DNA from: Promicromonospora umidemergens
GTDB lineage: Bacteria; Actinomycetota; Actinomycetes; Actinomycetales; Cellulomonadaceae
DNA: 64,000 nucleotides
Direction: 5' to 3'
Assembly: GCF_024171995.1 (NCBI RefSeq)
Contig: NZ_JAMTCT010000005.1
Location: 310,001-374,000, forward strand
Position 1 is the stretch's first letter. Each line of letters opens with the position of its first letter. Under the pieces are notes generated by a model, which had not been told where the DNA came from, did not search any database, and saw only the letters and a program-made list of their open reading frames with translations. Positions 1 to 64,000 of this stretch are shown piece by piece. The translations under genes were made by a program, and so were the position numbers.

Positions 1-2
1 AG

Positions 3-323
3 GAGATCGGTGACGAGTTCCTCAGCCAGGAAGCGCAGGGGCAGTTCGTGCTCGTGCACCTCACGGTGGAGAACATCGGCGACGAGTCGCAGTACTTCGA
101 TGGCAACAACGTCACGGGCTACGACGCGAAGAACCGGGAGTTCGCGGCAGACACCGAGGCGGCGATCTACCTCGATGACTCCAACTCCTTCCTCAACGAG
201 ATCAACCCTGGGAACTCGGTGATGGGAGTCGTGGTCTTCGACGTACCTGCCGACGTCAAGCTGAGCCAGCTGGAGCTGCACGACTCGGCCTTCTCCGGCG
301 GCGTCGAGGTGGCGCTGGGCTGA
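3..323 (+). CDS. DUF4352-like extracellular domain protein, C-terminal part
   Basis: The reading frame is open from the window edge to a TGA at 321-323, so only the last ~106 residues are present. They read as one beta-rich domain with the order GQFVLVHLTVENIGDE, then YFDG, then a YDAKNREF stretch and SVMGVVVFDVP near the end. This order resembles the DUF4352 (telokin-like) fold found at the C-terminus of Gram-positive secreted or membrane-anchored proteins. The N-terminal signal or lipobox is off the window, so location and function cannot be read. The family match rests on motif order alone. Confidence 0.6.
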   Translation, partial: EIGDEFLSQEAQGQFVLVHLTVENIGDESQYFDGNNVTGYDAKNREFAADTEAAIYLDDSNSFLNEINPGNSVMGVVVFDVPADVKLSQLELHDSAFSGGVEVALG

Positions 324-667
324 CGCCCATGACGGCGCGGCCTGAGAGCTGGCGGTCCGTCGAACCGGCCGAGGCTGGTGCGGCGGACCGGCCGCTGGTG
401 TGCGATTCACCCGGGTGACATTGCGTCAGCAGCGACGATATCGGATTTGAGCACCTGGACCAGATACCAGGATGAGCGGCGACGAGCTGCTGAACGGTCT
501 GGGACTGGACGCCCGCCCGACGCCCGACCCAGCCGACCAAGAGGGCTGATAACCCGGGTTCACGAGGTCGCGCTCCTGCCCGCGTGGCTTCGGCCGCATC
601 CTGGACGAGTCACACCGCACGGTACGCAACTAGGCTCACTGACCAGCACCTTCGTAGGGGAGGCACC
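324..667. other. Intergenic region upstream of the type I RM operon
   Basis: No convincing gene lies here. A 25-codon ATG frame (472-549, beginning MSGDELLNGL) has weak coding character and could be a gene remnant. TAGGCT at 631-636 is a possible -10 for the downstream operon, with no obvious -35. A GGGGAGG ribosome-binding site (657-663) sits just before the hsdR start. Confidence 0.4.
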
Positions 668-3600
668 ATGCACGGCACGGAGTCCGAGTGGGAGCACCGC
701 GCGCTGGAGTACCTCGGCACCTCCCTCATGTGGGAGCGTCTGCACGGTACGGAGATCGCGCCGGGCGCCACGTCCACGAAGGGCCACCCGCTGTTTGCGG
801 CGTCGGGCGCCGCACTGCCGCAGCGTGAGTCGTGGGACGAGGTGGCGATCCCGTCGCGGCTGCGCGCCGCGATGGGCCGGCTGAACCCCGGCGTGCCCGC
901 GCGGTTCCTCGACCAGGCGCTGCTGGAGATCCTCCGCCCGACGTCGCAGGACGCGATCACCGAGAACCAGCGGATCCACGACATCCTGACCAACGGGTAC
1001 CCGCTGACGTACATCGAGGACGGGCGCGAGCGCACGCCGTCGGTCCGGCTGATCTCCGACGACGTGTCCGCGAACGAGTACCTCGCGGTGAACCAGGTGA
1101 CGGTACGGGTCGGGGACGTGGAGCGCCGGTTCGACGTGGTGCTGTACGTGAACGGCATGCCGGTGGTCGTGATCGAGCTGAAGAACGCCGGCGACGAGCA
1201 CGCAACCGTCGCGACGGCGCACGCCCAGGTCGCCGGGTACGTGCGCGCACTGCCCATAGCGTTCCGGTTCTGCGTGCTCACGCTCGTGTCCGACGGCGTG
1301 GACGCTCGCTACGGCACGCCCTTCACGCCCCTGAACCACTTCTCGCCCTGGAACGTGGACGACGACGGCGCGGAGGTCGCGTTCGGCGCGCAGGTGCGCC
1401 AGGTCTCGGGCGGGCTGGGCGTTGTGGACGACGACCAGCCGCTGTCCGCGCTGGAGGTGGCGCTGGAAGGCCTGTTCAACCAGCAGCGGTTCGGGCAGCT
1501 GCTGCACGGTTTCGTCGCCTTCTCGACCGGGGACGACGGCCTGGTCAAGCGCATCGCCAAGCCCCACCAGTACTTCGCGGTCACCAAGGCGGTCGGCGCC
1601 ACCGTGCAGGCGGTCGGCGACGACGGCCGGGCCGGCGTCGTCTGGCACACCCAGGGCTCGGGCAAGTCGATGGAGATGGAGCTGTACGCCAACCAGGTGG
1701 CGCGGCACCCGGAGCTGCTGAACCCGACGATCGTCGTGGTCACCGACCGGTCCGAGCTCGACGGCCAGCTGCACCAGACGTTCGAGTCCTCCGCGCTGCT
1801 CCCCGAGGTCCCGCGCCGCGTGCTGCGACGTGCCGAGCTGCGCCAGGAGCTCGGCGACCGCGCGTCGGGCGGCATCTACTTCACGACCCTGCAGAAGTTC
1901 AGCCTCACCGCGGACGAGAAGCGGGCCGGGCACGCGCACCCCGTCCTGTCGGCACGACGCAACATCGTGCTGATCGTCGACGAGGCGCACCGCAGCCACT
2001 ACGACGACCTCGACGGGTACGCCTGGCACCTGAAGAACGCCCTGCCGAACGCCACCCTCATCGCGTTCACCGGCACCCCGATCTCCGAACGTGACCGCGA
2101 CACGAAGGCCGTCTTCGGCGACGTCATCGACGTGTACGACCTGACCCGCGCCGTGCGCGACGGCGCCACCGTGCCCGTCTACTTCGAGCAGCGCATGATC
2201 CGGGTCGGCCTGGACGGCGCGATCGATCCCGAGGCCATCGACGCCACGGCGGACGAGGCCACCGCAGGCCTGGACGACGCCGAGCGCGACCGGTTGCAGA
2301 AGTCGGTGGCCGCGATCAACGCCATCTACGGCGCCCCGGCGCGCCTGGAGGAGCTGGCCCAGGACCTGGTGACCCACTGGGAGGCACGCCGCGACGCGAT
2401 GGTCGAGCTCGTCCGGGACACGGGCCTAGCGGCCGCACCGGCGGGCGGGTCACCGGTCGTGCTCGCGACGGGGGCGCCCGGCAAGGCGCTCGTGGTGTGC
2501 TCCACCCGGGAGATCTGCGCGCGGCTCTACGACCGGATCGTCGCGCTGCGCCCTGACTGGCACTCGCCGGACCTGGCGGCGGGCCGCATCAAGGTCGTCT
2601 ACTCGGGGGACGCGCGGGACCAGCCGCCGGTCAGCGACCACGTGCGGCGGGACCATGAGAACGCGACGATCCGCCAGCGGCTCAAGGACCCCACCGACCC
2701 GCTGGAGATCGTCATCGTCAAGGACATGATGCTCACCGGCTACGACTCGCCGTCCCTGCACACGCTCTACCTCGACCGCCCGATGCGCGGTGCCCTGCTC
2801 ATGCAGACCCTCGCCCGCGTGAACCGCACGTTCCGTGGCAAGGACGCCGGCCTGCTCGTCGGGTACGCCCCGGTGGCCGACAACCTGCGCGAGGCCCTGG
2901 CGGAGTACACCGACGACGACCGCCGGGAGAAGCCCGTCGGGCGGACCGTCGAGGACGCCGAGAAGCTCGCCCGCGAGCTGATCGCGCAGATCGCCGAGCT
3001 GGTCGACCCGTCGGGCTGGCGGGCGCGACTCCGGGCCGGCCGGCAGAAGAACCCGCACCTCGCCTGGACGGATACCTTGCTGCGGACCCTCGGCTGGCTG
3101 CGTAGCCCGGACACGCCGGGGAACCGCCCACCCACGGGTGCCGTACCCGACGGTGACTACCCGGCGTTCGAGTCCCGCCTGGACCAGTTCCGGCGCAGGG
3201 CCGCCATGCTGAACCGGGCATGGGCGCTCGCGGGCCGGGCCGCAGCGCTGCGGGACGTGGCCGAGGACGTGCGGTTCTACGAGGAGCTGCGGATCTGCAA
3301 CGGCAAGCAGGACGCGCGCGAGCGTCAGGCCACCGGGCAGCCGATCCCCGAGGAGGTGCTGCGCCTGCTCGGCCAGCTCGTCGCGACCTCGGTCGAGTCC
3401 GACTCGGTGGTCGACATCTATGAGGAGGCCGGCCTGGCGACGCCGCGCCTGGACCAGCTGGACCGGTCCTACCTGGAGCGGGCGCAGAAGTCGGAGAACC
3501 AGCAGCTCGCCGTGGAGGCGCTGCGTGACCTGGTGGCACAGGAGACCGTGCGCCTGACCGACGGCAACATCGTGCGGCGCGAGCTGTTCTCCGAGCGGCT

Positions 3601-4006
3601 GCAGAAGGTGATGCTGCGCTACACGAACACCAACCTCACCTCGGCGGAGGTGATCGTGGCGCTCTTCGAGCTGGCGCAGGATCTCGCCAAGGAGGAGGGT
3701 CGTGCGGCGGAGCTCGACCTCTCCGTGCGGGCCGTGGCGTTCTACGACGTGCTGCGTTCGGCCGGGAGCGTCGGCGACGTGCTGGACGACAGCGCACTGC
3801 GCGAGGTCGCGGAGGAGCTCACGCGGATCGTCAATCGCGACACCCGGACCGACTGGACGGTGCGCGACGACGTCAAGGCCAAGCTGTTCACCTCCGTGAA
3901 CCGCCTCCTTGCCAAGCACCGGTACCCGGCCGACCTGCGCCAGGACGCCGTGGTGCTCGTGCTCAAGCAGATGGCGGTCGTCACCCGCCAGGTGTGGGCG
4001 TCGTGA
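668..4006 (+). CDS. hsdR: Type I restriction endonuclease subunit R
   Basis: 1112-aa motor and nuclease subunit of a type I restriction-modification complex. It translocates DNA with ATP and cuts remote from the unmethylated site. An N-terminal HsdR_N nuclease domain carries FDVVLY followed by VVVIELKNAG (D ~155, E-x-K ~170), a PD-(D/E)xK arrangement. Superfamily 2 helicase motifs follow: QGSGKS (~330), VDEAH (~437), FTGTP (~468), GYDSP, and QTLARVNR (~712). A long helical C-terminus follows, as in other HsdR proteins. The ATG at 668 was chosen because it has a strong GGGGAGG site and starts MHGTESEWEH; an in-frame ATG at 584 has no such site. The stop overlaps the next gene (GTGA), so translation is coupled. 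Confidence 0.95.
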   Translation: MHGTESEWEHRALEYLGTSLMWERLHGTEIAPGATSTKGHPLFAASGAALPQRESWDEVAIPSRLRAAMGRLNPGVPARFLDQALLEILRPTSQDAITENQRIHDILTNGYPLTYIEDGRERTPSVRLISDDVSANEYLAVNQVTVRVGDVERRFDVVLYVNGMPVVVIELKNAGDEHATVATAHAQVAGYVRALPIAFRFCVLTLVSDGVDARYGTPFTPLNHFSPWNVDDDGAEVAFGAQVRQVSGGLGVVDDDQPLSALEVALEGLFNQQRFGQLLHGFVAFSTGDDGLVKRIAKPHQYFAVTKAVGATVQAVGDDGRAGVVWHTQGSGKSMEMELYANQVARHPELLNPTIVVVTDRSELDGQLHQTFESSALLPEVPRRVLRRAELRQELGDRASGGIYFTTLQKFSLTADEKRAGHAHPVLSARRNIVLIVDEAHRSHYDDLDGYAWHLKNALPNATLIAFTGTPISERDRDTKAVFGDVIDVYDLTRAVRDGATVPVYFEQRMIRVGLDGAIDPEAIDATADEATAGLDDAERDRLQKSVAAINAIYGAPARLEELAQDLVTHWEARRDAMVELVRDTGLAAAPAGGSPVVLATGAPGKALVVCSTREICARLYDRIVALRPDWHSPDLAAGRIKVVYSGDARDQPPVSDHVRRDHENATIRQRLKDPTDPLEIVIVKDMMLTGYDSPSLHTLYLDRPMRGALLMQTLARVNRTFRGKDAGLLVGYAPVADNLREALAEYTDDDRREKPVGRTVEDAEKLARELIAQIAELVDPSGWRARLRAGRQKNPHLAWTDTLLRTLGWLRSPDTPGNRPPTGAVPDGDYPAFESRLDQFRRRAAMLNRAWALAGRAAALRDVAEDVRFYEELRICNGKQDARERQATGQPIPEEVLRLLGQLVATSVESDSVVDIYEEAGLATPRLDQLDRSYLERAQKSENQQLAVEALRDLVAQETVRLTDGNIVRRELFSERLQKVMLRYTNTNLTSAEVIVALFELAQDLAKEEGRAAELDLSVRAVAFYDVLRSAGSVGDVLDDSALREVAEELTRIVNRDTRTDWTVRDDVKAKLFTSVNRLLAKHRYPADLRQDAVVLVLKQMAVVTRQVWAS

Positions 4007-6090
4007 CGCCTGACCTGGGTGAGTCCGGCCAGGGGCAGTCCGACCCGGCGCTGAGCGGTCTCACGCTCACGATGCCCGACATCGCGGAGCTTGCGCGAGT
4101 GAAGCGGGCGGTGGTGTCCATGTGGCGCAAGCGGTATGCGAACGGCGCACTCCCGTTTCCCGCGCCGGTCGATGCGGAGGCGAAGCAGCCCCGCTTCCAC
4201 GCCGTCGAGGTGGCGGCCTGGGTCGAGCGGCGCGGCCAGGGCAACAACCCGGATTTTCGCGCGGATGCCGCGGTCGTGGCCGCTCTGACCGACGACGGCG
4301 ACCCCGCCCGGGCGTTCGACGCGCTGACCGCGCTGCTGGCGCTGGCGCCCTACACGTCAGCGCCGCTCGCCTCCATCGACCCGGACGAGCTGGTGGACCT
4401 CGCGGACGAGGTGGACCCGCACGACCGGTTCGCCTACCGCGAGACCGTCGGCCTCGGGTCATACCTGCCTGGTGCGGCTCGGCACGCGGGGGCGGTGGCC
4501 TCGGCTGCCTACAACCCGGCGAGTGCGATCGAGCGTCTGCTAGGGGCTCGGCACCGCACCGGTGACCCGCGCCTGACCGGGACGGTGCTGCGGGCACCGG
4601 TCCTGAACCTGGTCGCGGACGTGCTCGCCGCTCTGGCGCCGGACGACGAGGAGCTGGTCGTCACCGACCCGAGGCCCGGCTGCGGCGATCTGCTGACCGC
4701 GGTGCTCGGACGCCTGGAACGGGTCGAGCCCGTGCTGGCCCACGTGCCCGCCGGGGACGGCGACGCGCTGCGGCTCGCCCGCCGTAGGCTCGCGGCGAAC
4801 TCGTGGCCGGTCGAGACTTCCTCCGGCGACGTCGACGCGCACCTCGTGACGCAGGTGCCGGCACTCGACGAACCTGACCTCGACCCGGCGGACGTGCTGA
4901 GCCGGGTGGACCACGCCGTGCTGGGGCTACCGATCGGCAGAGCGGCGATCGTCGTCGGGCCGGCGTCTGCCCTCGTCGACGAGCTCCGTGACCCTGGGGC
5001 GGAGAAGATCCGCGACGACCTGATGAGATCCGGGAGGCTGCGGTCGGTGGTGCTGCTGCCGGCTGGTCTCGTGGTGTCCCGGCCGCGGCAGAAGATGGCG
5101 GTCTGGGTGCTGGGTACCGTGCTGCCAGGCGCATCGTTCGGTAAGAAGCACCTGGTCGTGGCCGACCTCAGCGAGCACGCACCCGACGGCGACGAGTTCG
5201 ATGGTGGCGTGGTCCACGATCTGCTGACCGACCTCATCGCCGCCCAGGGGACCGAGCGTGACGCCGATGCGCACCACTTCCGGTTCGCCAAGTTCCTGGA
5301 CTCGGGTGCCGTCGTCGCGCGCCGGCAGAGCCTGCTCGGGGCTGCGAAGGCGACCCGGGACCTGGTCTTCCGTGACCCCGCTGGAGCCGAGCAGCACCTG
5401 CACGAGCTGATGGCGCACCTGACGGATCCCGTCCGGCCCAGCGAGCTCCCCGTGGTCCGCGGACTGTCTGGTGGGGAGCCGGGCGGGCGCTACACGATAG
5501 AGGGACTGGTCGGGCACGGATTCGTCCATCGCAGGTCTGGTCACCGCCTGCACGCCGTCGACGTCGTGCAGGGCGCCGCCGAGGGCACGGTGCCCGTGAT
5601 CGGCGCCGCGGAGGTTGTCGGAGCTGCCCCGTGGGGCGGTCGCCGGATCGACCGGCTCGGCTTCCTGGCCCGGTACAGCAGCGGACGGCTGACCGAGCCC
5701 GGCGACATCGTCTACGTCACGAGCCCGCGGCCGGCGGCCGTCGTGGACGTGGAGGGGTTCTGCGTGGTCGAGACGCCGGCGCGGATCTTCCGGGTCCCGG
5801 GGCGGGCGCGAGGCAGGGTCGTGCCGGAGGTGCTCGCCGCGGATATCAACGCGGCCAGCTCCGATGCCCGGGATCCCGAGGCGTGGACCGTTCGGCTTGT
5901 ACCGCTGGACCAGGGCGCCGCCCTGGCCACGACCCTCACGGTGCTGCGTGAGGAGGAACGCGCGCTCCGAGACCGCCTGCAGACGCTCACCGACCTCCGG
6001 GGAGGTCTTCTCGACGGCGTCGCGTCCGGGGTGGTCGGGCTGAGCACGGAGAATGTCAGTGTGCCGCGCGAGGATGTGCGCGGTCGATGA
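4003..6090 (+). CDS. Degenerate N6-adenine methyltransferase/TRD-like protein in the type I RM operon
   Basis: 695 aa, inserted between hsdR and hsdM and coupled to both by 4-nt overlaps (GTGA in, ATGA out). Residues ~25-70 look like a helix-turn-helix (MPDIAELARVKRAVVSMWRK). The central part resembles the HsdM/N6-MTase fold, but motif I is DPRPGCGDLL instead of DPACGSGG. At the place where the catalytic (N/D)PP(F/Y) is expected (~307) the sequence reads VLGLPIG. The region ~500-640 resembles an HsdS-type target-recognition half (LTEPGDIVYVTSPRPAAVVD), followed by a helical segment (EEERALRDRLQTLTDL). It therefore looks like a catalytically dead M-S fusion. A DNA-binding or scaffolding role in the complex is inference. 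The GTG at 4003 is preferred over GTG 3994 because of the overlap. Confidence 0.75.
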   Translation: MTPDLGESGQGQSDPALSGLTLTMPDIAELARVKRAVVSMWRKRYANGALPFPAPVDAEAKQPRFHAVEVAAWVERRGQGNNPDFRADAAVVAALTDDGDPARAFDALTALLALAPYTSAPLASIDPDELVDLADEVDPHDRFAYRETVGLGSYLPGAARHAGAVASAAYNPASAIERLLGARHRTGDPRLTGTVLRAPVLNLVADVLAALAPDDEELVVTDPRPGCGDLLTAVLGRLERVEPVLAHVPAGDGDALRLARRRLAANSWPVETSSGDVDAHLVTQVPALDEPDLDPADVLSRVDHAVLGLPIGRAAIVVGPASALVDELRDPGAEKIRDDLMRSGRLRSVVLLPAGLVVSRPRQKMAVWVLGTVLPGASFGKKHLVVADLSEHAPDGDEFDGGVVHDLLTDLIAAQGTERDADAHHFRFAKFLDSGAVVARRQSLLGAAKATRDLVFRDPAGAEQHLHELMAHLTDPVRPSELPVVRGLSGGEPGGRYTIEGLVGHGFVHRRSGHRLHAVDVVQGAAEGTVPVIGAAEVVGAAPWGGRRIDRLGFLARYSSGRLTEPGDIVYVTSPRPAAVVDVEGFCVVETPARIFRVPGRARGRVVPEVLAADINAASSDARDPEAWTVRLVPLDQGAALATTLTVLREEERALRDRLQTLTDLRGGLLDGVASGVVGLSTENVSVPREDVRGR

Positions 6091-7712
6091 GAGAGGAAGG
6101 CACTGTGCCTCCGAGGATGATGGTGTCGGCGCCTGCGGCGTCGACGATGAAGGAACTCAAGGACACGCTCTGGAAGGCCGCGGACAAGCTCCGGGGCTCG
6201 ATGGACGCGAGCCAGTACAAGGACGTGGTGCTGGGGCTGGTGTTCCTCAAGTACGTGTCCGACGCGTTCGACGAGCGGCGTGAGAACGTGCGCGCGGAGC
6301 TCCAGGCCGAGGGTCTGGACGAGGCCACGATTGCTGAGCTGCTCGACGACCCGAACGAGTACCGAGCGGCCGGCGTGTTCTGGGTGCCGCGGCACGCGCG
6401 CTGGGCGTATCTCGCACGATTCGCCAAGGGCCGGCCCGCGGGAGCCGACGGTGAGGCGGTGGACCCCGCGACGGTCGGCGAGCTGATCGACGCGGCCATG
6501 GAGCACATCATGGGCTCCAACCCGTCTCTCAAGGGCACGCTACCCACGTTGTTCAACCGCGAGTCGGTGGACCAGCGCCGCCTGGGCGAACTTGTCGACC
6601 TGCTCAACTCCGCGCGCTTCCGGGGCGACGGTGCACGCCGGGCACGTGACGTGCTCGGTGAGGTGTACGAGTACTTCCTGGGCAATTTCGCCGCAGCCGA
6701 GGGCAAGCGGGGCGGGGAGTTCTACACGCCGCCCGGTGTGGTGCGGGTGCTCGTCGAGGTGCTCGAGCCATACCAGGGCAACGTGTACGACCCGGCGTGC
6801 GGTTCGGGCGGCATGTTCGTCCAGGCCGAGAAGTTCCTCGAGCGCCACGGTGCCAACCCGCAGGACATCTACGTGTTCGGTCAGGAGCTCAACGAGCGCA
6901 CCTGGCGCATGGCCAAGATGAACCTGGCCGTCCACGGGCTGACCGGCCAGCTGGGCGCCAAGTGGGAGGACACCTTCGTCCGGGACCTGCACCCGGACAC
7001 GAAGATGGACTTCGTCATGGCCAACCCGCCCTTCAACATCAAGGACTGGGCACGGTCGGAGGACGACGCGCGCTGGGCCTACGGCGTGCCGCCGACGGGC
7101 AACGCGAACTACGCGTGGATCCAGCACATCCTGTCCAAGCTGGGCCCGACGGGTACCGCGGGCGTGGTGATGGCGAACGGGTCGATGTCGTCCAACTCCG
7201 GGGGAGAGGGGCAGATCCGGGCGCAGATCGTCGAGGCGGACTTGGTCTCGTGCATGGTCGCGCTGCCGACCCAGCTCTTTCGGTCTACCGGGATTCCGGT
7301 GTGCGTGTGGTTCTTCGCGCGGGACAAGGGTGCGCGTGCGGGCGAGGTGCTGTTCATCGACGCGCGCAACCTGGGACATATGGCGGATCGTGTCGAGCGG
7401 GCGCTCTCCGACGACGACATCACCAAGATCGCGGACACGTACCACGCGTGGCGGGGGAAGCCTTCGGCTGCCGAGAAGGGACTCGTCTACGAGGACGTGG
7501 CCGGATTCAGCCGGTCGGCGACGCTGGCGGAGATCAAGGAGACCGGGTACGCGCTGACGCCTGGCCGGTACGTCGGTGCCGCCGACGTCGAGGAGGACGG
7601 CGAGCCGCTGGACGAGAAGATCGCGCGGCTGAAGAAGGAGCTGTACGAGGCGTTTCACGAGTCGGCGCGGCTGGAGGCCGTGGTGCGAGAGCAGCTGGGG
7701 AGGGTCGAGTGA
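6087..7712 (+). CDS. hsdM: Type I modification DNA methyltransferase subunit M
   Basis: 541-aa N6-adenine methyltransferase subunit that protects host sites and forms the M2S core of the complex. An N-terminal HsdM_N helical domain is visible (LKDTLWKAADKLRG, then YKDVVLGLVFLKYVSDAF). The SAM-binding motif I DPACGSGG (~235) and catalytic motif IV NPPFN (~313) are intact, in contrast to the preceding degenerate paralogue. The C-terminal helix (DEKIARLKKELYEAF) is the part that usually packs on HsdS. The start ATG overlaps the upstream stop (ATGA) and the stop overlaps hsdS (GTGA), so all four genes form one translationally coupled operon. Confidence 0.95.
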   Translation: MREEGTVPPRMMVSAPAASTMKELKDTLWKAADKLRGSMDASQYKDVVLGLVFLKYVSDAFDERRENVRAELQAEGLDEATIAELLDDPNEYRAAGVFWVPRHARWAYLARFAKGRPAGADGEAVDPATVGELIDAAMEHIMGSNPSLKGTLPTLFNRESVDQRRLGELVDLLNSARFRGDGARRARDVLGEVYEYFLGNFAAAEGKRGGEFYTPPGVVRVLVEVLEPYQGNVYDPACGSGGMFVQAEKFLERHGANPQDIYVFGQELNERTWRMAKMNLAVHGLTGQLGAKWEDTFVRDLHPDTKMDFVMANPPFNIKDWARSEDDARWAYGVPPTGNANYAWIQHILSKLGPTGTAGVVMANGSMSSNSGGEGQIRAQIVEADLVSCMVALPTQLFRSTGIPVCVWFFARDKGARAGEVLFIDARNLGHMADRVERALSDDDITKIADTYHAWRGKPSAAEKGLVYEDVAGFSRSATLAEIKETGYALTPGRYVGAADVEEDGEPLDEKIARLKKELYEAFHESARLEAVVREQLGRVE

Positions 7713-8935
7713 ACCAATTCGTTGAATATTCGCTGATGGATGCAGTCGAGGCGATCGTCGATAATCGCGGACGTTCCTGCCCAACGGTTCCTAGCGGGAT
7801 CCCTCTGATTGCAACGAACTGTCTCAAGCTCGGACAGCGAGAGCCCGTTCTTGAGAACGTGCGATTCGTGAGTCAGGAGACGTATGATTCGTGGTTCCGA
7901 GCACACCCGGAACCTGATGATGTACTACTCGTGTGCAAGGGTAACGCGGGCAGAGTGGCACTCGTGCCAGATCCAGTGCCCTTCTGCATCGCCCAGGATA
8001 TGGTTGCGCTACGTGCAAATCGCGAAACGGCTATCGGGCGATACTTGTACTACCGGCTGCTCTGTGCTGATGTTCAAGCGTCTATCGTGAATATGCATGT
8101 GGGAACTATGATCCCGCACTTCAAAAAGGGTGATTTCGGCAGACTTCGATTCTCGGTTCACAAGTCTCTCGACCGGCAGTGCGCCATTGCAGATGTCCTA
8201 GGTGCCATTGATGACAAGATCGCGGTCAACACCAAGCTCGCGACCACTGCAGACAACTACCTGAGCGTTCTCTTCGAGCACGCCCTGCGGGATGGGGGAG
8301 GCGAAGCAACCCTGCGGGACATTGCCGAAGTCAATCCAGAAAAGCGATCACCGTCAAACGGCATGCTGCGCTACATCGACATTGCGTCGGTCGGTGTCGG
8401 CTTCTTCGACTTCCCAAAAGAGATGTCCTGGGCCGACGCACCTGGTCGAGCACGTCGCGGGGTTCGTTCGGGAGACATTGTTTGGTCGACGGTCCGGCCG
8501 AATCGGCGATCCCACGCGCTCATCCTTGATGGGAACCCCTCATTGGTGGCCTCGACTGGTCTGGCGGTTATCCGATCGGCTGAGTGGCCATGGGTGTACG
8601 AGGCCATGCGGCGGCCAGAGTTTACCGCTTACCTTGAGGCTGTTGCTGAGGGGAGTGCCTACCCCGCGGTGCGGGCCGACAAATTCCTCAATGCGAAGTT
8701 GCCGGTTGTTGATTCGGCAGCCCGAGAAGTCTTCAACGAACTCGCGGCAGCGGTGCGTAGTGCGGTTTCTCTAAAAATGGTCGAGAACCGCCGCCTCGCA
8801 GCGACCCGCGATGCCCTCCTACCCGCTCTCATGTCTGGTCGACTCGCTGTCCGAGACGCGGAGGCTGCCGTCGAGCGTGCCGTTGATAGCGGAGCCATCG
8901 AACCCGAACCGGTGGCAAGCGGCGCCCTCTGGTGA
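7709..8935 (+). CDS. hsdS: Type I restriction-modification specificity subunit S
   Basis: 408 aa. Two target-recognition domains each bind one half of a bipartite DNA site, and they are separated by conserved helices. TRD1 covers about residues 1-165 and ends in the helix DRQCAIADVLGAIDDKI. TRD2 covers about 195-360, with GVRSGDIVWSTVRPNRRS, and ends in a helix ending LLPALMSGRLAV. The start GTG overlaps the hsdM stop. Base composition is clearly lower in GC than in hsdR and hsdM, with codons such as AAT and ATA. This is typical of hsdS genes that recombine or are exchanged independently. The recognition site cannot be read from sequence. Confidence 0.92.
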   Translation: MNQFVEYSLMDAVEAIVDNRGRSCPTVPSGIPLIATNCLKLGQREPVLENVRFVSQETYDSWFRAHPEPDDVLLVCKGNAGRVALVPDPVPFCIAQDMVALRANRETAIGRYLYYRLLCADVQASIVNMHVGTMIPHFKKGDFGRLRFSVHKSLDRQCAIADVLGAIDDKIAVNTKLATTADNYLSVLFEHALRDGGGEATLRDIAEVNPEKRSPSNGMLRYIDIASVGVGFFDFPKEMSWADAPGRARRGVRSGDIVWSTVRPNRRSHALILDGNPSLVASTGLAVIRSAEWPWVYEAMRRPEFTAYLEAVAEGSAYPAVRADKFLNAKLPVVDSAAREVFNELAAAVRSAVSLKMVENRRLAATRDALLPALMSGRLAVRDAEAAVERAVDSGAIEPEPVASGALW

Positions 8936-8940
8936 CCACC

Positions 8941-8966
8941 CGGCGGCGGGCAAGAGTCCGCCGCCG
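8941..8966 (+). terminator. GC-rich hairpin after the hsd operon
   Basis: A perfect 9-bp stem pairs 8941-8949 with 8958-8966 around an 8-nt loop, six bases after the hsdS stop and before a convergent gene. There is no T-tract. Confidence 0.5.
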
Positions 8967-9003
8967 CCTACCGGGAACCGACCGGCCATGTTGCCTAGCA
9001 GCC

Positions 9004-9384
9004 CTACGAGATTCGTTCGATCGTCTCGAAGATGTCTGCGTCGGTTTCCCGTTGCCAGGCGGGCAGGTCGTTCCAGTCGGCGACGTAGGAGGGCTTGGGG
9101 TCGGGGAAGTGCTTGTAGATCTGGCCGATCCAGCACAGAGCGACGAAGCGGCTCTTCTGCTCGCGGGTGAGGCGTCCGGTGGCGCCGTCGGTGGTGTCGA
9201 TGAAGGCGCGGATCTGCTCGTGGACGGCTGCTGCAGCGGATCGTTCCCAGTCGGGGGTGTCGTTCCAGGGGGCGATGTAGCCGGGCTTGGGTTCGCCGGG
9301 GTAGTGGTTGGTGACGCCGGCGATCCAGGCTTCGCGGAAGATGCGGCCGTTCTCGTTGTCCAAGAGGGTTCCCTTCGTGGTCAT
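9004..9384 (-). CDS. Small protein with a tandemly duplicated WND(L/T)P motif
   Basis: 126 aa, no family recognised. The sequence is an internal duplication of a ~45-residue unit. Copy 1 has HYPGEPKPGYIAPWNDTPDW and copy 2 has HFPDPKPSYVADWNDLPAWQ, each followed by an acidic helix (AAAVHEQIRAFID / DADIFETIERIS). There is no signal peptide or membrane segment, so it is probably cytoplasmic. The ATG overlaps the stop of the upstream XRE-TPR regulator (ATGA), so the two are co-translated. Pairing with a regulator next to a lanthipeptide locus suggests a regulatory partner; this is inference. Confidence 0.7.
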   Translation of the reverse strand: MTTKGTLLDNENGRIFREAWIAGVTNHYPGEPKPGYIAPWNDTPDWERSAAAAVHEQIRAFIDTTDGATGRLTREQKSRFVALCWIGQIYKHFPDPKPSYVADWNDLPAWQRETDADIFETIERIS

Positions 9385-10817
9385 GCTGCGGTCAGGGCGG
9401 TGAGTCGGTCGGCGAGCTCGCGGGCCCGGGGATCCGACATGAGCGGGGCGAGGTGGGGGCGCAGGGTCAGGAGCTTTCGGGTGATCATCGCCGAGCTGCT
9501 GCCTTGGGCGTGGGCCAGGGCAGCGTCGGCGTGGACGAGGACCTGGTCGAGGTCGCGGCGTTGTGCACCGACGATGGCGAGGTCGGCCAGAACGCTGTTG
9601 CGCCGCCGGGTGGAGGTGGCGTGCTGGAGCGCTTCGGTCAGCGCCGTCTCTGCCAGGTCCGGACGACCGAGGGTCACGTAGCAGGTGCCGCGTTCTTCAG
9701 GGAGCCGGGAACCGTCGAAACGCAGCCAGCCGCCGTTGTGGATCGTGCTGGTGAGCCCGGCGACTTCTTGGGCGTGGTCGAGGGCGTGGCGGCAGGCGTT
9801 CAGGTCACTGAGCCCGGCGTAGACCTCGCCCTGGACGGCGGAGACCCAGTGGCGCGTGGACAGCTCGCTGTCTCCGCGGGCGGCGACAGCGGCCGCCAGC
9901 TCCAGGACGGGCAGGGCGTCGGTGAACTTCTTCTCGTAGACCGACAGGTAGGCGTGCCGGGTCAGGGCGCAGGCCCACTGGTCGTGGGCGCCTGCTTCGC
10001 GGCTGGCCTGGGCTGCGAGGTGGTAGCAGTGCGCGGCGTCGGTGTAGGCGTCCGCGTCGAAGTAGATCTCGCCGGCGAGCTGGAACAGGTCCCCGGCCAG
10101 GGCGCACAACTGCTGCCGGTCGGCTGGACCGGGGGAACGGTTCAGTCCGTTGGACAGCACTGCGAGCTGGCGGCGGACCAGGGGCAGCACGTCGGCCTTG
10201 GCGGGCGTGAGCGCGTACACCTGCCACAGGTGGGTGTTGAACCGGGAGAACTCACCGATCGGTGCAGCAGCCGCAACGGACTGGGGTCCAGCAGGTAGGA
10301 GGACAGCGGCGCTGACGACACTGAGCAGGCGCAGCATCTCCCGGCGGTGCACCTCGTTCTCTCCCTCCTGTGCCGGGCTGGTCGTCGTCGACCGGCTGTC
10401 GGAGACAATCATGCCCTTGCTGCCTGGCGCGCTGGTGGCGGTGATCACCGCTTTCTCTGCGGCGGACAGGTGCTGCCGGTCGGTGTCGTCGACCAGGTCG
10501 GCAAGGGTGCAGCCGTGTCCGAGAGTGAGGGCGAGCCCGGCGAGGGCCTCCAGGCTCGGGCGTGAGCCGCCGAACGGCCAGGACTCCCAGCGTGAGATGC
10601 GGCTCTCGTCGATCCGCGCGTCCGGGTTGGCCGTCCGGTACTGCTGGACCAGCTTCCACTGGTCCCACCCTGCCGCGTACCGCCAGGCCGTCCGGGGACG
10701 TACTCCGAAGTGCTGTCCCATGAGCCCGGCGACCTCGGTCATCGACTTGCCGGCCTTGATCCACGTCTCGCGGAGTCGTTCGCGTTCTGCCTTCGCGCTG
10801 CGTGCCACCCGTGCCAC
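9381..10817 (-). CDS. XRE-type helix-turn-helix regulator with TPR-like repeats
   Basis: 478 aa. The N-terminus holds an HTH region (TWIKAGKSMTEVAGLMG, then RISRWESWP) and a hydrophobic segment near residue 165-185 (MLRLLSVVSAAVLLPAGP). The remainder is alpha-helical TPR-like (HCYHLAAQASREAGAHDQWA, VYAGLSDLNACRHALDHAQE). Large actinobacterial XRE-TPR proteins of this build often sit beside peptide natural-product genes and may sense a ligand through the repeats. The GTG at 10817 follows a strong GGGAGGGGG site. It is divergent from the HAD/lanthipeptide genes, which fits local control of that cluster; this is inference from position. Confidence 0.8.
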   Translation of the reverse strand: MARVARSAKAERERLRETWIKAGKSMTEVAGLMGQHFGVRPRTAWRYAAGWDQWKLVQQYRTANPDARIDESRISRWESWPFGGSRPSLEALAGLALTLGHGCTLADLVDDTDRQHLSAAEKAVITATSAPGSKGMIVSDSRSTTTSPAQEGENEVHRREMLRLLSVVSAAVLLPAGPQSVAAAAPIGEFSRFNTHLWQVYALTPAKADVLPLVRRQLAVLSNGLNRSPGPADRQQLCALAGDLFQLAGEIYFDADAYTDAAHCYHLAAQASREAGAHDQWACALTRHAYLSVYEKKFTDALPVLELAAAVAARGDSELSTRHWVSAVQGEVYAGLSDLNACRHALDHAQEVAGLTSTIHNGGWLRFDGSRLPEERGTCYVTLGRPDLAETALTEALQHATSTRRRNSVLADLAIVGAQRRDLDQVLVHADAALAHAQGSSSAMITRKLLTLRPHLAPLMSDPRARELADRLTALTAA

Positions 10818-10920
10818 CGTGGCCCCCTCCCGGCGTGGTCTGCGCCCGTGCCAACGGTAGCGGCGCGGGTCCGTATCCGTGCGTGAAACACCCTGGTTCT
10901 GGTCCGTCGGTGACAGGAAA

Positions 10921-10939
10921 TTGCATCTGCTGCATGCAA
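10921..10939. promoter_or_regulatory. Inverted repeat in the divergent promoter region of the lanthipeptide locus
   Basis: TTGCAT and ATGCAA arms flank a 7-nt spacer, and a further TGCA lies at 10944-10947. The site sits midway between the divergent XRE-TPR gene (start 10817) and the HAD gene (start 11023). It is a candidate operator only; no -35/-10 pair could be fixed. Confidence 0.35.
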
Positions 10940-11022
10940 AGGATGCACGAGCCCCTGGGTCGGGCGGCGCCGCTGGCCAGCAGGCTGAACGACGTCAGCA
11001 AGCTCCGGCGCAGGGAGATGGC

Positions 11023-11874
11023 ATGAGCACGACCACCGAGGCCCGCCTTGTGGCGTTGGACATCGACGGCACGATCGTGCCGTCCGGCAGCGTGGAGGTG
11101 CCACATGACACTGCCCGAGCGGTGCGCGACGTCGTCACGGCAGGGCACCACGTGGTGCTGTGCACCGGGCGGTCTCTCGTGGGTGCGATGCCGATCACGC
11201 GAGCGCTCGGCCTGACCACGGGTTTCATGGTCTGCTCCAACGGCGCCGTCACCGTGCGCCTCGACCCTGTCCTCCCCGGCGGGTACGAGGTCACGAAGAC
11301 GTTCACGTTCGCCGCCGGCCCCGCGATCGCCCTTGTGCGCAAGAGCCTCCTCGGCGTGCAGATCGCTGTCGAAGAGGTCGGCTGGGGCTACCACGTGACT
11401 CGCCTGTTCGGGGCGGGCGAAGTGAACGGCGCCCAGCGCATCGCGATGGTCGACCAGATCGTCCGCTACCGCACTCCGCGCATGATCTTGCGCGCTCCCG
11501 CGATCCTCGACCTAGCCGGCGACCTACGCCGCCTCGGCCTGACCGCGACACCCGCCGACGGCGACTGGCTCGACGTCACCCTCGGCAACGTGTCCAAGGC
11601 GTCCGCACTCGAACACGTCCGCGACACCTTGGGTATCGCGCGGGAGTTCACGATCGGGGTTGGGGACGGGCTGAACGACCTCCCTATGTTCGCCTGGGCC
11701 GCCCGAGCCGTGGCCATGGGGCAGGCCCGTGACGTGGTCATCGAGGCCGCCGATCACGTCACCGGGACCATCGACGAGCAAGGCCTGGTGCCCGTACTGC
11801 GCGCACTCGTACCTTCCCCAGTCGACCCTCATCTCCCGCCGCCTGCGACGCAGCTCGTGTCGCACGTCGGGTAA
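11023..11874 (+). CDS. HAD-superfamily (Cof/IIB-type) phosphatase
   Basis: 283 aa. The N-terminal motif I is LDIDGT (catalytic DxD), motif II falls in VVLCTGRS, and the C-terminal motif III/IV is GVGDGLNDLPMF. The long cap between them places it with the Cof/IIB HAD phosphatases. The substrate is unknown. The ATG at 11023 has AGGGAG upstream; the longer in-frame extension would run through the promoter region. It lies 94 bp upstream of the lanthipeptide precursor in the same direction and may share its transcript, but nothing in its sequence ties it to peptide maturation. Confidence 0.85.
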   Translation: MSTTTEARLVALDIDGTIVPSGSVEVPHDTARAVRDVVTAGHHVVLCTGRSLVGAMPITRALGLTTGFMVCSNGAVTVRLDPVLPGGYEVTKTFTFAAGPAIALVRKSLLGVQIAVEEVGWGYHVTRLFGAGEVNGAQRIAMVDQIVRYRTPRMILRAPAILDLAGDLRRLGLTATPADGDWLDVTLGNVSKASALEHVRDTLGIAREFTIGVGDGLNDLPMFAWAARAVAMGQARDVVIEAADHVTGTIDEQGLVPVLRALVPSPVDPHLPPPATQLVSHVG

Positions 11875-11881
11875 CGGACTT

Positions 11882-11897
11882 CGCCGCATCCGCGGCG
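11882..11897 (+). terminator. Small hairpin between HAD gene and precursor gene
   Basis: A perfect 6-bp GC stem (11882-11887 with 11892-11897, loop ATCC) lies just after the HAD stop. No T-tract follows, so it may be only a weak terminator. Confidence 0.25.
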
Positions 11898-11968
11898 GGG
11901 ACGGCCCGGGGATCAGTCACGGGCCGGATGCAACACCCACTGGAAACCCGGAACAACTGGAGGATCAG

Positions 11969-12106
11969 ATGAGCACAACCAGCACCCAGGCCCGCGACGG
12001 CGACCTGAACCTGAACGTGCGGATCGTGACCCGCGGCGCAGTGAACGCCGCCCTGCTGGGCGACACCGACGACGGCTGCGACACGCTCAAGAACGGCGAC
12101 TGCTGA
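11969..12106 (+). CDS. lanA: FxLD-family lanthipeptide precursor
   Basis: A 45-aa precursor. The leader is MSTTSTQARDGDLNLNVRIV, with the family's FxLD box (usually FDLDVR) diverged to LNLNVR. The core ends ALLGDTDDGCDTLKNGDC. It contains two Cys (37, 45) and two Thr (33, 39) and no Ser, so at most two methyllanthionine rings can form. Five Asp residues (32, 34, 35, 38, 44) are possible targets for the isoaspartate-type methyltransferase encoded downstream. A GGAGG site lies 5 nt before the ATG. The cluster shows no dedicated protease or ABC exporter, so export may use a housekeeping system; this is inference. Confidence 0.88.
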   Translation: MSTTSTQARDGDLNLNVRIVTRGAVNAALLGDTDDGCDTLKNGDC

Positions 12107-12122
12107 CCCAGGACCGTCCCAG

Positions 12123-12160
12123 CCCTGGGTGCGGTCCCGTGATCGGGGCCGCACCCAGGG
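12123..12160 (+). promoter_or_regulatory. Long hairpin between lanA and lanB
   Basis: A 17-bp stem pairs 12123-12139 with 12144-12160, including one G-U pair, around a 4-nt loop. It begins 17 nt after the precursor stop and ends 50 nt before lanB. There is no T-tract. It is placed to act as a partial terminator or 3'-end stabiliser, giving more precursor than enzyme message. Confidence 0.75.
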
Positions 12161-12210
12161 CACTACACCCACTCCATTACCTGCCGCATCGCCGAAGGGA
12201 TGAACCGCAC

Positions 12211-15159
12211 ATGGGTTCCTGGGCACCGGACATGAAGACCGCGGTGCTGCGCGCCAGCACCCATCTCATCGACTCCGCCGATCTGGCGAAGTGGCCCGGC
12301 GACGATGCCGACTACGACGCCTGGCGGGCCTGGATCGAGGCCGCGTGGTCACAGCCCGGGATCAGCGCCGCGGTCACGTTGGCAAGCCCGTCACTTGCTG
12401 ACCGCATCGGCGGCCTGTTGACCGGCCGGGTAAGCGGGTCGCGCGTCGCCCGCCGTGCCGCCACGTCGCTAGCCGGATACATCGTCCGGGCACGCGGCCG
12501 CGCGACTCCTTTCGGGGCCTTCGCCGGCACCACCACGGCGTCCTTCGCCGCTACGGCGGCCTGGAACTGGAGTCCTGTTCATCGGGCGCGGCTGCGACCC
12601 GACGCGCGCTGGCTCTCTGGCGTCGTCCAGCACCTGGAGTCGGATCCCGACGTCCTGCACCGGATCAGTGTCCAGACCAGCAACCTCCTGACGGGACACG
12701 TCGGCGACATCGTCGTGCCGTGGCAGCCGCACCTGTCCGCACCGCCCGTCGAGGGGCAGGACGCGGACGTCCACATCCAGCGCCTGGATGTGGTCGACCG
12801 CATCCTGCGCCTGGCGGCGATCCCCATCTCGGTCGGCGACCTCGCGACCCAGGTGGCCGATGAGCAGCCGGGCTGCACGGGGGAGACCGTCGTCCGGCTG
12901 GTTGCGCAGTTGGTCGGTGTCGGCGCACTGGTCACCGCCTTGCGCCCGCCCGGGACCGTCACCGATCCGCTTGCCCACATCGTGGGCCACCTCATCAGAA
13001 CGGGCGCTGGCTCGACGTCGACCAGGCAGCAGCTCGCCGACCTAGCAGCTCAGCTGCGAGATCCTCAGGCCAGCACGCTCCAGGACACGGCACGCGCCGC
13101 CACAGCCGCAGCGACGACAATGCGGGAGCTCGCTCCCGCGATAGAAGTCCCACCGGTCGCGATCGACCTCCAGGTCGGCGCCCGGGCGGTACTTCCCGAC
13201 CGGGTCGCGGCCGAGGCCGTCGCCGCGGCCGAGACGCTCGTCAGGGTCGCACCTCCCAGAGACGCGGGATGGAGCACCTGGCGGGCGCAGTTCCTCGACC
13301 GGTACGGGCCCGCCACCCCGATACCGGTGACCTGTGTGATCGACCCGATCACCGGGATCGGCCTCCCGGACCACTTCACCACCCCTACCGCCGGGCCCGT
13401 CACGCGACGTGACGAGGCGCTACTGGCCCTGGCCGGGCAAGCCATGCTGGATCGCCGCCGCGTGATCGAGCTCGACACCGCGACGCTGGCCACTCTCGGG
13501 GGAGAGCCAGGTGCCGAGTTGCTCGACGGCGCGGGAGCTGATCTGTGGTTCGACGTGCGAGCGGCGTCGCTGCGGGCGCTCCAGTCGGGGGAGTTCCGGC
13601 TCGGCGTGAGCGGGTTCGGGCGCCGGATGGCGGCTGCGGGCCGTTTTGCGGACTTGCTCGACATCCAGCCGCAGGACGCCCGGGCACCCAAGGATGGCAG
13701 CGGGACCCTGGTTGCCCAGATGTCCTTCCCGCCGCGGGACCTGCGGACCGAGAACACTCTGAGGGTGCCACTCGCGCACGACCATGTGATCGCCCTCGGC
13801 GAGCACCGAACACCTGACCCGCACGTCATGACGCTGGACGACCTGGCCGTCATGGGGGACTCCACCGGCAGGCTCCACCTGGTCTCGCGACGGCACGAGT
13901 CCCGCGTTGAGGTACGCGTCCCGCATGCCGGTGCACGGCACACCATGCCGCCGGTCGCCCGCTTCGTCTACGAGGTGTCCCGCACGGCCAGCCCCGTGAT
14001 CACCGGGTTCGACTGGGGCGCCGCCACGGCACTGCCTCACCTGCCGCGTGTCACGTGCGGGCGCGCGATCCTGTCCCCGGCGCGCTGGCGGCTACGCCTA
14101 CCGGCCGACTCCGATCGAGTGGAAGAAGCCCTCGACCGGTATGGCCTACCTCGGCATGTGGATGCCGGCACCGGCGACCAGATCCTGCGCCTTGACCTAC
14201 ACGAGGCGATGGACCGCACCCTGCTGCACGACCGCGCGACATCTGCTGAGGGCTGGGTGACGCTACGCGAGGCACCCGAGCCGAGCCACTACGGCTGGTG
14301 CCAGGGCCGAGCCCACGAAGTCGTCCTCGCTATGACCACCCGCGGGCACACCCGGTCCACGCCACTGGTGGTTGCGCCTGCCGAGGCGCACGCCTCTATG
14401 CGGCGGGGCGTGACATTCGCGCGCATCGCGGCTCCGTCAGAGACACACGAGGCGATCCTGATCGGCCACCTCTCCGCCCTGACCGAGCCGTGGCCCGCGG
14501 GCTCGTGGTGGTACACCCGGGCGCGCGGCGAGCTGCGGTTGCGGGTCCACGACACCGGCCTACCCGCGACCGCCGGTCGAATCGCGGCCTGGTCCGACCA
14601 ACTCCGCAACCTGGGTCTGGCGCGAAAGGTCACTCTGGACGAGTACATCCCCGAGACCGGGCGCTATGGGACCGGCCAGACGCTGACCGCAGCCGAGGCA
14701 CTGTTCGCCGCAGACTCCCAGGTCGCCCTCATCCTGCTGAAGCGGTTGCAGACTCGGCCCGATACGCACCGGCGGGCGCTGCTCGCGGCCAGCCTGGCAG
14801 ACCTCACCGCCGCACTGACCGGCGGGCACGACGCAGGGATGCGATGGCTGATCGACCACCCCCGCCTGTCTGGGACTCCGCAGGCACCCCGGCGGGACGA
14901 GCGCGCTCAGGCCCTCGCGCTCGCCGACACCGTCCCAGAGAACCGGCTCGCCGCCGCGTGGCGGGCCCGCGCGACGGCGGCAGGCGTCTACACCGAGCGA
15001 CTCCACACGGACGGTGTCCGTGCGGCGCCGGTGATTGGGTCGCTGCTGCACATGCACCACGTCCGTGTCGCGGGCATCGACCCTGACGAGGCGGTCACCC
15101 ACAAGTTGGCTCGCGCCATCGCTCTGAAGCACGCGGCGACCCAGGAGGTTGTCACATGA
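12211..15159 (+). CDS. lanB: Class I lanthipeptide dehydratase (LanB)
   Basis: 982 aa. Uses glutamyl-tRNA to glutamylate Thr/Ser of the precursor, then eliminates glutamate to give dehydro residues. The N-terminal LanB signature YIVRARGRATPFGAFAG lies at ~90-106 of the glutamylation domain. The C-terminal SpaB_C elimination domain has GSWWYTRARGELRLRVH, YIPETGRYG, FAADSQVALILL, and SLLHMHHVRVAGID near the end. Both domains are in one chain, as in full-length NisB-type enzymes. The ATG at 12211 follows GAAGGGA; longer in-frame starts run into the hairpin. It overlaps lanC by ATGA. Confidence 0.92.
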   Translation: MGSWAPDMKTAVLRASTHLIDSADLAKWPGDDADYDAWRAWIEAAWSQPGISAAVTLASPSLADRIGGLLTGRVSGSRVARRAATSLAGYIVRARGRATPFGAFAGTTTASFAATAAWNWSPVHRARLRPDARWLSGVVQHLESDPDVLHRISVQTSNLLTGHVGDIVVPWQPHLSAPPVEGQDADVHIQRLDVVDRILRLAAIPISVGDLATQVADEQPGCTGETVVRLVAQLVGVGALVTALRPPGTVTDPLAHIVGHLIRTGAGSTSTRQQLADLAAQLRDPQASTLQDTARAATAAATTMRELAPAIEVPPVAIDLQVGARAVLPDRVAAEAVAAAETLVRVAPPRDAGWSTWRAQFLDRYGPATPIPVTCVIDPITGIGLPDHFTTPTAGPVTRRDEALLALAGQAMLDRRRVIELDTATLATLGGEPGAELLDGAGADLWFDVRAASLRALQSGEFRLGVSGFGRRMAAAGRFADLLDIQPQDARAPKDGSGTLVAQMSFPPRDLRTENTLRVPLAHDHVIALGEHRTPDPHVMTLDDLAVMGDSTGRLHLVSRRHESRVEVRVPHAGARHTMPPVARFVYEVSRTASPVITGFDWGAATALPHLPRVTCGRAILSPARWRLRLPADSDRVEEALDRYGLPRHVDAGTGDQILRLDLHEAMDRTLLHDRATSAEGWVTLREAPEPSHYGWCQGRAHEVVLAMTTRGHTRSTPLVVAPAEAHASMRRGVTFARIAAPSETHEAILIGHLSALTEPWPAGSWWYTRARGELRLRVHDTGLPATAGRIAAWSDQLRNLGLARKVTLDEYIPETGRYGTGQTLTAAEALFAADSQVALILLKRLQTRPDTHRRALLAASLADLTAALTGGHDAGMRWLIDHPRLSGTPQAPRRDERAQALALADTVPENRLAAAWRARATAAGVYTERLHTDGVRAAPVIGSLLHMHHVRVAGIDPDEAVTHKLARAIALKHAATQEVVT

Positions 15160-16406
15160 CTGTCCCGGACGTCACGAATGGGGCAGCCGAGCAGGCAGCC
15201 CGCCTCATCGAGGGCCTGGCCTTGCCGGTCCGAGTCGACGTCGGCTCCGACCACGGCCCGGCCAGTCCTCGCTGGCAGGACCAGTCCCTGTCTCAGGGCG
15301 CCGCCGGGGTCACGCTCGCCCACGGCGTCCTCGCCCGCGCCAACGACCGATCCGAAGACATCGCGCACGACTGGCTCCGGCAGGCCGTCAGGGAAGAGCT
15401 CACCGCTGGACCCGGCGCGGGCTTGTGGTTCGGGGTATCCGCCGTCGCGTTCGCCATCCGCTTCATCTGCGGCGCGGACGAGACGGCTGTGGCGCTGGAC
15501 GCCGCCGCCGCGGACGTAACCGATCGCAAGGTCGAGTCCGCCCACCGGCGCATGGACGCGCGCCAGCGACCCGTGCAGTTCGAGTTCGACATCACCCGCG
15601 GCCTGGCCGGCATGGGCGCGTACCTGCTGACTGCCCCGCAGAACCAGGACCTGTTGGAGCGGGTACTGGGCTGCCTGGTGCGGCTGACCGAACCGGTCGC
15701 CGTCGACGATGCGGGTGGGCGCGACGTGCCGGGCTGGTGGGTCACCGACCAGCTTCGCAGGGGCGACCGCGCCCAGTTCGTGCACGGGCATGCCGGCCTC
15801 GGGATGGCGCACGGCATCACCGGTGTCCTCGCGCTCCTGGCCACCTGCGCGCGCCGTGGAATCCGCGTGGACGGGCAGGCCGCGGCGATCGTGCGGATCC
15901 GGGACTGGATCGAAGCCTGGCGCCAGCCCGGCACGGCTGGCACCTGGTGGCCGGAGCGGATCACCCTGCCGGAACACGACACCGGCGTCCTGGTCCAAAC
16001 CGCTGCCCGCCGCCCCTCCTGGTGCTACGGCACCCCCGGTATCGCCCGCGCCCTGCAGCTCGCCGCCATCGCGCTCGGCGACGAGGGCCGTCAGCGTGAC
16101 GCGGAGACCACGCTCGCCCGGTGCATCACCGACCCGGCCCAGCTCGACCTCGTGACCGACGCCAGCCTGTGCCACGGCTGGGCCGGGATCGTAGCGACCG
16201 TACGTCGCGCGGCCGCCGACGCGATCACCCCGGACCTCGCCCCGACGTTCGGACACCTGACAAGCAGGCTCGTCCTGCACGCGGCCCACCTCGACCCGCG
16301 CAGCACGCCCGGACTTATCAACGGGACCGCCGGCGTCGGGCTGGTGCTGCACGAGGCGACGACCACTGAGCAGCCCGACTGGGCGACCTGCCTCCTGATC
16401 GACTGA
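15156..16406 (+). CDS. lanC: Lanthionine synthetase C-like cyclase (LanC)
   Basis: 416 aa. A zinc enzyme that adds Cys thiols to dehydrobutyrines to close (methyl)lanthionine rings. The expected ligands and catalytic residue are present: H219 in GMAHGITG, C290 in SWCYGTPG, and C339-H340 in LCHGWAG. A terminal family motif GTAGVGLVLHEA is also present. Length matches NisC-type cyclases. The start overlaps the lanB stop (ATGA) and the next gene begins 21 bp later, so dehydration and cyclisation enzymes are co-expressed. The C-terminus DWATCLLID resembles that of the truncated second copy near 46.5 kb. Confidence 0.93.
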   Translation: MTVPDVTNGAAEQAARLIEGLALPVRVDVGSDHGPASPRWQDQSLSQGAAGVTLAHGVLARANDRSEDIAHDWLRQAVREELTAGPGAGLWFGVSAVAFAIRFICGADETAVALDAAAADVTDRKVESAHRRMDARQRPVQFEFDITRGLAGMGAYLLTAPQNQDLLERVLGCLVRLTEPVAVDDAGGRDVPGWWVTDQLRRGDRAQFVHGHAGLGMAHGITGVLALLATCARRGIRVDGQAAAIVRIRDWIEAWRQPGTAGTWWPERITLPEHDTGVLVQTAARRPSWCYGTPGIARALQLAAIALGDEGRQRDAETTLARCITDPAQLDLVTDASLCHGWAGIVATVRRAAADAITPDLAPTFGHLTSRLVLHAAHLDPRSTPGLINGTAGVGLVLHEATTTEQPDWATCLLID

Positions 16407-16427
16407 ACCGAGACGAGGAACCCTGCC

Positions 16428-18452
16428 ATGACCACCGCACGCGCCTGGCACCAGCTCAACATCACCTTCGAGGCGCCCGACACCGCCGAACAGTGGGCCA
16501 CCGGGCACGCCCGTGACATCCTGACTACCGCCCGCGAAGAAGGCGTGATCGACGCGTGGTGGTACATCCGCAAGCACCCCCACTGGCGCCTCCGCCTCCA
16601 CGCTCCCGGAGAGCATCTTCTCGACCAGTTCACCCGCACCCTGACCGCGCACACAGCCGTCAAGGACCACGCCGTGGTCGTCTACGAGCCCGAGACCTAC
16701 CGCTTCGGCGGCCCCGCCGGCATGGATGTAGCCCACCACCTGTTCGCTGCCGACAGCCGACACCTCATCGACCACCTCGCGGGCCACCATGGCGGCGACG
16801 AGGTCCGAGCGGAGCTGGCCGTGCGGCTCGTCACCCGCGTGATGACCGCCGCTGGCCTGGAACTCTTCGAACAGGGGGACACCTGGCAGGCCGTCGCCGA
16901 CCGCCGCGTCACCGACACCATCCCAGCACCCACACCAGGCACCGTCAGCGCGGTCCAGACCCTCATCACCGCCGCCGACGAAGCCCCCGACAGCCCCCTG
17001 GCGCACGCCGACGCCTGGACCGAAGCGTTCGAGGAGGCCGGCCTTCTACTGGCCGACCTGGCCGCAGCCGGACAGCTCAGCCGCGGGCTGCGCGCCATCC
17101 TCGCCGACCACGCCATGTTCACCTTTAACAGGTTCGGCATCCCCGCCAGCACCCAGGCCCTCCTGGCCCGCGCGGCCAGCACGTTCATCTTCCACCACAC
17201 CCACACGACACCAGACCCGACAGCAGGCAGGATGACCCGCATGCCCACCACCGCCACCGACCCGGCACGCCTGCGCGAAGCGCTCGTGGCCAAGATCGAC
17301 AGCCTCGGCATCTTCCGCACGCCGGCCGTCCGCGAGGCTTTCCTCAAGGTTCCCCGCCATGTCTTCCTGGCCGAGGTCGACGTCGAAGCGGCGTACGTGG
17401 CCCGCCAGGTCGTCACCAAGCGCGCCGCCGACGGCACCGCGACGTCCTCGGCGTCCAGCCCAAGCATCGTGGCGATCATGCTCGAACAACTCGACGTCGA
17501 GCCCGGGCACAACGTCCTGGAGATCGGCGCCGCCACCGGCATCAACGCCGCCCTGCTGTCTGAACTCGTCGGCGACAGCGGGAAAGTGACGACCATCGAG
17601 CTGGACCAGGACCTGGCCGACGGCGCCCACGCGCACCTGAGCGAGGCCGGATACCAACGCGTCGAGGTGATCTGCGGGGACGGCGCCGTCGGTGCACCGG
17701 ACCGGGCGCCGTTCGACCGGATCATCGTCACGGCCGGCGCGTGGGACATCCCCGAGGCGTGGTGGGCCCAGCTCAAGATCGGCGGACGGCTCGTGGTGCC
17801 CCTGAGCCTGCACGGCAGCGGCCTGACCCGCTCCCTCGCCTTCGAACGCACCAGCCAGGACACGATGGTCGCCACGGATGCCGCCACCTGCGGCTTCGTG
17901 CCCATGCGCGGAAGCATCGAAGCCGGTGCCGGACACGTCCGCCTGGCCGACGAGGTCATCCTCAAGGCCGAGAGCATCGACGGCACGCTCGAGGAGAGCC
18001 TGCCGGAGCTGCTGAACCAGCCCGAGCAGCACACCTGGACCGGCCTGCACGTGCGTCACGACGAACCCGTGGCCCACCTGGACCTGTGGCTCGCGACCCA
18101 TTGCGAGGGCAAGCGGCTCCGGTTCGGCAAGGTGTCGCTGTCCGAAACAGCCCGCAGTCTCCAGTTCGCCGACCCGGCCCGCCGCTGGTCCGGCGCCACC
18201 CTCTATGCCTCCGACGGCACTGCGCTCGTCCACCTGACCACCCGCGCCATCGATGACGACACCGACGAGATCGGCCTGGCCGCACGCGGCCATGCGCCCG
18301 TCATCGACGACGTCATGGCGCTGCTGAACGTCTGGAACAAGACACGGCCAGCGCACCCATTTGTCACCGCAGAGCGCTCCGGAACCACGGCCCCGCACGA
18401 GAACGGATGGAAGGTCAGCCGTCCTTCCTGCCGCTTAACCATCACCTGGTGA
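16428..18452 (+). CDS. Fusion: thiopeptide-type bacteriocin domain + FxLD-system methyltransferase
   Basis: 674 aa in two parts. Residues 1-~260 resemble the thiopeptide-type/SpaB C-terminal domain (WHQLNITF, WWYIRKHPHWRLRLHAPG, YEPETYRFGG, FAADSRHLIDHL, MFTFNRFGI). Residues ~270-674 are a SAM-dependent methyltransferase related to protein-L-isoaspartate O-methyltransferase. These have VPRHVF, SSPSIVAIMLEQL, SAM motif VLEIGAATGINAALL (~363), and FDRIIVTAGAWDIP. Such enzymes in FxLD loci are thought to methylate an Asp of the cyclised peptide, leading to aspartimide/isoaspartate. An internal ATG at 17232 marks the junction. A stand-alone homologue of the second half lies at 45168-46415. Confidence 0.87.
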   Translation: MTTARAWHQLNITFEAPDTAEQWATGHARDILTTAREEGVIDAWWYIRKHPHWRLRLHAPGEHLLDQFTRTLTAHTAVKDHAVVVYEPETYRFGGPAGMDVAHHLFAADSRHLIDHLAGHHGGDEVRAELAVRLVTRVMTAAGLELFEQGDTWQAVADRRVTDTIPAPTPGTVSAVQTLITAADEAPDSPLAHADAWTEAFEEAGLLLADLAAAGQLSRGLRAILADHAMFTFNRFGIPASTQALLARAASTFIFHHTHTTPDPTAGRMTRMPTTATDPARLREALVAKIDSLGIFRTPAVREAFLKVPRHVFLAEVDVEAAYVARQVVTKRAADGTATSSASSPSIVAIMLEQLDVEPGHNVLEIGAATGINAALLSELVGDSGKVTTIELDQDLADGAHAHLSEAGYQRVEVICGDGAVGAPDRAPFDRIIVTAGAWDIPEAWWAQLKIGGRLVVPLSLHGSGLTRSLAFERTSQDTMVATDAATCGFVPMRGSIEAGAGHVRLADEVILKAESIDGTLEESLPELLNQPEQHTWTGLHVRHDEPVAHLDLWLATHCEGKRLRFGKVSLSETARSLQFADPARRWSGATLYASDGTALVHLTTRAIDDDTDEIGLAARGHAPVIDDVMALLNVWNKTRPAHPFVTAERSGTTAPHENGWKVSRPSCRLTITW

Positions 18453-18460
18453 AAGGACAC

Positions 18461-18493
18461 GGGTGCGTGGGAGCCGTCAACCTCCACGCACCC
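18461..18493 (+). terminator. Terminator-like hairpin after the lanthipeptide operon
   Basis: A perfect 10-bp stem pairs 18461-18470 with 18484-18493 around a 13-nt loop, 8 nt after the stop of the fusion gene. It lacks a T-tract. Confidence 0.55.
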
Positions 18494-18526
18494 GCCGACG
18501 CCAGCTGCCTGGGTCTGCGCGTCATG

Positions 18527-18607
18527 TCGTGGAACGCGGCCGGCGTGGACGAACATCCCGCACTTTGCGGCAGGCCATCGAAGTACCGAGCGAGCCGACC
18601 TGACGTA
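18527..18607. repeat. Diverged ~80-bp repeat, copy A
   Basis: Shares long matches with 60738-60822, including GGCGTGGACGA, CATCCCGC and GCCATCGAAGT, with two short length differences. This copy lies in non-coding DNA between the lanthipeptide operon and the XRE gene. No transposase is nearby. Confidence 0.65.
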
Positions 18608-18625
18608 CGTCTGCGGCTCCTCCCT

Positions 18626-18641
18626 ACAGGGTTAACCTTGT
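18626..18641. promoter_or_regulatory. Near-palindromic operator upstream of the small XRE regulator
   Basis: A 16-bp site centred on TTAA (ACAGGGTTAACCTTGT) is symmetrical except for one pair. It lies 16 bp before the XRE start, just upstream of a GGAGG site, a typical position for autoregulation. Confidence 0.5.
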
Positions 18642-18657
18642 ACATGGAGGTGGCTCG

Positions 18658-18993
18658 ATGACCCCTGATGAGATGGATGCCCTTCTAGCATCTCCCGAGA
18701 CAGCCCTCGCCGAGGTGCTCGCGCAGGAAGATCGGAGTCTTCTGCACACGCTCGTGATGCGACGGCGTGCGCTCGGCCTGTCGCAATCAGCGGTGGCGGA
18801 GCGAATGGGTGTAAGCCAGGCTGTGGTCAGCCTGTTCGAGCGGGCGGGCAACGACCCGCACCTGTCTACCGTGCGCCGGTACGCTCGAGCCCTCGGTGTC
18901 CTGGTGCGGCACCGCGTCGACACGGACAGCACTGAACACATGACGCAGTCGGAGGCGCCGGCCAGTGCGTGCCCAGCACCGCCCAGCCGATGA
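18658..18993 (+). CDS. Small XRE-family transcriptional regulator
   Basis: 111 aa. A single HTH occupies ~45-85: MRRRALGLSQSAVAERMGVS then QAVVSLFERAGNDPHLSTVR and RYARALGVLV, the usual Cro/CI order. A short acidic N-terminus and an unstructured C-terminal tail follow. The ATG at 18658 is preceded by GGAGG and by a near-palindromic 16-bp site that may be its own operator. It runs towards the ParB-like gene on the other strand, with 14 bp between stops. Genes of this type often repress small accessory modules; the target here is not evident. Confidence 0.82.
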   Translation: MTPDEMDALLASPETALAEVLAQEDRSLLHTLVMRRRALGLSQSAVAERMGVSQAVVSLFERAGNDPHLSTVRRYARALGVLVRHRVDTDSTEHMTQSEAPASACPAPPSR

Positions 18994-19007
18994 GCTGGTC
19001 GAGCAGA

Positions 19008-19832
19008 TCACTTCGGCTCGGGGAAGGTTTCAGCGGCAGCGCCGCCCGGTCGCCAGGACACGTTCTTGACCGACTCGCCGGCACGGTACTTGTTCCATGC
19101 CTTGATGCATACCGCGGCGATCCACCGGGCATTGCGTGCACCGCGCACGCTGACGGAGTTGTCCAGTGCCCGCAGCAGGACGTGGATCGGGTCGCCGTCG
19201 GCGAGCGGTGCCCGGTCCTCGATCACCTTGAAGAAGTAGTCCGCGTCGTCACTGTCGATCTGCGAGAACCGGAACCACAGGTAGATGGCCACCGAGGACG
19301 GGATACCGCGCCGTGACAGGGGCCCGGTGCGGGGCGCGAACTCGCGTAGCCAGGAGTACTTTTCCAGCGTGCCGAGCGACTGCTGAGTCGTTGGTGTGTA
19401 GGACCAGCCGCCCGCGTTGTCACCGACCAGCTCGTAAGCAGTAATGCGCCGCAAGCCGGCCGCCAGAGCGGTGTAATGCGCCTCGCCGCGCAGGTGCAGG
19501 ACGTCTGACAGCTTGCGCTTGGCGCCGCCATCGATCGTGTCCTGGGCGTCTTTCTCCGCGCCGCGGACAACGAGCATCCGAACTGTCACCTCAGCCTGGA
19601 CTATGGCAAAGAGGCGGTGCTGTCCGTCCAGCAGGGTGCCGTCCTTCGCGAAGACGATGGCGGCTCCGTTGTCCTTCCATTTGCCTGCGACCATGTCGAT
19701 CGCGTATCCGTCGATGACGCGCTGGCGAGAATTCCTGTTGTGGGTGTTCTTGGTCAGCCATTGCTCGGCGAGCTCAGGCGTGAGCACGACGAACTCGGCG
19801 CTGTAGGTGTCAGCGGCAAGGTTGAAGTTCAA
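19008..19832 (-). CDS. ParB/Srx-like fold protein
   Basis: 274 aa. The N-terminal third has the ParB-type order: VVLTPELAEQWL, then RQRVIDGYAIDMVAGKW, then GTLLDGQHRLFAIV (~68-82). This DGQHR box is the hallmark of ParB-like nuclease/NTP-binding domains found in phage and accessory genes. The C-terminal part is helical and not recognised. The start is TTG at 19832, supported by GAGGGA upstream. There is no partition ParA nearby, so a role in plasmid segregation is unlikely. A mobile-element or defence origin is possible but unproven. Confidence 0.7.
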   Translation of the reverse strand: MNFNLAADTYSAEFVVLTPELAEQWLTKNTHNRNSRQRVIDGYAIDMVAGKWKDNGAAIVFAKDGTLLDGQHRLFAIVQAEVTVRMLVVRGAEKDAQDTIDGGAKRKLSDVLHLRGEAHYTALAAGLRRITAYELVGDNAGGWSYTPTTQQSLGTLEKYSWLREFAPRTGPLSRRGIPSSVAIYLWFRFSQIDSDDADYFFKVIEDRAPLADGDPIHVLLRALDNSVSVRGARNARWIAAVCIKAWNKYRAGESVKNVSWRPGGAAAETFPEPK

Positions 19833-19895
19833 GGGTTCCCTCGGTTCTCATTGATTCGGTCGATCGGGTCCTGGCAGGCCTCGGCCGCTGACAAG

Positions 19896-19923
19896 GGGTG
19901 GCCGCGTAGGTGCACGGCCACCC
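19896..19923 (-). terminator. Terminator for the coiled-coil membrane protein gene
   Basis: A 9-bp stem (19896-19904 with 19915-19923) lies just past the stop of the minus-strand gene ending at 19930. It is followed on that strand by TTGT. Confidence 0.6.
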
Positions 19924-19929
19924 TTTCCT

Positions 19930-20520
19930 CTATTGCTTGACCCACGTCCCGCACCGCGCCGACGTGAAGACCTGCCCGTCCTGCACCGTCACCACGGGAT
20001 AACCGCCGCCGGGGATGTCGTTCTCGATGATGTCCGACCCGTTGGTGCCACCTGCCGTGATTTTCCAGTAGCAGTCCGAGTCCACGGCGTCCGTGGTGCG
20101 GTAGGTGCCGGGCTGGACGTCGGAACCGACCGACCAGGTGCCGTCGGTGACCTGCGACGCCTCGATCTTCTTCTCGACGTTCGTGACTGCCTTCTCGCGG
20201 GCGGCGACATCCGCTTCGAGGCCGGCCACTGCGTCCTCACGCTCCTCGAGCTCGGTCTCTCGGTCGCCATACGTCTCCACCTCACGCTCCAGAGTGGTGA
20301 CGCGAGACTCGGCGTCGTCCTTCTGCCCGGTGACGGTTGCGAGGTCGCCGCTGAGCGCGTCGTTCGCGGCGTGCAGGGTGTCGTTGTCCTGCTTGCCATT
20401 GACGCCGTACGCGACGGCGCAGGCCAGCAGGATGCCGAGCCCGATCGTGGTGCCGCGGCGGCGGACGAATGATCCGCGGCTCGGACTGGTGGAGGCGGTC
20501 GGGGTGATGTCATGGCTCAT
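19930..20520 (-). CDS. Membrane-anchored coiled-coil protein of unknown function
   Basis: 196 aa. A basic stretch (FVRRRG) precedes one membrane segment (TTIGLGILLACAVAYGV, ~24-40). A heptad-rich coiled coil follows (~45-125; TTLEREVETYGDRETELEER). A compact C-terminal domain has TWSVGSDVQPGTYRT, CYWKI and TSARCGTW, with two Cys that could form a disulfide outside the cell. This C-terminal module is common in actinobacterial exported proteins of unknown function. The ATG at 20520 has a GGAG site. It follows the gene at 20549 in the same direction, 28 bp away, so the two are probably one transcript. Confidence 0.75.
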   Translation of the reverse strand: MSHDITPTASTSPSRGSFVRRRGTTIGLGILLACAVAYGVNGKQDNDTLHAANDALSGDLATVTGQKDDAESRVTTLEREVETYGDRETELEEREDAVAGLEADVAAREKAVTNVEKKIEASQVTDGTWSVGSDVQPGTYRTTDAVDSDCYWKITAGGTNGSDIIENDIPGGGYPVVTVQDGQVFTSARCGTWVKQ

Positions 20521-20548
20521 GATGTGTTCTCCGGGGTTTGGCACAGCG

Positions 20549-21118
20549 CTACGGGGTCGAGATGACGATGTCGAGGCCCGTGTTCGGGTGGTACGACCAG
20601 CTGGCAGTGAAGGAGTCCCACGAGTCGGTGACTCGTCCGTCCAGGGCACGGGTCGAGTCCATGGTTTGTGTGACGCGCTCCGGCGTGTCGAGATGGGCCA
20701 GGACGCACACGACAGCCGTGTAGTCGACGCCGGTGGCGTCGTCCTCTCCCTGGGTGTCGAGGATCAGGGTGGTCTGCTCGTCCGCGATCTCACCGCCGGT
20801 ATCTGCGACGTTGCACAGGTCGTAGGCATCGGCGAGGGGCGCCGACGACCCCGTCGGCGACGGTGATCCTGAGGGTTCGACGCCTCCGCTGCCGGAGCTG
20901 GCGACGGGTAGGGCGATGCCGACGACGACGCCCAGGACGAACGTTCCCAGAGCGATCGCCATCGTGGTGGCATGGCGTATGGGGGCTGGCACCGGGGCCG
21001 GCTGGACCTCATGACTGACGTCTGGCCCAGCGGGGCCGTCCGGTCCGCCGCCACGGTCGGACTGGTTCGCGGCGGGGAGAGGGAGGGCCTCGGACGAGGG
21101 CGGCGGCGGCAGGCTCAT
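20549..21118 (-). CDS. Single-span exported protein of unknown function
   Basis: 189 aa. A Pro-rich cytoplasmic N-terminus (MSLPPPPSSEALPLP) is followed by a membrane segment (MAIALGTFVLGVVVGIALPV) and a Ser/Gly/Pro linker. A ~110-residue outer domain follows with two Cys (YDLCNVADTG, VVCVLAHLDTP) and ends in WSYHPNTGLDIVISTP. The family is not recognised. The start is uncertain: ATG 21118 and ATG 21163 are both possible and neither has a clear ribosome-binding site. It pairs with the downstream membrane protein. Confidence 0.6.
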   Translation of the reverse strand: MSLPPPPSSEALPLPAANQSDRGGGPDGPAGPDVSHEVQPAPVPAPIRHATTMAIALGTFVLGVVVGIALPVASSGSGGVEPSGSPSPTGSSAPLADAYDLCNVADTGGEIADEQTTLILDTQGEDDATGVDYTAVVCVLAHLDTPERVTQTMDSTRALDGRVTDSWDSFTASWSYHPNTGLDIVISTP

Positions 21119-21278
21119 GCACGCAGCATCGACCCGGTCAGTCCCTGTGGTCACGGCAGTCATTGAGAACCCGGGGTATCGGCCGGCGTGGTCGTGCGCC
21201 GGGCTGGAGCCGGGTGGTAGGTGGCCTGCAGGGCTCATTGCGGTGACGGGTGAAGCATCGATTGCCGCGCAGGGCGCC

Positions 21279-21310
21279 GGGACGGGCGGACCGCACGGTC
21301 CGCCCGCCCC
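21279..21310 (-). terminator. Terminator of the rhamnogalacturonan lyase gene
   Basis: A strong hairpin pairs 21284-21293 with 21296-21305, extendable to 21279/21310 with one mismatch. It begins 25 bp past the lyase stop on the minus strand. Confidence 0.6.
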
Positions 21311-21334
21311 GACGACCTAGGGCCGTAGCCCGAA

Positions 21335-23550
21335 CTACGGGGTGTGGATGTCGGGCCAGGGGTAGCTGCTGACCTCGCTGCCGATGTGGAAGCTCGGGTG
21401 CGGCGGCTGGTTGTAGGCGGTGTTCTGCCAGGCGATCGCCACGCGGTACTGCACGTCGTGCATCAGCGTCGCGATGCGCAGGTTCGTCCTGTGCGGCGTG
21501 GCATAGATGCGCAGCGCCGACGAGTCACCGGTCCGCCAGACCACCTCTTCGCGCCAGTCGCCGAACAGGTCCGCCGAGAGCGACGGGTTCGACTTGGTGC
21601 CGTTGTTCGATGCCACGTTCGAGCCCGTCAGCAGACGCCCGTCCTGGTAGTCGTCGATGTGGGTGCCGTCGAGCAGCTCGCGCTCGCCGTCGCCGTCCCA
21701 CCAGGCCAGGAAGTTCGCCGAGCTCGGCTTGGCGCCGATCGAGCTTCCTGAGGCATTCCGCAGGCCCGACACGTTCGAGGACCAGAACTCGCCCCCGGGG
21801 TTGGCGGTCGTGACGTTCGCGGCCACACCGCGGCCGTTGTCGCCGTCAGGGCTGGTCTGGAACAGGACCGAGCCGTTCGAGCCGATGAGGCTGGAGGACG
21901 GGTCGCTGCTGCTCTCGTGCACCATGAACACCTCCTGACCCGCGCGGCTGGGCACGAAGTCCGAGACGTGGAGCGCGTCGCCGTGGCCCATCCGCGAGTT
22001 CCACAGCGCGTTGCCGTCCGAGCCGACCACCATCGCCCCGTAGACCACGTCCTGACGGCCGTCGCCGTTCAGGTCGGCGATCGACAGGCTGTGCGCGCCC
22101 TGGCCGCGGTACTGCGAGCCCTCGACGTCGGAGTCGAAGATCCAGCGGGTCGACAGGTTCTGGCCGTCGAAGTCCACGGCCCAGATCACCGAGCGCGTGT
22201 AGTAGCCGCGCGCGAAGATCATCGACGGCGTGGCCCCGTCCAGGTACGCGGTGCCGGCCAGGAAGCGGTCGACCCGGTTGCCATAGCTGTCGCCCCAGCT
22301 CGACACGTTGCCGCGCGGGGGCTGGTAGTCGACGGTGTCGACCGCGCCGCCGGTTCGGCCGTCGAAGATGGTCAGGTACTCCGGTCCCGACAGGATGTAG
22401 CCGCCGCTGTTGCGGTGATCGGCGCCGGCGTTGCCGATGACAGTGCCTCGGCCGTCGCGCGTGCCGTCGGCGGTCTTCATGGCGATCTCGGCATCGCCGT
22501 CACCGTCGTAGTCGTACACCTGGTACTGCGTGTAGTGCGCCCCGGAGCGGATGTTGCGCCCCAGGTCGATCCGCCACAGCCGGTCTCCCTCGAGGGTGTA
22601 GGCATCGATGAGGTGTTGTCCGTGTAGCCGGACTGCGAGTTGTCCTTGGCGTTGGCGGGATACCACTTGACGACGTACTCGTAGTCGCCGTCTCCGTCCA
22701 GGTCGCCGACGCTGGCGTCGTTGGCCTCGTAGCTGCTCGAGGGCCGGTCGATCGGGATGTCGAGGTAGCCGCCGGAGCTGAGCTCGGCCTCGGCGCCAGA
22801 GCGCGACCCCTCGGAGCCGCCGGTGACGGCCGCGACGGAGTAGTTCCCGTCGCCGCTGGTGTCGAGGTAGTTCGTGGCACCGGTGATCGGCGACGAGTTG
22901 AGCTTCTGGCCGTCACGGTAGACGTTGAAGGCCACGTTCTCGTCGTCGGTGCCCAGCAGGCGCCAGCTGACGAGGTTGCCGCCCCCCGAGGGCACGACGG
23001 CCACGCCGCGAGTCAGGGCCTCGACCTCGTAGACGCCGTCGCCACCTCCGGGCTCCTCGGAGCCGCCGGTCGTGACGTCCAGGTAGTCGATGTTCGCCAG
23101 GCCGTCCGCGCCGGTGGCCTGCAGGCGGACGGTGTTGGAGCCCGGGTCGAGCTGTGCGGTGACGGTCTGGGTCGTCCAGCTCGTCCAGGCGCCGGTGGCG
23201 CCGAACTGCGCGGTCCGCACCGAGGCGCCGTTCACGACGACCTCGCCGGGCCTGCTGTCCGTCCCGCCGTTGGCGTAGCCGAACACCAGGGTCATCGTGC
23301 CCGCTGCGGCGGCGTCGACCCTGAGCTCGAGCGTGGCCCCGACGGCGTTGTCGGTGTTGCAGAACCCGCTGCCCGAGTGACCGGTGTGGTTGGACTCGAT
23401 CACGCCGTCGCAGACGGCGCCACTGCCCTCGGCCTCATAGCGGATCGGGTCGGCGTAGGCGGTGTTCAGCGCGAGGGCGCTCGATGCGACGACGGCGAGA
23501 CCGGAGAGCCCGGCCACGAGCGCCACTCTTGTTCTTCTTCGTATTGACAT
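21335..23550 (-). pseudogene. Secreted PL11 rhamnogalacturonan lyase with CBM35-like domain, frameshifted
   Basis: Would encode ~738 aa. A signal peptide (RRRTRVALVAG..., cleavage after AYA) is followed by a CBM35-like module (YEAEGSGAVC, SGSGFCNTDN). A polysaccharide lyase family 11 catalytic beta-propeller comes next, with IDLGRNIRSGAHYTQYQVYD, repeated DxDGDG calcium loops, and FGDWREEVVWR. It cleaves the rhamnogalacturonan I backbone of pectin. The frame breaks after DNSQSGYTDN and resumes at LIDAYTLEGDRLWR. One base is missing in a C-run (G-run 22612-22613 on +; three expected). Either the gene is disrupted or the run was under-called. ATG 23550 has a GAGGAG site; operators lie upstream. 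Confidence 0.85.
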
Positions 23551-23655
23551 TGTTTCGCTCCTCAGTGAGGTGGCTCGGCCGTCTCTGGCACGGCCGAGGG
23601 TCTGGCGAGGCGCGGCGACGGCAAGCGGGCTCCATCGCCACGATGTCATCGGACA

Positions 23656-23678
23656 CCGATTTGAATCGTTCAAATCGG
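23656..23678. promoter_or_regulatory. Perfect 23-bp palindrome upstream of the lyase gene
   Basis: Two 10-bp arms (23656-23665 and 23669-23678) flank TCG. The core TTGAATCGTTCAA is LacI-family-like. It lies ~105 bp before the lyase start. Two weaker CG-centred sites, 23693-23704 and around 23731-23742, may be further operators. Confidence 0.7.
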
Positions 23679-23842
23679 CGTTATGGACGGTAGGGTAAGC
23701 GTTTGCCCGGTGTCAAAGGAATCGCACCTGCTTAAACGGTTCAGGCGACGGATCACAGGTCCCGGGCCGGCGCGCTGGCAAGCCCCGCCGCGGAGCTTTC
23801 CTAAGCCTCCAGGTCACCACCCTCGCCGGATACCATCCCCCC

Positions 23843-24889
23843 ATGCCGAGCCGCCTCGACCCGCCGCCGTCGATGCGGCCGCGTGACCCGCGTGCGCGCC
23901 GTCTCACGCGGCGGACCGGCTCCCTCGTCGCACTCCTGCGTGAGGAGCGCCGCCACACCGATGAACGGCAGCGCAAGGACCTTGCCGCCTGGCGCCGCGA
24001 GCTGAAGTCGGTCATCGCCGTCGAGCTGGTCGCAGGGCTCACGTTCTCGGTGCTCGCCGCCGGCGCGCTCGTCCTGTGGCAGGACCAGCGGGAGAACCAA
24101 CGGCAGGCAGCCGCAGAAGCCCTCGAGGACGAGCGCGAGGAGCACGCCGAGGTCCTCGCGAACGTCCAGTACATCCGTGACGTGCTCGCCGAGGACAAGC
24201 CGAGGGACTTCCGCTACCTGAACCTGCGCGGCGCCGACCTCGGTGGTTTCGACCTGGGCTGCGAGGTCCGGGTGGTCGCCAAGGACGACGAGGACGCCAT
24301 CCTCTACCCGCTCGATCCCGTGTCGCGCGCGGAGTGCGCGGACTTCTCAGGCTCGGACCTGACGGGAGCCAACCTCTCCGGGACGATGTTGACCGGCGCG
24401 CTGATGCACGACGTCACATTCGCCCCGCGACCGTCCGAGGACACCTACCTCGCCGGGGCCTGGATCACCGGGCGGATCGATGCCGACCTGGACGGCGCCG
24501 ATCTCCGAGGGGCGGTAGTCCGCCTCGAGGAAGAGGCCACGACGGGCCACCTCGCCCTGAGGAACAGCACTGTCGAGGGAGGCAGGCTCATGGACAGTGG
24601 GTGGTGGCACAAGGACCGGTCGTTCGTCAGCGCGTACAACGTCTCGGCGACCGGGGCGCACGTTCCCCCCGGTACGGAGTTCGGCTGCATGAACAGCGAC
24701 GTCGTCCACGCCGAGGTGTGCGACGACGTCGCCTGGGGATGGACCCTCGACCAACGCTACTTCGGCTGGCAGGAGCAGGAGAAGCTCTACGCTCTCCTCG
24801 GCTGCACCGTCGAGCCGGACGGTAGGTACCGTGACGTGGAGTGTCCGGACGAGAAACCCGTGCATATCGGTTTCAGCGACCAGCCGTGA
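23843..24889 (+). CDS. Membrane-anchored pentapeptide-repeat protein
   Basis: 348 aa. A basic cytoplasmic region (~1-50) precedes a membrane segment (VIAVELVAGLTFSVLAAGALVLW, ~55-77) and a charged helical stalk (EDEREEHAEVLANVQYIRDVL). Degenerate A(D/N)LXX pentapeptide repeats follow (LNLRGADLGGFDLGC, SDLTGANLSGTMLTGALM, ADLDGADLRGAVV). These build a right-handed beta-helix. The C-terminus has several Cys. No enzyme motif is seen. The ATG at 23843 lies 6 nt after TACCAT (23831-23836), a leaderless promoter arrangement. Confidence 0.78.
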   Translation: MPSRLDPPPSMRPRDPRARRLTRRTGSLVALLREERRHTDERQRKDLAAWRRELKSVIAVELVAGLTFSVLAAGALVLWQDQRENQRQAAAEALEDEREEHAEVLANVQYIRDVLAEDKPRDFRYLNLRGADLGGFDLGCEVRVVAKDDEDAILYPLDPVSRAECADFSGSDLTGANLSGTMLTGALMHDVTFAPRPSEDTYLAGAWITGRIDADLDGADLRGAVVRLEEEATTGHLALRNSTVEGGRLMDSGWWHKDRSFVSAYNVSATGAHVPPGTEFGCMNSDVVHAEVCDDVAWGWTLDQRYFGWQEQEKLYALLGCTVEPDGRYRDVECPDEKPVHIGFSDQP

Positions 24890-24987
24890 GGGGTCGTGCT
24901 CACCGAACGGACCGTGACCGAGGCGACGGACCTTGATGCGCTCGCGCGGGACGCTCCCCACGACGGCGCCCCGTGCTCGTCGCGACC

Positions 24988-25950
24988 TCAGCCCGGGTTC
25001 CCCGTGGGAGCGAAGCTCGGTGCTGCCGCTTCCAGTCGTGGAGCGGCGATGCCGAGGCGCTGTGCTTCGGCGAGCGTGTCCCGGCAGACGGCGCGCGGTT
25101 CCTCCGCGTCGGGGTCGGTGTGTGCGCGGTGCGAGCGGCCTGCGAGGGGGACACAGGCCGTCGCCCACGTCAAGGCGGCCGCCGTCAGCGAGGCGGGAGC
25201 GCGGAAGAGGAGAGTGCTTCGCCGGTGCTGCCGGAGGTCGACGCCCCGTGCTTCCAGCAGCGGCAGGAGCTCTCGGGCGGTCAGCATCGCGTCGCGAAAG
25301 GCCCTGGGGGAGCCGATCATCTTGGACAGCGACCCGGCCTTCAGCCCCTGGGAGTGCATCCCGGCGTCGGCCGCGAAGTGGATCCAGAGCCATCCTCGGA
25401 AGTCGCGCTGTTCCCGCAGCTTGAACCCGGCGTCGCGGAAGACCTGCCGCACGTCCCGTTCGCGTCGGCTGGGCGGCCGGCCCAAGGTGCCGAAGATGAC
25501 GGAGGGCAGCAGCGCCCCGCTGAGCGTTCCGTCTGCCCCGAACCCGCCGCCGGCCTGGGGGAAGCCCCACGCGAGCCGGTCGGCCGCGAGGGCGCCGACC
25601 GCGTCCAGCGGCTCCGACCAGACGTTGCCGAAGACGAGGACCGTGGCGTTGCCGAGCCGCGGCGCGAGAAAGTCGGCGGCCTCCGCGAGGCGGTGGTGTC
25701 CGACGCTGAGCACGATCAGGTCGAAGTCGTGATCCGGCTCCAGCGTCTCGCGGTACCGCACCGGCCACTCCTGAAAGACCTGCTGCCGTCCGACCCGGCG
25801 TCGCGCGTCGAGGAGGTCGAGGCTGACCGCATCGCCGTAGGACGCGGCGCGACCGGGCCGGACGTAGAACTCGACCTCGTGCCCTGCTCGCTCGAGAGCC
25901 CAGCCGTAGATGGTCGCGATCGTGCCGCGGCCGAACATCAGGACCTTCAT
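24988..25950 (-). CDS. Ketopantoate reductase (ApbA/PanE)-family oxidoreductase
   Basis: 320 aa. An N-terminal Rossmann nucleotide-binding start is present (MKVLMFGRGTIATIYGWAL), although the usual GxGxxG is GRGTIA. The remaining fold runs through LIVLSVGHHRLAEAADFLAP to a helical C-terminal domain. Family members reduce 2-dehydropantoate or similar keto-acids with NADPH. Here a stand-alone accessory position next to a divergent TetR gene makes a detoxification or side-pathway role as likely as pantothenate synthesis. The ATG at 25950 has a GGATGGAG site. The shared 53-bp intergenic region holds a palindrome, so the TetR probably controls it. Confidence 0.8.
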   Translation of the reverse strand: MKVLMFGRGTIATIYGWALERAGHEVEFYVRPGRAASYGDAVSLDLLDARRRVGRQQVFQEWPVRYRETLEPDHDFDLIVLSVGHHRLAEAADFLAPRLGNATVLVFGNVWSEPLDAVGALAADRLAWGFPQAGGGFGADGTLSGALLPSVIFGTLGRPPSRRERDVRQVFRDAGFKLREQRDFRGWLWIHFAADAGMHSQGLKAGSLSKMIGSPRAFRDAMLTARELLPLLEARGVDLRQHRRSTLLFRAPASLTAAALTWATACVPLAGRSHRAHTDPDAEEPRAVCRDTLAEAQRLGIAAPRLEAAAPSFAPTGNPG

Positions 25951-25974
25951 GGTGCTCCATCCATCGGCTGAGCG

Positions 25975-25993
25975 GTACGAAACGGTATCGTAC
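25975..25993. promoter_or_regulatory. TetR operator between the PanE-like and TetR genes
   Basis: A 19-bp near-palindrome with perfect 6-bp ends (GTACGA...TCGTAC) overlaps the TetR gene's TACACT -10 box (25991-25996). Bound repressor would block the TetR promoter and sit 25 bp from the divergent gene. Confidence 0.7.
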
Positions 25994-26003
25994 ACTTGCG
26001 GAT

Positions 26004-26618
26004 GTGCCGAGCAACCACCCGCCCCGTTCAAGGATGTCGTCCGAGCGCCTGTCCGAGGTGTTCAGCACCGTCCACGAGCTGCTTCTCGACGTCGGCTATG
26101 AACGGCTCACCCTGGATGCGGTGGCCGCCCGTGCTCGGACGAGCAAAGCGACGCTGTACCGGCAGTGGGGCGGCAAGCCCGGCCTGGTCATGGCAGCCCT
26201 GACGCACGACGACGGCGGGCACCCGGCCCTGTTCACCGACGCCGGGGCGACGTCGCTCGACGAGGCGTTCGCACAGCTGGCCCGGACCGACCTCGTGTCG
26301 GACCGCGACGTGCGCATGGGGTTCATGCTGCTGCACGCCGCCTCGTCCGACCCCGAGCTCGGCGCTGCGCTCCGCGAGCAGCTCATCACGCCGCGCGTGA
26401 CTGAGCTGGCCTCCGTCTTCCACGCCGCCGCCGACCGCGGCGAGATCGTGCGCGACCCACCGCTGTTCCGCCGGCTGGCCATCTTGATCCTCACCGACCT
26501 CGCCTTCTTCCCCCTGATCAACGGCCACGAGGCAAGCCGGGAGGACCGCGAGGACCTGTTCCGGACCATCGTCCGTCCAGCGCTCAACCGCACGGATCAC
26601 GACGACCCATCACCTTGA
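26004..26618 (+). CDS. TetR/AcrR-family transcriptional regulator
   Basis: 204 aa. The N-terminal HTH is clear: ELLLDVGYERLTLDAVAARA then RTSKATLYRQWGGKPGLVM (~20-60). The C-terminal ligand/dimer domain has LHAASSDPELGAALREQ and the DLAFFPLI helix. This resembles the AcrR-type regulators with a TetR_C_11-like domain. The GTG at 26004 lies 7 nt after TACACT, so the transcript is probably leaderless. The operator at 25975-25993 overlaps this promoter, fitting autorepression and control of the divergent reductase. The stop overlaps the sigma-factor relic that follows. Confidence 0.88.
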   Translation: MPSNHPPRSRMSSERLSEVFSTVHELLLDVGYERLTLDAVAARARTSKATLYRQWGGKPGLVMAALTHDDGGHPALFTDAGATSLDEAFAQLARTDLVSDRDVRMGFMLLHAASSDPELGAALREQLITPRVTELASVFHAAADRGEIVRDPPLFRRLAILILTDLAFFPLINGHEASREDREDLFRTIVRPALNRTDHDDPSP

Positions 26619-26715
26619 TCTGCCGGAGGCGCAGGCCGCCCACGAGATCGGACGGTCGGTCGGCACCGTCAAGGCCACGAGCTCCCGGGCCTCGAACGGC
26701 TTCGCTGGCTCCTGA
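26614..26715 (+). pseudogene. Relic of an ECF (SigE-type) sigma factor, region 4.2
   Basis: One frame reads LDLPEAQAAHEIGRSVGTVK followed by ATSSRAS and a stop. This matches the region-4 HTH of ECF sigma factors of the kind ending in GTVKS..SRAL. The upstream part of the gene is absent, replaced by the TetR gene. The following open frame could be the remains of its membrane partner. Confidence 0.65.
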
Positions 26716-26767
26716 CCACCGCCGGCTCCGGCTCCGGCAGCGAGCATCGCGGCTATGCCAGATCGGC

Positions 26768-27220
26768 TTGCTCTCGGCGGACGCCGGCCTGCGCGAGCTC
26801 GTGCGACTCGACCAGAACGTGGCGTGGAACCACTACGCCTATCTGTCCGGGGACACGCTGTTGTTCGAGTCGGGCCAGTGGATCGTGGCGCTCGACACGG
26901 ACTCGCGCGAGGCCACGGTCGTCCGAGAGGATGCTTCGTGGATGGTCAGCGCGTTCGACGACGTCGTCCTCTGGGCCGACGGCGAGAACATCTACTTCCT
27001 GCGGCTCGAACCGCGGGACGGAGTCGCCGCGCCCGCCCTGACCAGGCTCGGGCCCGAGCCGGACGACGACGGGACCGCGTGGCTGGACGTCGCCGGCGCT
27101 GTGAACCGGGTCGTCTGGACCGAGCACGACGGCGCGGAGCTGGAACGTCTCCAGAACCGGGACTCGTGGAGCTACGGCGACCTGCAGCAGACCGTGGTGT
27201 ACGCACGGACGTCGTGGTGA
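26768..27220 (+). CDS. Uncharacterised protein, probably an N-terminally truncated relic
   Basis: The last ~150 residues of this frame look coding: AWNHYAYLSGDTLLFESGQW, WMVSAFDDVVLWADGENIYF and NRVVWTEHDGAELERL. These are short beta-strand blocks like those of a propeller domain. No ATG or GTG with a ribosome-binding site precedes them; the first usable codon is TTG 26768. With a sigma-factor relic directly upstream, this may be the left-over C-terminus of a sigma-associated membrane protein. That link is inference. Confidence 0.45.
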   Translation: MLSADAGLRELVRLDQNVAWNHYAYLSGDTLLFESGQWIVALDTDSREATVVREDASWMVSAFDDVVLWADGENIYFLRLEPRDGVAAPALTRLGPEPDDDGTAWLDVAGAVNRVVWTEHDGAELERLQNRDSWSYGDLQQTVVYARTSW

Positions 27221-27290
27221 CGGCGTCCCGGGAGTACCGGCGGCACGCGCAACACACTCCACCGAGCAGGCGAACCGGGCACGCGCAGCG

Positions 27291-28244
27291 CTAGCGACGA
27301 GGCCTACCGGCCGGTGCCACCTGTTTCGCGGTAGGAGCGAGGCCTCGCGCGGAGACTATGACGTTGCTGAGGACGATCAGCCCGATCCCGGTCCACTCGT
27401 GGAGGTCGAGGGACTGGTGGAGCAAGAGCCAGCCGGCAAGAGCGGCCCAGACGGGGTTGATGCTGGTGAAGGTGCCGAACATCTGGGCCGGGACCCGGCG
27501 CAGAGCGAGCAGGTCGGCGACATAGGGCGCGATGGAGGACATCAGCCCACAGGCGACCGCCAAGGTGATCGCCATGACGGTGGGGGTGTGGACGGCGAAC
27601 CACACCACCAGGATCGGGGTCCAGGCGGTGGCGGTGATCAGGCTCGCTACGGCGGTTCCTTCCAGGCCGGGCAGGCGCTGGCCGAGCGTGCGGTTGAGCA
27701 GGACGTAGGAACCCCAGGCGACCGCAGCGAGCAGCGCCAAGGAGACGCCGATGACGTCGGTGGTGGGACCAGGGTTGGTCAGGACCACCACGCCGACGCC
27801 GGCCAGCACGGCGCAACCGATGTCGAGCAGCCGTCGCGAACTGGCGACGGCGACAGCTAGCGGACCAAGGAATTCGAGCGTGACGGCCAGGCCGAGCCCG
27901 ATACGGTCGATCGCGGCATACAGGCTCAGGTTCATCGTGCTGAACACGACCACCAGGCCAAGGATCGGCCACCACTGGTCCCGGCTCAGGCCACGCAACC
28001 TGGGACGCACGATCGGCGTCAGGACGAGGGCGGTCACGATCTGACGTACCGCGACCACGCCCACGGCGCCGATGGCGGGGAACGCTGTCGCCCCCAGTGC
28101 CGCGCCCGTCTGGTTCGACGCCGAGCTGATGAGCATCATCACGATGCCCGCCCCCCGCTGACGGGAGGTCGCCGTCGAGGACGACAGCTGCGGGGCAGCT
28201 GCTGTCGATGGGGAACGGCCTTCCGGCGCGTCGAGGACATTCAT
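27291..28244 (-). CDS. EamA/DMT-family exporter
   Basis: 317 aa, ten predicted membrane helices in two EamA repeats. Visible helices include GIVMMLISSASNQTGAALGA, LGLVVVFSTMNLSLYAAI, LEFLGPLAVAVASS, VLAGVGVVVLTNPG, VSLALLAAVAWGSYVLL and GTFTSINPVWAALAGWLLL. RhtA/YddG-type members export amino acids or small metabolites. The ATG at 28244 was chosen over upstream codons because the hydrophilic N-terminus MNVLDAPEG is a plausible start. It is divergent from a LysR gene with a palindrome between them, so it is probably that regulator's target. Confidence 0.85.
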   Translation of the reverse strand: MNVLDAPEGRSPSTAAAPQLSSSTATSRQRGAGIVMMLISSASNQTGAALGATAFPAIGAVGVVAVRQIVTALVLTPIVRPRLRGLSRDQWWPILGLVVVFSTMNLSLYAAIDRIGLGLAVTLEFLGPLAVAVASSRRLLDIGCAVLAGVGVVVLTNPGPTTDVIGVSLALLAAVAWGSYVLLNRTLGQRLPGLEGTAVASLITATAWTPILVVWFAVHTPTVMAITLAVACGLMSSIAPYVADLLALRRVPAQMFGTFTSINPVWAALAGWLLLHQSLDLHEWTGIGLIVLSNVIVSARGLAPTAKQVAPAGRPRR

Positions 28245-28271
28245 GCGTCGACCGTAGGAGCGGACTAGCCA

Positions 28272-28284
28272 TGCACCTAGTGCA
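28272..28284. promoter_or_regulatory. LysR-type operator between EamA and LysR genes
   Basis: TGCAC-CTA-GTGCA is perfectly symmetrical apart from its centre. It is located 28 bp from the exporter start and just upstream of the LysR gene's TACGCT -10 box (28301-28306). Confidence 0.6.
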
Positions 28285-28312
28285 GGATTCGACGCTGCCA
28301 TACGCTCAGGTT

Positions 28313-29176
28313 ATGGAGTGGAGTCTTCGAGAGCTGCGGTTCTTCGTTGCTGCCGCGGAGGAGGGTTCTTTTACCGATGCCGCGGCGCGGTTGTACGTCT
28401 CGCAAGCCGCGGTGTCGCGCACGGTGGCGGGGCTGGAGAGGACGGTCGGGGACCGGCTGCTGCGCAGGGTGCCGCGAGGATGTGAGCTGACCAGCACCGG
28501 GCAGCAGCTGCTTCCTCATGCGCGACGGGTCCTGTCCGAGGCGGCGCGCTTCACAGAGTTCTTGACGTCGCGCCACGGCACCCTGCGGCTCGGGTACGCC
28601 TGGGCGGCCCTCGGACGGCACACCGCGCCGTTGCAACGAGCCTGGGCCAAGGAGCACGAAGCAATCGAGCTGGAGCTCGTCCGGCACAACCTGCCGTCGG
28701 CAGGTCTGGCCGAGGGCCTCTGCGATGTCGCGGTCGTGAGACGGCCCGTCGACGAGAAGCGCTTCGAATCGATAGTGGTCGGGCTGGAACGACGCCTGGT
28801 CGCGTTCGCCTCCGACGACGCGCAATGGTCCAGGCGCCGCCAGGTGAGCATGACCGAGATCGGTGACCGGGTCGTGATCATCGATCCCCGCGTCGGGACG
28901 ACCAACAGCCAGCTGTGGCTGGGCGACGACCACCAGCCCCAGTTCATCGAGGCCTCCGACGTCGACGGCTGGCTCGACGCCATCGCCGCGGGCCGCGGCG
29001 TCGGAACGACGGCCGAGGCCACTGCCCACCATCACCCTCGGCCCGGTGTCACCTACCGGCCGATCAAGGACGGACCGCGGATCGCGGTACGGCTGGCGTG
29101 GTGGCGAGACGACCCACCGGCCGGGCTCAACGATCTGATCAGCGCCGTCACCACGGTGTACGCGACCGAACGGTAG
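28313..29176 (+). CDS. LysR-family transcriptional regulator
   Basis: 287 aa. A canonical N-terminal HTH is present (LRELRFFVAAAEEGSFTDAA, then LYVSQAAVSRTVAGLERTVG). A short type 2 periplasmic-binding-like effector domain follows (TLRLGYAWAALGRHTAPLQR, GLCDVAVVRRPVD). The ATG at 28313 lies 6 nt after TACGCT, so it is probably leaderless. It is divergent from the EamA exporter and shares a TGCAC-N3-GTGCA operator with it, consistent with effector-dependent control of export and of its own gene. Confidence 0.9.
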   Translation: MEWSLRELRFFVAAAEEGSFTDAAARLYVSQAAVSRTVAGLERTVGDRLLRRVPRGCELTSTGQQLLPHARRVLSEAARFTEFLTSRHGTLRLGYAWAALGRHTAPLQRAWAKEHEAIELELVRHNLPSAGLAEGLCDVAVVRRPVDEKRFESIVVGLERRLVAFASDDAQWSRRRQVSMTEIGDRVVIIDPRVGTTNSQLWLGDDHQPQFIEASDVDGWLDAIAAGRGVGTTAEATAHHHPRPGVTYRPIKDGPRIAVRLAWWRDDPPAGLNDLISAVTTVYATER

Positions 29177-29284
29177 AGCGCAGGGCCGTGGAGACCGGGC
29201 CGGGTTACCGTCGAGGCTGCGATCTGGGCACGCCCTGGTGGCGCTGCCTCAGATCGTCCCCCTCCGTCGCAGAGGCCGGCTGGG

Positions 29285-30208
29285 TCAGCCCTGGTGGGGG
29301 CGCAAACCGATCTCGGTGAGCCGCCGGCCGCGGCGACGCAGCAGAGACTGGAACGACGAGGCGAGCGCTGATGGTGACCGGTCGGGCCAGCAGGCTCCGA
29401 TCTGCCTGACTGCCTCGGGGTCGGTGATCGGGATCTCGGCGCACCCTGGAGCGCCGTGGGGGTCGCGTGGGGCGACGCTCACCCCCAGCCCAGCGGAGAC
29501 AAGACCGCGCAGAGTGGCAAGATCGTCGCCCTCGAACCTGACCTCCGGCGTGAAGCCGGCGGCGGCCGCGAGGTCGTCGAGGTAGGTGCGCATGCCGTAG
29601 CCGGGCTTCATGCAGACGAACGTTTCTGAGGCTGTCTCCTCGAAGGTGACCTTGGCCCGGGTGGCGAGGCGGTGACCGCGCGGCACGACCAGCACGAGGG
29701 GCTCTGCGTGGAGCCGCAGGGTAGTGAGGTCGGAACGTTCCGCCAGGGGCGAGACGAGGGCGATCTCAGCAAGTCCGTCGTCCAGAGCCTCCAGGCAGCG
29801 TGGGCGAGAGGTCTGGATCAGCTCGAAGGTGACACCGGGATGGTCCTGGAGGAACGCCTTGACGAGGGCGGGTACCACTCGCTCACCCAGGGTGCTCTGG
29901 AAGGCCAGGGTGAGGGTGCCACGGGCGCCCGCCTCCTGGGAACGGACGGACTCGACACCGGCGGTGGCCGCGGCGATGACGGCCGCAGCGTGCGGCACGA
30001 GCGCTCCACCGGCAGGGGTGAGGCGCAGGGAACGGCCGTGTCGTTCCACGACAGGCACGCCGAGCTCCATGCCGAGCCGGGTCAGGATGCGGCTCACGGT
30101 CGGCTGCGGCATCTGGAGGATTTCGGCGGCCGCAGTGGCTTGGCCGGTCTCGGCGAGCGCGGCGAGCACCGGCAACATCGGCAGCACTCTGCGGGTCGTG
30201 GAATCCAT
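29285..30208 (-). CDS. LysR-family transcriptional regulator
   Basis: 307 aa. The HTH is MLPVLAALAETGQATAAAEI then LQMPQPTVSRILTRLG, followed by a full effector domain. That domain has TLTLAFQSTLGERVVPALVK, EIALVSPLAERSDL, LVLVVPRGHRLATRA, and GDDLATLRGLVSAGLGVSVA. This is the usual two-lobe co-inducer fold. It is divergent from a major facilitator gene with 84 bp between starts. That gap has ATGCAT repeats (30229-30234 and 30250-30255) that could be its binding sites. The transporter is the likely regulated gene. Confidence 0.9.
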   Translation of the reverse strand: MDSTTRRVLPMLPVLAALAETGQATAAAEILQMPQPTVSRILTRLGMELGVPVVERHGRSLRLTPAGGALVPHAAAVIAAATAGVESVRSQEAGARGTLTLAFQSTLGERVVPALVKAFLQDHPGVTFELIQTSRPRCLEALDDGLAEIALVSPLAERSDLTTLRLHAEPLVLVVPRGHRLATRAKVTFEETASETFVCMKPGYGMRTYLDDLAAAAGFTPEVRFEGDDLATLRGLVSAGLGVSVAPRDPHGAPGCAEIPITDPEAVRQIGACWPDRSPSALASSFQSLLRRRGRRLTEIGLRPHQG

Positions 30209-30292
30209 GACCTCAGCCTATGCACCCATGCATACATAGGCGGAGTTAGATGCATTGGACGCACATGTTGGGCGTGCCTAGCGTGGCATGGC

Positions 30293-31588
30293 ATGAGGGA
30301 GAAGAGGCGCGGCGACGTGATGCGCGGCCACACCCGGAACGGGTCGTACCGGCGTGTGTTGTTCGCTCTCGGCGCGGTGGGTATGACGACGTTCGCCCAG
30401 CTGTACTACCCCCAGGCGCTGATCCCGGCGATCAGCCGGGACCTGGACGTGACGGCGGCGGACGCCGCGCTGACCATCTCCGGCGCGACGGTCGGGCTCG
30501 CGTTGGCGGTGCTGGGCTGGTCCTGGGTCGCGGACCGGTTCGGGCGGGGGCCCGTGTTGAAGGTCGCCCTGATCGCCTCGGTCGTTCTCGGTCTGCTGGT
30601 GCCGTTCGCTCCGTCGTTCGAGGTACTGATCGGTTTGCGGGTCCTGCAAGGGGTGGCTCTGGGTGGGACGCCGGCGTTGGCGTTGACCTACCTGGCGGAA
30701 GAGGTCGATCGGCGCGATGCGATGGCGGCAGCAGGAACGTACATCTCCGGAACGGTGCTCGGCGGGCTCGCCGGACGGTTGATCGCCGCCCCGGTGAGCG
30801 GCCTGATCGACTGGCGTGCCGGGGCTCTGGTGGTCGCCGCGCTCACTGCTCTCGGGGCTCTGCTCGCGGTCCTGTTGCTGCCCGCTGCACGAAACTTCCG
30901 TCGGCCGGCCAGGTCCGGGCGCGGCTCACTGCGGGCCGGGGTGGCCGCCAGCCTGAAGAATCCGGCATTGCTGGTCCTCTACGCCCAAGCGTTCCTGCTG
31001 ATGGGCGCACACGTGGCGATGTACAACTACTTGGGCTACCGGCTGGAGCAGCCGCCGTTCGACCTGGCGCCCGCAGTGACCGCGGTGATCTTCCTCGCCG
31101 GGCTCTCGGGCGCAGTCTCGGCCCGTGTCACGGGCCGGCTGGCGTCGCGGTACGGACGGCGACCTGTGCTGCTTTGGTCCTCGGCAACGATGGCAGCAGG
31201 CGCGGCACTGACGATCCCCGACTGGCTCCCCACCGTGCTGCTCGGCCTGCTGATCTTTACCACCGCCTACTTCTCGGCCCACACGATCGCCTCCGGCTGG
31301 GTCGGACCGACCGCGACCACCGGCACCGCTCAGGCCACGTCGCTGTACACGCTGTTCTACTACGCCGGTTCCAGCCTCGTCGGCTGGCTCGGCGGGTTCG
31401 CGTTCGATCTCGGTTGGACTGCCACTGCGACGATGCTGACCGCGATCGTGCTGACCGCGTTCGCGTGCGTCTGCATGACCCTGCTCGGACGTCGACGACT
31501 GTTCGGAGCAGTGCCCACCGAGATCGCTGCACCGCTCGTCCGCGCGAGGCCATATGGGGCCACCCGTTCACAGGCGGTCCACCTCTGA
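30293..31588 (+). CDS. Major facilitator superfamily transporter (YnfM-like)
   Basis: 431 aa with 12 predicted membrane helices. The loop 2-3 signature LGWSWVADRFGRGPVLKVAL is typical MFS, with a second copy in the C-half (GRLASRYGRRPVLLW). The opening helix FAQLYYPQALIPAISRDL resembles the YnfM/inner-membrane arabinose-type efflux group. The substrate is unknown. The ATG at 30293 is followed by a second in-frame ATG at 30320 that could be used instead. It is divergent from a LysR regulator and convergent with a second, unrelated MFS gene 51 bp downstream. Confidence 0.87.
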   Translation: MREKRRGDVMRGHTRNGSYRRVLFALGAVGMTTFAQLYYPQALIPAISRDLDVTAADAALTISGATVGLALAVLGWSWVADRFGRGPVLKVALIASVVLGLLVPFAPSFEVLIGLRVLQGVALGGTPALALTYLAEEVDRRDAMAAAGTYISGTVLGGLAGRLIAAPVSGLIDWRAGALVVAALTALGALLAVLLLPAARNFRRPARSGRGSLRAGVAASLKNPALLVLYAQAFLLMGAHVAMYNYLGYRLEQPPFDLAPAVTAVIFLAGLSGAVSARVTGRLASRYGRRPVLLWSSATMAAGAALTIPDWLPTVLLGLLIFTTAYFSAHTIASGWVGPTATTGTAQATSLYTLFYYAGSSLVGWLGGFAFDLGWTATATMLTAIVLTAFACVCMTLLGRRRLFGAVPTEIAAPLVRARPYGATRSQAVHL

Positions 31589-31639
31589 GGCTGGCGACGC
31601 CTCGCTTCTGCCGCCCCTACCGGCCTCATGCTTGTGGGT

Positions 31640-32824
31640 TCAGGCGTGAGCCGATGCCGGGCGCTTGCCGAAGGCGCGCATGGCGAGGGCGCCCACCACG
31701 GGCCCTGGTGCCAGGAGGAGGAAGGCGTACTGCCAGCCGACTGCGTCAGCCGCGATCGGGACCAGATTGATGGTCAGGACCGTGATGAGGAAGCCGATCG
31801 CAGTCTGCGCGGTCAGCGCCGTGCCGACATAGCGTTGGTCGACGACCTCGCTCAGTGCTGTCGAGAAGACGCCGGAGTCCGCGATCACTGATGCCCCCCA
31901 CACCATCAGGAACGCGACCAGGGCGGGCCAGGGAGCCAGGTAGAAGAGGGGCGACAGCAGGCAGCACGATCCGCTGACGACGAGGGCGGTGCCGGCGGTA
32001 CGCGCCCGGCCGAACCTGTCGGCTGCCCACCCGCCGAGGAGGGAGCCGGCCAGGCCTGCCGCGCCGATCGCCGTGAAGGTGAGGAGCCCGGCGGCCTCCC
32101 CGTGGGCCGGCGCAGCGGCGAGGATGAACGCCGCCATCCAGGTCCACAGGGCGTACAGCTCCCACATGTGCCCGAAGTAGCCGAGGTTCGCGTCCCGCGG
32201 CTGAGGCCGGCGGAACATCTCCAGGACGTAGCGCGGGTGCGGGCGGCTGCCGGAGGAGGTGTGCGGGCCGGAGCGGACCAGCGCGGTCGCGACGATCGCC
32301 GCCGCGACGCCGAGACCTGAGGCCGTCAGGAGCACGTTCTGCCACGGCAAGGTCCCGGACGCGTTGACCAGGTGCGGCAGGGCAGAGCCCACGGTGAGCG
32401 CTCCGACGAGCACGCCGAGCGCGAGGCCCCTGCCGGTGGACCCGAACCAGGACGTCATGAGCTTCATGCCGACGGGGTAGACCCCGGCAAGGAAGAACCC
32501 CGTGACGAATCGCAGCGCCACCGCGGGCCCGAAGTCGCTGACGAACAGGGCGATCGTCGCAGTAGCGGCAGCAGCGCCGGCTGCGGAAGCCGCCAGCAGA
32601 TGCTGCGGCGGTAGCCGGTCGGGCAGGTTGAGCACCGCGGACGTGAGCGCACCAACGACGAAACCGAGCTGTACCGCCGCGGTGAGCCAGCCGGCTTGCG
32701 CTCCGTCCAGGTGCCAGGTCTCTCGCAGCGTCGGCAGGACGGCGGAGGCGGAGAACCACATGGCCATGGCGAGGACCTGGGTCGTCGCGATCAGTCCTAG
32801 CTGGGCGTATGGCCTGCGGTGCAT
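31640..32824 (-). CDS. Major facilitator superfamily transporter
   Basis: 394 aa, 12 predicted helices. It opens LIATTQVLAMAMWFSASAVL. The membrane segments are clear (LGFVVGALTSAVLNLPDR, FVTGFFLAGVYPVGMKLM), and the C-terminal half has LLGGWAADRFGRARTAGTAL as the MFS signature. PVGMKLMTSWFGSTGRGLAL resembles the nitrate/nitrite-porter-like branch, but the substrate cannot be assigned. The ATG at 32824 begins the hydrophobic domain directly; longer in-frame codons would cross the operators. It is divergent from a TetR gene with two related palindromes between them, so it is most likely repressed by that TetR and induced by its own substrate. Confidence 0.87.
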   Translation of the reverse strand: MHRRPYAQLGLIATTQVLAMAMWFSASAVLPTLRETWHLDGAQAGWLTAAVQLGFVVGALTSAVLNLPDRLPPQHLLAASAAGAAAATATIALFVSDFGPAVALRFVTGFFLAGVYPVGMKLMTSWFGSTGRGLALGVLVGALTVGSALPHLVNASGTLPWQNVLLTASGLGVAAAIVATALVRSGPHTSSGSRPHPRYVLEMFRRPQPRDANLGYFGHMWELYALWTWMAAFILAAAPAHGEAAGLLTFTAIGAAGLAGSLLGGWAADRFGRARTAGTALVVSGSCCLLSPLFYLAPWPALVAFLMVWGASVIADSGVFSTALSEVVDQRYVGTALTAQTAIGFLITVLTINLVPIAADAVGWQYAFLLLAPGPVVGALAMRAFGKRPASAHA

Positions 32825-32853
32825 AAGTCCTCCTGTGCGTGCACTCCTTCGTG

Positions 32854-32869
32854 CAGACAGATCTGTCTG
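32854..32869. promoter_or_regulatory. TetR operator 1 (perfect 16-bp palindrome)
   Basis: CAGACAGATCTGTCTG lies 30 bp upstream of the MFS start. It shares CAGA(T/C)CTGTCTG with the second site. Confidence 0.75.
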
Positions 32870-32902
32870 ACGCAGGCTATGCGCAGGGTCCCACTTTGTC
32901 GA

Positions 32903-32916
32903 ACAGACCTGTCTGT
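32903..32916. promoter_or_regulatory. TetR operator 2
   Basis: ACAGAC-CT-GTCTGT is located 15 bp upstream of the TetR start. Two related palindromes ~48 bp apart in one divergent promoter suggest dual binding. Confidence 0.7.
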
Positions 32917-32930
32917 CCGATACTGCGGTG

Positions 32931-33512
32931 ATGGAAGCGAGCGAGGGTTCACCGCAGCCGGTCGAACGGCTGCTCGCCACGGCGGACAGGCTGTTCTATG
33001 CGGAGGGGATCCGCGCGGTGGGAATCGACCGGATCCTCGCGGAGAGCCGGGTGGCCAAGTCGACCCTCTACGCCCATTTCCGCACCAAGGAGGATCTGGT
33101 CGCGAAGTACCTCCACCGGCGCAGCGACACCACCAGGACGCGAGTGACGCAGGCGGTGGAAGCCCGAGCGGAACAGTCGCCGACGGCTCGGATCCTCGCC
33201 GCGTTCGAGGTCTTCGACGAGCTGTTCTCCGAGCCGGGCTTCCGCGGCTGCCCGTTCGCGAACGCCTCGGCCGAGTATCCGCACCATGCGGGGATCCAGG
33301 CTGCGATCGCCGACGACCGTGCCTGGCTTCCTGCGTTGTTCTCTCGCGTCCTGGCGCCCGTCGCAGGCGAGGCCGGCAGCGGTCTCGCTGCTGCGCTGGT
33401 GCAGCTGTACGACGGCGCGGTCGCCGGCGCGCACCTTGATCGAGCGGCCGACAGCGCCATCACGGCCGCGCGCACCGCGCGAGCTCTGCTGGCGGCCTAC
33501 GAGATTCCCTGA
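32931..33512 (+). CDS. TetR-family transcriptional regulator
   Basis: 193 aa. The HTH is LFYAEGIRAVGIDRILAES then RVAKSTLYAHFRTKEDLVAK. The C-terminal domain (EPGFRGCPFANASAEYPHHA) carries the GCPF motif common in the TetR_C subgroup with a conserved Cys. Two palindromes in the intergenic region, one beside its own start, point to autoregulation and repression of the divergent MFS transporter. GTG 32928 directly precedes the chosen ATG 32931 and could be the real start. Confidence 0.88.
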   Translation: MEASEGSPQPVERLLATADRLFYAEGIRAVGIDRILAESRVAKSTLYAHFRTKEDLVAKYLHRRSDTTRTRVTQAVEARAEQSPTARILAAFEVFDELFSEPGFRGCPFANASAEYPHHAGIQAAIADDRAWLPALFSRVLAPVAGEAGSGLAAALVQLYDGAVAGAHLDRAADSAITAARTARALLAAYEIP

Positions 33513-33598
33513 CCGCCCCCGGAGCTCGAGACGCAGAGCTCCTCTCTATTTCCGTACTGCGTCCAGGCGCCGGCACCCATGGGCCGAAACGCGGAGCG

Positions 33599-33632
33599 CA
33601 GGAATCGGTACGACGTCGCGTACCGATTCCTG
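33599..33632. terminator. Bidirectional terminator between TetR and hydrolase genes
   Basis: A perfect 14-bp stem (33599-33612 with 33619-33632, 6-nt loop) lies between two convergent genes. Weak T enrichment follows on the plus strand (TGCTTCTC). Confidence 0.7.
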
Positions 33633-33654
33633 CTTCTCGCCGAACTGCCTGGGC

Positions 33655-34284
33655 CTACTTGGTGTCCCGCCCTCGAGCAGCCGACTCGATGAGGTTGTCT
33701 CCTGCGAGAGCGTTCTCGGACTTCACGGCTTCGGTCCAGACGCTCGTCGTGGCGACCGCGGCCCAGTTGGAGTTCAGGAGGGCCATGATCGTCTCGTGCA
33801 CCTGCTTTGCCGGTGCGGAACCGGCGGCGTTCACGATGTCGATGGCGCCGGTCGCATCCGACAGCACCTCGACGGTGATTCCGAGGGGCTCCGCCGCCGC
33901 GGCGGAACCGATGACACAGTTGTTCGTCATGTAGCCCACGATGGTGACCGTGTCGATCTGGCGCTCGCGCAGCCACTCCTCGAGGCCGGTGCTCGCGAAG
34001 ATGCTGGCGAAGGGCTTCGTGAAGCGGTGCGCCGCGTTGTCGGCGCGCTTGGCGATCTCCGGGTGCAGCTCGAAGGTCGGCGATTCCGGGGCGAAGACCG
34101 GGAAGCCTGCGGGGGCCTGGTGCTGCACGACGACGGCCGGGATACCGGCCTGCTCGGCTGCGTCCATCGCCTCGGCGATGCGGGCGACCGATTCATCGCG
34201 TGCGGGGTACTGGATGGGCAGCAGTCCTTCGAAGTATTCCTGCTGGGCGTCGATGACGACCAGGGCGCGGCGGGGTGCTGGCAT
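33655..34284 (-). CDS. Isochorismatase-like cysteine hydrolase
   Basis: 209 aa. The catalytic triad expected for the family is visible: Asp in ALVVIDAQQEYF (~12), Lys in HRFTKPFASIF, and the nucleophile Cys in GYMTNNCVIGSAAAA. The latter is followed by the family's usual Asp-containing strand (VEVLSDATGAID). Such enzymes hydrolyse nicotinamide, carbamoyl or related amide/ester bonds; the substrate here is unknown. The gene lies 53 bp downstream of the LLM oxidoreductase gene in the same direction, so the two probably form one transcript. Confidence 0.85.
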   Translation of the reverse strand: MPAPRRALVVIDAQQEYFEGLLPIQYPARDESVARIAEAMDAAEQAGIPAVVVQHQAPAGFPVFAPESPTFELHPEIAKRADNAAHRFTKPFASIFASTGLEEWLRERQIDTVTIVGYMTNNCVIGSAAAAEPLGITVEVLSDATGAIDIVNAAGSAPAKQVHETIMALLNSNWAAVATTSVWTEAVKSENALAGDNLIESAARGRDTK

Positions 34285-34337
34285 GGGATCTCCTTGGTTG
34301 GTGCGGCGGGGTGGACTCCGGCGGGTGCCGGAAGGAT

Positions 34338-35420
34338 TCAGGGGTGCGTGGGCATCCCGTAGTGCGCGGCGAGGAGCTTGACGGTGCGCTCGTCGGCGCC
34401 GCGGGAGTGGGTGCCGAGCACGACCATGACCTCATCGACGTCGGTCTGCTCGTGAAGATCTTCGAGACGCTGGGCCACGGTCTCAGCCGTTCCGGCGTAG
34501 CTGCGGTTCGTGTACATGTCCAGGACCGCCCGCTCCTGCGCTGTCGCGGGATGTGCTGCGACGTCTTCGGGCGAGAGGAGTGTGTACGGTTCCCGCTTGA
34601 ACATGCGCAGCATCGCCATCGCTGCGGTCGAGGCTTCACGCTTGGCCTCGGCGGCGTCCTCTGCGACCACCGCGCTCACGCTCACCAAGGAGTAGGGGTG
34701 GTCGAGCACCTCTGAGGGCGCGAAGTTCTCGCGGTAGACGCGCATGGCCGTGGTGACATCGGCGTCGCCGAACTGCAGTGCGAACGCGTAGGGGCGGCCG
34801 AGTCGTGCTGCGAGGTGCGCGGAGTACGGCGAGGACCCGAGGATCCACACCTGCGGGTAGGTCGCCAGGGCCGGCACCAGGTTCTGCGCGTTCTGCCATG
34901 GGCCGGGCACCGCGTGCACCTCGTGGTAGGGATGGCCGGCCGGGAAGTCGTCGGTGAGGAAGCCCAGCAGCTCTGCGACCTGCTGCGGGAAGGCGTCGTT
35001 CGCCCCGGCTCCGCGGCGCAGTGCCGCGGCGGTCGCGCCGTCGGTTCCCGGAGCCCGCCCCAGCCCGAGGTCGATCCGCCCCGGGGCGAGGGCGTCGAGC
35101 ATCCCGAACTGTTCCGCGATCACCAGAGGGGCATGGTTCGGCAGCATCACCCCACCCGCGCCGAGTCGGATGTGCTCGGTCTCCGCGGTGAGCCGGGCGA
35201 TCATCAGCGGCGGAGAAGCGACGGACAGGGCGGGCATCGCGTGGTGCTCCGACATCCAGAACCGGTGATAGCCGGAGCGATCCGCGGCCCTGGCGACGCG
35301 AATGGTGTCGGCGAGCCCTTCTTCGGCAGTGCGACCGACGCCGGGGCCGCCCCCGGTGTGTACGGACAGGGCGAACGGAGCGGAACCGAACATCGGAGCG
35401 GATCTCAAACCAAACCTCAC
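34338..35420 (-). CDS. LLM-class flavin-dependent oxidoreductase
   Basis: 360 aa, a TIM-barrel of the bacterial luciferase superfamily. Key landmarks are RFWMSEHHAMPALSVASPPL, HIRLGAGGVMLPNHAPLVIA, and GRIDLGLGRAPGTD. The last two are strongly conserved in the MsnO8-type branch (often annotated as monooxygenases of unknown substrate). A reduced flavin cofactor is expected from the family. The start is GTG 35420 (VRFGLRS), with a later ATG at 35393 possible; neither has a strong site. It is followed by the isochorismatase-like gene and is divergent from a CGNR regulator, which is its likely controller. Confidence 0.85.
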   Translation of the reverse strand: MRFGLRSAPMFGSAPFALSVHTGGGPGVGRTAEEGLADTIRVARAADRSGYHRFWMSEHHAMPALSVASPPLMIARLTAETEHIRLGAGGVMLPNHAPLVIAEQFGMLDALAPGRIDLGLGRAPGTDGATAAALRRGAGANDAFPQQVAELLGFLTDDFPAGHPYHEVHAVPGPWQNAQNLVPALATYPQVWILGSSPYSAHLAARLGRPYAFALQFGDADVTTAMRVYRENFAPSEVLDHPYSLVSVSAVVAEDAAEAKREASTAAMAMLRMFKREPYTLLSPEDVAAHPATAQERAVLDMYTNRSYAGTAETVAQRLEDLHEQTDVDEVMVVLGTHSRGADERTVKLLAAHYGMPTHP

Positions 35421-35474
35421 TTCTCACGGCAATGATCGCAGTTTCGCGTGATGTCGAGCCTAGCAGCGGATCAC

Positions 35475-35494
35475 GGTAAGTCAACGCTGTTACC
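35475..35494. promoter_or_regulatory. Candidate operator at the CGNR gene promoter
   Basis: GGTAA-N10-TTACC arms overlap the TACCAT -10 box (35491-35496) of the CGNR gene and lie 55 bp from the divergent LLM start. Confidence 0.45.
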
Positions 35495-35503
35495 ATGAGA
35501 ACC

Positions 35504-36100
35504 ATGTTTGAGATGCCTCTTCCACCAAGCCCTGGCGCGCGGGAGCACAGCAGCATCGACCTGGTGAACAGCGAGCTCCACCTGCCCGGCGGGCGGGTCT
35601 ACGACGCCCTGAGCACCCCCGAGGCGACGACCGCCTGGCTCATCGAGCGCGGCCTCGTTGGCGAAGGGGCGTCGTTGCAGTCGTACTGCCAGAACCGGAT
35701 GGTCGGCCTCCGCGGCGACGTCCGGGAAGTCTTCGCGGCACGCGTCACGGGTGCCGCCGTCGATCCTCGGGCGCTCGCCGGGATCAACGCCGCCCTCGCC
35801 GCCGCCCCCCATGCGTCCCTGCTGCACTACGCCCCGGACGAGGGGTTCTTCCGCTCGATGGAGCACCCGGCCACCCGGCTCGTCGAGCACGCCATGTCCG
35901 TGGTCGCGGAAGACGCCGCAGCACTGCTCGCAAGCGACGCTGCTGGGCTGCTGGCGCAGTGCGAAGCGGAACCGTGCTCGCGGTTCCTGCTGAAGACCCA
36001 CGGCCGCAGGCAGTGGTGCTCGACCCGCTGCGGAGACCGGGTGCGCGCCGCGCGCTCGTACGCGCGCAAGAGAACGCAGATGAACCCGATGCCGAAGTGA
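35504..36100 (+). CDS. CGNR zinc-finger (ABATE-domain) regulator
   Basis: 198 aa. The N-terminal ABATE-type domain starts SSIDLVNSELHLPGGRVYDA and continues to about residue 140. The C-terminal zinc finger has CEAEPCSRFLL, then RRQWCSTRCGDRVRAARSYA, a Cys4 CGNR-type motif written here CGDR. These proteins are considered DNA-binding regulators. The start was set at ATG 35504, not 35495, because TACCAT (35491-35496) sits 7 nt before it, as in leaderless genes. It is divergent from the LLM/isochorismatase pair and is its probable regulator. Confidence 0.85.
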   Translation: MFEMPLPPSPGAREHSSIDLVNSELHLPGGRVYDALSTPEATTAWLIERGLVGEGASLQSYCQNRMVGLRGDVREVFAARVTGAAVDPRALAGINAALAAAPHASLLHYAPDEGFFRSMEHPATRLVEHAMSVVAEDAAALLASDAAGLLAQCEAEPCSRFLLKTHGRRQWCSTRCGDRVRAARSYARKRTQMNPMPK

Positions 36101-36116
36101 CGGAAGCCGTGACGGA

Positions 36117-36149
36117 AGTCCAGGCCAGAAACACTCTCTGACTCGGGCT
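36117..36149 (+). terminator. Hairpin after the CGNR gene
   Basis: A 13-position imperfect stem (36117-36129 with 36137-36149; two mismatches, two G-U) lies 17 bp after the stop. Its sequence is related to the perfect hairpin at 41834-41866. Confidence 0.45.
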
Positions 36150-36218
36150 CCCGCATCCTGAGCGGGCGACGGGAATCGGAGCCGCGCAATGAGCTTGGAA
36201 GCCCTGCCGGATGGCGTA

Positions 36219-36326
36219 CTAGGCGTTCGCGGGCGTGAGCGTGTCGAGGACCTCGTCCCACGGGAAGCCGTCCGCGGCGCCCGCACCCGACCTGTGCGGC
36301 TCGCGCGGGTCGATCATGACGTTCAC
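36219..36326 (-). CDS. Possible 35-aa protein
   Basis: GTG 36326 (or ATG 36317) opens a frame reading VNVMIDPREPHRSGAGAADG then FPWDEVLDTLTPANA. An AAGGA site is about 7 nt before the GTG. The composition is like real protein (Trp, balanced charges). It could be a small gene or the C-terminal remnant of a larger one. No family is recognised. Confidence 0.4.
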   Translation of the reverse strand: MNVMIDPREPHRSGAGAADGFPWDEVLDTLTPANA

Positions 36327-36389
36327 GCCCTATTCCTTGAGGGCGCGGCGCGAGCGAAGCCTGCTCAGGTTCTTCGTCTTGTCAGGTCG

Positions 36390-37142
36390 TCAACGAGAAT
36401 CGGGCAGGCGGTCGTCGAACGTTCCGAGTGGTCCGAGGTCGGTGCCATCGATCTGGGCGGCGGTCGATCGAGCAAGTCCGACCAGTTCGGCCATGGGTAC
36501 GACAGCGCGGCTGGTGGCGCCGAGGTCTTCGTGAGCTTCCTTGGTCCAGAGCGGCGGGAAGAAGTTGAGGCCACGGTCACCATTCAGGCTGCGGGTCTCG
36601 GCGCCCCATCCTTCCCATCGAAGCCCGTCCGTGAAGTCGGTCAGGCCGCCGTCGAGCACCCAACCGAGCCAGGCGGCATGTCCGCCCTCGAGCCGTTCCC
36701 ACTGGAGCGTGTCGGGAGCGAGGTAGATCATCTCGCCCGGCCTTCCGGGTCGTGCGACGGCTTCAGGATCGTGCCCGTTGAGGACATAGGTCCCGCCCAG
36801 GACGTCGTGAGCAACAACGAGCCCGTGCGCCGGGAACCATGTGTCCCTGGGAGTCGGCGGGAAGCCGTTCACCGCGGCCAGGCTGGGCATTCGGCGAGGT
36901 TCACCCAACGACGGACTCCCGTAGACGCGCAACCAACCGTTGTCGATCAGGAGTCCGCCACTATGGACGACGACAGCGCCGAGGTAGGACCTGGTCGTTA
37001 CCTGGAGCTGTTCGAGCGTGCGACGGCAGGTCGTCTCGTCAGGGGCGAGAACCTCGACAGTTGCCGACGCCTCCCTGGCCAGGCGTTGTAACTCTGGCCA
37101 GGCAGGTTCCTGCGTGGCGGTCAGGTTCTCGAACAGTCGCAC
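36390..37142 (-). CDS. DUF2625-family protein
   Basis: 250 aa. The family order is visible: GAVVVHSGGLLIDNGWLRVY, then LVVAHDVLGGTYVLNG, then MIYLAPDTLQWERLEGG, and GLRWEGWGAETRSLNGDRGL with FFPPLW. DUF2625 proteins have no known catalytic role and resemble SMI1/SUKH-like immunity proteins in being stand-alone and soluble. That comparison is only suggestive. There is no signal peptide. It is separated from the next minus-strand gene (ending 37215) by 72 bp and may be co-transcribed with it. Confidence 0.75.
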   Translation of the reverse strand: MRLFENLTATQEPAWPELQRLAREASATVEVLAPDETTCRRTLEQLQVTTRSYLGAVVVHSGGLLIDNGWLRVYGSPSLGEPRRMPSLAAVNGFPPTPRDTWFPAHGLVVAHDVLGGTYVLNGHDPEAVARPGRPGEMIYLAPDTLQWERLEGGHAAWLGWVLDGGLTDFTDGLRWEGWGAETRSLNGDRGLNFFPPLWTKEAHEDLGATSRAVVPMAELVGLARSTAAQIDGTDLGPLGTFDDRLPDSR

Positions 37143-37214
37143 AGGCTGGATGGTAGTCCCGCAGCGCCGACGCTCCGGGTGCCGAGCGACCTGGAGGCTA
37201 GCCTCGGAGAGCCG

Positions 37215-37646
37215 TCAGTCGTAGTCCCAGGGGAAGTCTGCGTGCCACCAGCGGTGGTAGTGGTCGAGCTGGACTGGGAACTTGGCAAGAATGCGTCGGT
37301 CGAGCTCGCGCACGAGGGCTCTCAGTTCCCGTGCGGGGCGGCGTGGCAGGCGGTGGATCGTTCGCTCGAGCAGGTCGCGATCGTCGAGCGGGCTGCCGCG
37401 GCACTCCCTTGCTCCGCAGCCGTACGCTCGTCTGCTCCACGGATTGCGGGTGCGGGCCTCGCGGTCCCAGTTCTGGAGTGCGGCGAAGACTTCACCGGGC
37501 AGCCTCTCAGCGAGGCTGATCGCCGCGTGGGTGGGGCCTGAAAGTCGACGATCCTTGACGTATCGCAGGAGGAGTTGCGTAGGCCGGTACGTGCGGAGTC
37601 GACGTGCGGCGAGTCGCCGCACCTGAACCGGGCGCCTACGCGGCAT
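37215..37646 (-). CDS. Small basic protein of unknown function
   Basis: 143 aa, very Arg-rich. It has a conserved-looking C-terminal block (ALVRELDRRILAKFPVQLDH, YHRWWHADFPWDYD) and two Cys in YGCGARECRG. No membrane segment is present. The aromatic acidic C-terminus supports real coding. The start ATG 37646 is the furthest upstream; a shorter version is possible. It is divergent from the GH9 cellulase gene but shares no evident operator with it. Confidence 0.55.
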   Translation of the reverse strand: MPRRRPVQVRRLAARRLRTYRPTQLLLRYVKDRRLSGPTHAAISLAERLPGEVFAALQNWDREARTRNPWSRRAYGCGARECRGSPLDDRDLLERTIHRLPRRPARELRALVRELDRRILAKFPVQLDHYHRWWHADFPWDYD

Positions 37647-37793
37647 GCCCTTTCGTGGTGGTCATGGCGCAGATCCTAGCTGGGCCAGCGCGCCAGAATG
37701 CGGGCCTGCTCCTCTCGGTGTTAAACGAATCAGTTCGGCGGCAGGGGTGCCACCTCGGACCCTGCCCCGCATACGGTGACGACCTTCCGGCTT

Positions 37794-37807
37794 TGAAAGC
37801 GCTCTCA
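37794..37807. promoter_or_regulatory. LacI/CelR-like operator at the GH9 gene
   Basis: TGAAAGCGCTCTCA is a 14-bp near-palindrome centred on AGCGCT, immediately before the AGGAG ribosome-binding site. It resembles the actinobacterial CelR consensus TGGGAGCGCTCCCA and the GH76 site at 40540-40553. Confidence 0.65.
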
Positions 37808-37820
37808 CCGAGGAGTCAGC

Positions 37821-40340
37821 GTGAAGACAAGACAGCAGCGACGACGTCGTCCGATGGTCGCGGCAGTGGCATCGCTCGCCCTCGTGGGTGTCGTGATGCC
37901 GGCCACGGCCCAGGCCGACGACGGCACGGAGATCCTGACCAATGCCACGTTCGACGGCGGCATGGCGCCCTGGTGGGTCGCCGGCGGTGTCGAGCTCGCC
38001 GAGACGGAGGCCGGCATGTGCGGCGTCGTGCCTGGTGGCGGCCAGCAGTGGGACGTCATCGTCGGCCAGAGCGACGTCTCCGTCGCGGCCGGCGAGACCT
38101 ACACGATCGGGGTGACGGCGAGCGCGGCACCCGAGGCGTCCGCCCGCGTTCTCGTGCCCGACCCGGAGACCGAATGGCCTCCCCTGTACTACGCGGACAT
38201 CACCCTCAGCGCGGACGGGCAAGCGTTCACCGAGGCGTTCGAGCTCGCAGCCGACGCCGAGACCGAGGTCCAGATCCAGCTCGGCGGCAACGTCGAGGAC
38301 TTTGAGCTCTGCCTCGACGAGGTCTCGCTCCTCACCGGCGGTGAGGTCGAGGAGTACGAGCCCGACACCGGCCCCCGGGTCCGGGTGAACCAGGTCGGCT
38401 ACCTGCCGGACGGTCCGAAGCGCGCCACGCTCGTGACCGACGCGACCGAGCCGGTCGCCTGGGAGGTCGAGGGGCCGGACGGCGCCGTCGTCGCCTCCGG
38501 TGAGTCCACACCCGAGGGGCTCGACGAGTCTGCCGGCCTCGACGTGCACACGATCGACTTCTCCGACGTCACCGCGACCGGCACCGGCTTCACCCTGGCT
38601 GCGGACGGCGAGGTGTCCTACCCGTTCGACATCTCCGCCGACCTCTACGACCAGCTGCGTGCCGACTCGCTCGGCATCTACTACACGCAGCGTTCCGGCT
38701 ACGAGATCGTGCCGGTCGAGGTGGACGGCGAACAGCTGAAGACCGAGTACGTCCGCCCAGCGGGCCACGTGTCCGAGTTCGGTGGCGGCGACGTCAACCA
38801 GGGTGACGTGAACGTGCCCTGCCTGCCGCCGAGCGGCGCCGTCGACCACCAGGGCAATCCGCAGCTGGGCGGCGACGACCACTACGGCGAGAACGGCTGG
38901 GCCTGCCCGGACGGTTACGCCATCGACGCGTCCGGCGGCTGGTACGACGCCGGAGACCATGGCAAGTACGTCGTGAACTCCGGCATCTCGGTGTACCAGC
39001 TGCTGTCCGCCTACGAGCGCACGCAGTACGCCGACACGGTGACCGATGGCGCGCTGGGCGACTCCACGCTGGTGATCCCCGAGCGGGACAACGGCGTGCC
39101 GGACATCCTCGACGAGGCCCGCTGGAACCTGGACTGGATGCTCAGCATGCAGGTGGCCGACGGCGTCGAGATGACGATCGACGGACAGCAGGCCGATGCA
39201 GGCGGCCTGGTGCACCACAAGCTCCACGACATCGCCTGGACCGGCATGAACACCCTGCCGAGCGAGGACCCGATGCCGCGCTACGTGCACCGGCCCTCGA
39301 CGGCGGCGACGCTCAACACGGCCGCCGCAGCCGCGCAGGGCGCCCGCCTGTACGCCGAGCACGACGCGGCGTACGCCGACGAGCTGCTCGCCGCCGCGCG
39401 GCGCGCCTGGGACGCAGCGGTCGCCCACCCGGAGATCTACGCGCCGGACACGAACAGCCTCGACCCGAATCCGGGCGGTGGCCCGTACAACGACACCACC
39501 CTGGGCGACGAGTGGTACTGGGCGGCCGCGCAGCTGTTCCTTGCCACGGGCGAGGCCGAGTTCTCCGACGCCGTGCTCGCCTCGGAGTACCACGTCGGTG
39601 GCACCGAGGGCGACATCTGGCGAGCCTCCGGCTTCGACTGGGGCTTCACCGCGGCGGCCGGGCGGCTCGACCTCGCGACGGTGCCGAACGACCTGCCCGG
39701 GCGTGCGGACGTGGTCACCTCCGTGATCGAGGGGGCTGACGAGTACGTCGCCGTGCAGCAGGACGAGCCGTTCGGTCACGCCTACCACCCGGGGGACTAC
39801 GGCTGGGGTTCGAACCACCAGGTGATCAACAACGCGGTGGTCATCGCGACCGCGTACGACCTGACGGGCGAGGACCGCTATCGTGCCGCTGCACTGGAGT
39901 CGTTCGACTACGTCCTGGGTCGCAACGCGCTCAACAATTCCTACGTCAAGGGGTACGGGACCAAGTACTCGGAGAACATGCACAACCGCTGGATGGCATC
40001 GGCCGGCCGCCTGCCGCCGCACCCCGACGGCATGATGGCGGGCGGTGCGAACTCGGCGATCCAGGACCCGGTCGCCCAGGAGAAGCTGCAGGGCTGCGCC
40101 CCGCAGTTCTGCTACATCGACCTCGTCGACTCGTGGTCGACGAACGAGATGACGATCAACTGGAACGCGCCGCTCGGCTGGCTCGCGTCCTGGGCGGACG
40201 ACATGTCGGACGCCGGCTCCGGTGACCACTGTGGGGGTCACCATGGCGGTGGCCACCACGGCGGGGGCCACCACGGGGGCGGTCACCACGGCGGTCACCC
40301 TGGTGGGGGTCACCATGGCGGCGGTCACCGCGGCCGTTAG
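37821..40340 (+). CDS. Secreted GH9 endoglucanase with CBM4/9-like and Ig-like domains and a His/Gly tail
   Basis: 839 aa. A Sec signal (RRRRPMVAAVASLALVGVV..., cut after AQA) leads to a CBM4/9-like module (ILTNATFDGGMAPWWVAGG, ~35-170) and a CelD_N Ig-like domain (VRVNQVGYLPDGPKRATLV, ~190-280). The inverting GH9 (alpha/alpha)6 barrel follows. The catalytic base lies in GGWYDAGDHGKYV (~375), a conserved HNRWM/HPDG block is present, and the acid Glu is in STNEMTINWNAPL (~775). It hydrolyses beta-1,4-glucan. The last ~40 residues are repeats of GGHH/GGGHH with one Cys, unlike the usual linker-CBM2 tail. GTG 37821 follows AGGAG; a CelR-like operator lies upstream. Confidence 0.92.
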   Translation: MKTRQQRRRRPMVAAVASLALVGVVMPATAQADDGTEILTNATFDGGMAPWWVAGGVELAETEAGMCGVVPGGGQQWDVIVGQSDVSVAAGETYTIGVTASAAPEASARVLVPDPETEWPPLYYADITLSADGQAFTEAFELAADAETEVQIQLGGNVEDFELCLDEVSLLTGGEVEEYEPDTGPRVRVNQVGYLPDGPKRATLVTDATEPVAWEVEGPDGAVVASGESTPEGLDESAGLDVHTIDFSDVTATGTGFTLAADGEVSYPFDISADLYDQLRADSLGIYYTQRSGYEIVPVEVDGEQLKTEYVRPAGHVSEFGGGDVNQGDVNVPCLPPSGAVDHQGNPQLGGDDHYGENGWACPDGYAIDASGGWYDAGDHGKYVVNSGISVYQLLSAYERTQYADTVTDGALGDSTLVIPERDNGVPDILDEARWNLDWMLSMQVADGVEMTIDGQQADAGGLVHHKLHDIAWTGMNTLPSEDPMPRYVHRPSTAATLNTAAAAAQGARLYAEHDAAYADELLAAARRAWDAAVAHPEIYAPDTNSLDPNPGGGPYNDTTLGDEWYWAAAQLFLATGEAEFSDAVLASEYHVGGTEGDIWRASGFDWGFTAAAGRLDLATVPNDLPGRADVVTSVIEGADEYVAVQQDEPFGHAYHPGDYGWGSNHQVINNAVVIATAYDLTGEDRYRAAALESFDYVLGRNALNNSYVKGYGTKYSENMHNRWMASAGRLPPHPDGMMAGGANSAIQDPVAQEKLQGCAPQFCYIDLVDSWSTNEMTINWNAPLGWLASWADDMSDAGSGDHCGGHHGGGHHGGGHHGGGHHGGHPGGGHHGGGHRGR

Positions 40341-40362
40341 GGCCGACGCTCGGTAGGACCGC

Positions 40363-40403
40363 CGAGGCCGGGTACCGGACCATGTGTCCGGTACCCGGCC
40401 TCG
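40363..40403 (+). terminator. Strong terminator after GH9
   Basis: A perfect 18-bp GC-rich stem (40363-40380 with 40386-40403, loop CATGT) lies 22 bp past the stop. Confidence 0.8.
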
Positions 40404-40539
40404 CTCATGGCGCGTGGATCCAGGGGGTGATCACGTCGTTGACCGGTCGAGTCCGGGTCCATAGCATGGCCGCCAGGCGTTCAGGACCCTGCGGACCGAT
40501 CCGAGTCGACGGAGACTCCGTGATGCTCGCCCGCGGAGA

Positions 40540-40553
40540 TGACAGCGCTGACA
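40540..40553. promoter_or_regulatory. LacI-like operator upstream of GH76
   Basis: TGACAGCGCTGACA shares the TGA-N-AGCGCT-N2-CA layout of the GH9 site. It lies 68 bp before the GH76 start. Confidence 0.5.
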
Positions 40554-40621
40554 TCCGCCGCCGTCGGGCCTGGTCCGGACACCACCGAGTGACCTAGCAC
40601 CACCGAACGAAGGAGCGAACG

Positions 40622-41803
40622 ATGAGGTTCACCAGAGTTGCCGGTACGGTCGTCGCGCTGGCCTGCGCGCTGGGGGCATCGGCCCCCGCCGGTGCGCAGG
40701 ACCGCGGTGCCCCCGAGACGTCGCAGCGCACGCAGGTGCAGCGGGCGGTCGCGTCGTACGACGCGATGCAGGAGTACATGGCCGCGGACGACGGCTCCGG
40801 CCTGTACCGCGAGCGGTACCCGAGCGGGGCAGAGGACCGCCCCTACTCGTTCGAGTGGCCGCACTCCCAGGCGCACGTCGCGACGCTCGACCTCACCGGG
40901 CTGCCCGGGGCTCTGGGGCGGTCGTTCGAGGACGATCTCGCGGACGACGCCCGCGGGCAGGAGCACTTCTGGAACGCCGACGGCGGCACCACAGGGCTGC
41001 CCGGCTACGACTCGTACCCGCGCGCCCCGTACGGCGACGGCGGCGACATGTTCTACGACGACAACGAGTGGGTCGCGCTCGCCAAGGTGCAGCAGCATCT
41101 GGCGACCGGCGACGAGGCAGCGCTCGAACGTGCGGAGGAGATCTTCGAGCTCGTGGTTTCCGGGTGGGACACCGACGAGTCGCACCCGGCGCCCGGCGGC
41201 GTGTTCTGGACCCAGGCCGACTGGAGCACCGACCGCAACACCGTCTCCACGATGCCCGGCGCGCAGCTCGCCACCCGCCTGTACATGATCACCGGGGAAC
41301 GGCACTACCTCGACTGGGCGCAGCGGATGGTCGGGTGGACCGACGAGCACCTGCTCGCACCGAACGGCCTCTACTGGGACAACATCAAGCTCGACGGGTC
41401 CATCGACCGCACGCAGTGGTCGTACAACCAGGGCGTCCCCCTTGGTACCTTCACCCTGCTGTACGAGGCGACGGGCGACGAGCGCTACCTGGAGAAGGCG
41501 GAGGCGATCGCGGCGGCGTCCTACCGCTACTACGTCACCGAGGGGCGGCTGGATGGCCAGCCGATGTTCTTCAACTCCATCTGGTTCAAGAACCTCCTCC
41601 TTCTGGAGTCCGTGACCGGCGGCACGACGTACCGGGACGCCATGGCGGACTACGCCGACCACCAGTGGCGCACCGAGCGTGAACGCACGACCGGGCTGTT
41701 CAACGCCGGGGACGAGCACACCGAGCTCCTGGAGCAGGCGGCGATGGTCCAGATCTACGCCACCCTCGCTTGGCCTCGTGAGCGGGCGTCCATCCTGTAC
41801 TGA
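40622..41803 (+). CDS. Secreted GH76 (alpha-1,6-mannanase-like) glycoside hydrolase
   Basis: 393 aa. Signal peptide RFTRVAGTVVALACALGASA is followed by PAGAQ. A GH76 (alpha/alpha)6 barrel carries the adjacent acidic pair in YDDNEWVALA (~144, catalytic DD). Other family blocks are RNTVSTMPGAQLATRLYMIT, WSYNQGVPLGTFTLLYEATG and FFNSIWFKNLLLLE. GH76 enzymes act on alpha-1,6-mannan such as fungal wall mannan or mannosyl glycolipids. The ATG at 40622 has a GAAGGAG site. The last ~32 residues match a relic at 42703-42798. An AGCGCT-centred operator suggests co-control with GH9. Confidence 0.9.
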   Translation: MRFTRVAGTVVALACALGASAPAGAQDRGAPETSQRTQVQRAVASYDAMQEYMAADDGSGLYRERYPSGAEDRPYSFEWPHSQAHVATLDLTGLPGALGRSFEDDLADDARGQEHFWNADGGTTGLPGYDSYPRAPYGDGGDMFYDDNEWVALAKVQQHLATGDEAALERAEEIFELVVSGWDTDESHPAPGGVFWTQADWSTDRNTVSTMPGAQLATRLYMITGERHYLDWAQRMVGWTDEHLLAPNGLYWDNIKLDGSIDRTQWSYNQGVPLGTFTLLYEATGDERYLEKAEAIAAASYRYYVTEGRLDGQPMFFNSIWFKNLLLLESVTGGTTYRDAMADYADHQWRTERERTTGLFNAGDEHTELLEQAAMVQIYATLAWPRERASILY

Positions 41804-41833
41804 GGGCGGGGGACTTCCGTCCAGAATGCGCGA

Positions 41834-41866
41834 AGCCCAGGTCAGAAACCATCTCTGACCTGGGCT
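41834..41866. terminator. Bidirectional terminator between GH76 and PEP mutase-like genes
   Basis: A perfect 13-bp stem (41834-41846 with 41854-41866, 7-nt loop) lies between convergent stops 70 bp apart. It is related in sequence to 36117-36149. Confidence 0.75.
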
Positions 41867-41873
41867 CCGTGCC

Positions 41874-42686
41874 TCAGTTGAGCGCGCGCGTCGAGGCCGG
41901 GATCACGCCATCGGCGTAGAGGCTCTTCGCCACGTCCTGCAGTGCTGTGAGCGCGACACGCTGCGTGGTCGGCCCGTAGGAGATGCGCGCAACACCGAGG
42001 GCTTCGTACTCGCCGGCGGTGAGCGCGCCGGGCAGCCCGATCACGCTGATCTTGCGATCTCCGATGCCCTCGACCAGCTGCCGCGCCACGTCGGCACTGA
42101 GCACGCCTGGCACGAAGACGACATCGGCGCCCGCCGCAAGGTAGGCCCGTCCGCGATCGATCGCGTCGGCGATCGACTCCTCGACGGGCCGATCGCCCGC
42201 ACGCACGAACGCGTCGGTGCGTGCGTTCAGCGCGAAGGGCACTCCCTCGGTCGCGGCCGCGGCGACGATCGCCTCGACGCGCGCAGCAGCTTCCGCGACC
42301 GGACGCAGCCGGTCCTCGACATTCGCGCCGACGATACCCACGTCGATCGCGCGGCGCGTGGTCTCGGCCGGATCCTCGTACCCGTCGTCGAGGTCGGCTG
42401 AAACCGGCACGTTGCCCGCCGCCGCCACGATGCGCCCGACCATGTCGAGCGTGAGCTCGAGCGGGATAGTCCCGTCCGGATACCCGAAGCTGGCGGCAAT
42501 CGAGTGACCCGCAGTGGCCAGCGCCTTGGTCTGGGGAAGGGCGAGGACCGCCTTTGCAGACACGACGTCCCACACGTTCACGACCCGGAGGATCTCGGGC
42601 GCCGCATGCAGCTCGCGGAGCGTGCGCGCCCGGTCGGCCCGTGACGCCTTGTGCTCGTTCGATGTCTCCGATGTCTCCGATGTCAT
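41874..42686 (-). CDS. Isocitrate lyase/PEP mutase-family protein
   Basis: 270 aa, an (alpha/beta)8 barrel of the ICL/PEPM superfamily. Landmarks are LRVVNVWDVVSAKAVLALPQ, SIAASFGYPDGTIPLELTLD, PVSADLDDGYED (metal-binding DDGYED) and PFALNARTDAFV. The final barrel strands VVFVPGVLSADVARQL and ISVIGLPGALTAGEYEALGV follow. The KKCGH loop of true isocitrate lyases is absent, so the protein belongs with the oxaloacetate/2-methylisocitrate-like or unassigned members. Upstream are repeated Asp-Val-Ser codons (SETSETSNE). It sits between GH76 and a GH76 3'-end relic. Confidence 0.85.
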   Translation of the reverse strand: MTSETSETSNEHKASRADRARTLRELHAAPEILRVVNVWDVVSAKAVLALPQTKALATAGHSIAASFGYPDGTIPLELTLDMVGRIVAAAGNVPVSADLDDGYEDPAETTRRAIDVGIVGANVEDRLRPVAEAAARVEAIVAAAATEGVPFALNARTDAFVRAGDRPVEESIADAIDRGRAYLAAGADVVFVPGVLSADVARQLVEGIGDRKISVIGLPGALTAGEYEALGVARISYGPTTQRVALTALQDVAKSLYADGVIPASTRALN

Positions 42687-42702
42687 CGAGTCAGAGTAGC
42701 TG

Positions 42703-42798
42703 GATGAGCGCCGGATCGAGCTGCTGGAGCAGGCGGCGATGGTTCAGATCTATGCCACCCTCGCGTGGCCGCGCGAGCAGGCGTCCATCCTGCACTGA
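42703..42798 (+). pseudogene. Relic of a second GH76 gene, 3' end
   Basis: The frame reads DERRIELLEQAAMVQIYATL then AWPREQASILH and a TGA. It is nearly identical to the GH76 C-terminus at 41708-41803, with only scattered base changes. Everything upstream is missing, replaced by the 5' side of the PEP mutase-like gene. It marks a tandem duplication followed by insertion or deletion. Confidence 0.85.
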
Positions 42799-42962
42799 GA
42801 CCTGGCAGCAAGCGGCCTCGCCGTCGAACCACGACGAGAAGAGCCGAGCTGGTAGGACCAACACATACCTCCCGGCAACGGGGGACGAGGTGCGGTGACG
42901 ACCAGACCGGCACGCTCGACCTGATCGACGGCGAGGCGCGCCCCAGCTGAGGATTTTCCCGG

Positions 42963-44777
42963 TCAGTGCTGGGCGTCCACCGTCTCCAGCGCGTTCTTGT
43001 ACTCCTTGAGGTCGGCCCTCGTCGCGCCCACGTCGAGGCGCACGGCTTCGATGGCGACCAGCAGGTCGCCGACCGTGCCACCCCCGACGATCGGGTCCTC
43101 CAGGGAGACCGAGCCCGCCGCGACGTTGAGCCACAGAGCGAGCAGCTGCCGGTCGAAGACGTCGACCCACTCGTCGTGGTTCGCTGCCCACAGCACCTGT
43201 TCGGCGTCGTCCAGCGTGGTCAGGTCGACCACCTCGTCGAACACGTCGCTCTGCGCGCGCGTGCTGATGAGGAAGCACAGCAGCTCGTCGGTCGTGTAGT
43301 CCGGGTTTCTGACCTGCCGGTACTCCGACGACCAGTACCCGGCGCCGCGAGCCACGGGCTCCGGCGTGGGCTGCTCGCCGCTCGGCGTGCCGTAGACCTC
43401 GAGCTCGTAGAGGGAGAAGCCCCACTGCGTCGCACGCTCGGTGGCGTAGAGGCGCACGTACCGGCCCGTGCCCGAGACGCCCAGGTCGTCGAACGAGCCG
43501 TCACCGTCGGTGACGGTATGCACCGTGGTCCAGGTCTCGCCGTCCGGTGAGGTCTGGATCTCGTACCCCGACGCGAACGCGGTCTCCCAGTCGATCACGA
43601 CGCGGCTGAGGTCGTGGCTCGCGCCGAGGTCCACCGCGATCCACTTCGGCTCGCTCCACGCGCTGCCCCACCGGGTGCCGGCGTTGCCGTCCACCGCCAG
43701 GTCGCCGGTGCGGGCGGGGTCGTCGATGCTGGACGTCGTCACCGGTCGGCCCAGCGTCAGCGACTCGCCCTCGTCGGTGCACTCGTCGCCGTCGTCCTCG
43801 GACAAGTAGCAGCGCAGGTACTGGTAGGACTCCGCAGAGGACTCGAACGACGGCGCGTAGTCCCACTCGTAGGTGTAGTACTCCACGTACGGCTCGGCTG
43901 CGGCGATGATCGCCGGAAGGTCGAGGTCACCGTTGCCGAGGGCGACCTGCCTCGGGTCGCCCTCGGCGTCGACGTTCACGGCGTCCTTGATGTGGAGGAG
44001 TTCGATGCGGTCCCCGTACTCCTCGATCCACGCCGGGACGTCGATGCCGGCGTCCGCGGCCCAGCCGACGTCGAGCTGGAACGTGACGTAGCGCGGGTCG
44101 GTGTTCTCCTCGATGACCTGCCAGGCGCTGACCATCTCACCCGTCTCCGGGTGGGGATACCGCGTGGTGAACTCGCTCTGGTGGTTGTGCAGCACGATCT
44201 TGTTCGCGCCGTTCTCGTGCGCGTACTGGCCGAGCCGGTTGACGTACGCCGCGGTCGCGAGCGCTTCCTCGTAGGTGCCGTAGCTGCCCGCCATCCCGCC
44301 GGTCCCGATGTAGTCCTGGCCCAGTGCGACGGCGTAGTCGACCGTCTCGGGCCACGTGTTCCAGTCCGTGCTGCCGTGGCTCGAGGACACCTCGAGGCCG
44401 TGCGCGTCGAGGATCGACTGGTACTCGTCGACGGGCATCGAGTAGGGCTGGCTGAACGGCTCGATGTTGGTGAAGCCGGCATCGGCCACCTCGCCGAGCA
44501 CGCGGTCGATCGTCTCCGGGGACGGTGTCCCGGACCCGAGCTCACCGACGTGCGTGTACAGCTGGATGGAGATCTTGGAGTCGGGGAGCCCGTCATCCTC
44601 TCCGCATGCTGCGGCCGCCGCGGTGGTCAGTGCGGGGGCTGCGACGGTGGAAGGGGCGGCGACGGCCGGGGCCGCGGCGAGCGCTGGCGCTGCGGCGAGC
44701 GTGCCCGCGAGGAGTGCACCGCCCGTCAACGCCGCGCTGAGGCGCCGCGCGCGAGGCGAACGTCGTGAGATCTGCAT
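42963..44777 (-). CDS. Secreted sugar isomerase/epimerase-like TIM barrel with F5/8C (CBM32-like) domain
   Basis: 604 aa. The signal peptide (RRLSAALTGGALLAGTLAAA...) is followed by an Ala-rich stretch. A xylose-isomerase-like AP-endonuclease-2 barrel comes next (SKISIQLYTHVGELGSG, GFTNIEPFSQPY, IVLHNHQSEF, FQLDVGWAADAGID, LLHIKDAVNVD). The His/Glu/Asp residues match the metal-site pattern. Residues ~345-460 form a discoidin/F5-8C domain (GRPVTTSSIDDPARTGDLAV, GYEIQTSPDGETW), and a helical C-terminal region follows. Secreted proteins of this build are usually ascribed to sugar or glycan metabolism; the reaction is unknown. It lies in the carbohydrate locus. Confidence 0.8.
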   Translation of the reverse strand: MQISRRSPRARRLSAALTGGALLAGTLAAAPALAAAPAVAAPSTVAAPALTTAAAAACGEDDGLPDSKISIQLYTHVGELGSGTPSPETIDRVLGEVADAGFTNIEPFSQPYSMPVDEYQSILDAHGLEVSSSHGSTDWNTWPETVDYAVALGQDYIGTGGMAGSYGTYEEALATAAYVNRLGQYAHENGANKIVLHNHQSEFTTRYPHPETGEMVSAWQVIEENTDPRYVTFQLDVGWAADAGIDVPAWIEEYGDRIELLHIKDAVNVDAEGDPRQVALGNGDLDLPAIIAAAEPYVEYYTYEWDYAPSFESSAESYQYLRCYLSEDDGDECTDEGESLTLGRPVTTSSIDDPARTGDLAVDGNAGTRWGSAWSEPKWIAVDLGASHDLSRVVIDWETAFASGYEIQTSPDGETWTTVHTVTDGDGSFDDLGVSGTGRYVRLYATERATQWGFSLYELEVYGTPSGEQPTPEPVARGAGYWSSEYRQVRNPDYTTDELLCFLISTRAQSDVFDEVVDLTTLDDAEQVLWAANHDEWVDVFDRQLLALWLNVAAGSVSLEDPIVGGGTVGDLLVAIEAVRLDVGATRADLKEYKNALETVDAQH

Positions 44778-45167
44778 GGCTGCTCCGATTGACGACTCTG
44801 TCGATTTATGGCGACGACCATGCGACTTCTGTCACCATGTGGGCAAAAGCAGTTTGGTGGTCGGCCGATACCGTGTCAAGGGCGGGTGAGCCCGGGCCCT
44901 CTCGACGGGTGGTCGAGGAAGGCAGTGCGCCACTGGTGATCGACACCGGCGCCTACCTCCGACCGGACGGCTCGTTCTCCTACTGCTCGACGTCGAGACC
45001 GTCAACCCGCCCGCCGACGTCGCCGCCGCTCTGGGCCTTGCCGATGGACAACAGGCGGTTCCCCTGACGATCCCGGCCAGCGCGTCGACTGTCGCATCGT
45101 TGTCTCACCTACGTGCGGGACGGCCCTGGACCGGGACGGGACACGGTCTGGGCCATAACCTCGACGG
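44778..45167. other. Intergenic region with a possible regulator relic
   Basis: No intact gene is seen. Two plus-strand stretches look like broken coding sequence: EEGSAPLVIDTGAYLRPDGS (about 44910-44975) and, in another frame, DVETVNPPADVAAALGLADG (about 44988-45050). The second resembles the PxDVAxALGL turn of GntR/UTRA effector domains, so a decayed GntR gene is possible. TAACCT at 45156-45161 is the likely -10 for the next gene. Confidence 0.35.
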
Positions 45168-46415
45168 GTGGATGAGACGCGTGAGGACGATGTGACGTTG
45201 CGGTCCGGGATGCTGGATCGTATGACGGCGATGTGGGGCCGCCCGCTGGTCGAGGACGTGGCCGGTGCGATGACGGCGGTGCCCCGGCACCTGTTCGTCC
45301 CCGAGGTGCCACTCTCGGAGGCGTACGGGCTGGGCGCGGTGGTGACCCACCGGGACGCTCAGGGCGTGCCGACGAGTTCGGCGTCCGCGCCGGGCACTGT
45401 TGCGGGGATGCTGGAGCAGGCGCAGGTCCGACCAGGCCAGAGGATGCTGGAGGTCGGCGCCGGGACCGGGTACAACGCCGCGCTTCTGGCGCATCTGGTC
45501 GGGCCGTCGGGTTCGGTCACCACCATCGAGTACGACACGGAGGTCGCCGAGGCGGCAAGGAGGCACCTGGCCGCGCACAGCGCGGACCGGGTGCGGGTCG
45601 TGACCGGTGACGGCACTCTGGGCGCGTCTGAGGACGGTCCGTTCGACCGGATCCTGGTGACGGCAGGGGCGTGGGACGTGGCGCAGGCGTGGGTCGAACA
45701 GCTCGCTCCTGATGGGCGCGTGGTGCTGCCGCTGCGTCTGCGCGGACTCACGCGAGTTGTCGCCTTTGAACGCACAGAGACGGGGTTGCGGAGCCTGTCG
45801 GTGGTGGAGGACGGCTTCATTCCGATGAAGGGCATCGGTGCCGTGCCGGAGAAGAACGTCCCACTCGGACCCGGCCCGGACCTGACGCTGCGGATCGACG
45901 ACGCAAAGCCGGTGGAGAGGGCGTTGCTGAGCGCATTGGACGGCGAGCCGGCGCTGGAGTGGACAGACGTCGTAGCGCCCTGGGCATGGACGCCGGAGCA
46001 GGATTTCTGGCTCGCGACTCTGCCCGGCTTCTGCCGGGTGTTCGTCAACGCGGCCGCTGTAGCGGCGGTACGAATTCCTCGCGCGAAGGACCCGTGGGGT
46101 GCGTGGGGCGTCTACTCGGGTGGGTCGCTGGCATACATGGCTGCGCGGCAGGTCGGCGGCACCGATGAGATGCCCATGCTGCAGGTCGGTGCGTGTGGGT
46201 TCGGGCCTGACGGGGCCGACCTTGCACGGCGGCTCACGGGCCGTGTCCAGTCGTGGCAGGAGCAGACGGCGGGCGGTGTCGCAGTGACAATCGACGCCCG
46301 CCCGCCCGCCTCGGCACCACTTCCGGACGAGGACGAGGCTTTGCTGGTCGTCGAGAAGGTGGACCACGTGTTCGTCGTAACCGCGGTCCGTACTCCGACG
46401 TCCGTTGAGGTGTAG
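45168..46415 (+). CDS. FxLD-system isoaspartate-type methyltransferase, stand-alone copy
   Basis: 415 aa. Homologous to the C-terminal half of the fusion at 16428-18452, without the thiopeptide-type domain. Shared blocks are MTAVPRHLFVPEV, TSSASAPGTVAGMLEQAQV, SAM motif MLEVGAGTGYNAALL and FDRILVTAGAWDVAQAW. The last ~180 residues are the FxLD-system extension (WAWTPEQDFWLATLPGF). No precursor, lanB or intact lanC accompanies it; a lanC relic follows on the other strand. It is thus an orphan that might act on the precursor at 11969. GTG 45168 lies 6 nt after TAACCT, consistent with a leaderless transcript. Confidence 0.85.
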   Translation: MDETREDDVTLRSGMLDRMTAMWGRPLVEDVAGAMTAVPRHLFVPEVPLSEAYGLGAVVTHRDAQGVPTSSASAPGTVAGMLEQAQVRPGQRMLEVGAGTGYNAALLAHLVGPSGSVTTIEYDTEVAEAARRHLAAHSADRVRVVTGDGTLGASEDGPFDRILVTAGAWDVAQAWVEQLAPDGRVVLPLRLRGLTRVVAFERTETGLRSLSVVEDGFIPMKGIGAVPEKNVPLGPGPDLTLRIDDAKPVERALLSALDGEPALEWTDVVAPWAWTPEQDFWLATLPGFCRVFVNAAAVAAVRIPRAKDPWGAWGVYSGGSLAYMAARQVGGTDEMPMLQVGACGFGPDGADLARRLTGRVQSWQEQTAGGVAVTIDARPPASAPLPDEDEALLVVEKVDHVFVVTAVRTPTSVEV

Positions 46416-46453
46416 CACCGCACGGAACACACAACGTCGCGCAGGCCTCGGGC

Positions 46454-47090
46454 TCATGCGATGAGCAACATGGCGTCCCAAGGAGTGGTGGCAGAGCGGG
46501 CGGGAAGCTCGGCGAGTTCGCTGAGGGTCAGTGCCACGCCTGCCGCACCAGTGAGGAATCCCGGGTTGTCGTGGCTATTCCCGTGCTCGACGTGGGTAAC
46601 AAGGAATGGTCGTTCGCAATCCAGTGACTGCGTGAGTTGGGCCGCCGCGTGCTCAGCCATGTCGTGATCGACGCCGGTTGCGCAGCGCAGGACTCCGGCG
46701 TATCCGTGGCAGAGCGTGGGTCCTTCGGTGTCCCACGCCGCCTGCTGAGCGTCGAGCTCCACGAGCTCCACGAGGTCCGCACGGGCTGCTTCGGCCAGGG
46801 CATTGTCGTCGAGCGCACGTGCTGCGTGCAGCAGGCTGCGAGCGATCCCCGGTGCGCCGTAGCACCACGCGGTGCGCCGTCCGTGCCGAGTGGGGGTGGC
46901 GCCGTCGGCGAGTTCCCGGCCGGTGGCGTGGTCTGGCCAGCCATGGTCGTCGACGCGCCAACAGTCGAGCCAGGCGACAGCGTCCCGGATCGCAGTCTCT
47001 TGCCCGGCCGGCGGCATGGGCGATCGAGAGGAGCGCGAGGGGGCCGGCGACACCCAGGATGCGCGCTCCACCCAGCCCAGTCCCGCGCAC
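46454..47090 (-). pseudogene. Truncated and frameshifted lanC relic
   Basis: Minus-strand sequence encodes the C-terminal half of a LanC cyclase: WCYGAPGIARSLLHAARALD, LCHGYAGVLRCATGVD, HDNPGFLTGAAGVALTLSEL, ending in DAMLLIA. The zinc ligands of WCYG and CHG are present. The catalytic-His motif is cut: the other frame reads ARILGVAGPLALLSIAHAAG, where the intact copy has GMAHGITGVLALL. One extra base near 47003-47012 shifts the frame between this block and the rest. The N-terminal half is absent, replaced by unrelated DNA bearing a SIR2 fragment. It is a non-functional remnant of a second FxLD locus. Confidence 0.8.
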
Positions 47091-47206
47091 ATCGCGCTTG
47101 CCCGCCTGGCCAAGTCCGGTCTTCTGCGGATCTTCGTCACCCTGAACTTCGACCAGCTCATGGAGCGCGCGCTACGGGCGGAGGATGTCGAGCCACCAAC
47201 CGAGTG
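47073..47206 (+). pseudogene. Fragment of a SIR2-domain gene
   Basis: The plus frame reads QPSPAHIALARLAKSGLLRI then FVTLNFDQLMERALRAEDVE. This matches the (V/F)xTxNFDxLxExAL block of SIR2-like proteins of defence systems. Nothing upstream or downstream continues the domain. It is a gene scrap joined to the lanC relic on one side and the nuclease-NTPase gene on the other. Confidence 0.6.
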
Positions 47207-47258
47207 CGGTCATCGACTATGGGCCGAGGACCTGCAATCTCGCGCCTGGCGTACTCGC

Positions 47259-50200
47259 TCACGTGTCGCTGAGGAGACGCGTCGCCAGTTCTGGGTCTAG
47301 GTCCCATTGGAGGCTGATCGTCAAGAGTCGATCGAGGTCCATCATGTCGACGGATGAACCCGTTACAGTGCCTGTTGCGATACCGGCGGCCAGAGTGTCG
47401 GAGACGCCCACCGGCTCGTCGAACTCTCCTTGAACGCGCTCACCAAGAGCAGCGACGTGGCGGGCGACGGCGTCGACAACCTGACTGTCGTCCAGTTCGG
47501 TGATCGAGTGAAATGCCGCTAGGAACCGGGACTGCTCCTGGTCAGCGAACTCCTGCAGGGACGTGACATCCGGCCGCCGTTCAGTGAGTGCGGCGAGACC
47601 AGACAGCCCTTGAAGCGCCTGGTGTGCTGCGCTCACCGCGTCGGTGAGTGGCGTGTCGTGGGGCTGGCCGAGCTGTTCGGTCCACGTATCGAAGAGTTCC
47701 GGATTGGGCAGAATAGAGAACTGAATCTGGCGTGCGAGGGCGCGCACTGGACGCCCGGCGACAAGTGGGACCAAGAGGATTGGCGGTCGACCGCCGTCAG
47801 AGGACTGATCGTACGTCTGGAGTATGGCGGTGAGTTTTGCGAGAGACTCGGCCCACTCGTGTATAGCTGACTGGCGCACGCCGATGGCGATCTGCTCAGG
47901 AGGCCATTCGTGGGCCGCAGGTTCGTCCATAGGACGAACCCAGACCTGGATGTCGAGCCCCTCATCGTGTGCGGCGGCCCGCAACTGCTCGATCCTCTTC
48001 GTGAGTTGTGCTGCGGCAGAATCCCGAGCACGGTCTGCTACACGGTGCAGGGCAGTCTTGTACGGACCTTCACGGGCTATGGAGACAATTGCTGGGGGAG
48101 TGAGATCGCCCCAAGCCAGCTCGGCAAGCACTGCGTGAAGGTCGGCGAGCATCTCGTCCATCTGCTGGAGCTCGAGCGGTGCAGCCTCGTCGATCAGGTC
48201 CCAGCGCTCGTCTTCCGTTGTGCGTGCGGCGAGTTTCCGGAGTGTGTCTCCGGTGAACCCGACCAAGCGGGCCCAGCCGGGGTCGAGGGACTGTAGTTCG
48301 GGCGTGAGGTTGTCCACGATGCCCTGGATCAGGGTATGCAGGGCATCGTTCCGGGGGGCTGGCGCTGTCCCGTCGGCGGCGACGCTGAACAGGTCGGCAC
48401 GGTCGATCGGCAGTGTTAACTGTTCGGCTCGCGATCGCAAGGCCTGTCGCTGGGACTCAATCTCAGCTGCCTCCTCAGGGCGACCACGAGACACGCACCA
48501 GGCTCGTGTCAATCGGTCCAGGTACCGGCAGGCGTCGGCCACGAGGGTTCGTGCGATCAGTGCCCGTTCTGTCGGTTGCATTGCACCGGAGGTAAGGGCT
48601 GTGATCTGGGGTCGCATGCGGTTCCAGGTGACTGCGGTTGTCGCGTGGTCGTAGCGGCGGGAGAGCTGACTGATCCCGCTGGTGAGGTCGCCCATATGAA
48701 GGGGGACCTCTCCTGGGAGGAGCGCCTGAACGTCGACGGAGAGGCACTGAGGGAGGCATCGCAGCATGATCCGCGCAAAGGTGCGCACCACCGCATCGAT
48801 GTCGGGGATAGCGCGGTTTGAAATGTGCATCAGACGGGCGTAGCCAACGAGTTCGTCGGCGCGTTCCACCACGCTGACCTCGACAAGGAACGGTGTGTGG
48901 GCCCGTAGCCGATTAAATACGGACTCTTGTCCGCCAGCGGCTTCGTACAGTGCCACGGCAGTCTCCAGCGACACATCCATCGCAGCGGCAAGGATATCGC
49001 CGAGCTGTTCCGCTGAGGCCGCAGTGAGCATCACGACAAGCGAGCAATCCTGGGGCCAGGGCCTGATCGCATCGGACAGGCGGAGATTTGTGCCTGCGAG
49101 TACCCCGAGGAGTCTCAGCGCGCTCGGTACGTCGCTGCAGGTCGCGAGGACGTCCGAGAGCTCGGCGATGCCGGCGGTGTGGACGAGTTCGTCTCGCAGG
49201 GGTGAGGGGCCTGACGAGTCCGGAGCGATCTCGGAGACCGCGGCGGTGATCTCGGGCCTCAGATCGAGGTCGGCCTTGTTCTTGAGGAGTGCAAGCTGGA
49301 GAGTCACCGACCGGAGTGCAGGCTGGACACCGTGCTTCTCGAGGATCAATGACCATCGGCTGGCGGTCTGCTGGAAGTCAACTATTCGAAGTGCCTGAAG
49401 CGTCGCAGTCCAAGCTTCTGGGGTGTTACGGCGTTCAAGTTCCACAAGGGACCGTGCGACAACGAAGTCGCTGAGCGTGGGAACGTCGCTCAGCACCCCG
49501 ACGATGAACGACTGCAGTTGCACGTCGTCGAACATTGCCAGGATCGTCTCGACAGAGTCTTGGAGGGCCGGCGGCGGCACGTCGTGGACGGCCACCGACA
49601 ACGCCGTGGAGCGCAGCTGGTGCAGGCCGGTCAGTTGCGTGCCGTCGATGTGCACGAGGTGCTCCTCGTTGAGACGCGCAAGAGCCTCTCGGAAATCTGA
49701 GTCCGGTGCACCGATCTGCCGCTGGACCGCTCGCATAGGCAGGTCGACTGCCCATCGGTGAGCAGTTGCGACCAGTGCGATGATCTTCAGTTCCGTGTCT
49801 CGCTGTTCTATGACCCGTCGGTGGACCTGTTCGGTCAGCACGTCCTGTAGCCGCCGACCTCTGGTCAGGAGGTGGGTGTACTCCAGGGTGAGACCGTTTG
49901 CCGCGTCGTACGCCTCTCGCCAGTGGGCGGTCGTTGTAGCACCGGAACGCTGGAGACCCGCGTGGATCTGGGCCGCGACCGCCTCGTCGAGCCGGACGTC
50001 GATCGTCGTGGACTCTGCAGTGCTACGCAGCAGCAGCAGATCTTCAGTTCGTACGGAACCGAGTAGGACGACATGGGGGACGGTCGCGAGCTCGCCACGC
50101 AGATGGTCCCAGGCTTGGAGCGCACCGGCGGCCACACCATCAACGACGAATCCGACCGGTGACCGACTTGACGGGCGGTACGCGCGTGCCAGGCGAACGA

Positions 50201-51272
50201 TCGCGTTGACGTCTGTCTCGCGTAGCCGCCGGACGCGGTACCAGAGGATGTGGCGCGTCGAATAGGCAGCAGCCCACGTCACCGTCGACTTGCCGACTCC
50301 GGACGGTCCCGTCACAAGTACGGAAGTATCTCTCTCCAGGGCCGCCACGACTCGCCCGGTGACATCGGGGCGCGGTGTTGGCAAACCTGCTGCGATGTGA
50401 CCCGGCTGGACAGCCACGCCCTCGTAGAAGCCCGGGCTTGCCAATGGTGAGTCGAAATCCGCTGGTTCGCACAACTCGTTCGTCAGCGCTTCCTGGAGCG
50501 CCTGCTGATCCAGGATCCCTATGACCTCGACGCAGACGCGCTCAATGGACGTGCGATCGAGCCCCTCGCGATTTGCGCGAGTGGCAGCAGCGTTGGCATC
50601 TGACCTTGCCGCTATCTGGTCCCTCAACGCCAGGACCACGGGCTCGGCTGACATCGGCAACAAACCGTGACGCGATGCGACAGCCCCACGCGCCTGTTCC
50701 GCGGCGGCTCGCCACGGAAGGACGAAAACGCTCACCAAGCGAGCGACCGACTCAATCTCGGGATCGGTCAGCCCTCGGCGGGAGCCCAGGCGGCGGAGAG
50801 CCACAGAAACGGCGTGGTCGTTCGGCAGCGCGTCAATCGGTGTGCCCCACTGAGCGAAGAGCTCCCCGTCTACGGGGCGTTCCAGCACGAGGACAGGTTG
50901 GCCAGAGATACCCGCCGCCTCCCGCCGCGCACGTCGTTCTGCAATATCAAGCAGATGTCCCGCGACCTCGGATGCAGAGAAGTCGCCGATGCGTTCCTGG
51001 CGAGACTTGACCTGTACGTCCCAGCTCTGGGGTCCCTCGCATGACAGGTCCTCATCGCCCTCAGGCACGACGCGGTCAAAATCGAGTGAGCCGTCTAGAA
51101 GCTGCCCACAAAGCCATGCACCTACAGCATCCTGGTAGTGGAATCCGCGGCCAGCTGTCGCCCCGGAGCGAGACTCTGTCCACAGAGCGGCAGCGGCTTC
51201 GCCCCCGACCGATGCGTCACTCCGGGTGCCCTGTTTCGTGACTGAACTCGGGTGCGGGGAGTTCGCCGCCAC
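47259..51272 (-). CDS. Giant nuclease-NTPase protein (Cap4/Avs-like architecture)
   Basis: ~1337 aa. The N-terminus has a restriction-endonuclease-like fold: GRGFHYQDAVGAWLC, then PEGDEDLSCEG, then DVQVKSRQERIG (E...D-x-QVK, ~50-95). This resembles the Cap4-type nuclease domain. A P-loop NTPase follows with Walker A VTGPSGVGKST (~320), Walker B VGFVVDG (~371), and an Arg in the next strand (LLGSVRTEDL). The remaining ~900 residues are helical and repeat-like, as in STAND sensors. Nuclease + STAND is the layout of anti-phage Avs-type proteins, but the family is not proven. The start is uncertain: GTG 51272 or 51350; the frame is open to 51623. Confidence 0.75.
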   Translation of the reverse strand: MAANSPHPSSVTKQGTRSDASVGGEAAAALWTESRSGATAGRGFHYQDAVGAWLCGQLLDGSLDFDRVVPEGDEDLSCEGPQSWDVQVKSRQERIGDFSASEVAGHLLDIAERRARREAAGISGQPVLVLERPVDGELFAQWGTPIDALPNDHAVSVALRRLGSRRGLTDPEIESVARLVSVFVLPWRAAAEQARGAVASRHGLLPMSAEPVVLALRDQIAARSDANAAATRANREGLDRTSIERVCVEVIGILDQQALQEALTNELCEPADFDSPLASPGFYEGVAVQPGHIAAGLPTPRPDVTGRVVAALERDTSVLVTGPSGVGKSTVTWAAAYSTRHILWYRVRRLRETDVNAIVRLARAYRPSSRSPVGFVVDGVAAGALQAWDHLRGELATVPHVVLLGSVRTEDLLLLRSTAESTTIDVRLDEAVAAQIHAGLQRSGATTTAHWREAYDAANGLTLEYTHLLTRGRRLQDVLTEQVHRRVIEQRDTELKIIALVATAHRWAVDLPMRAVQRQIGAPDSDFREALARLNEEHLVHIDGTQLTGLHQLRSTALSVAVHDVPPPALQDSVETILAMFDDVQLQSFIVGVLSDVPTLSDFVVARSLVELERRNTPEAWTATLQALRIVDFQQTASRWSLILEKHGVQPALRSVTLQLALLKNKADLDLRPEITAAVSEIAPDSSGPSPLRDELVHTAGIAELSDVLATCSDVPSALRLLGVLAGTNLRLSDAIRPWPQDCSLVVMLTAASAEQLGDILAAAMDVSLETAVALYEAAGGQESVFNRLRAHTPFLVEVSVVERADELVGYARLMHISNRAIPDIDAVVRTFARIMLRCLPQCLSVDVQALLPGEVPLHMGDLTSGISQLSRRYDHATTAVTWNRMRPQITALTSGAMQPTERALIARTLVADACRYLDRLTRAWCVSRGRPEEAAEIESQRQALRSRAEQLTLPIDRADLFSVAADGTAPAPRNDALHTLIQGIVDNLTPELQSLDPGWARLVGFTGDTLRKLAARTTEDERWDLIDEAAPLELQQMDEMLADLHAVLAELAWGDLTPPAIVSIAREGPYKTALHRVADRARDSAAAQLTKRIEQLRAAAHDEGLDIQVWVRPMDEPAAHEWPPEQIAIGVRQSAIHEWAESLAKLTAILQTYDQSSDGGRPPILLVPLVAGRPVRALARQIQFSILPNPELFDTWTEQLGQPHDTPLTDAVSAAHQALQGLSGLAALTERRPDVTSLQEFADQEQSRFLAAFHSITELDDSQVVDAVARHVAALGERVQGEFDEPVGVSDTLAAGIATGTVTGSSVDMMDLDRLLTISLQWDLDPELATRLLSDT

Positions 51273-51947
51273 CGTCGTGCCATGTGCTGGTCCTTTCCGC
51301 GGCCGAGCCACAGCCCGCTTCGGGCCGCGCTTCCCGCCCTTTCCCGCCACCAGGGGATCGTCCCAGGTTTCCACGAGGCCGACCAGGCCATCCTCATGCC
51401 ATCCGAGGGAGCGACTTTGCTGCCGCGCTGTCCGCGTCGGCACGGCGACCACGGAGCCGAGGGCGCCAGGGGGTCGAGCCGATCGTAGTCGCGCTGAACG
51501 CAGCCGACGTCGGAATGCGCATTCAGCGGGCTGGAAATGCTCAGACGAAGCCGGGCTCTCCCTCGCCGCCAGCTTCCGACGCAGCACTATGGGCTTACGC
51601 TGAGAGTCGACGGGCCAGCCCAATCAGCGCCACGACATCTTGCTTCCACCGTTGGGGACGGCGTCGTCGGGCTGGCGGTGTTTCAGGCCTGGGCTGAGGC
51701 GTGCACCAGACGGCGGACCCTAATTCTCCCGGCTCGCGAAGCACACGGGACCGTACCGCGCCGGATGCTCGGCGCACGAGTCAAAGCTGGGCTCTTGAAT
51801 TAGCGCCGCGTCCCGCTGCTCGGAGACACCATTCCCACCGGCACCGGCAGATCGACACTCGTCCAGCGTTGCGGCTAGCTGCACAGCGGACCAAGGCGGG
51901 ATGCCCGAACTGCCGTATTCGGGCGGACCTGGCCATACCATCGACGC
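51273..51947. other. Intergenic region
   Basis: The frame of the giant protein stays open on the minus strand to 51623, but the sequence there is low-complexity Arg-rich and probably not coding. From 51624 to 51930 nothing convincing is seen. TACCAT at 51936-51941 is the likely -10 of the next gene. Confidence 0.4.
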
Positions 51948-52889
51948 ATGGGGCAATGGCCAGATGACGGAGAGCTGCTGAGCGCGGTAACAAGAGCTGG
52001 ATGGTTGCTGGAGCACCACGCACTCAGGGTGCTCGCTGCTAACGGAATGGAACCACACATCGGATGGGCGTATCAAGATCCAGATACTCCCACCATATCC
52101 CGTGAGCTAGACGTATTTTCCTACAAGGAGCTAATGTGCGACGAGCGTTCCCGAGTCACGGTAACGGCCCGGTTTCTCGTGGAGTGTAAGCAGAGCGCGT
52201 TGCCGTTCGCTGGGATCGGCTACGCAATGCCCGAGGCGCGGTTCGAGAAGAATCCAAGGCAGCATGCACTCCCGACCAAGGAGATCTGGTCAGAGAAAAT
52301 GCAGGGCGATAATATGCTGGTGTCTCATTTCCCTGCTTGGGGGCTGATGGGATTTCGCGCTCTCGCAGTGCAACACGGAGACGACAACTTTAGACTGACT
52401 CAGCTGACGCGGCTTGAGCGTGAGCGGCAAGGGGCGTGGGGTGCCTCGAACAGTGGAATTTTTACTGAGCTGGTCTATCCGCTCGCAAAGGCGCTACTGG
52501 CATCCCAGGAACCTCTGCGCGGCAGGGTCGCACCACCGACCGGTGGTCAGCGATCTGGATGGGCAGAGTTTGGTCTGCACTTCCCCGTTGTCCTCATTGG
52601 AAGTCCCCTGTACGTCGTTGACGCTTCAAGTTCAGAATATAAGGTGCAACAGCGAAGTTGGGCGACGGTGGTCCGGCAACTAAAGAGTAAGAACGTCGAC
52701 GGGCTCTTTGAATTCGACATTGTCACCGAAGATGGATTCGAGGACTATGTCGTCGATCGTCTGGCATTCGCTGCCGCCCTCGCAAAGCGAGTCGGGGAGG
52801 ATCCGCTTGCGTATACCACCGAGGGTAGGCATCCGCGACAATGGGTTCCCGACGGGGTTTCTAATGTGCCCCCGTGGCAGCGGGACTGA
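51948..52889 (+). CDS. PD-(D/E)xK nuclease-like protein
   Basis: 313 aa. An N-terminal helix (AVTRAGWLLEHHALRVLAAN) precedes SRELDVFSYKE and, after a strand, TARFLVECKQS. The D...ECK spacing (~48 and ~76) is that of a restriction-endonuclease-like core, with Asp, Glu and Lys as likely metal and catalytic residues. The rest is unassigned. GC content is visibly lower than around it, pointing to transfer. The ATG at 51948 lies 6 nt after TACCAT (leaderless). It is followed 223 bp later by a SIR2-like gene in the same direction; the two may be one defence module. Confidence 0.7.
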   Translation: MGQWPDDGELLSAVTRAGWLLEHHALRVLAANGMEPHIGWAYQDPDTPTISRELDVFSYKELMCDERSRVTVTARFLVECKQSALPFAGIGYAMPEARFEKNPRQHALPTKEIWSEKMQGDNMLVSHFPAWGLMGFRALAVQHGDDNFRLTQLTRLERERQGAWGASNSGIFTELVYPLAKALLASQEPLRGRVAPPTGGQRSGWAEFGLHFPVVLIGSPLYVVDASSSEYKVQQRSWATVVRQLKSKNVDGLFEFDIVTEDGFEDYVVDRLAFAAALAKRVGEDPLAYTTEGRHPRQWVPDGVSNVPPWQRD

Positions 52890-53112
52890 AACCTCGTTCG
52901 GCGACTCGACGGTCTGTGCTCCACCGGGCGTTGCTCGGCGCCACGTTGATCGGCAAGCCGCGCACATATGCTGTACGTACCGCTGACGTCGCGGTCGGCC
53001 CGCCGTCGGAGGCGGCGTATTCAGGCTGCCGAGTCGGTGCGCTCCTGGATTGGTGGCCTCTTCACCCGCTCATCGGCTGAGGGTGGCAGCAACGCTCAGT
53101 ACGCTCGGTAGC

Positions 53113-54117
53113 GTGACGGCAATCGACGCTGAACTGGAGAGCTGGTCGGACTTGAGTTCGGACGGCAGTTGGCCCACGCTCCTGTTGGGTAACGGTGCGA
53201 GCATGAACATTTGGCCAGCCTTCGGGTACGACAGCCTGTTTGAGAAGGCGACCCTCAGTGTCTCAGCACGACATATATTCGGGCCGGTTGGTACCAACTT
53301 CGAGACGGCGCTTGAGTACATCCAGCACGCGCGAGTGGTCCTTCAAGCACTGAGAAAGCCGGTTGACGCGGTGGGCGCGCTTTACGACGAGATTCGGGAC
53401 AGTCTGTTCAACGTCGTCAACGATGCACACATGGAATGGGGGCTCCTTAGTGACGAGTGTGCCACCGTCGTAGCGGATGCATTGAAGTTTCACTCAGCGG
53501 TCTTCACGACTAACTACGACCTGCTCATCTACTGGTCCCTGATGAGTGGGGATCGCCAGCATCTGCAGGGTACGACGGATCTGTTCTCGGGCCAGGACGA
53601 GCTCAGGTTCAACCCAGGCTTGTTTGCGCGGACAACCTTTTACTACCTCCATGGTGCGATCCACCTGTGGCAGGACGATGACGGGGTAAACGGAAAGTGG
53701 GCCAGTCGAGAGGGTCGGAGTCTTCGCCAGATTGCATCTCAATACCGCCCAGATTCTCAGATCAGGCCACTGTTTGTGTCCGAGGGTACATCCGAGGAGA
53801 AGTTGCGGACCATTCGCCGTTCTCCGTACTTGAGTCATTGCCTCAATGCACTAACTGCCGACGCCGGCGACATCGTTGTGTTCGGCCACTCACTGTCGAT
53901 TCAAGACAAGCACATTCGTGACGCGCTCCGCGTCGGGCATACGGCAGGAAGGCGCATTGCCTTTTCTGTCCGCCCTGGGGGAGAAGCGGCGGTGCAGCGG
54001 CGCAAGGCGGAACTCTACGATCAGTTCCGTGGGCTCCAGCCCCGGTTCTTCGATGCCACGACGCACCCGCTGGGCAACCCAGCACTAGCTGTGGACGCTC
54101 CCACGGCTGATTTCTAG
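53113..54117 (+). CDS. SIR2-like DUF4917 protein
   Basis: 334 aa. The DUF4917 order is clear: WPTLLLGNGASMNIWPAFGY then SLFEKA (NAD-loop-like GNGAS), AVFTTNYDLLIYWSLMS, TFYYLHGAIHL, VSEGTSEEKLRTIRRSPYL, and DIVVFGHSLSIQDKHI. This is a SIR2-like fold: GNGxS, TTNYD, LHG and GHSL mirror the sirtuin/SIR2 pocket, so NAD+ binding or hydrolysis during infection is plausible but not shown. GTG 53113 was chosen because TACGCT (53100-53105) lies 7 nt before it. Low-GC codons match the preceding nuclease-like gene. Confidence 0.8.
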   Translation: MTAIDAELESWSDLSSDGSWPTLLLGNGASMNIWPAFGYDSLFEKATLSVSARHIFGPVGTNFETALEYIQHARVVLQALRKPVDAVGALYDEIRDSLFNVVNDAHMEWGLLSDECATVVADALKFHSAVFTTNYDLLIYWSLMSGDRQHLQGTTDLFSGQDELRFNPGLFARTTFYYLHGAIHLWQDDDGVNGKWASREGRSLRQIASQYRPDSQIRPLFVSEGTSEEKLRTIRRSPYLSHCLNALTADAGDIVVFGHSLSIQDKHIRDALRVGHTAGRRIAFSVRPGGEAAVQRRKAELYDQFRGLQPRFFDATTHPLGNPALAVDAPTADF

Positions 54118-54300
54118 CTTCGAAGTTCTCGGTGTCGGTTCTACGGCTGGGTCGGGTGCAGGGCAAGATCCGAGCGCACGCGCACGCGCCGCTCGTTCGA
54201 CCGGCGCGCCATCGGGTACTGAACAGTCCTGCGCCAACTCGGAGACGGCTGGCGATCGTCGGCCTGGTTGCCTGCTGGCTCAAGCACTAAGTTCTGAGAC

Positions 54301-55293
54301 ATGCCCAACGTGCGGCTTGGCGACCTAAATGGACAGGACGAGCCAGACGACTCCACCAGCCCTGACGAGGACTCCTCCGTCGATGACGGAGAGCTCGTGT
54401 GGCACTACCGGGACCGGAAGACCACCGAATCTATCCTGACGCAGCATGCCTTCTGGGGAATGGACGTCGAGGGGTTCTGCGACAAGGGTGAACTCAAGAA
54501 CGGCAACCAGGTGGTAGCTCGCGCCTGGGCCAAGCTGGTCGACGAGTGGGATCCCCGAGACGAGCCGGGCTACGACTGGGACGAGATCGGAGAGTGGGTC
54601 GAGCGGGCGAGCAGCGACCTGTTCGTCGGTAGTGCCTTCGCCTGCTGCTTCTCCCGCAACGGTGACATCAAGAAGCAGTGGGAGGAGTATGGCGGCAAGG
54701 ACGGCTACTCGATCGGAATCCCGAAAGGCGTGAGGCTGCCCGTCGTGGGGCAGGCGCGCGAAGAGTCATTCACCTTCCACGATGAGCTCCCTTTGAGGTG
54801 GCTCTCGATGCACTACGGCGAGGAGCGGCAGCTCACCGCCGCCGAGCGAGGACTGTGGGGCTTCATCCAGGAGTGGGCAGTCGGCCAACCGGGCTGGAGC
54901 GACGAAGATTTCGACGGAACGCAGTTCTTGCGTGATCGGCTTAGCAGCATTTACACGAGCGCTGCCGCGACGATCAAGAACGAGATCTTTTCGTTCGAGG
55001 ACGAGATTCGCTACGCCCTCTCCCGCTCCCACGTCAGCGGTGGGATCCAACAGGTCGGTGAAAGGAAGATCCTCCGTCTGACTGGTGCGACAGGCGCAGA
55101 TCGCTTCGCGACCGACTGGGATCACCACGAGCCAGCGGTCTTCCAAGCCGGCTACAGCCTGCTGCCGATTCAGGCGGTCTACGTCAGCCCGAGGAACGAC
55201 TTTGACGAGGCAAGGACGTGGCTCGCGGAAGTGTTGGAGACATCCGGATACGACGGCATCGACATTCGTCAGTCGGACCTGGAGTTGCGGTAG
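54301..55293 (+). CDS. DUF2971-domain protein
   Basis: 330 aa. After an acidic disordered start (~1-30), DUF2971 landmarks appear: LVWHYRDRKTTESILTQHAF then WGMD, later SAFACCFSRNGDIKKQWEEY with GYSIGI, and FSFEDEIRYALSR. This order (HYtd/FWGmd, C.S...D...qW..Y....G.siG) is that of DUF2971 proteins, found beside toxins and defence genes and of unknown activity. The ATG at 54301 lies 7 nt after TAAGTT (54288-54293). A second, very different DUF2971 protein is encoded on the other strand at 55738-56676. Confidence 0.75.
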   Translation: MPNVRLGDLNGQDEPDDSTSPDEDSSVDDGELVWHYRDRKTTESILTQHAFWGMDVEGFCDKGELKNGNQVVARAWAKLVDEWDPRDEPGYDWDEIGEWVERASSDLFVGSAFACCFSRNGDIKKQWEEYGGKDGYSIGIPKGVRLPVVGQAREESFTFHDELPLRWLSMHYGEERQLTAAERGLWGFIQEWAVGQPGWSDEDFDGTQFLRDRLSSIYTSAAATIKNEIFSFEDEIRYALSRSHVSGGIQQVGERKILRLTGATGADRFATDWDHHEPAVFQAGYSLLPIQAVYVSPRNDFDEARTWLAEVLETSGYDGIDIRQSDLELR

Positions 55294-55737
55294 GGAGTCG
55301 GGGTTGCCTTTCACGGTGACTCGGCGATCGTCAGTTTGGCGACGAGGACGATAGGCACGATCAGGAGCGCCGCGGTGCTCGCCCTCGATCGCCCAGAGCC
55401 TGCGGGCGTCGGGCTGCCGAGCGCGCACCTGCGCCGGGCGTGGATGTAGCACGAGAGATTCAGGTCTTGACCCACCCATCTATTTGGCGCCCGAATGAGT
55501 CTGGTACCAACCCGATGGAATCCGGTACGATGTAGTCGGCGAGCAGCCGTTCGCCCTGGTGATTCAGGGCTTCCGCCCGAATCCCACCGACTTATCGTGG
55601 CGTCGATTTCTTGGCCGATTAGGTCCAGAGGTTTGCGGTTGTAATTCGGTCCACCCATTGTCCACTCAGGTGGGTGTGCCAGCCCAAATCCCCATAGCCG
55701 CTTTGCCTACGAGTCGATGGTCTCTGGGCTGGCTGGC
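55294..55737. other. Intergenic region between convergent DUF2971 genes
   Basis: No convincing gene. A 115-codon minus frame (55311-55658) is Arg/Pro-rich with scattered WVGQDLNLSCYIHARR-like text and no ribosome-binding site. It may be a gene relic or chance. Confidence 0.35.
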
Positions 55738-56676
55738 TTAACCTCGGTATGGCGTCTCGCTCAAAGCGACTTCAAGTTTTCGCTCATCGCTTCCAAAGAA
55801 TCGGCGGGGGTCGCCAGTGCTGTTTTGGTGATGGATGCGAATAGCCGCGGCACTGCGTTTGCCACCCGCGAGCGGGCCTAGTCGCACGGCTTCCACGAGT
55901 TCGGGTTCGGCATGGTGGTTTAGGCCGTCATCGTGGACTGGCCGTGCTTCGAGGTAGGTGATCAACCGATTGTCGCCGACGCGTACCTTCAGATTGTCGT
56001 CGGTAGAGAAGACCAAGCGCACCTCGCGCTCGTCCTCGTAGGCTGGGTTCTTGATATGCAGGGCCAGGACTTCAAGCGCAAACATCGCGACCAGAGTCTC
56101 GTCCGTGTAATCCTCCGGGGCGACAGAGTCCATGATGGAGGCCGCGGCTGCGAGCATCCGGTCGACGTAATCCATCGCGGCGGCGGGACCGTACAAGACC
56201 GGTCGCCATCCAGCCATAAGATCCCGTAGCTGTCGGTGGCCGTTGGGGGGACTGGCGTCCCAGGTCCCTCCGGCGAACGCAACCTGACATTGTCCGTAGA
56301 GGCGGTACTGGGTGAGGCTGTCCGCGACCATGGAAGCTGAGAGGACGAACGCTTGTGGATACCAATCGCCCGGCTCATCGGCCTGTTCAAGGATCGTCTC
56401 CAGCTCGCCGATCGCGTGCGATGATCCCGGCGGTCGGTGGCTGGCGAAGCGCCCACGTATGACATCCCATCCGTAAAGCCGCTCGCTCGGATCGTTCAGG
56501 TCCTGCACGGAGGACGCCCATGCAACCTTGGACCCGATGAGCCCGTGTACGCCGGCAAGGCTTGTGTAGTGGTACACGGTGCCCTCGTAGACTGGAGGCA
56601 AAGGGTCCTTGAGCCTTGGACTCCTGGGCAGGTGGCGATATACAGCCACAGGCACACCGTCCTGAAGTTGATCCAC
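55738..56676 (-). CDS. DUF2971-domain protein, second type
   Basis: 312 aa. It starts with VYEGTVYHYTSLAGVHGLIG then SKVAWASSVQDLNDPSERLY, the N-terminal DUF2971 signature (YHYT...gi..s..lwas....lNDp.E). Later come VLSASMVADSLTQYRLYG with QCQVAFAGG, and EDEREVRLVF, the conserved ExExR block. It shares little with the other DUF2971 protein beyond these motifs. The start was set at GTG 56676: TACCAT on the minus strand ends 7 nt before it; the frame is open to 56724. Confidence 0.72.
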   Translation of the reverse strand: MDQLQDGVPVAVYRHLPRSPRLKDPLPPVYEGTVYHYTSLAGVHGLIGSKVAWASSVQDLNDPSERLYGWDVIRGRFASHRPPGSSHAIGELETILEQADEPGDWYPQAFVLSASMVADSLTQYRLYGQCQVAFAGGTWDASPPNGHRQLRDLMAGWRPVLYGPAAAMDYVDRMLAAAASIMDSVAPEDYTDETLVAMFALEVLALHIKNPAYEDEREVRLVFSTDDNLKVRVGDNRLITYLEARPVHDDGLNHHAEPELVEAVRLGPLAGGKRSAAAIRIHHQNSTGDPRRFFGSDERKLEVALSETPYRG

Positions 56677-56804
56677 AGCACCGATGGTAGGCGTGTGCGG
56701 CGATCTGGACGTCCCGTAGCCCACGTCAGTGCGCTGGACCGCCGGCGACCGCGGTCATCGAGGCTCGGGTGACGGGTCGGGGAGTGGTCGAAACTGTCCA
56801 ATCA

Positions 56805-56842
56805 CGCAACGCAACGCAACGCAACGCTGGGCTGGGCTGGGC
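56805..56842. repeat. Two adjoining 5-bp microsatellites
   Basis: Four CGCAA units (56805-56824) run directly into three TGGGC units (56828-56842). They lie 6 bp past the stop codon of the HEPN-like gene on the minus strand. Confidence 0.9.
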
Positions 56843-56847
56843 GGGAC

Positions 56848-58752
56848 TCAGGAGGAGGGCTGGCTGGCTATCCGGTTGCGCCAATACGTGGCGGCATCCT
56901 GACTAGATCGCATCGCGGCGGCTTCCGGAGTTAGCGAGGTCAGGGCGGTGCGAGGGTCGACCACCTCGATGTAGGACTCCAGCCCCCGCCAGAGTGCGCT
57001 GCTGCTGAGGAAGCTGGCGTATTCCCGCACGGACTTCACCATCGCGAAGCTCGTGGGATTGCCATGGACCAAGCCGTTGCGCACTCGCTTTCGCCTCCCT
57101 TCCAGCATCTCGGCCTCAGCCGTGTATTCCTGGACGAGTTCGGCGTAGACGGCGGCGTCCGTGACGCTGCGCAGCATCCGGGTGATCCACGCTCGTTCGT
57201 GTTCCACCTGGCAGACCGAGAGCAGTTGGCCGGTGCGGTCGGCGACGAAGAGAACCCAGGGGCGTGACGGGCTTGTCGCGAACCAGTCCCTGCTGAGGTC
57301 TTGTGTCAGTTGTGGCTGTGTGCTTCCACCGAGGAGACACATGCCGACCGCGTTCTGCACGTCTACGGTCCATCTGGTGTGCGGCCAGTGCTGCCGCAGC
57401 TCCGTGAAGGTGTCGTCAGGACTCATGGCGGCGTGTGCTGCGACGTGCTGCACCACCCGGTCGGCGAGCGGGACGATGCTTCGGATGTCGGCCTCGGACG
57501 GCTTGCGGAGGGCCATGTCGCGGCTGAAGGGATGGTCGGCGATCACCTGTACCTCGATCGCGGCGGCTAGGTAGCGGGGGAGTTCGTCCCGGCTAAGGGC
57601 TTGTGCGATGCGCGGCCCGTGCCTCTCGACCGCTTCGCCGGTCAGGTGTGCACCGTAGCTGTCGTTTGGGAAGCCGGTCTCCCGACGCGAGATTACGGAA
57701 CCCCACGCTGCTTGGCGGCCGGACCGCAGGACGGCGTGCTGAACCAGGTTGGGGTGAATACCGCCGGAACTGTGGATCGAGACGTTCAGGATCGTCTCGA
57801 CCATGTCGGTGGCACGCTTCACCGCGCCGGCCGCCGTTGTCTCTCCGAGGTCAACGCGCACCAGGAGCTCTACGTCGGACTCCTCGTCGACCAGTTTCGC
57901 CACCTTGAACTGGTAGCCGTCCTTCACCAGATCCCACAGCTCAGGTTTGTGGTCGAAGCCTTGGCCATCCGGCCGTGCGTTCGGGACGTGCCACTGCGCA
58001 TCCATGAATGACACGCGTCCAGCACTGAGGGTCAGCCAGGCATGACCCTGGTACCCGAGCCACACCACGGTCGGTTCGACCTCCGCCGGGCTGCTCACCG
58101 TGACACGTGCCCGTGCGATCCGGTCTTCGGTCGGGACATCCAGATGGTGAAGCGGGCTTTCCTCTGCTTCCGGCCCGTAGGCGACCAGGGAGGCGAGAGT
58201 GTTGAAGATCGACTCGGAGTCGTGTCCGCGTCGCTGCAGTTGGTCGAACAGAAGGTCTGCAATCGGCCGGTACTGGCGCGCCGACAGTGAGCGGTCGCGT
58301 GCTGCGGTCACGAGGTCGTCCCAGCTGGCAGTGGTCGCACCGTCGGCCTCGAGCGTGGTCAAGAGGTCCTTCGCGCTGCTGGCCAGGTCCGTCCACACTG
58401 CATCGGTACGTGAACCTGGCGCATGAACGAGCACAGTCCTCGGGCTGGTTACCAACTGCGTGAAGGCGGCCTCGAACCGCGACAGGGGTGCCGAGACCAC
58501 CGCGCGGACAGCCGCACCGAGCGCGCCGGTCGACCTGTCGAGTTCAAGACGCAGGTATCCGTGGTTGGTGCGCTTGGCCCACGCTTCCTCGCCGCTCGCC
58601 ATGTCGACCCAGGCGGCGATCTCGTCCACGACACTCGTGAGGGGCATGATGCTGCTGGCACCGTGGCGCCGGTCGAGCGAGGAAACGAGGGACTTGATCC
58701 ACGCGGGGTCGTCGTCCGCCCAGTGGCTGCTGACCTTGTAGTCCCTGAACAT
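56848..58752 (-). CDS. Large protein with a C-terminal HEPN-like R-x4-H motif
   Basis: 634 aa. No family recognised over most of its length. The helical C-terminus contains EGRRKRVRNGLVHGNPTSFA (~550-570). The R-N-x3-H spacing within a long helix is the signature of HEPN ribonuclease/toxin domains (RNxxxH), as in ApeA-type defence proteins. The central region is beta-rich (EPTVVWLGYQGHAWLTLSAG). ATG 58752 was chosen for its GGAG site at 5 nt; the upstream open frame to 58971 is poor. It is flanked by nuclease-like and DUF2971 genes, so a defence role is plausible but inferred. Confidence 0.65.
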   Translation of the reverse strand: MFRDYKVSSHWADDDPAWIKSLVSSLDRRHGASSIMPLTSVVDEIAAWVDMASGEEAWAKRTNHGYLRLELDRSTGALGAAVRAVVSAPLSRFEAAFTQLVTSPRTVLVHAPGSRTDAVWTDLASSAKDLLTTLEADGATTASWDDLVTAARDRSLSARQYRPIADLLFDQLQRRGHDSESIFNTLASLVAYGPEAEESPLHHLDVPTEDRIARARVTVSSPAEVEPTVVWLGYQGHAWLTLSAGRVSFMDAQWHVPNARPDGQGFDHKPELWDLVKDGYQFKVAKLVDEESDVELLVRVDLGETTAAGAVKRATDMVETILNVSIHSSGGIHPNLVQHAVLRSGRQAAWGSVISRRETGFPNDSYGAHLTGEAVERHGPRIAQALSRDELPRYLAAAIEVQVIADHPFSRDMALRKPSEADIRSIVPLADRVVQHVAAHAAMSPDDTFTELRQHWPHTRWTVDVQNAVGMCLLGGSTQPQLTQDLSRDWFATSPSRPWVLFVADRTGQLLSVCQVEHERAWITRMLRSVTDAAVYAELVQEYTAEAEMLEGRRKRVRNGLVHGNPTSFAMVKSVREYASFLSSSALWRGLESYIEVVDPRTALTSLTPEAAAMRSSQDAATYWRNRIASQPSS

Positions 58753-59099
58753 TGCGCTCCGATCGTTGATGGGTTGAACACTCCTCGTCTCGACGTCCTG
58801 CGGGCGCGGGCCAGACGCAAGCTCGCGAACGACCGGCACAGCACAGGTGCACGTCCACGCAAGAAGGGCGACGGCAACCGATCGATCCGCAGATTGATCA
58901 CGTGGTCGGAGGGCGACCTCATTCGGACCGAAGAGGCAATTCTGCCCGTCGATCGCAACCGATCTCCACACCCGAAGTTCGACGTCGCCGGTCAGCAGTC
59001 ACGCTGATCTGCGCCGCAAGCTAGCTCTGCGGCGCCGAGATCCCTGATGGTGGGACGCCAGGGCCTGTCGTGTCAGTCACCGCGGGTAGCGTCGTGCTC

Positions 59100-60818
59100 G
59101 TGATCGACTGGCGGCGGGTAGGCCAAGGGCGGTTCGACATGGCTGTCGAGAGGCTTCTTTGGGCGAAGTGGGGCGCAGTGCCTGGAGCGACTGCGCTCTC
59201 GCCCGATGGCCGCGGTGGTGACGCCGGGATCGACTTCCAGGTCACGACGGCGCTGGGGGAGCTGACGATCTACCAGTTCAAGTACTACCCGGACCGCGGG
59301 CTGGGGGTGTCGAGCAGGAAGCGGCACATCCGCGATTCCTTCGACCAGGCAGCGCGCCACCGCCCCCAGCGATGGGTCTTGGTCGTGCCCTGCAAGCTGA
59401 CACCGGGGGACAGGTCGTTCGTCGAGGGGTTGGGCGGTGAGACAGGGCCGCTGATCGAGATTCTCGATCAAGTCGGCCTGGATGTACTGCTTGCTGAGCA
59501 CGACGACGTGCGGCGTTATCTCGAACGTGACACGGTCCTCGACGCAGCCGGCGAGTACCAGCTGACGACGGCGGTCATCAAGGACGCGGACGACCTCGCC
59601 GAGCGCGTCCGGCTGCTGGCAGCTCGCGGCGCCGACATGGACCTGTACTGGGCACCAGACTTTCGCATCGAGAACGGCGTTACGACGATGACGCTCCGGC
59701 CGAAGTCCCCGGATGCGTCCGAGAAGAGCCCGATCGTCGCTACGTTCTCCCTCGACCCCGAGACAGCCTCGGAGGAGGACCGGGCGGCCTTTCGGCGGTC
59801 GATCGGGTATGGCGTGGGCGAGCCCGTCCAGGTCCCGGTCGTGGTCTCAAAGGTGACCGGGCCCGAGTTCTTCAGCATCGGCGGCCCGAGGATGCTGGCT
59901 CTCGCGGCGACGAAGCGCCCGCGGCCCGAGGACCGGTTCTCGATCGAGCTGCGAGCCGCAAACGGTGTGCTCGGAGAGCACGACGGGGTCGTGACCCACG
60001 TCGGCGGCGGTTTCGAAGGCGGGACCCTGGAGTTGACTTTCTACGGCGGGCTCACGATCCGCTATCTGCTTCCGCGCCGTGCCGGAGAACCGGGCGGTGC
60101 TGAAGTCCATCTGAGCGTGGACGGCCTGATGGTGTCCGACGCCGTCGAGGCGCTGCGACTGCGAAGGTCGATCTGCCGCGACGCCGGGGAAGTCGTCATT
60201 CGACGTGATGGTGAGGTCGCCGCGGCGTTCACCATCGACCGATTCGAGGACCCCGACGAAGATGCGCTTGAGGCGATCGATCAGTTCGTCGAAGACCTCG
60301 CTGCCATCGAAAGGCACCTGGGAGTGCGCAAGCGCATGCCGGCCTCGTACACGACGTACGACCGGGTTCAGGCGCGCCTGGCCCGCCTGGTGATCGAAGG
60401 CACCTGTGTCCTGGTCCCGGAGTGGTTGAGGGTCTCGCTGCGGATCAGCGAGGACGGCAGCTTGCCAGCTGACATGGGGCGTTTCATCGCCACGCAGAAC
60501 CCCATGCAGATCCTGCAGGAAGAATTCGAGCTGAGTATCTGCGGCTGGCGCGTCGATGTCGGTCCGGCTCAGCTCGTCTCACCACGCGTGGGGTTCGCCG
60601 AGCCGGGCCACCTTCTGCGACTGCTGGAGTCGGACAACATCGACGGCGAGCTGGCCGTACTCGCTCCTGCGCCGCACGAACCGTGGAGACTGACCAGGCT
60701 CACGGAAGAAGACACGAGTGGTCCAGCCGTGCCTGTTTCTTGGAATGCCGTCGGCGTGGACGAGCATCCCGCTCTTGGCCAGGTCCATGCCATCGAAGTG
60801 AGCCGCGAGACGATCTGA
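59100..60818 (+). CDS. PD-(D/E)xK nuclease-like domain protein
   Basis: 572 aa. The N-terminal ~110 residues form a restriction-endonuclease-like core: FDMAVERLLWAKWG, DGRGGDAGIDFQV (D), then LTIYQFKYYP (Q-x-K), and a later strand WVLVVPCKLTPGD. This DGGxD...(E/Q)xK order resembles Mrr/Cap4-like nucleases. The remaining ~450 residues are mixed alpha/beta with repeated beta blocks (GVLGEHDGVVTHVGGGFEGG) and are unassigned. GTG 59100 lies 7 nt after TAGCGT (59087-59092). The last ~27 codons coincide with repeat copy B, so the present C-terminus may be acquired. Confidence 0.68.
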   Translation: MIDWRRVGQGRFDMAVERLLWAKWGAVPGATALSPDGRGGDAGIDFQVTTALGELTIYQFKYYPDRGLGVSSRKRHIRDSFDQAARHRPQRWVLVVPCKLTPGDRSFVEGLGGETGPLIEILDQVGLDVLLAEHDDVRRYLERDTVLDAAGEYQLTTAVIKDADDLAERVRLLAARGADMDLYWAPDFRIENGVTTMTLRPKSPDASEKSPIVATFSLDPETASEEDRAAFRRSIGYGVGEPVQVPVVVSKVTGPEFFSIGGPRMLALAATKRPRPEDRFSIELRAANGVLGEHDGVVTHVGGGFEGGTLELTFYGGLTIRYLLPRRAGEPGGAEVHLSVDGLMVSDAVEALRLRRSICRDAGEVVIRRDGEVAAAFTIDRFEDPDEDALEAIDQFVEDLAAIERHLGVRKRMPASYTTYDRVQARLARLVIEGTCVLVPEWLRVSLRISEDGSLPADMGRFIATQNPMQILQEEFELSICGWRVDVGPAQLVSPRVGFAEPGHLLRLLESDNIDGELAVLAPAPHEPWRLTRLTEEDTSGPAVPVSWNAVGVDEHPALGQVHAIEVSRETI

Positions 60819-60822
60819 GGTA
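60738..60822. repeat. Diverged ~80-bp repeat, copy B
   Basis: Counterpart of 18527-18607. Here it encodes the C-terminus (SWNAVGVDEHPAL...) and stop of the nuclease-like gene. Copy A reads SWNAAGVDEHPAL in the same orientation, but outside any gene. Confidence 0.65.
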
Positions 60823-61579
60823 CCGCCGTGGCTCCCGGGGCGCGGTGCGACATCCATAGGGTGCAAGGAGGAGGTCCAAGGCCGCGAACTGGCCGGTGCT
60901 CACCAGAAACTCACCACTTGAGAGACCGAGAACCCACGAGTTTCCCCGAAGTTCCGCGGTAGTATCGACTCACGAGCAACCGCCAGATTCCGGGATAGTC
61001 CGAGGTCAGCGGTGTTTCTCCGAGAGTTGCCGAGGTCTCCCACCGAGTCCCGTGTGCGAGCGCCGCATGCAGGGGGCCGGCGGTTCGAGTAGGTAGTTGA
61101 GCTCGTTATCTGGTTTCGGACCAAAGCGCTCCGGCAGCGGCCACTCTTCTCGATCCTGTACGAGGACCGCGGCACCGATGACGGGGTTCTCGTTGGTGAT
61201 GCCGGGTGCTGCGAAGCTCTGGATCGCCATCCGCTCGGATGGCTTTGGGGTCGACGCTGCAGGACAGGGTGATGACGGCGCGGGCGCTGGACCAGCGTGG
61301 GACTCTGTCCTCATGATTCAGCACACCAGCCTCGAATGCCCGTGGGATGCCCACGAGGGTACTTTCGAGGGGTGTCTGTGCAGGTCAGGGCACCTTCCAC
61401 GGTTTACACCGTGCAAGCGTGGCTCGGTCGGCGCGCTGACGCGGCGACGAACCCGCCGCTCCGATCAGGACCGAGGCTGTTCCGTCAGCGCTGGAGCGAA
61501 GTAGCTCGCGAGCATCTCAGAAACCCACGCTGGCTGGTGCGTATCGCCTCGCGGCTCCATCTCCGCGAACCAGGGCTTG
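60819..61579. other. Gene-poor interval
   Basis: No gene is convincing. A 102-codon minus frame (61006-61314) contains RMAIQSFAAPGITNENPVIG and DREEWPLPERFGPKPDNELN, which look partly protein-like, but its two ends do not. It may be a decayed gene. Confidence 0.35.
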
Positions 61580-62364
61580 ATGTCCCGACTCGACGTGGCG
61601 ATCGAGGGCGAGACCGTGCACGGTCTCTACGACCGCACCATCGCCGCACCCGTCTCCTGGCTGGCCTGGCTCAGGCTCACTTCCGAGCAGCCACGTTGGA
61701 CCGACAGCGACACCATGTGGGACGGCATTGCCACAGCAACCGGCCCCCCTTCGACGACATCCCGATGCCGCGTCATCTACGCTCCGTCGTCTGGACCGAC
61801 GGCGGCCTCATCCTCCGCGCCGACCTGCTCACCTACGTCAGCCAGAAGGCGATTGGCACAGGCCTCGTCCTCGACCACTACCCCGACCTGTCCGACTCCT
61901 GGTGGCACGCACTCCGCAGCGGTCTGGAGCCACTGAAGCGCGTCACCACTACCAAACGCGTGGCCGCCGACCCCTGCGAAGAATCCTTCCGGAACTACTT
62001 CCTGGCCTTGTTCGGCGCGAACATCGATCCCGAGCACGTGGAGATGACCATGTCCCACGGCGACCTGCACTTCGGGAACATCACGGCACCCGAGCTAGTG
62101 ATCCTGGACTGGGAGAACTTGGGATGGGCACCCGCCGGGTACGACGCTGCACACCTCCTGTGTTCCGCGATCCTCCAGCCCGCAGTCGTTGCCAGGGTGC
62201 AGACCGAGTTCGCCGACGTGCTCAGCACCTACACCGGAGCGGTTGCCGTGCTCACCGCCGCGTCCAACTATCTCCACCACGTCGAGAGAGGGGAGTTTCC
62301 GGACGTTGCCATCCCGATCCGGCGGTACGCGAAGACGATCATCCGCGATCAACTCGTGGCGTAG
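61580..62364 (+). pseudogene. Aminoglycoside phosphotransferase-fold (APH) gene, frameshifted
   Basis: Would encode ~261 aa. The first frame reads MSRLDVAIEGETVHGLYDRT to WDGIATAT; the second resumes PPFDDIPMPRHLRSVVWTDG. The kinase core then follows: MSHGDLHFGNI (catalytic HGDxxxxN) and VILDWENLGWAPAGYDAAHL (metal-binding Asp plus the family's DxAH). This is a kinase-like fold used for antibiotics, choline or homoserine. One C is missing from the run at 61744-61749 (six present, seven needed). It is disrupted or mis-called. There is no strong ribosome-binding site. Confidence 0.75.
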
Positions 62365-62698
62365 CGATCGTCCGTCCAGCCGCCGCTGCGTCGAGGTCGG
62401 CATGTGTCGTGCGGGAAGGAGCGACCGTAGGACCCTGTCAGAGACGCTGCTCTCCGAGTTGGCTGCGATAGCACAGGCGGCTCTCGCTTGCGCGGCCAAG
62501 CGGATTCCACGACGGAACGCGCTGCTGGTGGGTGCAGGTTCGAGCCGAAGTGGGAGGGCTTTCGCGTAGTCGCTGCGCGCGAGCGGCAGCAGGGCGGGCC
62601 GGCGCGTCCCGTCGACCGCAATCTGAGTTGTTGCGCCGGCCGTCCACTGCAGATATTCATCCTGGACCGATCCGCACTGAACCGTGACAGTTTGAGTC
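62365..62698. other. Intergenic region
   Basis: No convincing gene. A minus-strand frame running from 62700 into the phosphotransferase gene lacks protein-like composition. A weak -10 (GACAGT, 62686-62691) precedes the next gene by 7 nt. Confidence 0.35.
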
Positions 62699-63316
62699 AT
62701 GGTCGCGACCTACCAAGAGATTCGGCTGACCCGCGCATTTGTTGACACTGTCGAGGATCTTCGGGTGCGCACACGGCTCAACGCGCCCGAGTATGACGTG
62801 GGGCAGGCCGCAGGTTTGCTTCGGCGGCTCTTGACCGACAGCTCACCCCTGGGGCCAAGGGCGGCGAAGCTCGTGGGATTCTCTCCAGAGTTCCGGTGGT
62901 TCGTCGCATACGGGCACGAGGTCAGGGCGTCCGGGAGTTTGCAGTGGGAGCTGGACCCCGTGGCCGTGACAGCGCTCAACCTCGGTGATGAGGCCGAAAA
63001 GTTGATCGACGAGTCGTGGACACGTCGAGGATCGCACCACGATCTGCTCGGGACACCACTGTTCTCGTTGGGTTCACCGGAGATCACTCTGAAATGGCTG
63101 GTGCGTCATGTCGCCCACGATGAGGGCGGCGTGCATGTTGGGATGAGCAAGGACACGCCTGAGCGATTGAGGCGCGTCTACGAGTCGAAGGACCGCCTCA
63201 TCCTCGTGTGGACATTGAAGGCATTGGGGCGCGTTGTGGTGCGCGGATATGAACCCCTCGTGATGCGTTTGGTGCGAATGGATCCGCTCTACGGCATCGC
63301 GCCCGGTCCCGAGTGA
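62699..63316 (+). CDS. Uncharacterised protein
   Basis: 205 aa, soluble, family not recognised. Helical N-terminus (FVDTVEDLRVRTRLN), then GFSPEFRWFVAYGHEVRASG. A C-terminal block ITLKWLVRHVAHDEGGVHVG is followed by LVWTLKALGRVVVRGYEPLV. The H-x2-H...GGVH arrangement hints at metal binding but is not diagnostic. The ATG at 62699 has no ribosome-binding site and sits 7 nt after a weak GACAGT box, so it may be leaderless like its neighbours. Confidence 0.7.
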   Translation: MVATYQEIRLTRAFVDTVEDLRVRTRLNAPEYDVGQAAGLLRRLLTDSSPLGPRAAKLVGFSPEFRWFVAYGHEVRASGSLQWELDPVAVTALNLGDEAEKLIDESWTRRGSHHDLLGTPLFSLGSPEITLKWLVRHVAHDEGGVHVGMSKDTPERLRRVYESKDRLILVWTLKALGRVVVRGYEPLVMRLVRMDPLYGIAPGPE

Positions 63317-63649
63317 TTCAATGCTTTTCTGCGCGCTGTGTGAAGCGGATGCGCCTGCAGCAACCGCACGTGCAAGTCCAGCGGTGTACCCGGAACGCAA
63401 GGAGCGGGCATCATGCATCGGTGTCCCGATATATACCGCGGACTCGGCGGGGGCCTCGACCTCGGGCACCGCGGGATGTCGGCGTCGACGACGGTCCAGA
63501 CAGCTTCCGTGAATGGCACGGCGCGGGGCTGGCGACCATAGCCGACGGCACCCAGGACTCCGGTCAGGACGACACTGCGTCGTTAGAGGTGGCATCGAAA
63601 ACCTCGCGGCTGGCCCGCCTGGTCGCAGACATCGACCAGTGTGTAACTC
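63317..63649. other. Intergenic region
   Basis: Nothing supported. Short frames here are Arg/Pro/Ala-rich and without ribosome-binding sites. Confidence 0.4.
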
Positions 63650-63997
63650 CTACTTCGGTGACGAAGCCTGCGACTCTTCAGCATCCTCGTTAAGCCACCG
63701 CTGCCACGTGCGGCGGTGCTCGTCGAGGAAGAGACCCCTCTGCAGGCGCATGGCTCCCTCCGGGCCGACCAGCATCGTGTTTCCGCGAGGGAGTCGTCCA
63801 TCCGGTACCGCTCCTGCGAAGTGTCGCTGGTCTCCTTGAAGCAGCTTCGGCCACTGCTTGGAAGGTTGAGCGATGAGTACAGGGTCGTCGCGGCGGGTCT
63901 GCCAGACGTTGACGCAGAGCCTGGTCACCTGGACGGTGAGTCCGTGCAGGTGGTGGAAAATGAAGTTGAGCGTATCGAGGGCATCTTCGGTCAGCAT
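63650..63997 (-). CDS. Uncharacterised protein, possibly incomplete at the window edge
   Basis: 115 aa from the ATG at 63997, but the frame may continue past the window. It reads TLNFIFHHLHGLTVQVTRLC then VNVWQTRRDDPVLIAQPSKQ, and a Trp-rich C-terminus (RTWQRWLNEDAEESQAS). No family is recognised. The composition supports coding. Confidence 0.5.
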   Translation of the reverse strand: MLTEDALDTLNFIFHHLHGLTVQVTRLCVNVWQTRRDDPVLIAQPSKQWPKLLQGDQRHFAGAVPDGRLPRGNTMLVGPEGAMRLQRGLFLDEHRRTWQRWLNEDAEESQASSPK

Positions 63998-64000
63998 GGC

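What the first reader, a model, noticed from the sequence alone, without database searches (positions are those of the whole stretch)
4003..6090. Extra, catalytically degenerate methyltransferase-TRD subunit inside a type I RM operon
Between hsdR and hsdM, and translationally coupled to both, lies a 695-aa protein with HTH, methyltransferase-like, TRD-like and helical parts. Its SAM motif is altered (DPRPGCGDLL) and the NPPF catalytic motif is replaced by LGLPIG, while the neighbouring hsdM is intact. A conserved dead M-S fusion could broaden or gate recognition, act as a regulator, or form a distinct four-gene defence system.
Basis: partly seen in the sequence, partly recalled or inferred. 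Interest (0 to 1): 0.7.

Follow-up and report, generated by a model that had tools for sequence, protein, structure and literature searches.

The report
Dead methyltransferase controlling a restriction operon
Next to a standard bacterial DNA-restriction system sits a conserved, enzymatically dead copy of its DNA-methylating enzyme with an added DNA-binding head, and a matching DNA site in front of related operons suggests that it acts as the system's own regulator.

Summary
In detail: a 695-aa gene X (4003-6090) lies between hsdR and hsdM, overlapping both. X is wHTH + HsdM N-domain + methyltransferase fold + TRD + C-terminal helix, with SAM and catalytic motifs degraded; motif IV is QVPA (aa 284-287), not LGLPIG. 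It is no one-off: none of 96 aligned actinobacterial X proteins has motif IV in place, and X lies within 154 nt upstream of hsdM in 93 of 94 loci with hsdM. New here: 93 of 95 homologous loci carry GATAA-N6-TTATC (at most 1 of 10 mismatched) upstream of X; the other two carry GTTAA-N6-TTAAC. A -10-like hexamer follows at 30-34 nt in 87 of 95. The site is absent from 20 HsdM loci without intact X. In subsets it also precedes a separate hsdR or an SMC-like ATPase gene. X's TRD stays similar while HsdS swaps. Best reading: X is a dedicated transcriptional regulator of this type I RM family, made from a dead M-S fusion and probably reading the palindrome through its HTH. Sign of control and role of the dead domains are unknown. 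The window's own site is degenerate (half-site at 546, before hsdR) and its gene order is unique among loci seen.

The parts
546..565 (+). Degenerate operator-like half-site CTGATAACCCGGGTTCACGA upstream of hsdR (core 548-563, 2 of 10 mismatches to GATAA-N6-TTATC)
   Evidence: only CTGATAA in the 64 kb window; no exact or 1-mismatch core in the window; no -10-like hexamer at the family spacing
631..636 (+). -10-like hexamer TAGGCT before hsdR
   Evidence: the same hexamer occurs in several X-first promoters, but here it is 65 nt after the half-site instead of 30-34
668..4006 (+). hsdR (likely ATG start 668 after GGGGAGG; longest ORF starts 584)
4003..6090 (+). X: dead HTH-M-TRD protein, 695 aa, overlapping hsdR and hsdM
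4060..4242 (+). Winged HTH of X (aa 20-80; recognition helix aa 35-44)
   Evidence: weak MerR/BldC/excisionase-like Foldseek matches, best E 0.05; PHROG DNA-binding and excisionase hits, best E 6.5e-6
4243..5352 (+). HsdM-like part of X: N-terminal helical domain (aa 81-192) and methyltransferase fold (aa 193-450)
   Evidence: 3lkd_B Z 21.7, rmsd 4.3, 337 residues aligned, model 87-452; 7vru_B Z 21.0, rmsd 3.8, 329 aligned
4666..4695 (+). Altered motif I DPRPGCGDLL (aa 222-231)
4852..4863 (+). Position of catalytic motif IV, here QVPA (aa 284-287)
5482..5892 (+). TRD-like (HsdS half) domain of X (aa 494-630) with the conserved TEPGD
   Evidence: M-S protein 7eew spans model 87-689 (512 aligned, rmsd 29.8, so domain by domain); HsdS 3okg listed by Foldseek
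5902..6030 (+). C-terminal long helix of X (aa 634-676)
6087..7712 (+). hsdM, intact NPPF
7709..8935 (+). hsdS

Best explanation
X is a dedicated transcriptional regulator of a family of actinobacterial type I restriction-modification systems, built from a catalytically dead HTH-methyltransferase-TRD (M-S fusion) protein. As a dimer it most likely binds the palindrome GATAA-N6-TTATC through its N-terminal winged HTH. That palindrome is centred about 41 bp upstream of a -10-like hexamer and would control the X-hsdM-hsdS(-hsdR) promoter and, in subsets of loci, a separate hsdR, an SMC-like ATPase gene or a divergent gene. The dead M and TRD parts are probably kept as a fixed sensing or protein-contact module, for example one reporting the presence of HsdM/HsdS. 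Shown by computation: architecture, loss of the catalytic motif, linkage, co-inheritance, the palindrome and its promoter phasing. Inferred: that X binds the palindrome, dimerisation, sign of control, the sensing role, and that the window copy still works although its own site is degenerate.
For: Linkage: X within 154 nt upstream of hsdM, same strand, in 93 of 94 loci with hsdM, the window included. Co-inheritance: pairwise identities correlate with HsdM (r 0.83, n 91) and HsdR (r 0.84, n 58), weakly with HsdS (r 0.22, n 91). Operator: spotted in 17 loci; in the 78 others exact in 64, 1 mismatch in 12, 2 in 2, against shuffles 0 / 0.05 / 2.6. Overall 81 of 95 exact and 93 of 95 within 1 mismatch; spacers 0-5 and 7-11 give none; the other two loci carry a symmetric GTTAA-N6-TTAAC. 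Phasing: TANNNT 30-34 nt after the palindrome in 87 of 95; in the unrestricted scan of 93 sites no other offset has more than 2. Specificity: no core with 0 or 1 mismatch in 20 control loci with HsdM but no intact X, nor in 10 orphan HTH-methylase loci. Genomes: exact core in 14 of 19 with X and 2 of 15 without. Blind scan of 394 genomes: 12 of 26 sites at an X gene, 1 at the ATPase gene. Regulon: of 18 further sites (0 or 1 mismatch) in 1.58 Mb, 9 precede an SMC-like ATPase gene and 5 a separate hsdR. HTH as reader: in the two GTTAA loci the only HTH residue unique to both is aa 34, beside the recognition helix; the TRD has none.
Against: The window's own copy has only a half-site (2 of 10 mismatches), no -10 at the family spacing and a rearranged gene order, so regulation here may be lost or altered. 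Five of 19 X genomes, G000 among them, have no exact core, and the three exact sites of G250 are not at its X operon. Thirteen of 26 blind-scan sites are at neither X nor the ATPase gene, against 9 for the reversed pattern. HTH-operator covariation rests on two related loci. The 95 loci are not phylogenetically independent, and most were found with HTH and TRD peptide patterns, which favours loci with those parts conserved. No binding or expression data.
Confidence: 0.78

Rival explanations
1. The TRD, not the HTH, reads the operator: X is a dead type I-like methyltransferase that binds its own bipartite N6 target as a repressor or activator, in the manner of a nuclease-dead Cas9; the HTH serves another role.
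For: A palindrome with a 6-bp spacer is the kind of target a dimer of single-TRD M-S proteins would read (recalled from type I enzymes). The X TRD stays similar while HsdS varies, as the operator stays constant.
Against: Of residues shared uniquely by the two altered-operator loci, one lies in the HTH (aa 34) and none of 137 in the TRD. HTH identity exceeds TRD identity in every HsdM-identity bin, though both regions supplied search patterns.
Confidence: 0.15
2. X is a structural subunit of the methylation/restriction complex (a dead M-S partner that gates or broadens recognition); the palindrome belongs to another regulator.
For: Fold matches HsdM and M-S proteins; X lies beside hsdM in nearly all loci.
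Against: In 35 operon pairs with HsdM at least 95% identical the X TRD has median identity 73% and HsdS 29%; TRD exceeds HsdS in 35 of 35. The palindrome is absent from 20 HsdM loci without intact X. An outside regulator should have more sites: X genomes have 0-4 exact cores each, and 13 of 15 genomes without X have none.
Confidence: 0.08
3. X is a phage- or DNA-sensing component of a four- or five-gene defence system (RM plus SMC-like ATPase), with gene regulation only a by-product.
For: The ATPase gene shares the operator in streptomycete-type loci, either downstream (9 loci) or divergent (3 loci).
Against: The operator is present in 93 of 95 loci, whereas the ATPase link was seen in these subsets only; ATPase presence was not searched for in the other loci.
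Confidence: 0.08
4. X is an active methyltransferase with an unusual catalytic motif.
For: Fold intact in the model; 24 of 96 loosely keep motif I.
Against: 0 of 96 have [NDS]PP[FYW] at the aligned position; two regex hits (L098, L100) lie off position, and six rows have gaps there.
Confidence: 0.02

Closest known systems
Regulatory (HTH-fused) type II methyltransferases: M.SsoII, Ecl18kIM, EcoRIIM (PMC12707154 and PMC3874152, passages; PMC3978073, start of abstract in a search listing)
   Same: N-terminal HTH fused to a DNA methyltransferase encoded in the RM operon, with an operator at its own promoter.
   Different: Those are active methyltransferases (M.SsoII is cytosine-5 by its abstract; the others recalled) that both protect DNA and regulate. 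X is a separate, catalytically dead N6-type M-S protein beside an intact hsdM in a type I system.
RptR (PMC12255303, abstract and introduction read)
   Same: Transcriptional regulator encoded first in type I RM islands, with a conserved palindromic site.
   Different: RptR is a small alpha-helical repressor binding TAGCTA in gammaproteobacteria; X is a roughly 630-790 aa dead methyltransferase with a GATAA-N6-TTATC site in actinobacteria.
C proteins (type II; one reported for a Mycoplasma gallisepticum type I locus, PMC12707154, passage)
   Same: Dedicated HTH regulator in an RM operon.
   Different: Small proteins without a methyltransferase or TRD part (recalled).
Type I M-S proteins such as 7eew (Vibrio vulnificus MTase)
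   Same: M plus TRD plus helix architecture, domain by domain.
   Different: X adds an HTH and has degraded motifs I and IV.
Orphan HTH-N6 methylase-TRD proteins (L057-L066)
   Same: Full-length profile match, probability 99.9, E 2.7e-36, 592 columns.
   Different: [NDS]PP is kept in 8 of 8 aligned, with an aromatic fourth residue in 5 of 8; no HsdR or HsdS beside them in the loci seen; no GATAA-N6-TTATC core with 0 or 1 mismatch.

Membership tests
Type I RM operon (hsdR-hsdM-hsdS) | HsdR motor/nuclease, HsdM with NPPF, HsdS | tested here: met
Active N6-adenine methyltransferase (X) | [NDS]PP[FYW] motif IV | tested here: not met
   0 of 96 at the aligned position; window QVPA
HsdM / M-S fusion fold (X) | HsdM N-domain plus MTase fold plus TRD | tested here: met
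   Model pLDDT 83; 3lkd Z 21.7, rmsd 4.3, 337 aligned; profile hits to StySJI and EcoKI M, best E 8e-6; 2 of 19 members hit Pfam N6_Mtase, the window member none
RM-linked transcriptional autoregulator | DNA-binding domain | tested here: met
   wHTH by model and PHROG hits; the structural match alone is weak, best E 0.05
RM-linked transcriptional autoregulator | Conserved operator at its own promoter in the family | tested here: met
   93 of 95 loci within 1 mismatch
RM-linked transcriptional autoregulator | Operator intact in the window itself | tested here: not met
   Only a 2-mismatch half-site before hsdR
RM-linked transcriptional autoregulator | Binding and effect on transcription shown | not testable with these tools
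   Needs EMSA and reporter assays
Regulatory type II methyltransferase (M.SsoII kind) | HTH fused to an active methyltransferase that protects DNA | tested here: not met
   X lacks motif IV
RptR | Small alpha-helical protein binding TAGCTA | tested here: not met
   X is 695 aa and its family site is GATAA-N6-TTATC; RptR features from PMC12255303; no direct sequence comparison with RptR was run

The most novel reading that the evidence does not exclude
X is a pseudo-methyltransferase switch: its dead M and TRD domains monitor the RM state (HsdM/HsdS supply, SAM or a fixed DNA target) and set its HTH to drive or silence divergent promoters, so that one regulator couples a type I RM system to a second defence module (zinc-hook-like SMC ATPase) and to variable divergent genes across actinobacteria.
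Probability: 0.35. Interest if true: 0.87.

Novelty: new variant of a known kind. Interest (0 to 1): 0.76.

Why it matters
Transcriptional control of type I RM systems is little known (the 2025 review PMC12707154, section 20, read, says 'surprisingly little information'). A widespread regulator made from a dead copy of the enzyme it sits beside, with a base-precise operator found from sequence alone, makes that question directly testable and would explain how these systems are kept in balance and tied to other defences. It would also show how a methyltransferase can be turned into a transcription factor.

Tried and rejected
Considered and rejected: an active but unusual methyltransferase (motif IV absent at the aligned position in 96 of 96); a one-off insertion; a subunit widening specificity (TRD similar while HsdS swaps); a global regulator owning the palindrome (sites few and linked to X). 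LGLPIG as motif IV was rejected by alignment.

Led nowhere or inconclusive: Rfam on two loci with a conserved CCCCCAAT hairpin upstream gave nothing. Whether X activates or represses cannot be told: fixed phasing and no conserved -35 lean to activation, but actinobacterial -35 boxes are often weak (recalled). The HTH-only Foldseek search gave only weak matches (best E 0.05). A near-palindrome within hsdR at 3886 (2 mismatches to GTTAA-N6-TTAAC) is probably coding chance. The 13 blind-scan sites at neither X nor the ATPase gene are not explained; the reversed pattern gives 9. A phmmer check of the ATPase gene on six-frame translations found it in only 4 of 9 loci; tblastn then found it in 9 of 9.

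Rows and limits: 96 X proteins = window + 19 + 76. Left out of X counts: L053 (X cut by a contig end), L055 (143-aa fragment), L038 (HTH-only hit), four genome-contig loci that duplicate whole-genome loci (L095, L120, L128, L149), and the HTH-only hits. L040 and L147 have no hsdM in view (L147 near a contig end) and are outside the 94. Kept although imperfect: L141 (HTH in a second frame) and L170 (tail in a second frame), and near-duplicates such as L146/L148. Gaps and overlaps use longest-ORF starts, so some overlaps are overstated. The 87 hexamers were sought only at offsets 29-34; one search is the unrestricted scan. Control loci: 20 regions fetched, chosen among the HsdM matches because one search gave no X there; L215 holds only 219 nt upstream of hsdM. 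Among the 17 strongest HsdM matches (at least 683 bits) 13 have intact X, 2 only C-terminal X remnants (L204, L206), 2 none (L205, L207). In one search, 22 of the 26 blind-scan sites were examined as loci; the other four were compared with the places and with L245.
Full report
Observation. The window carries hsdR (668 or 584 to 4006), X (4003-6090), hsdM (6087-7712) and hsdS (7709-8935) on the + strand, each overlapping the next by 4 nt. HsdR, HsdM and HsdS are unmistakable. X on its own hits nothing in Pfam, NCBIfam or PDB sequences; PHROGs gives DNA-binding and excisionase-type hits for aa 22-95, best E 6.5e-6. A profile of 19 homologues hits type I M proteins in the PDB (StySJI M E 8e-6, EcoKI M E 7e-5), and 2 of 19 members, not the window's, hit Pfam N6_Mtase.

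Anatomy. An AlphaFold2 model (mean pLDDT 83, pTM 0.62) shows a winged HTH (aa 20-80), then a region matching HsdM including its N-terminal helical domain (3lkd_B Z 21.7, rmsd 4.3, 337 residues aligned, model 87-452; 7vru_B Z 21.0, rmsd 3.8, 329 aligned), then a TRD-like domain and a long C-terminal helix. The M-S protein 7eew spans model 87-689 (Z 19.1, 512 aligned, but rmsd 29.8, so the domains match one by one rather than as a rigid body). The HTH modelled alone (pLDDT 84) has only weak Foldseek matches, many of them MerR, BldC, RacA or excisionase proteins (best E 0.05).

Catalytic decay. In 96 aligned X proteins the motif IV position reads mostly Q[YFLV]P; [NDS]PP[FYW] occurs there in 0 of 96 (two regex hits, in L098 and L100, lie off position; six rows have gaps there). 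Motif I is loosely kept in 24 of 96. In the same loci 92 of 94 HsdM keep NPPF; the two others are incomplete ORFs.

Distribution. X was found in 5 of 39 relatives, the window's own genome included and one by the HTH only; none of the 12 other same-genus genomes has it. 50 of 394 class genomes match, many by the HTH alone. A genome-contig scan returned 150 relatives, the best 80 kept, from Cellulosimicrobium, Arthrobacter, Cryobacterium, Rhodococcus, Streptomyces and others. In a 396-genome phylum sample 25 match the profile; the 19 outside the class match only in part (best E 8e-15). Outside the window X lies upstream of hsdM on the same strand within 154 nt in 92 loci and at 776 nt in one; 29 of these overlap by 1 or 4 nt by longest-ORF starts. 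Where hsdR is in view it is downstream in 68 of 68 (27 have none in the stretch held), so the window's R-X-M-S order is unique here. Of the 17 strongest HsdM matches in the class, 13 have intact X, 2 have C-terminal remnants of X and 2 none.

Evolution. X matches orphan HTH-N6 methylase-TRD proteins over its full length (prob 99.9, E 2.7e-36), which keep [NDS]PP in 8 of 8; X looks like a dead derivative of that architecture (inference). X identities correlate with HsdM (r 0.83, n 91) and HsdR (r 0.84, n 58) but weakly with HsdS (r 0.22, n 91). In 35 operon pairs with HsdM at least 95% identical, the X TRD exceeds HsdS identity in 35 of 35 (medians 73% and 29%; HsdS under 40% in 26 of 35, bins). 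Whatever X's TRD meets is therefore constant and does not follow the system's DNA specificity (inference).

The palindrome. Aligning upstream regions of 17 Arthrobacter-like loci showed a conserved CTGATAA-N6-TTATCAG. Tested on the 78 other loci, the core GATAA-N6-TTATC is exact in 64, has 1 mismatch in 12 and 2 in 2; dinucleotide shuffles give 0, 0.05 and 2.6. Over all 95 it is exact in 81 and within 1 mismatch in 93; spacers 0-5 and 7-11 give none, spacers 12-15 give no exact core and 1-7 loci with 1 mismatch. The remaining two (L041, L043) carry GTTAA-N6-TTAAC, changed symmetrically in both arms. A TANNNT hexamer lies 30-34 nt after the palindrome in 87 of 95 (82 of them at 30-32); in the unrestricted scan of 93 sites no offset outside 30-34 has more than 2. 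No conserved -35 is seen. In 37 of 95 a second TANNNT faces the other way, 31 or 32 nt from the other end, while no other offset up to 99 has more than 2; divergent genes there are of several kinds.

Specificity and regulon. The core with 0 or 1 mismatch is absent from 20 control loci with HsdM but no intact X (one of them, L215, holds only 219 nt upstream of hsdM) and from 10 orphan HTH-methylase loci. Exact cores occur in 14 of 19 genomes with X and 2 of 15 without. In 394 class genomes the pattern YGATAASNNNNSTTATCR has 26 sites in 22 genomes: 12 at an X gene (one, in G349, a short X fragment), 1 at the ATPase gene, 13 elsewhere; the reversed pattern has 9. Within the 95 loci (1.58 Mb) 18 further sites with 0 or 1 mismatch occur: 9 lie about 110-200 nt before an SMC/RecF-like ATPase gene after hsdR in streptomycete-type loci (9 of 9 confirmed by tblastn), 5 lie about 75-120 nt before the first HsdR-like codon of a separate hsdR (L115, L124, L137, L143, L152), 4 elsewhere. 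At least 19 other loci with a separate hsdR show no such site. In three genomes an ATPase gene is divergent from X with the site between them. One ATPase (L245) has PF02463 and a CPVCG motif (the zinc-hook reading is mine).

Which domain reads it. In L041 and L043 the only HTH residue unique to both is S34, next to the recognition helix; the TRD has none of 137, the N-helical and MTase regions one each. L049 and L051 (one arm GGTAA) share P38 in the recognition helix. This favours the HTH, on few events.

The window itself. Its only candidate is CTGATAACCCGGGTTCACGA at 546, the only CTGATAA in 64 kb of 67.8% GC, about 100 nt before the hsdR ATG, with no -10-like hexamer at the family spacing (TAGGCT is at 631). 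No exact or 1-mismatch core exists in the window, and no exact core in the whole genome. So the regulator model rests on the family; this copy is rearranged and its operator is decayed or changed.

Comparison with the literature. Type II methyltransferases with an N-terminal HTH repress their own genes (PMC3874152 and PMC12707154, passages; PMC3978073, start of abstract in the listing); a catalytically inactive EcoRIIM mutant still represses if its sites are methylated by another enzyme (PMC12707154, passage). RptR regulates type I islands in gammaproteobacteria by TAGCTA sites (PMC12255303, abstract and introduction). A C-protein relative is reported for one Mycoplasma type I locus (PMC12707154, passage). 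PMC12839542 (BREX survey) was looked at in passages only and shows nothing like X there. No description of this family turned up in ten searches of the held open-access library, judged from listings; papers outside that library were not seen.

Verdict. A conserved pseudo-methyltransferase regulator of type I RM operons, probable (0.78) but unproven by experiment; sign of control and sensing role open.

Noticed in passing
window about 11970-15159 (+): A short peptide ORF ending ...DTDDGCDTLKNGDC followed by a 1006-aa protein that looks like a lanthipeptide dehydratase (recalled resemblance; ORFs).
   Followed up: no
window 3-323 (+): DUF4352 protein (E 2.3e-23) just upstream of hsdR; small membrane or lipoprotein-like genes also sit beside the operator in many homologous loci, there divergent.
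   Followed up: partly
L134, L113 and relatives, about 100 nt upstream of the palindrome: Hairpin with varying stem and constant CCCCCAAT loop in Arthrobacter-like loci; no Rfam match in the two loci searched.
   Followed up: partly
L245 412-2853; ends of L161-L163, L165, L166, L170, L171, L173: SMC/RecF-like ATPase genes preceded by the same palindrome as the RM operon.
   Followed up: partly
L204 6572-6916, L206 6711-6956: C-terminal remnants of X directly upstream of hsdM where X is otherwise gone.
   Followed up: partly
L118, L124, L129, L130 and other Rhodococcus-type loci: Divergent gene of about 290 aa next to the operator in a cluster of 10 loci; an RNase H-like domain in the one scanned (L118, PF00075 E 1.1e-10).
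   Followed up: no
L040/L149: X and its palindrome present without any hsdM, hsdS or hsdR hit in the 18 kb held.
   Followed up: partly
L057-L066: Orphan HTH-N6 methylase-TRD proteins in several class genomes, function unknown to me.
   Followed up: partly
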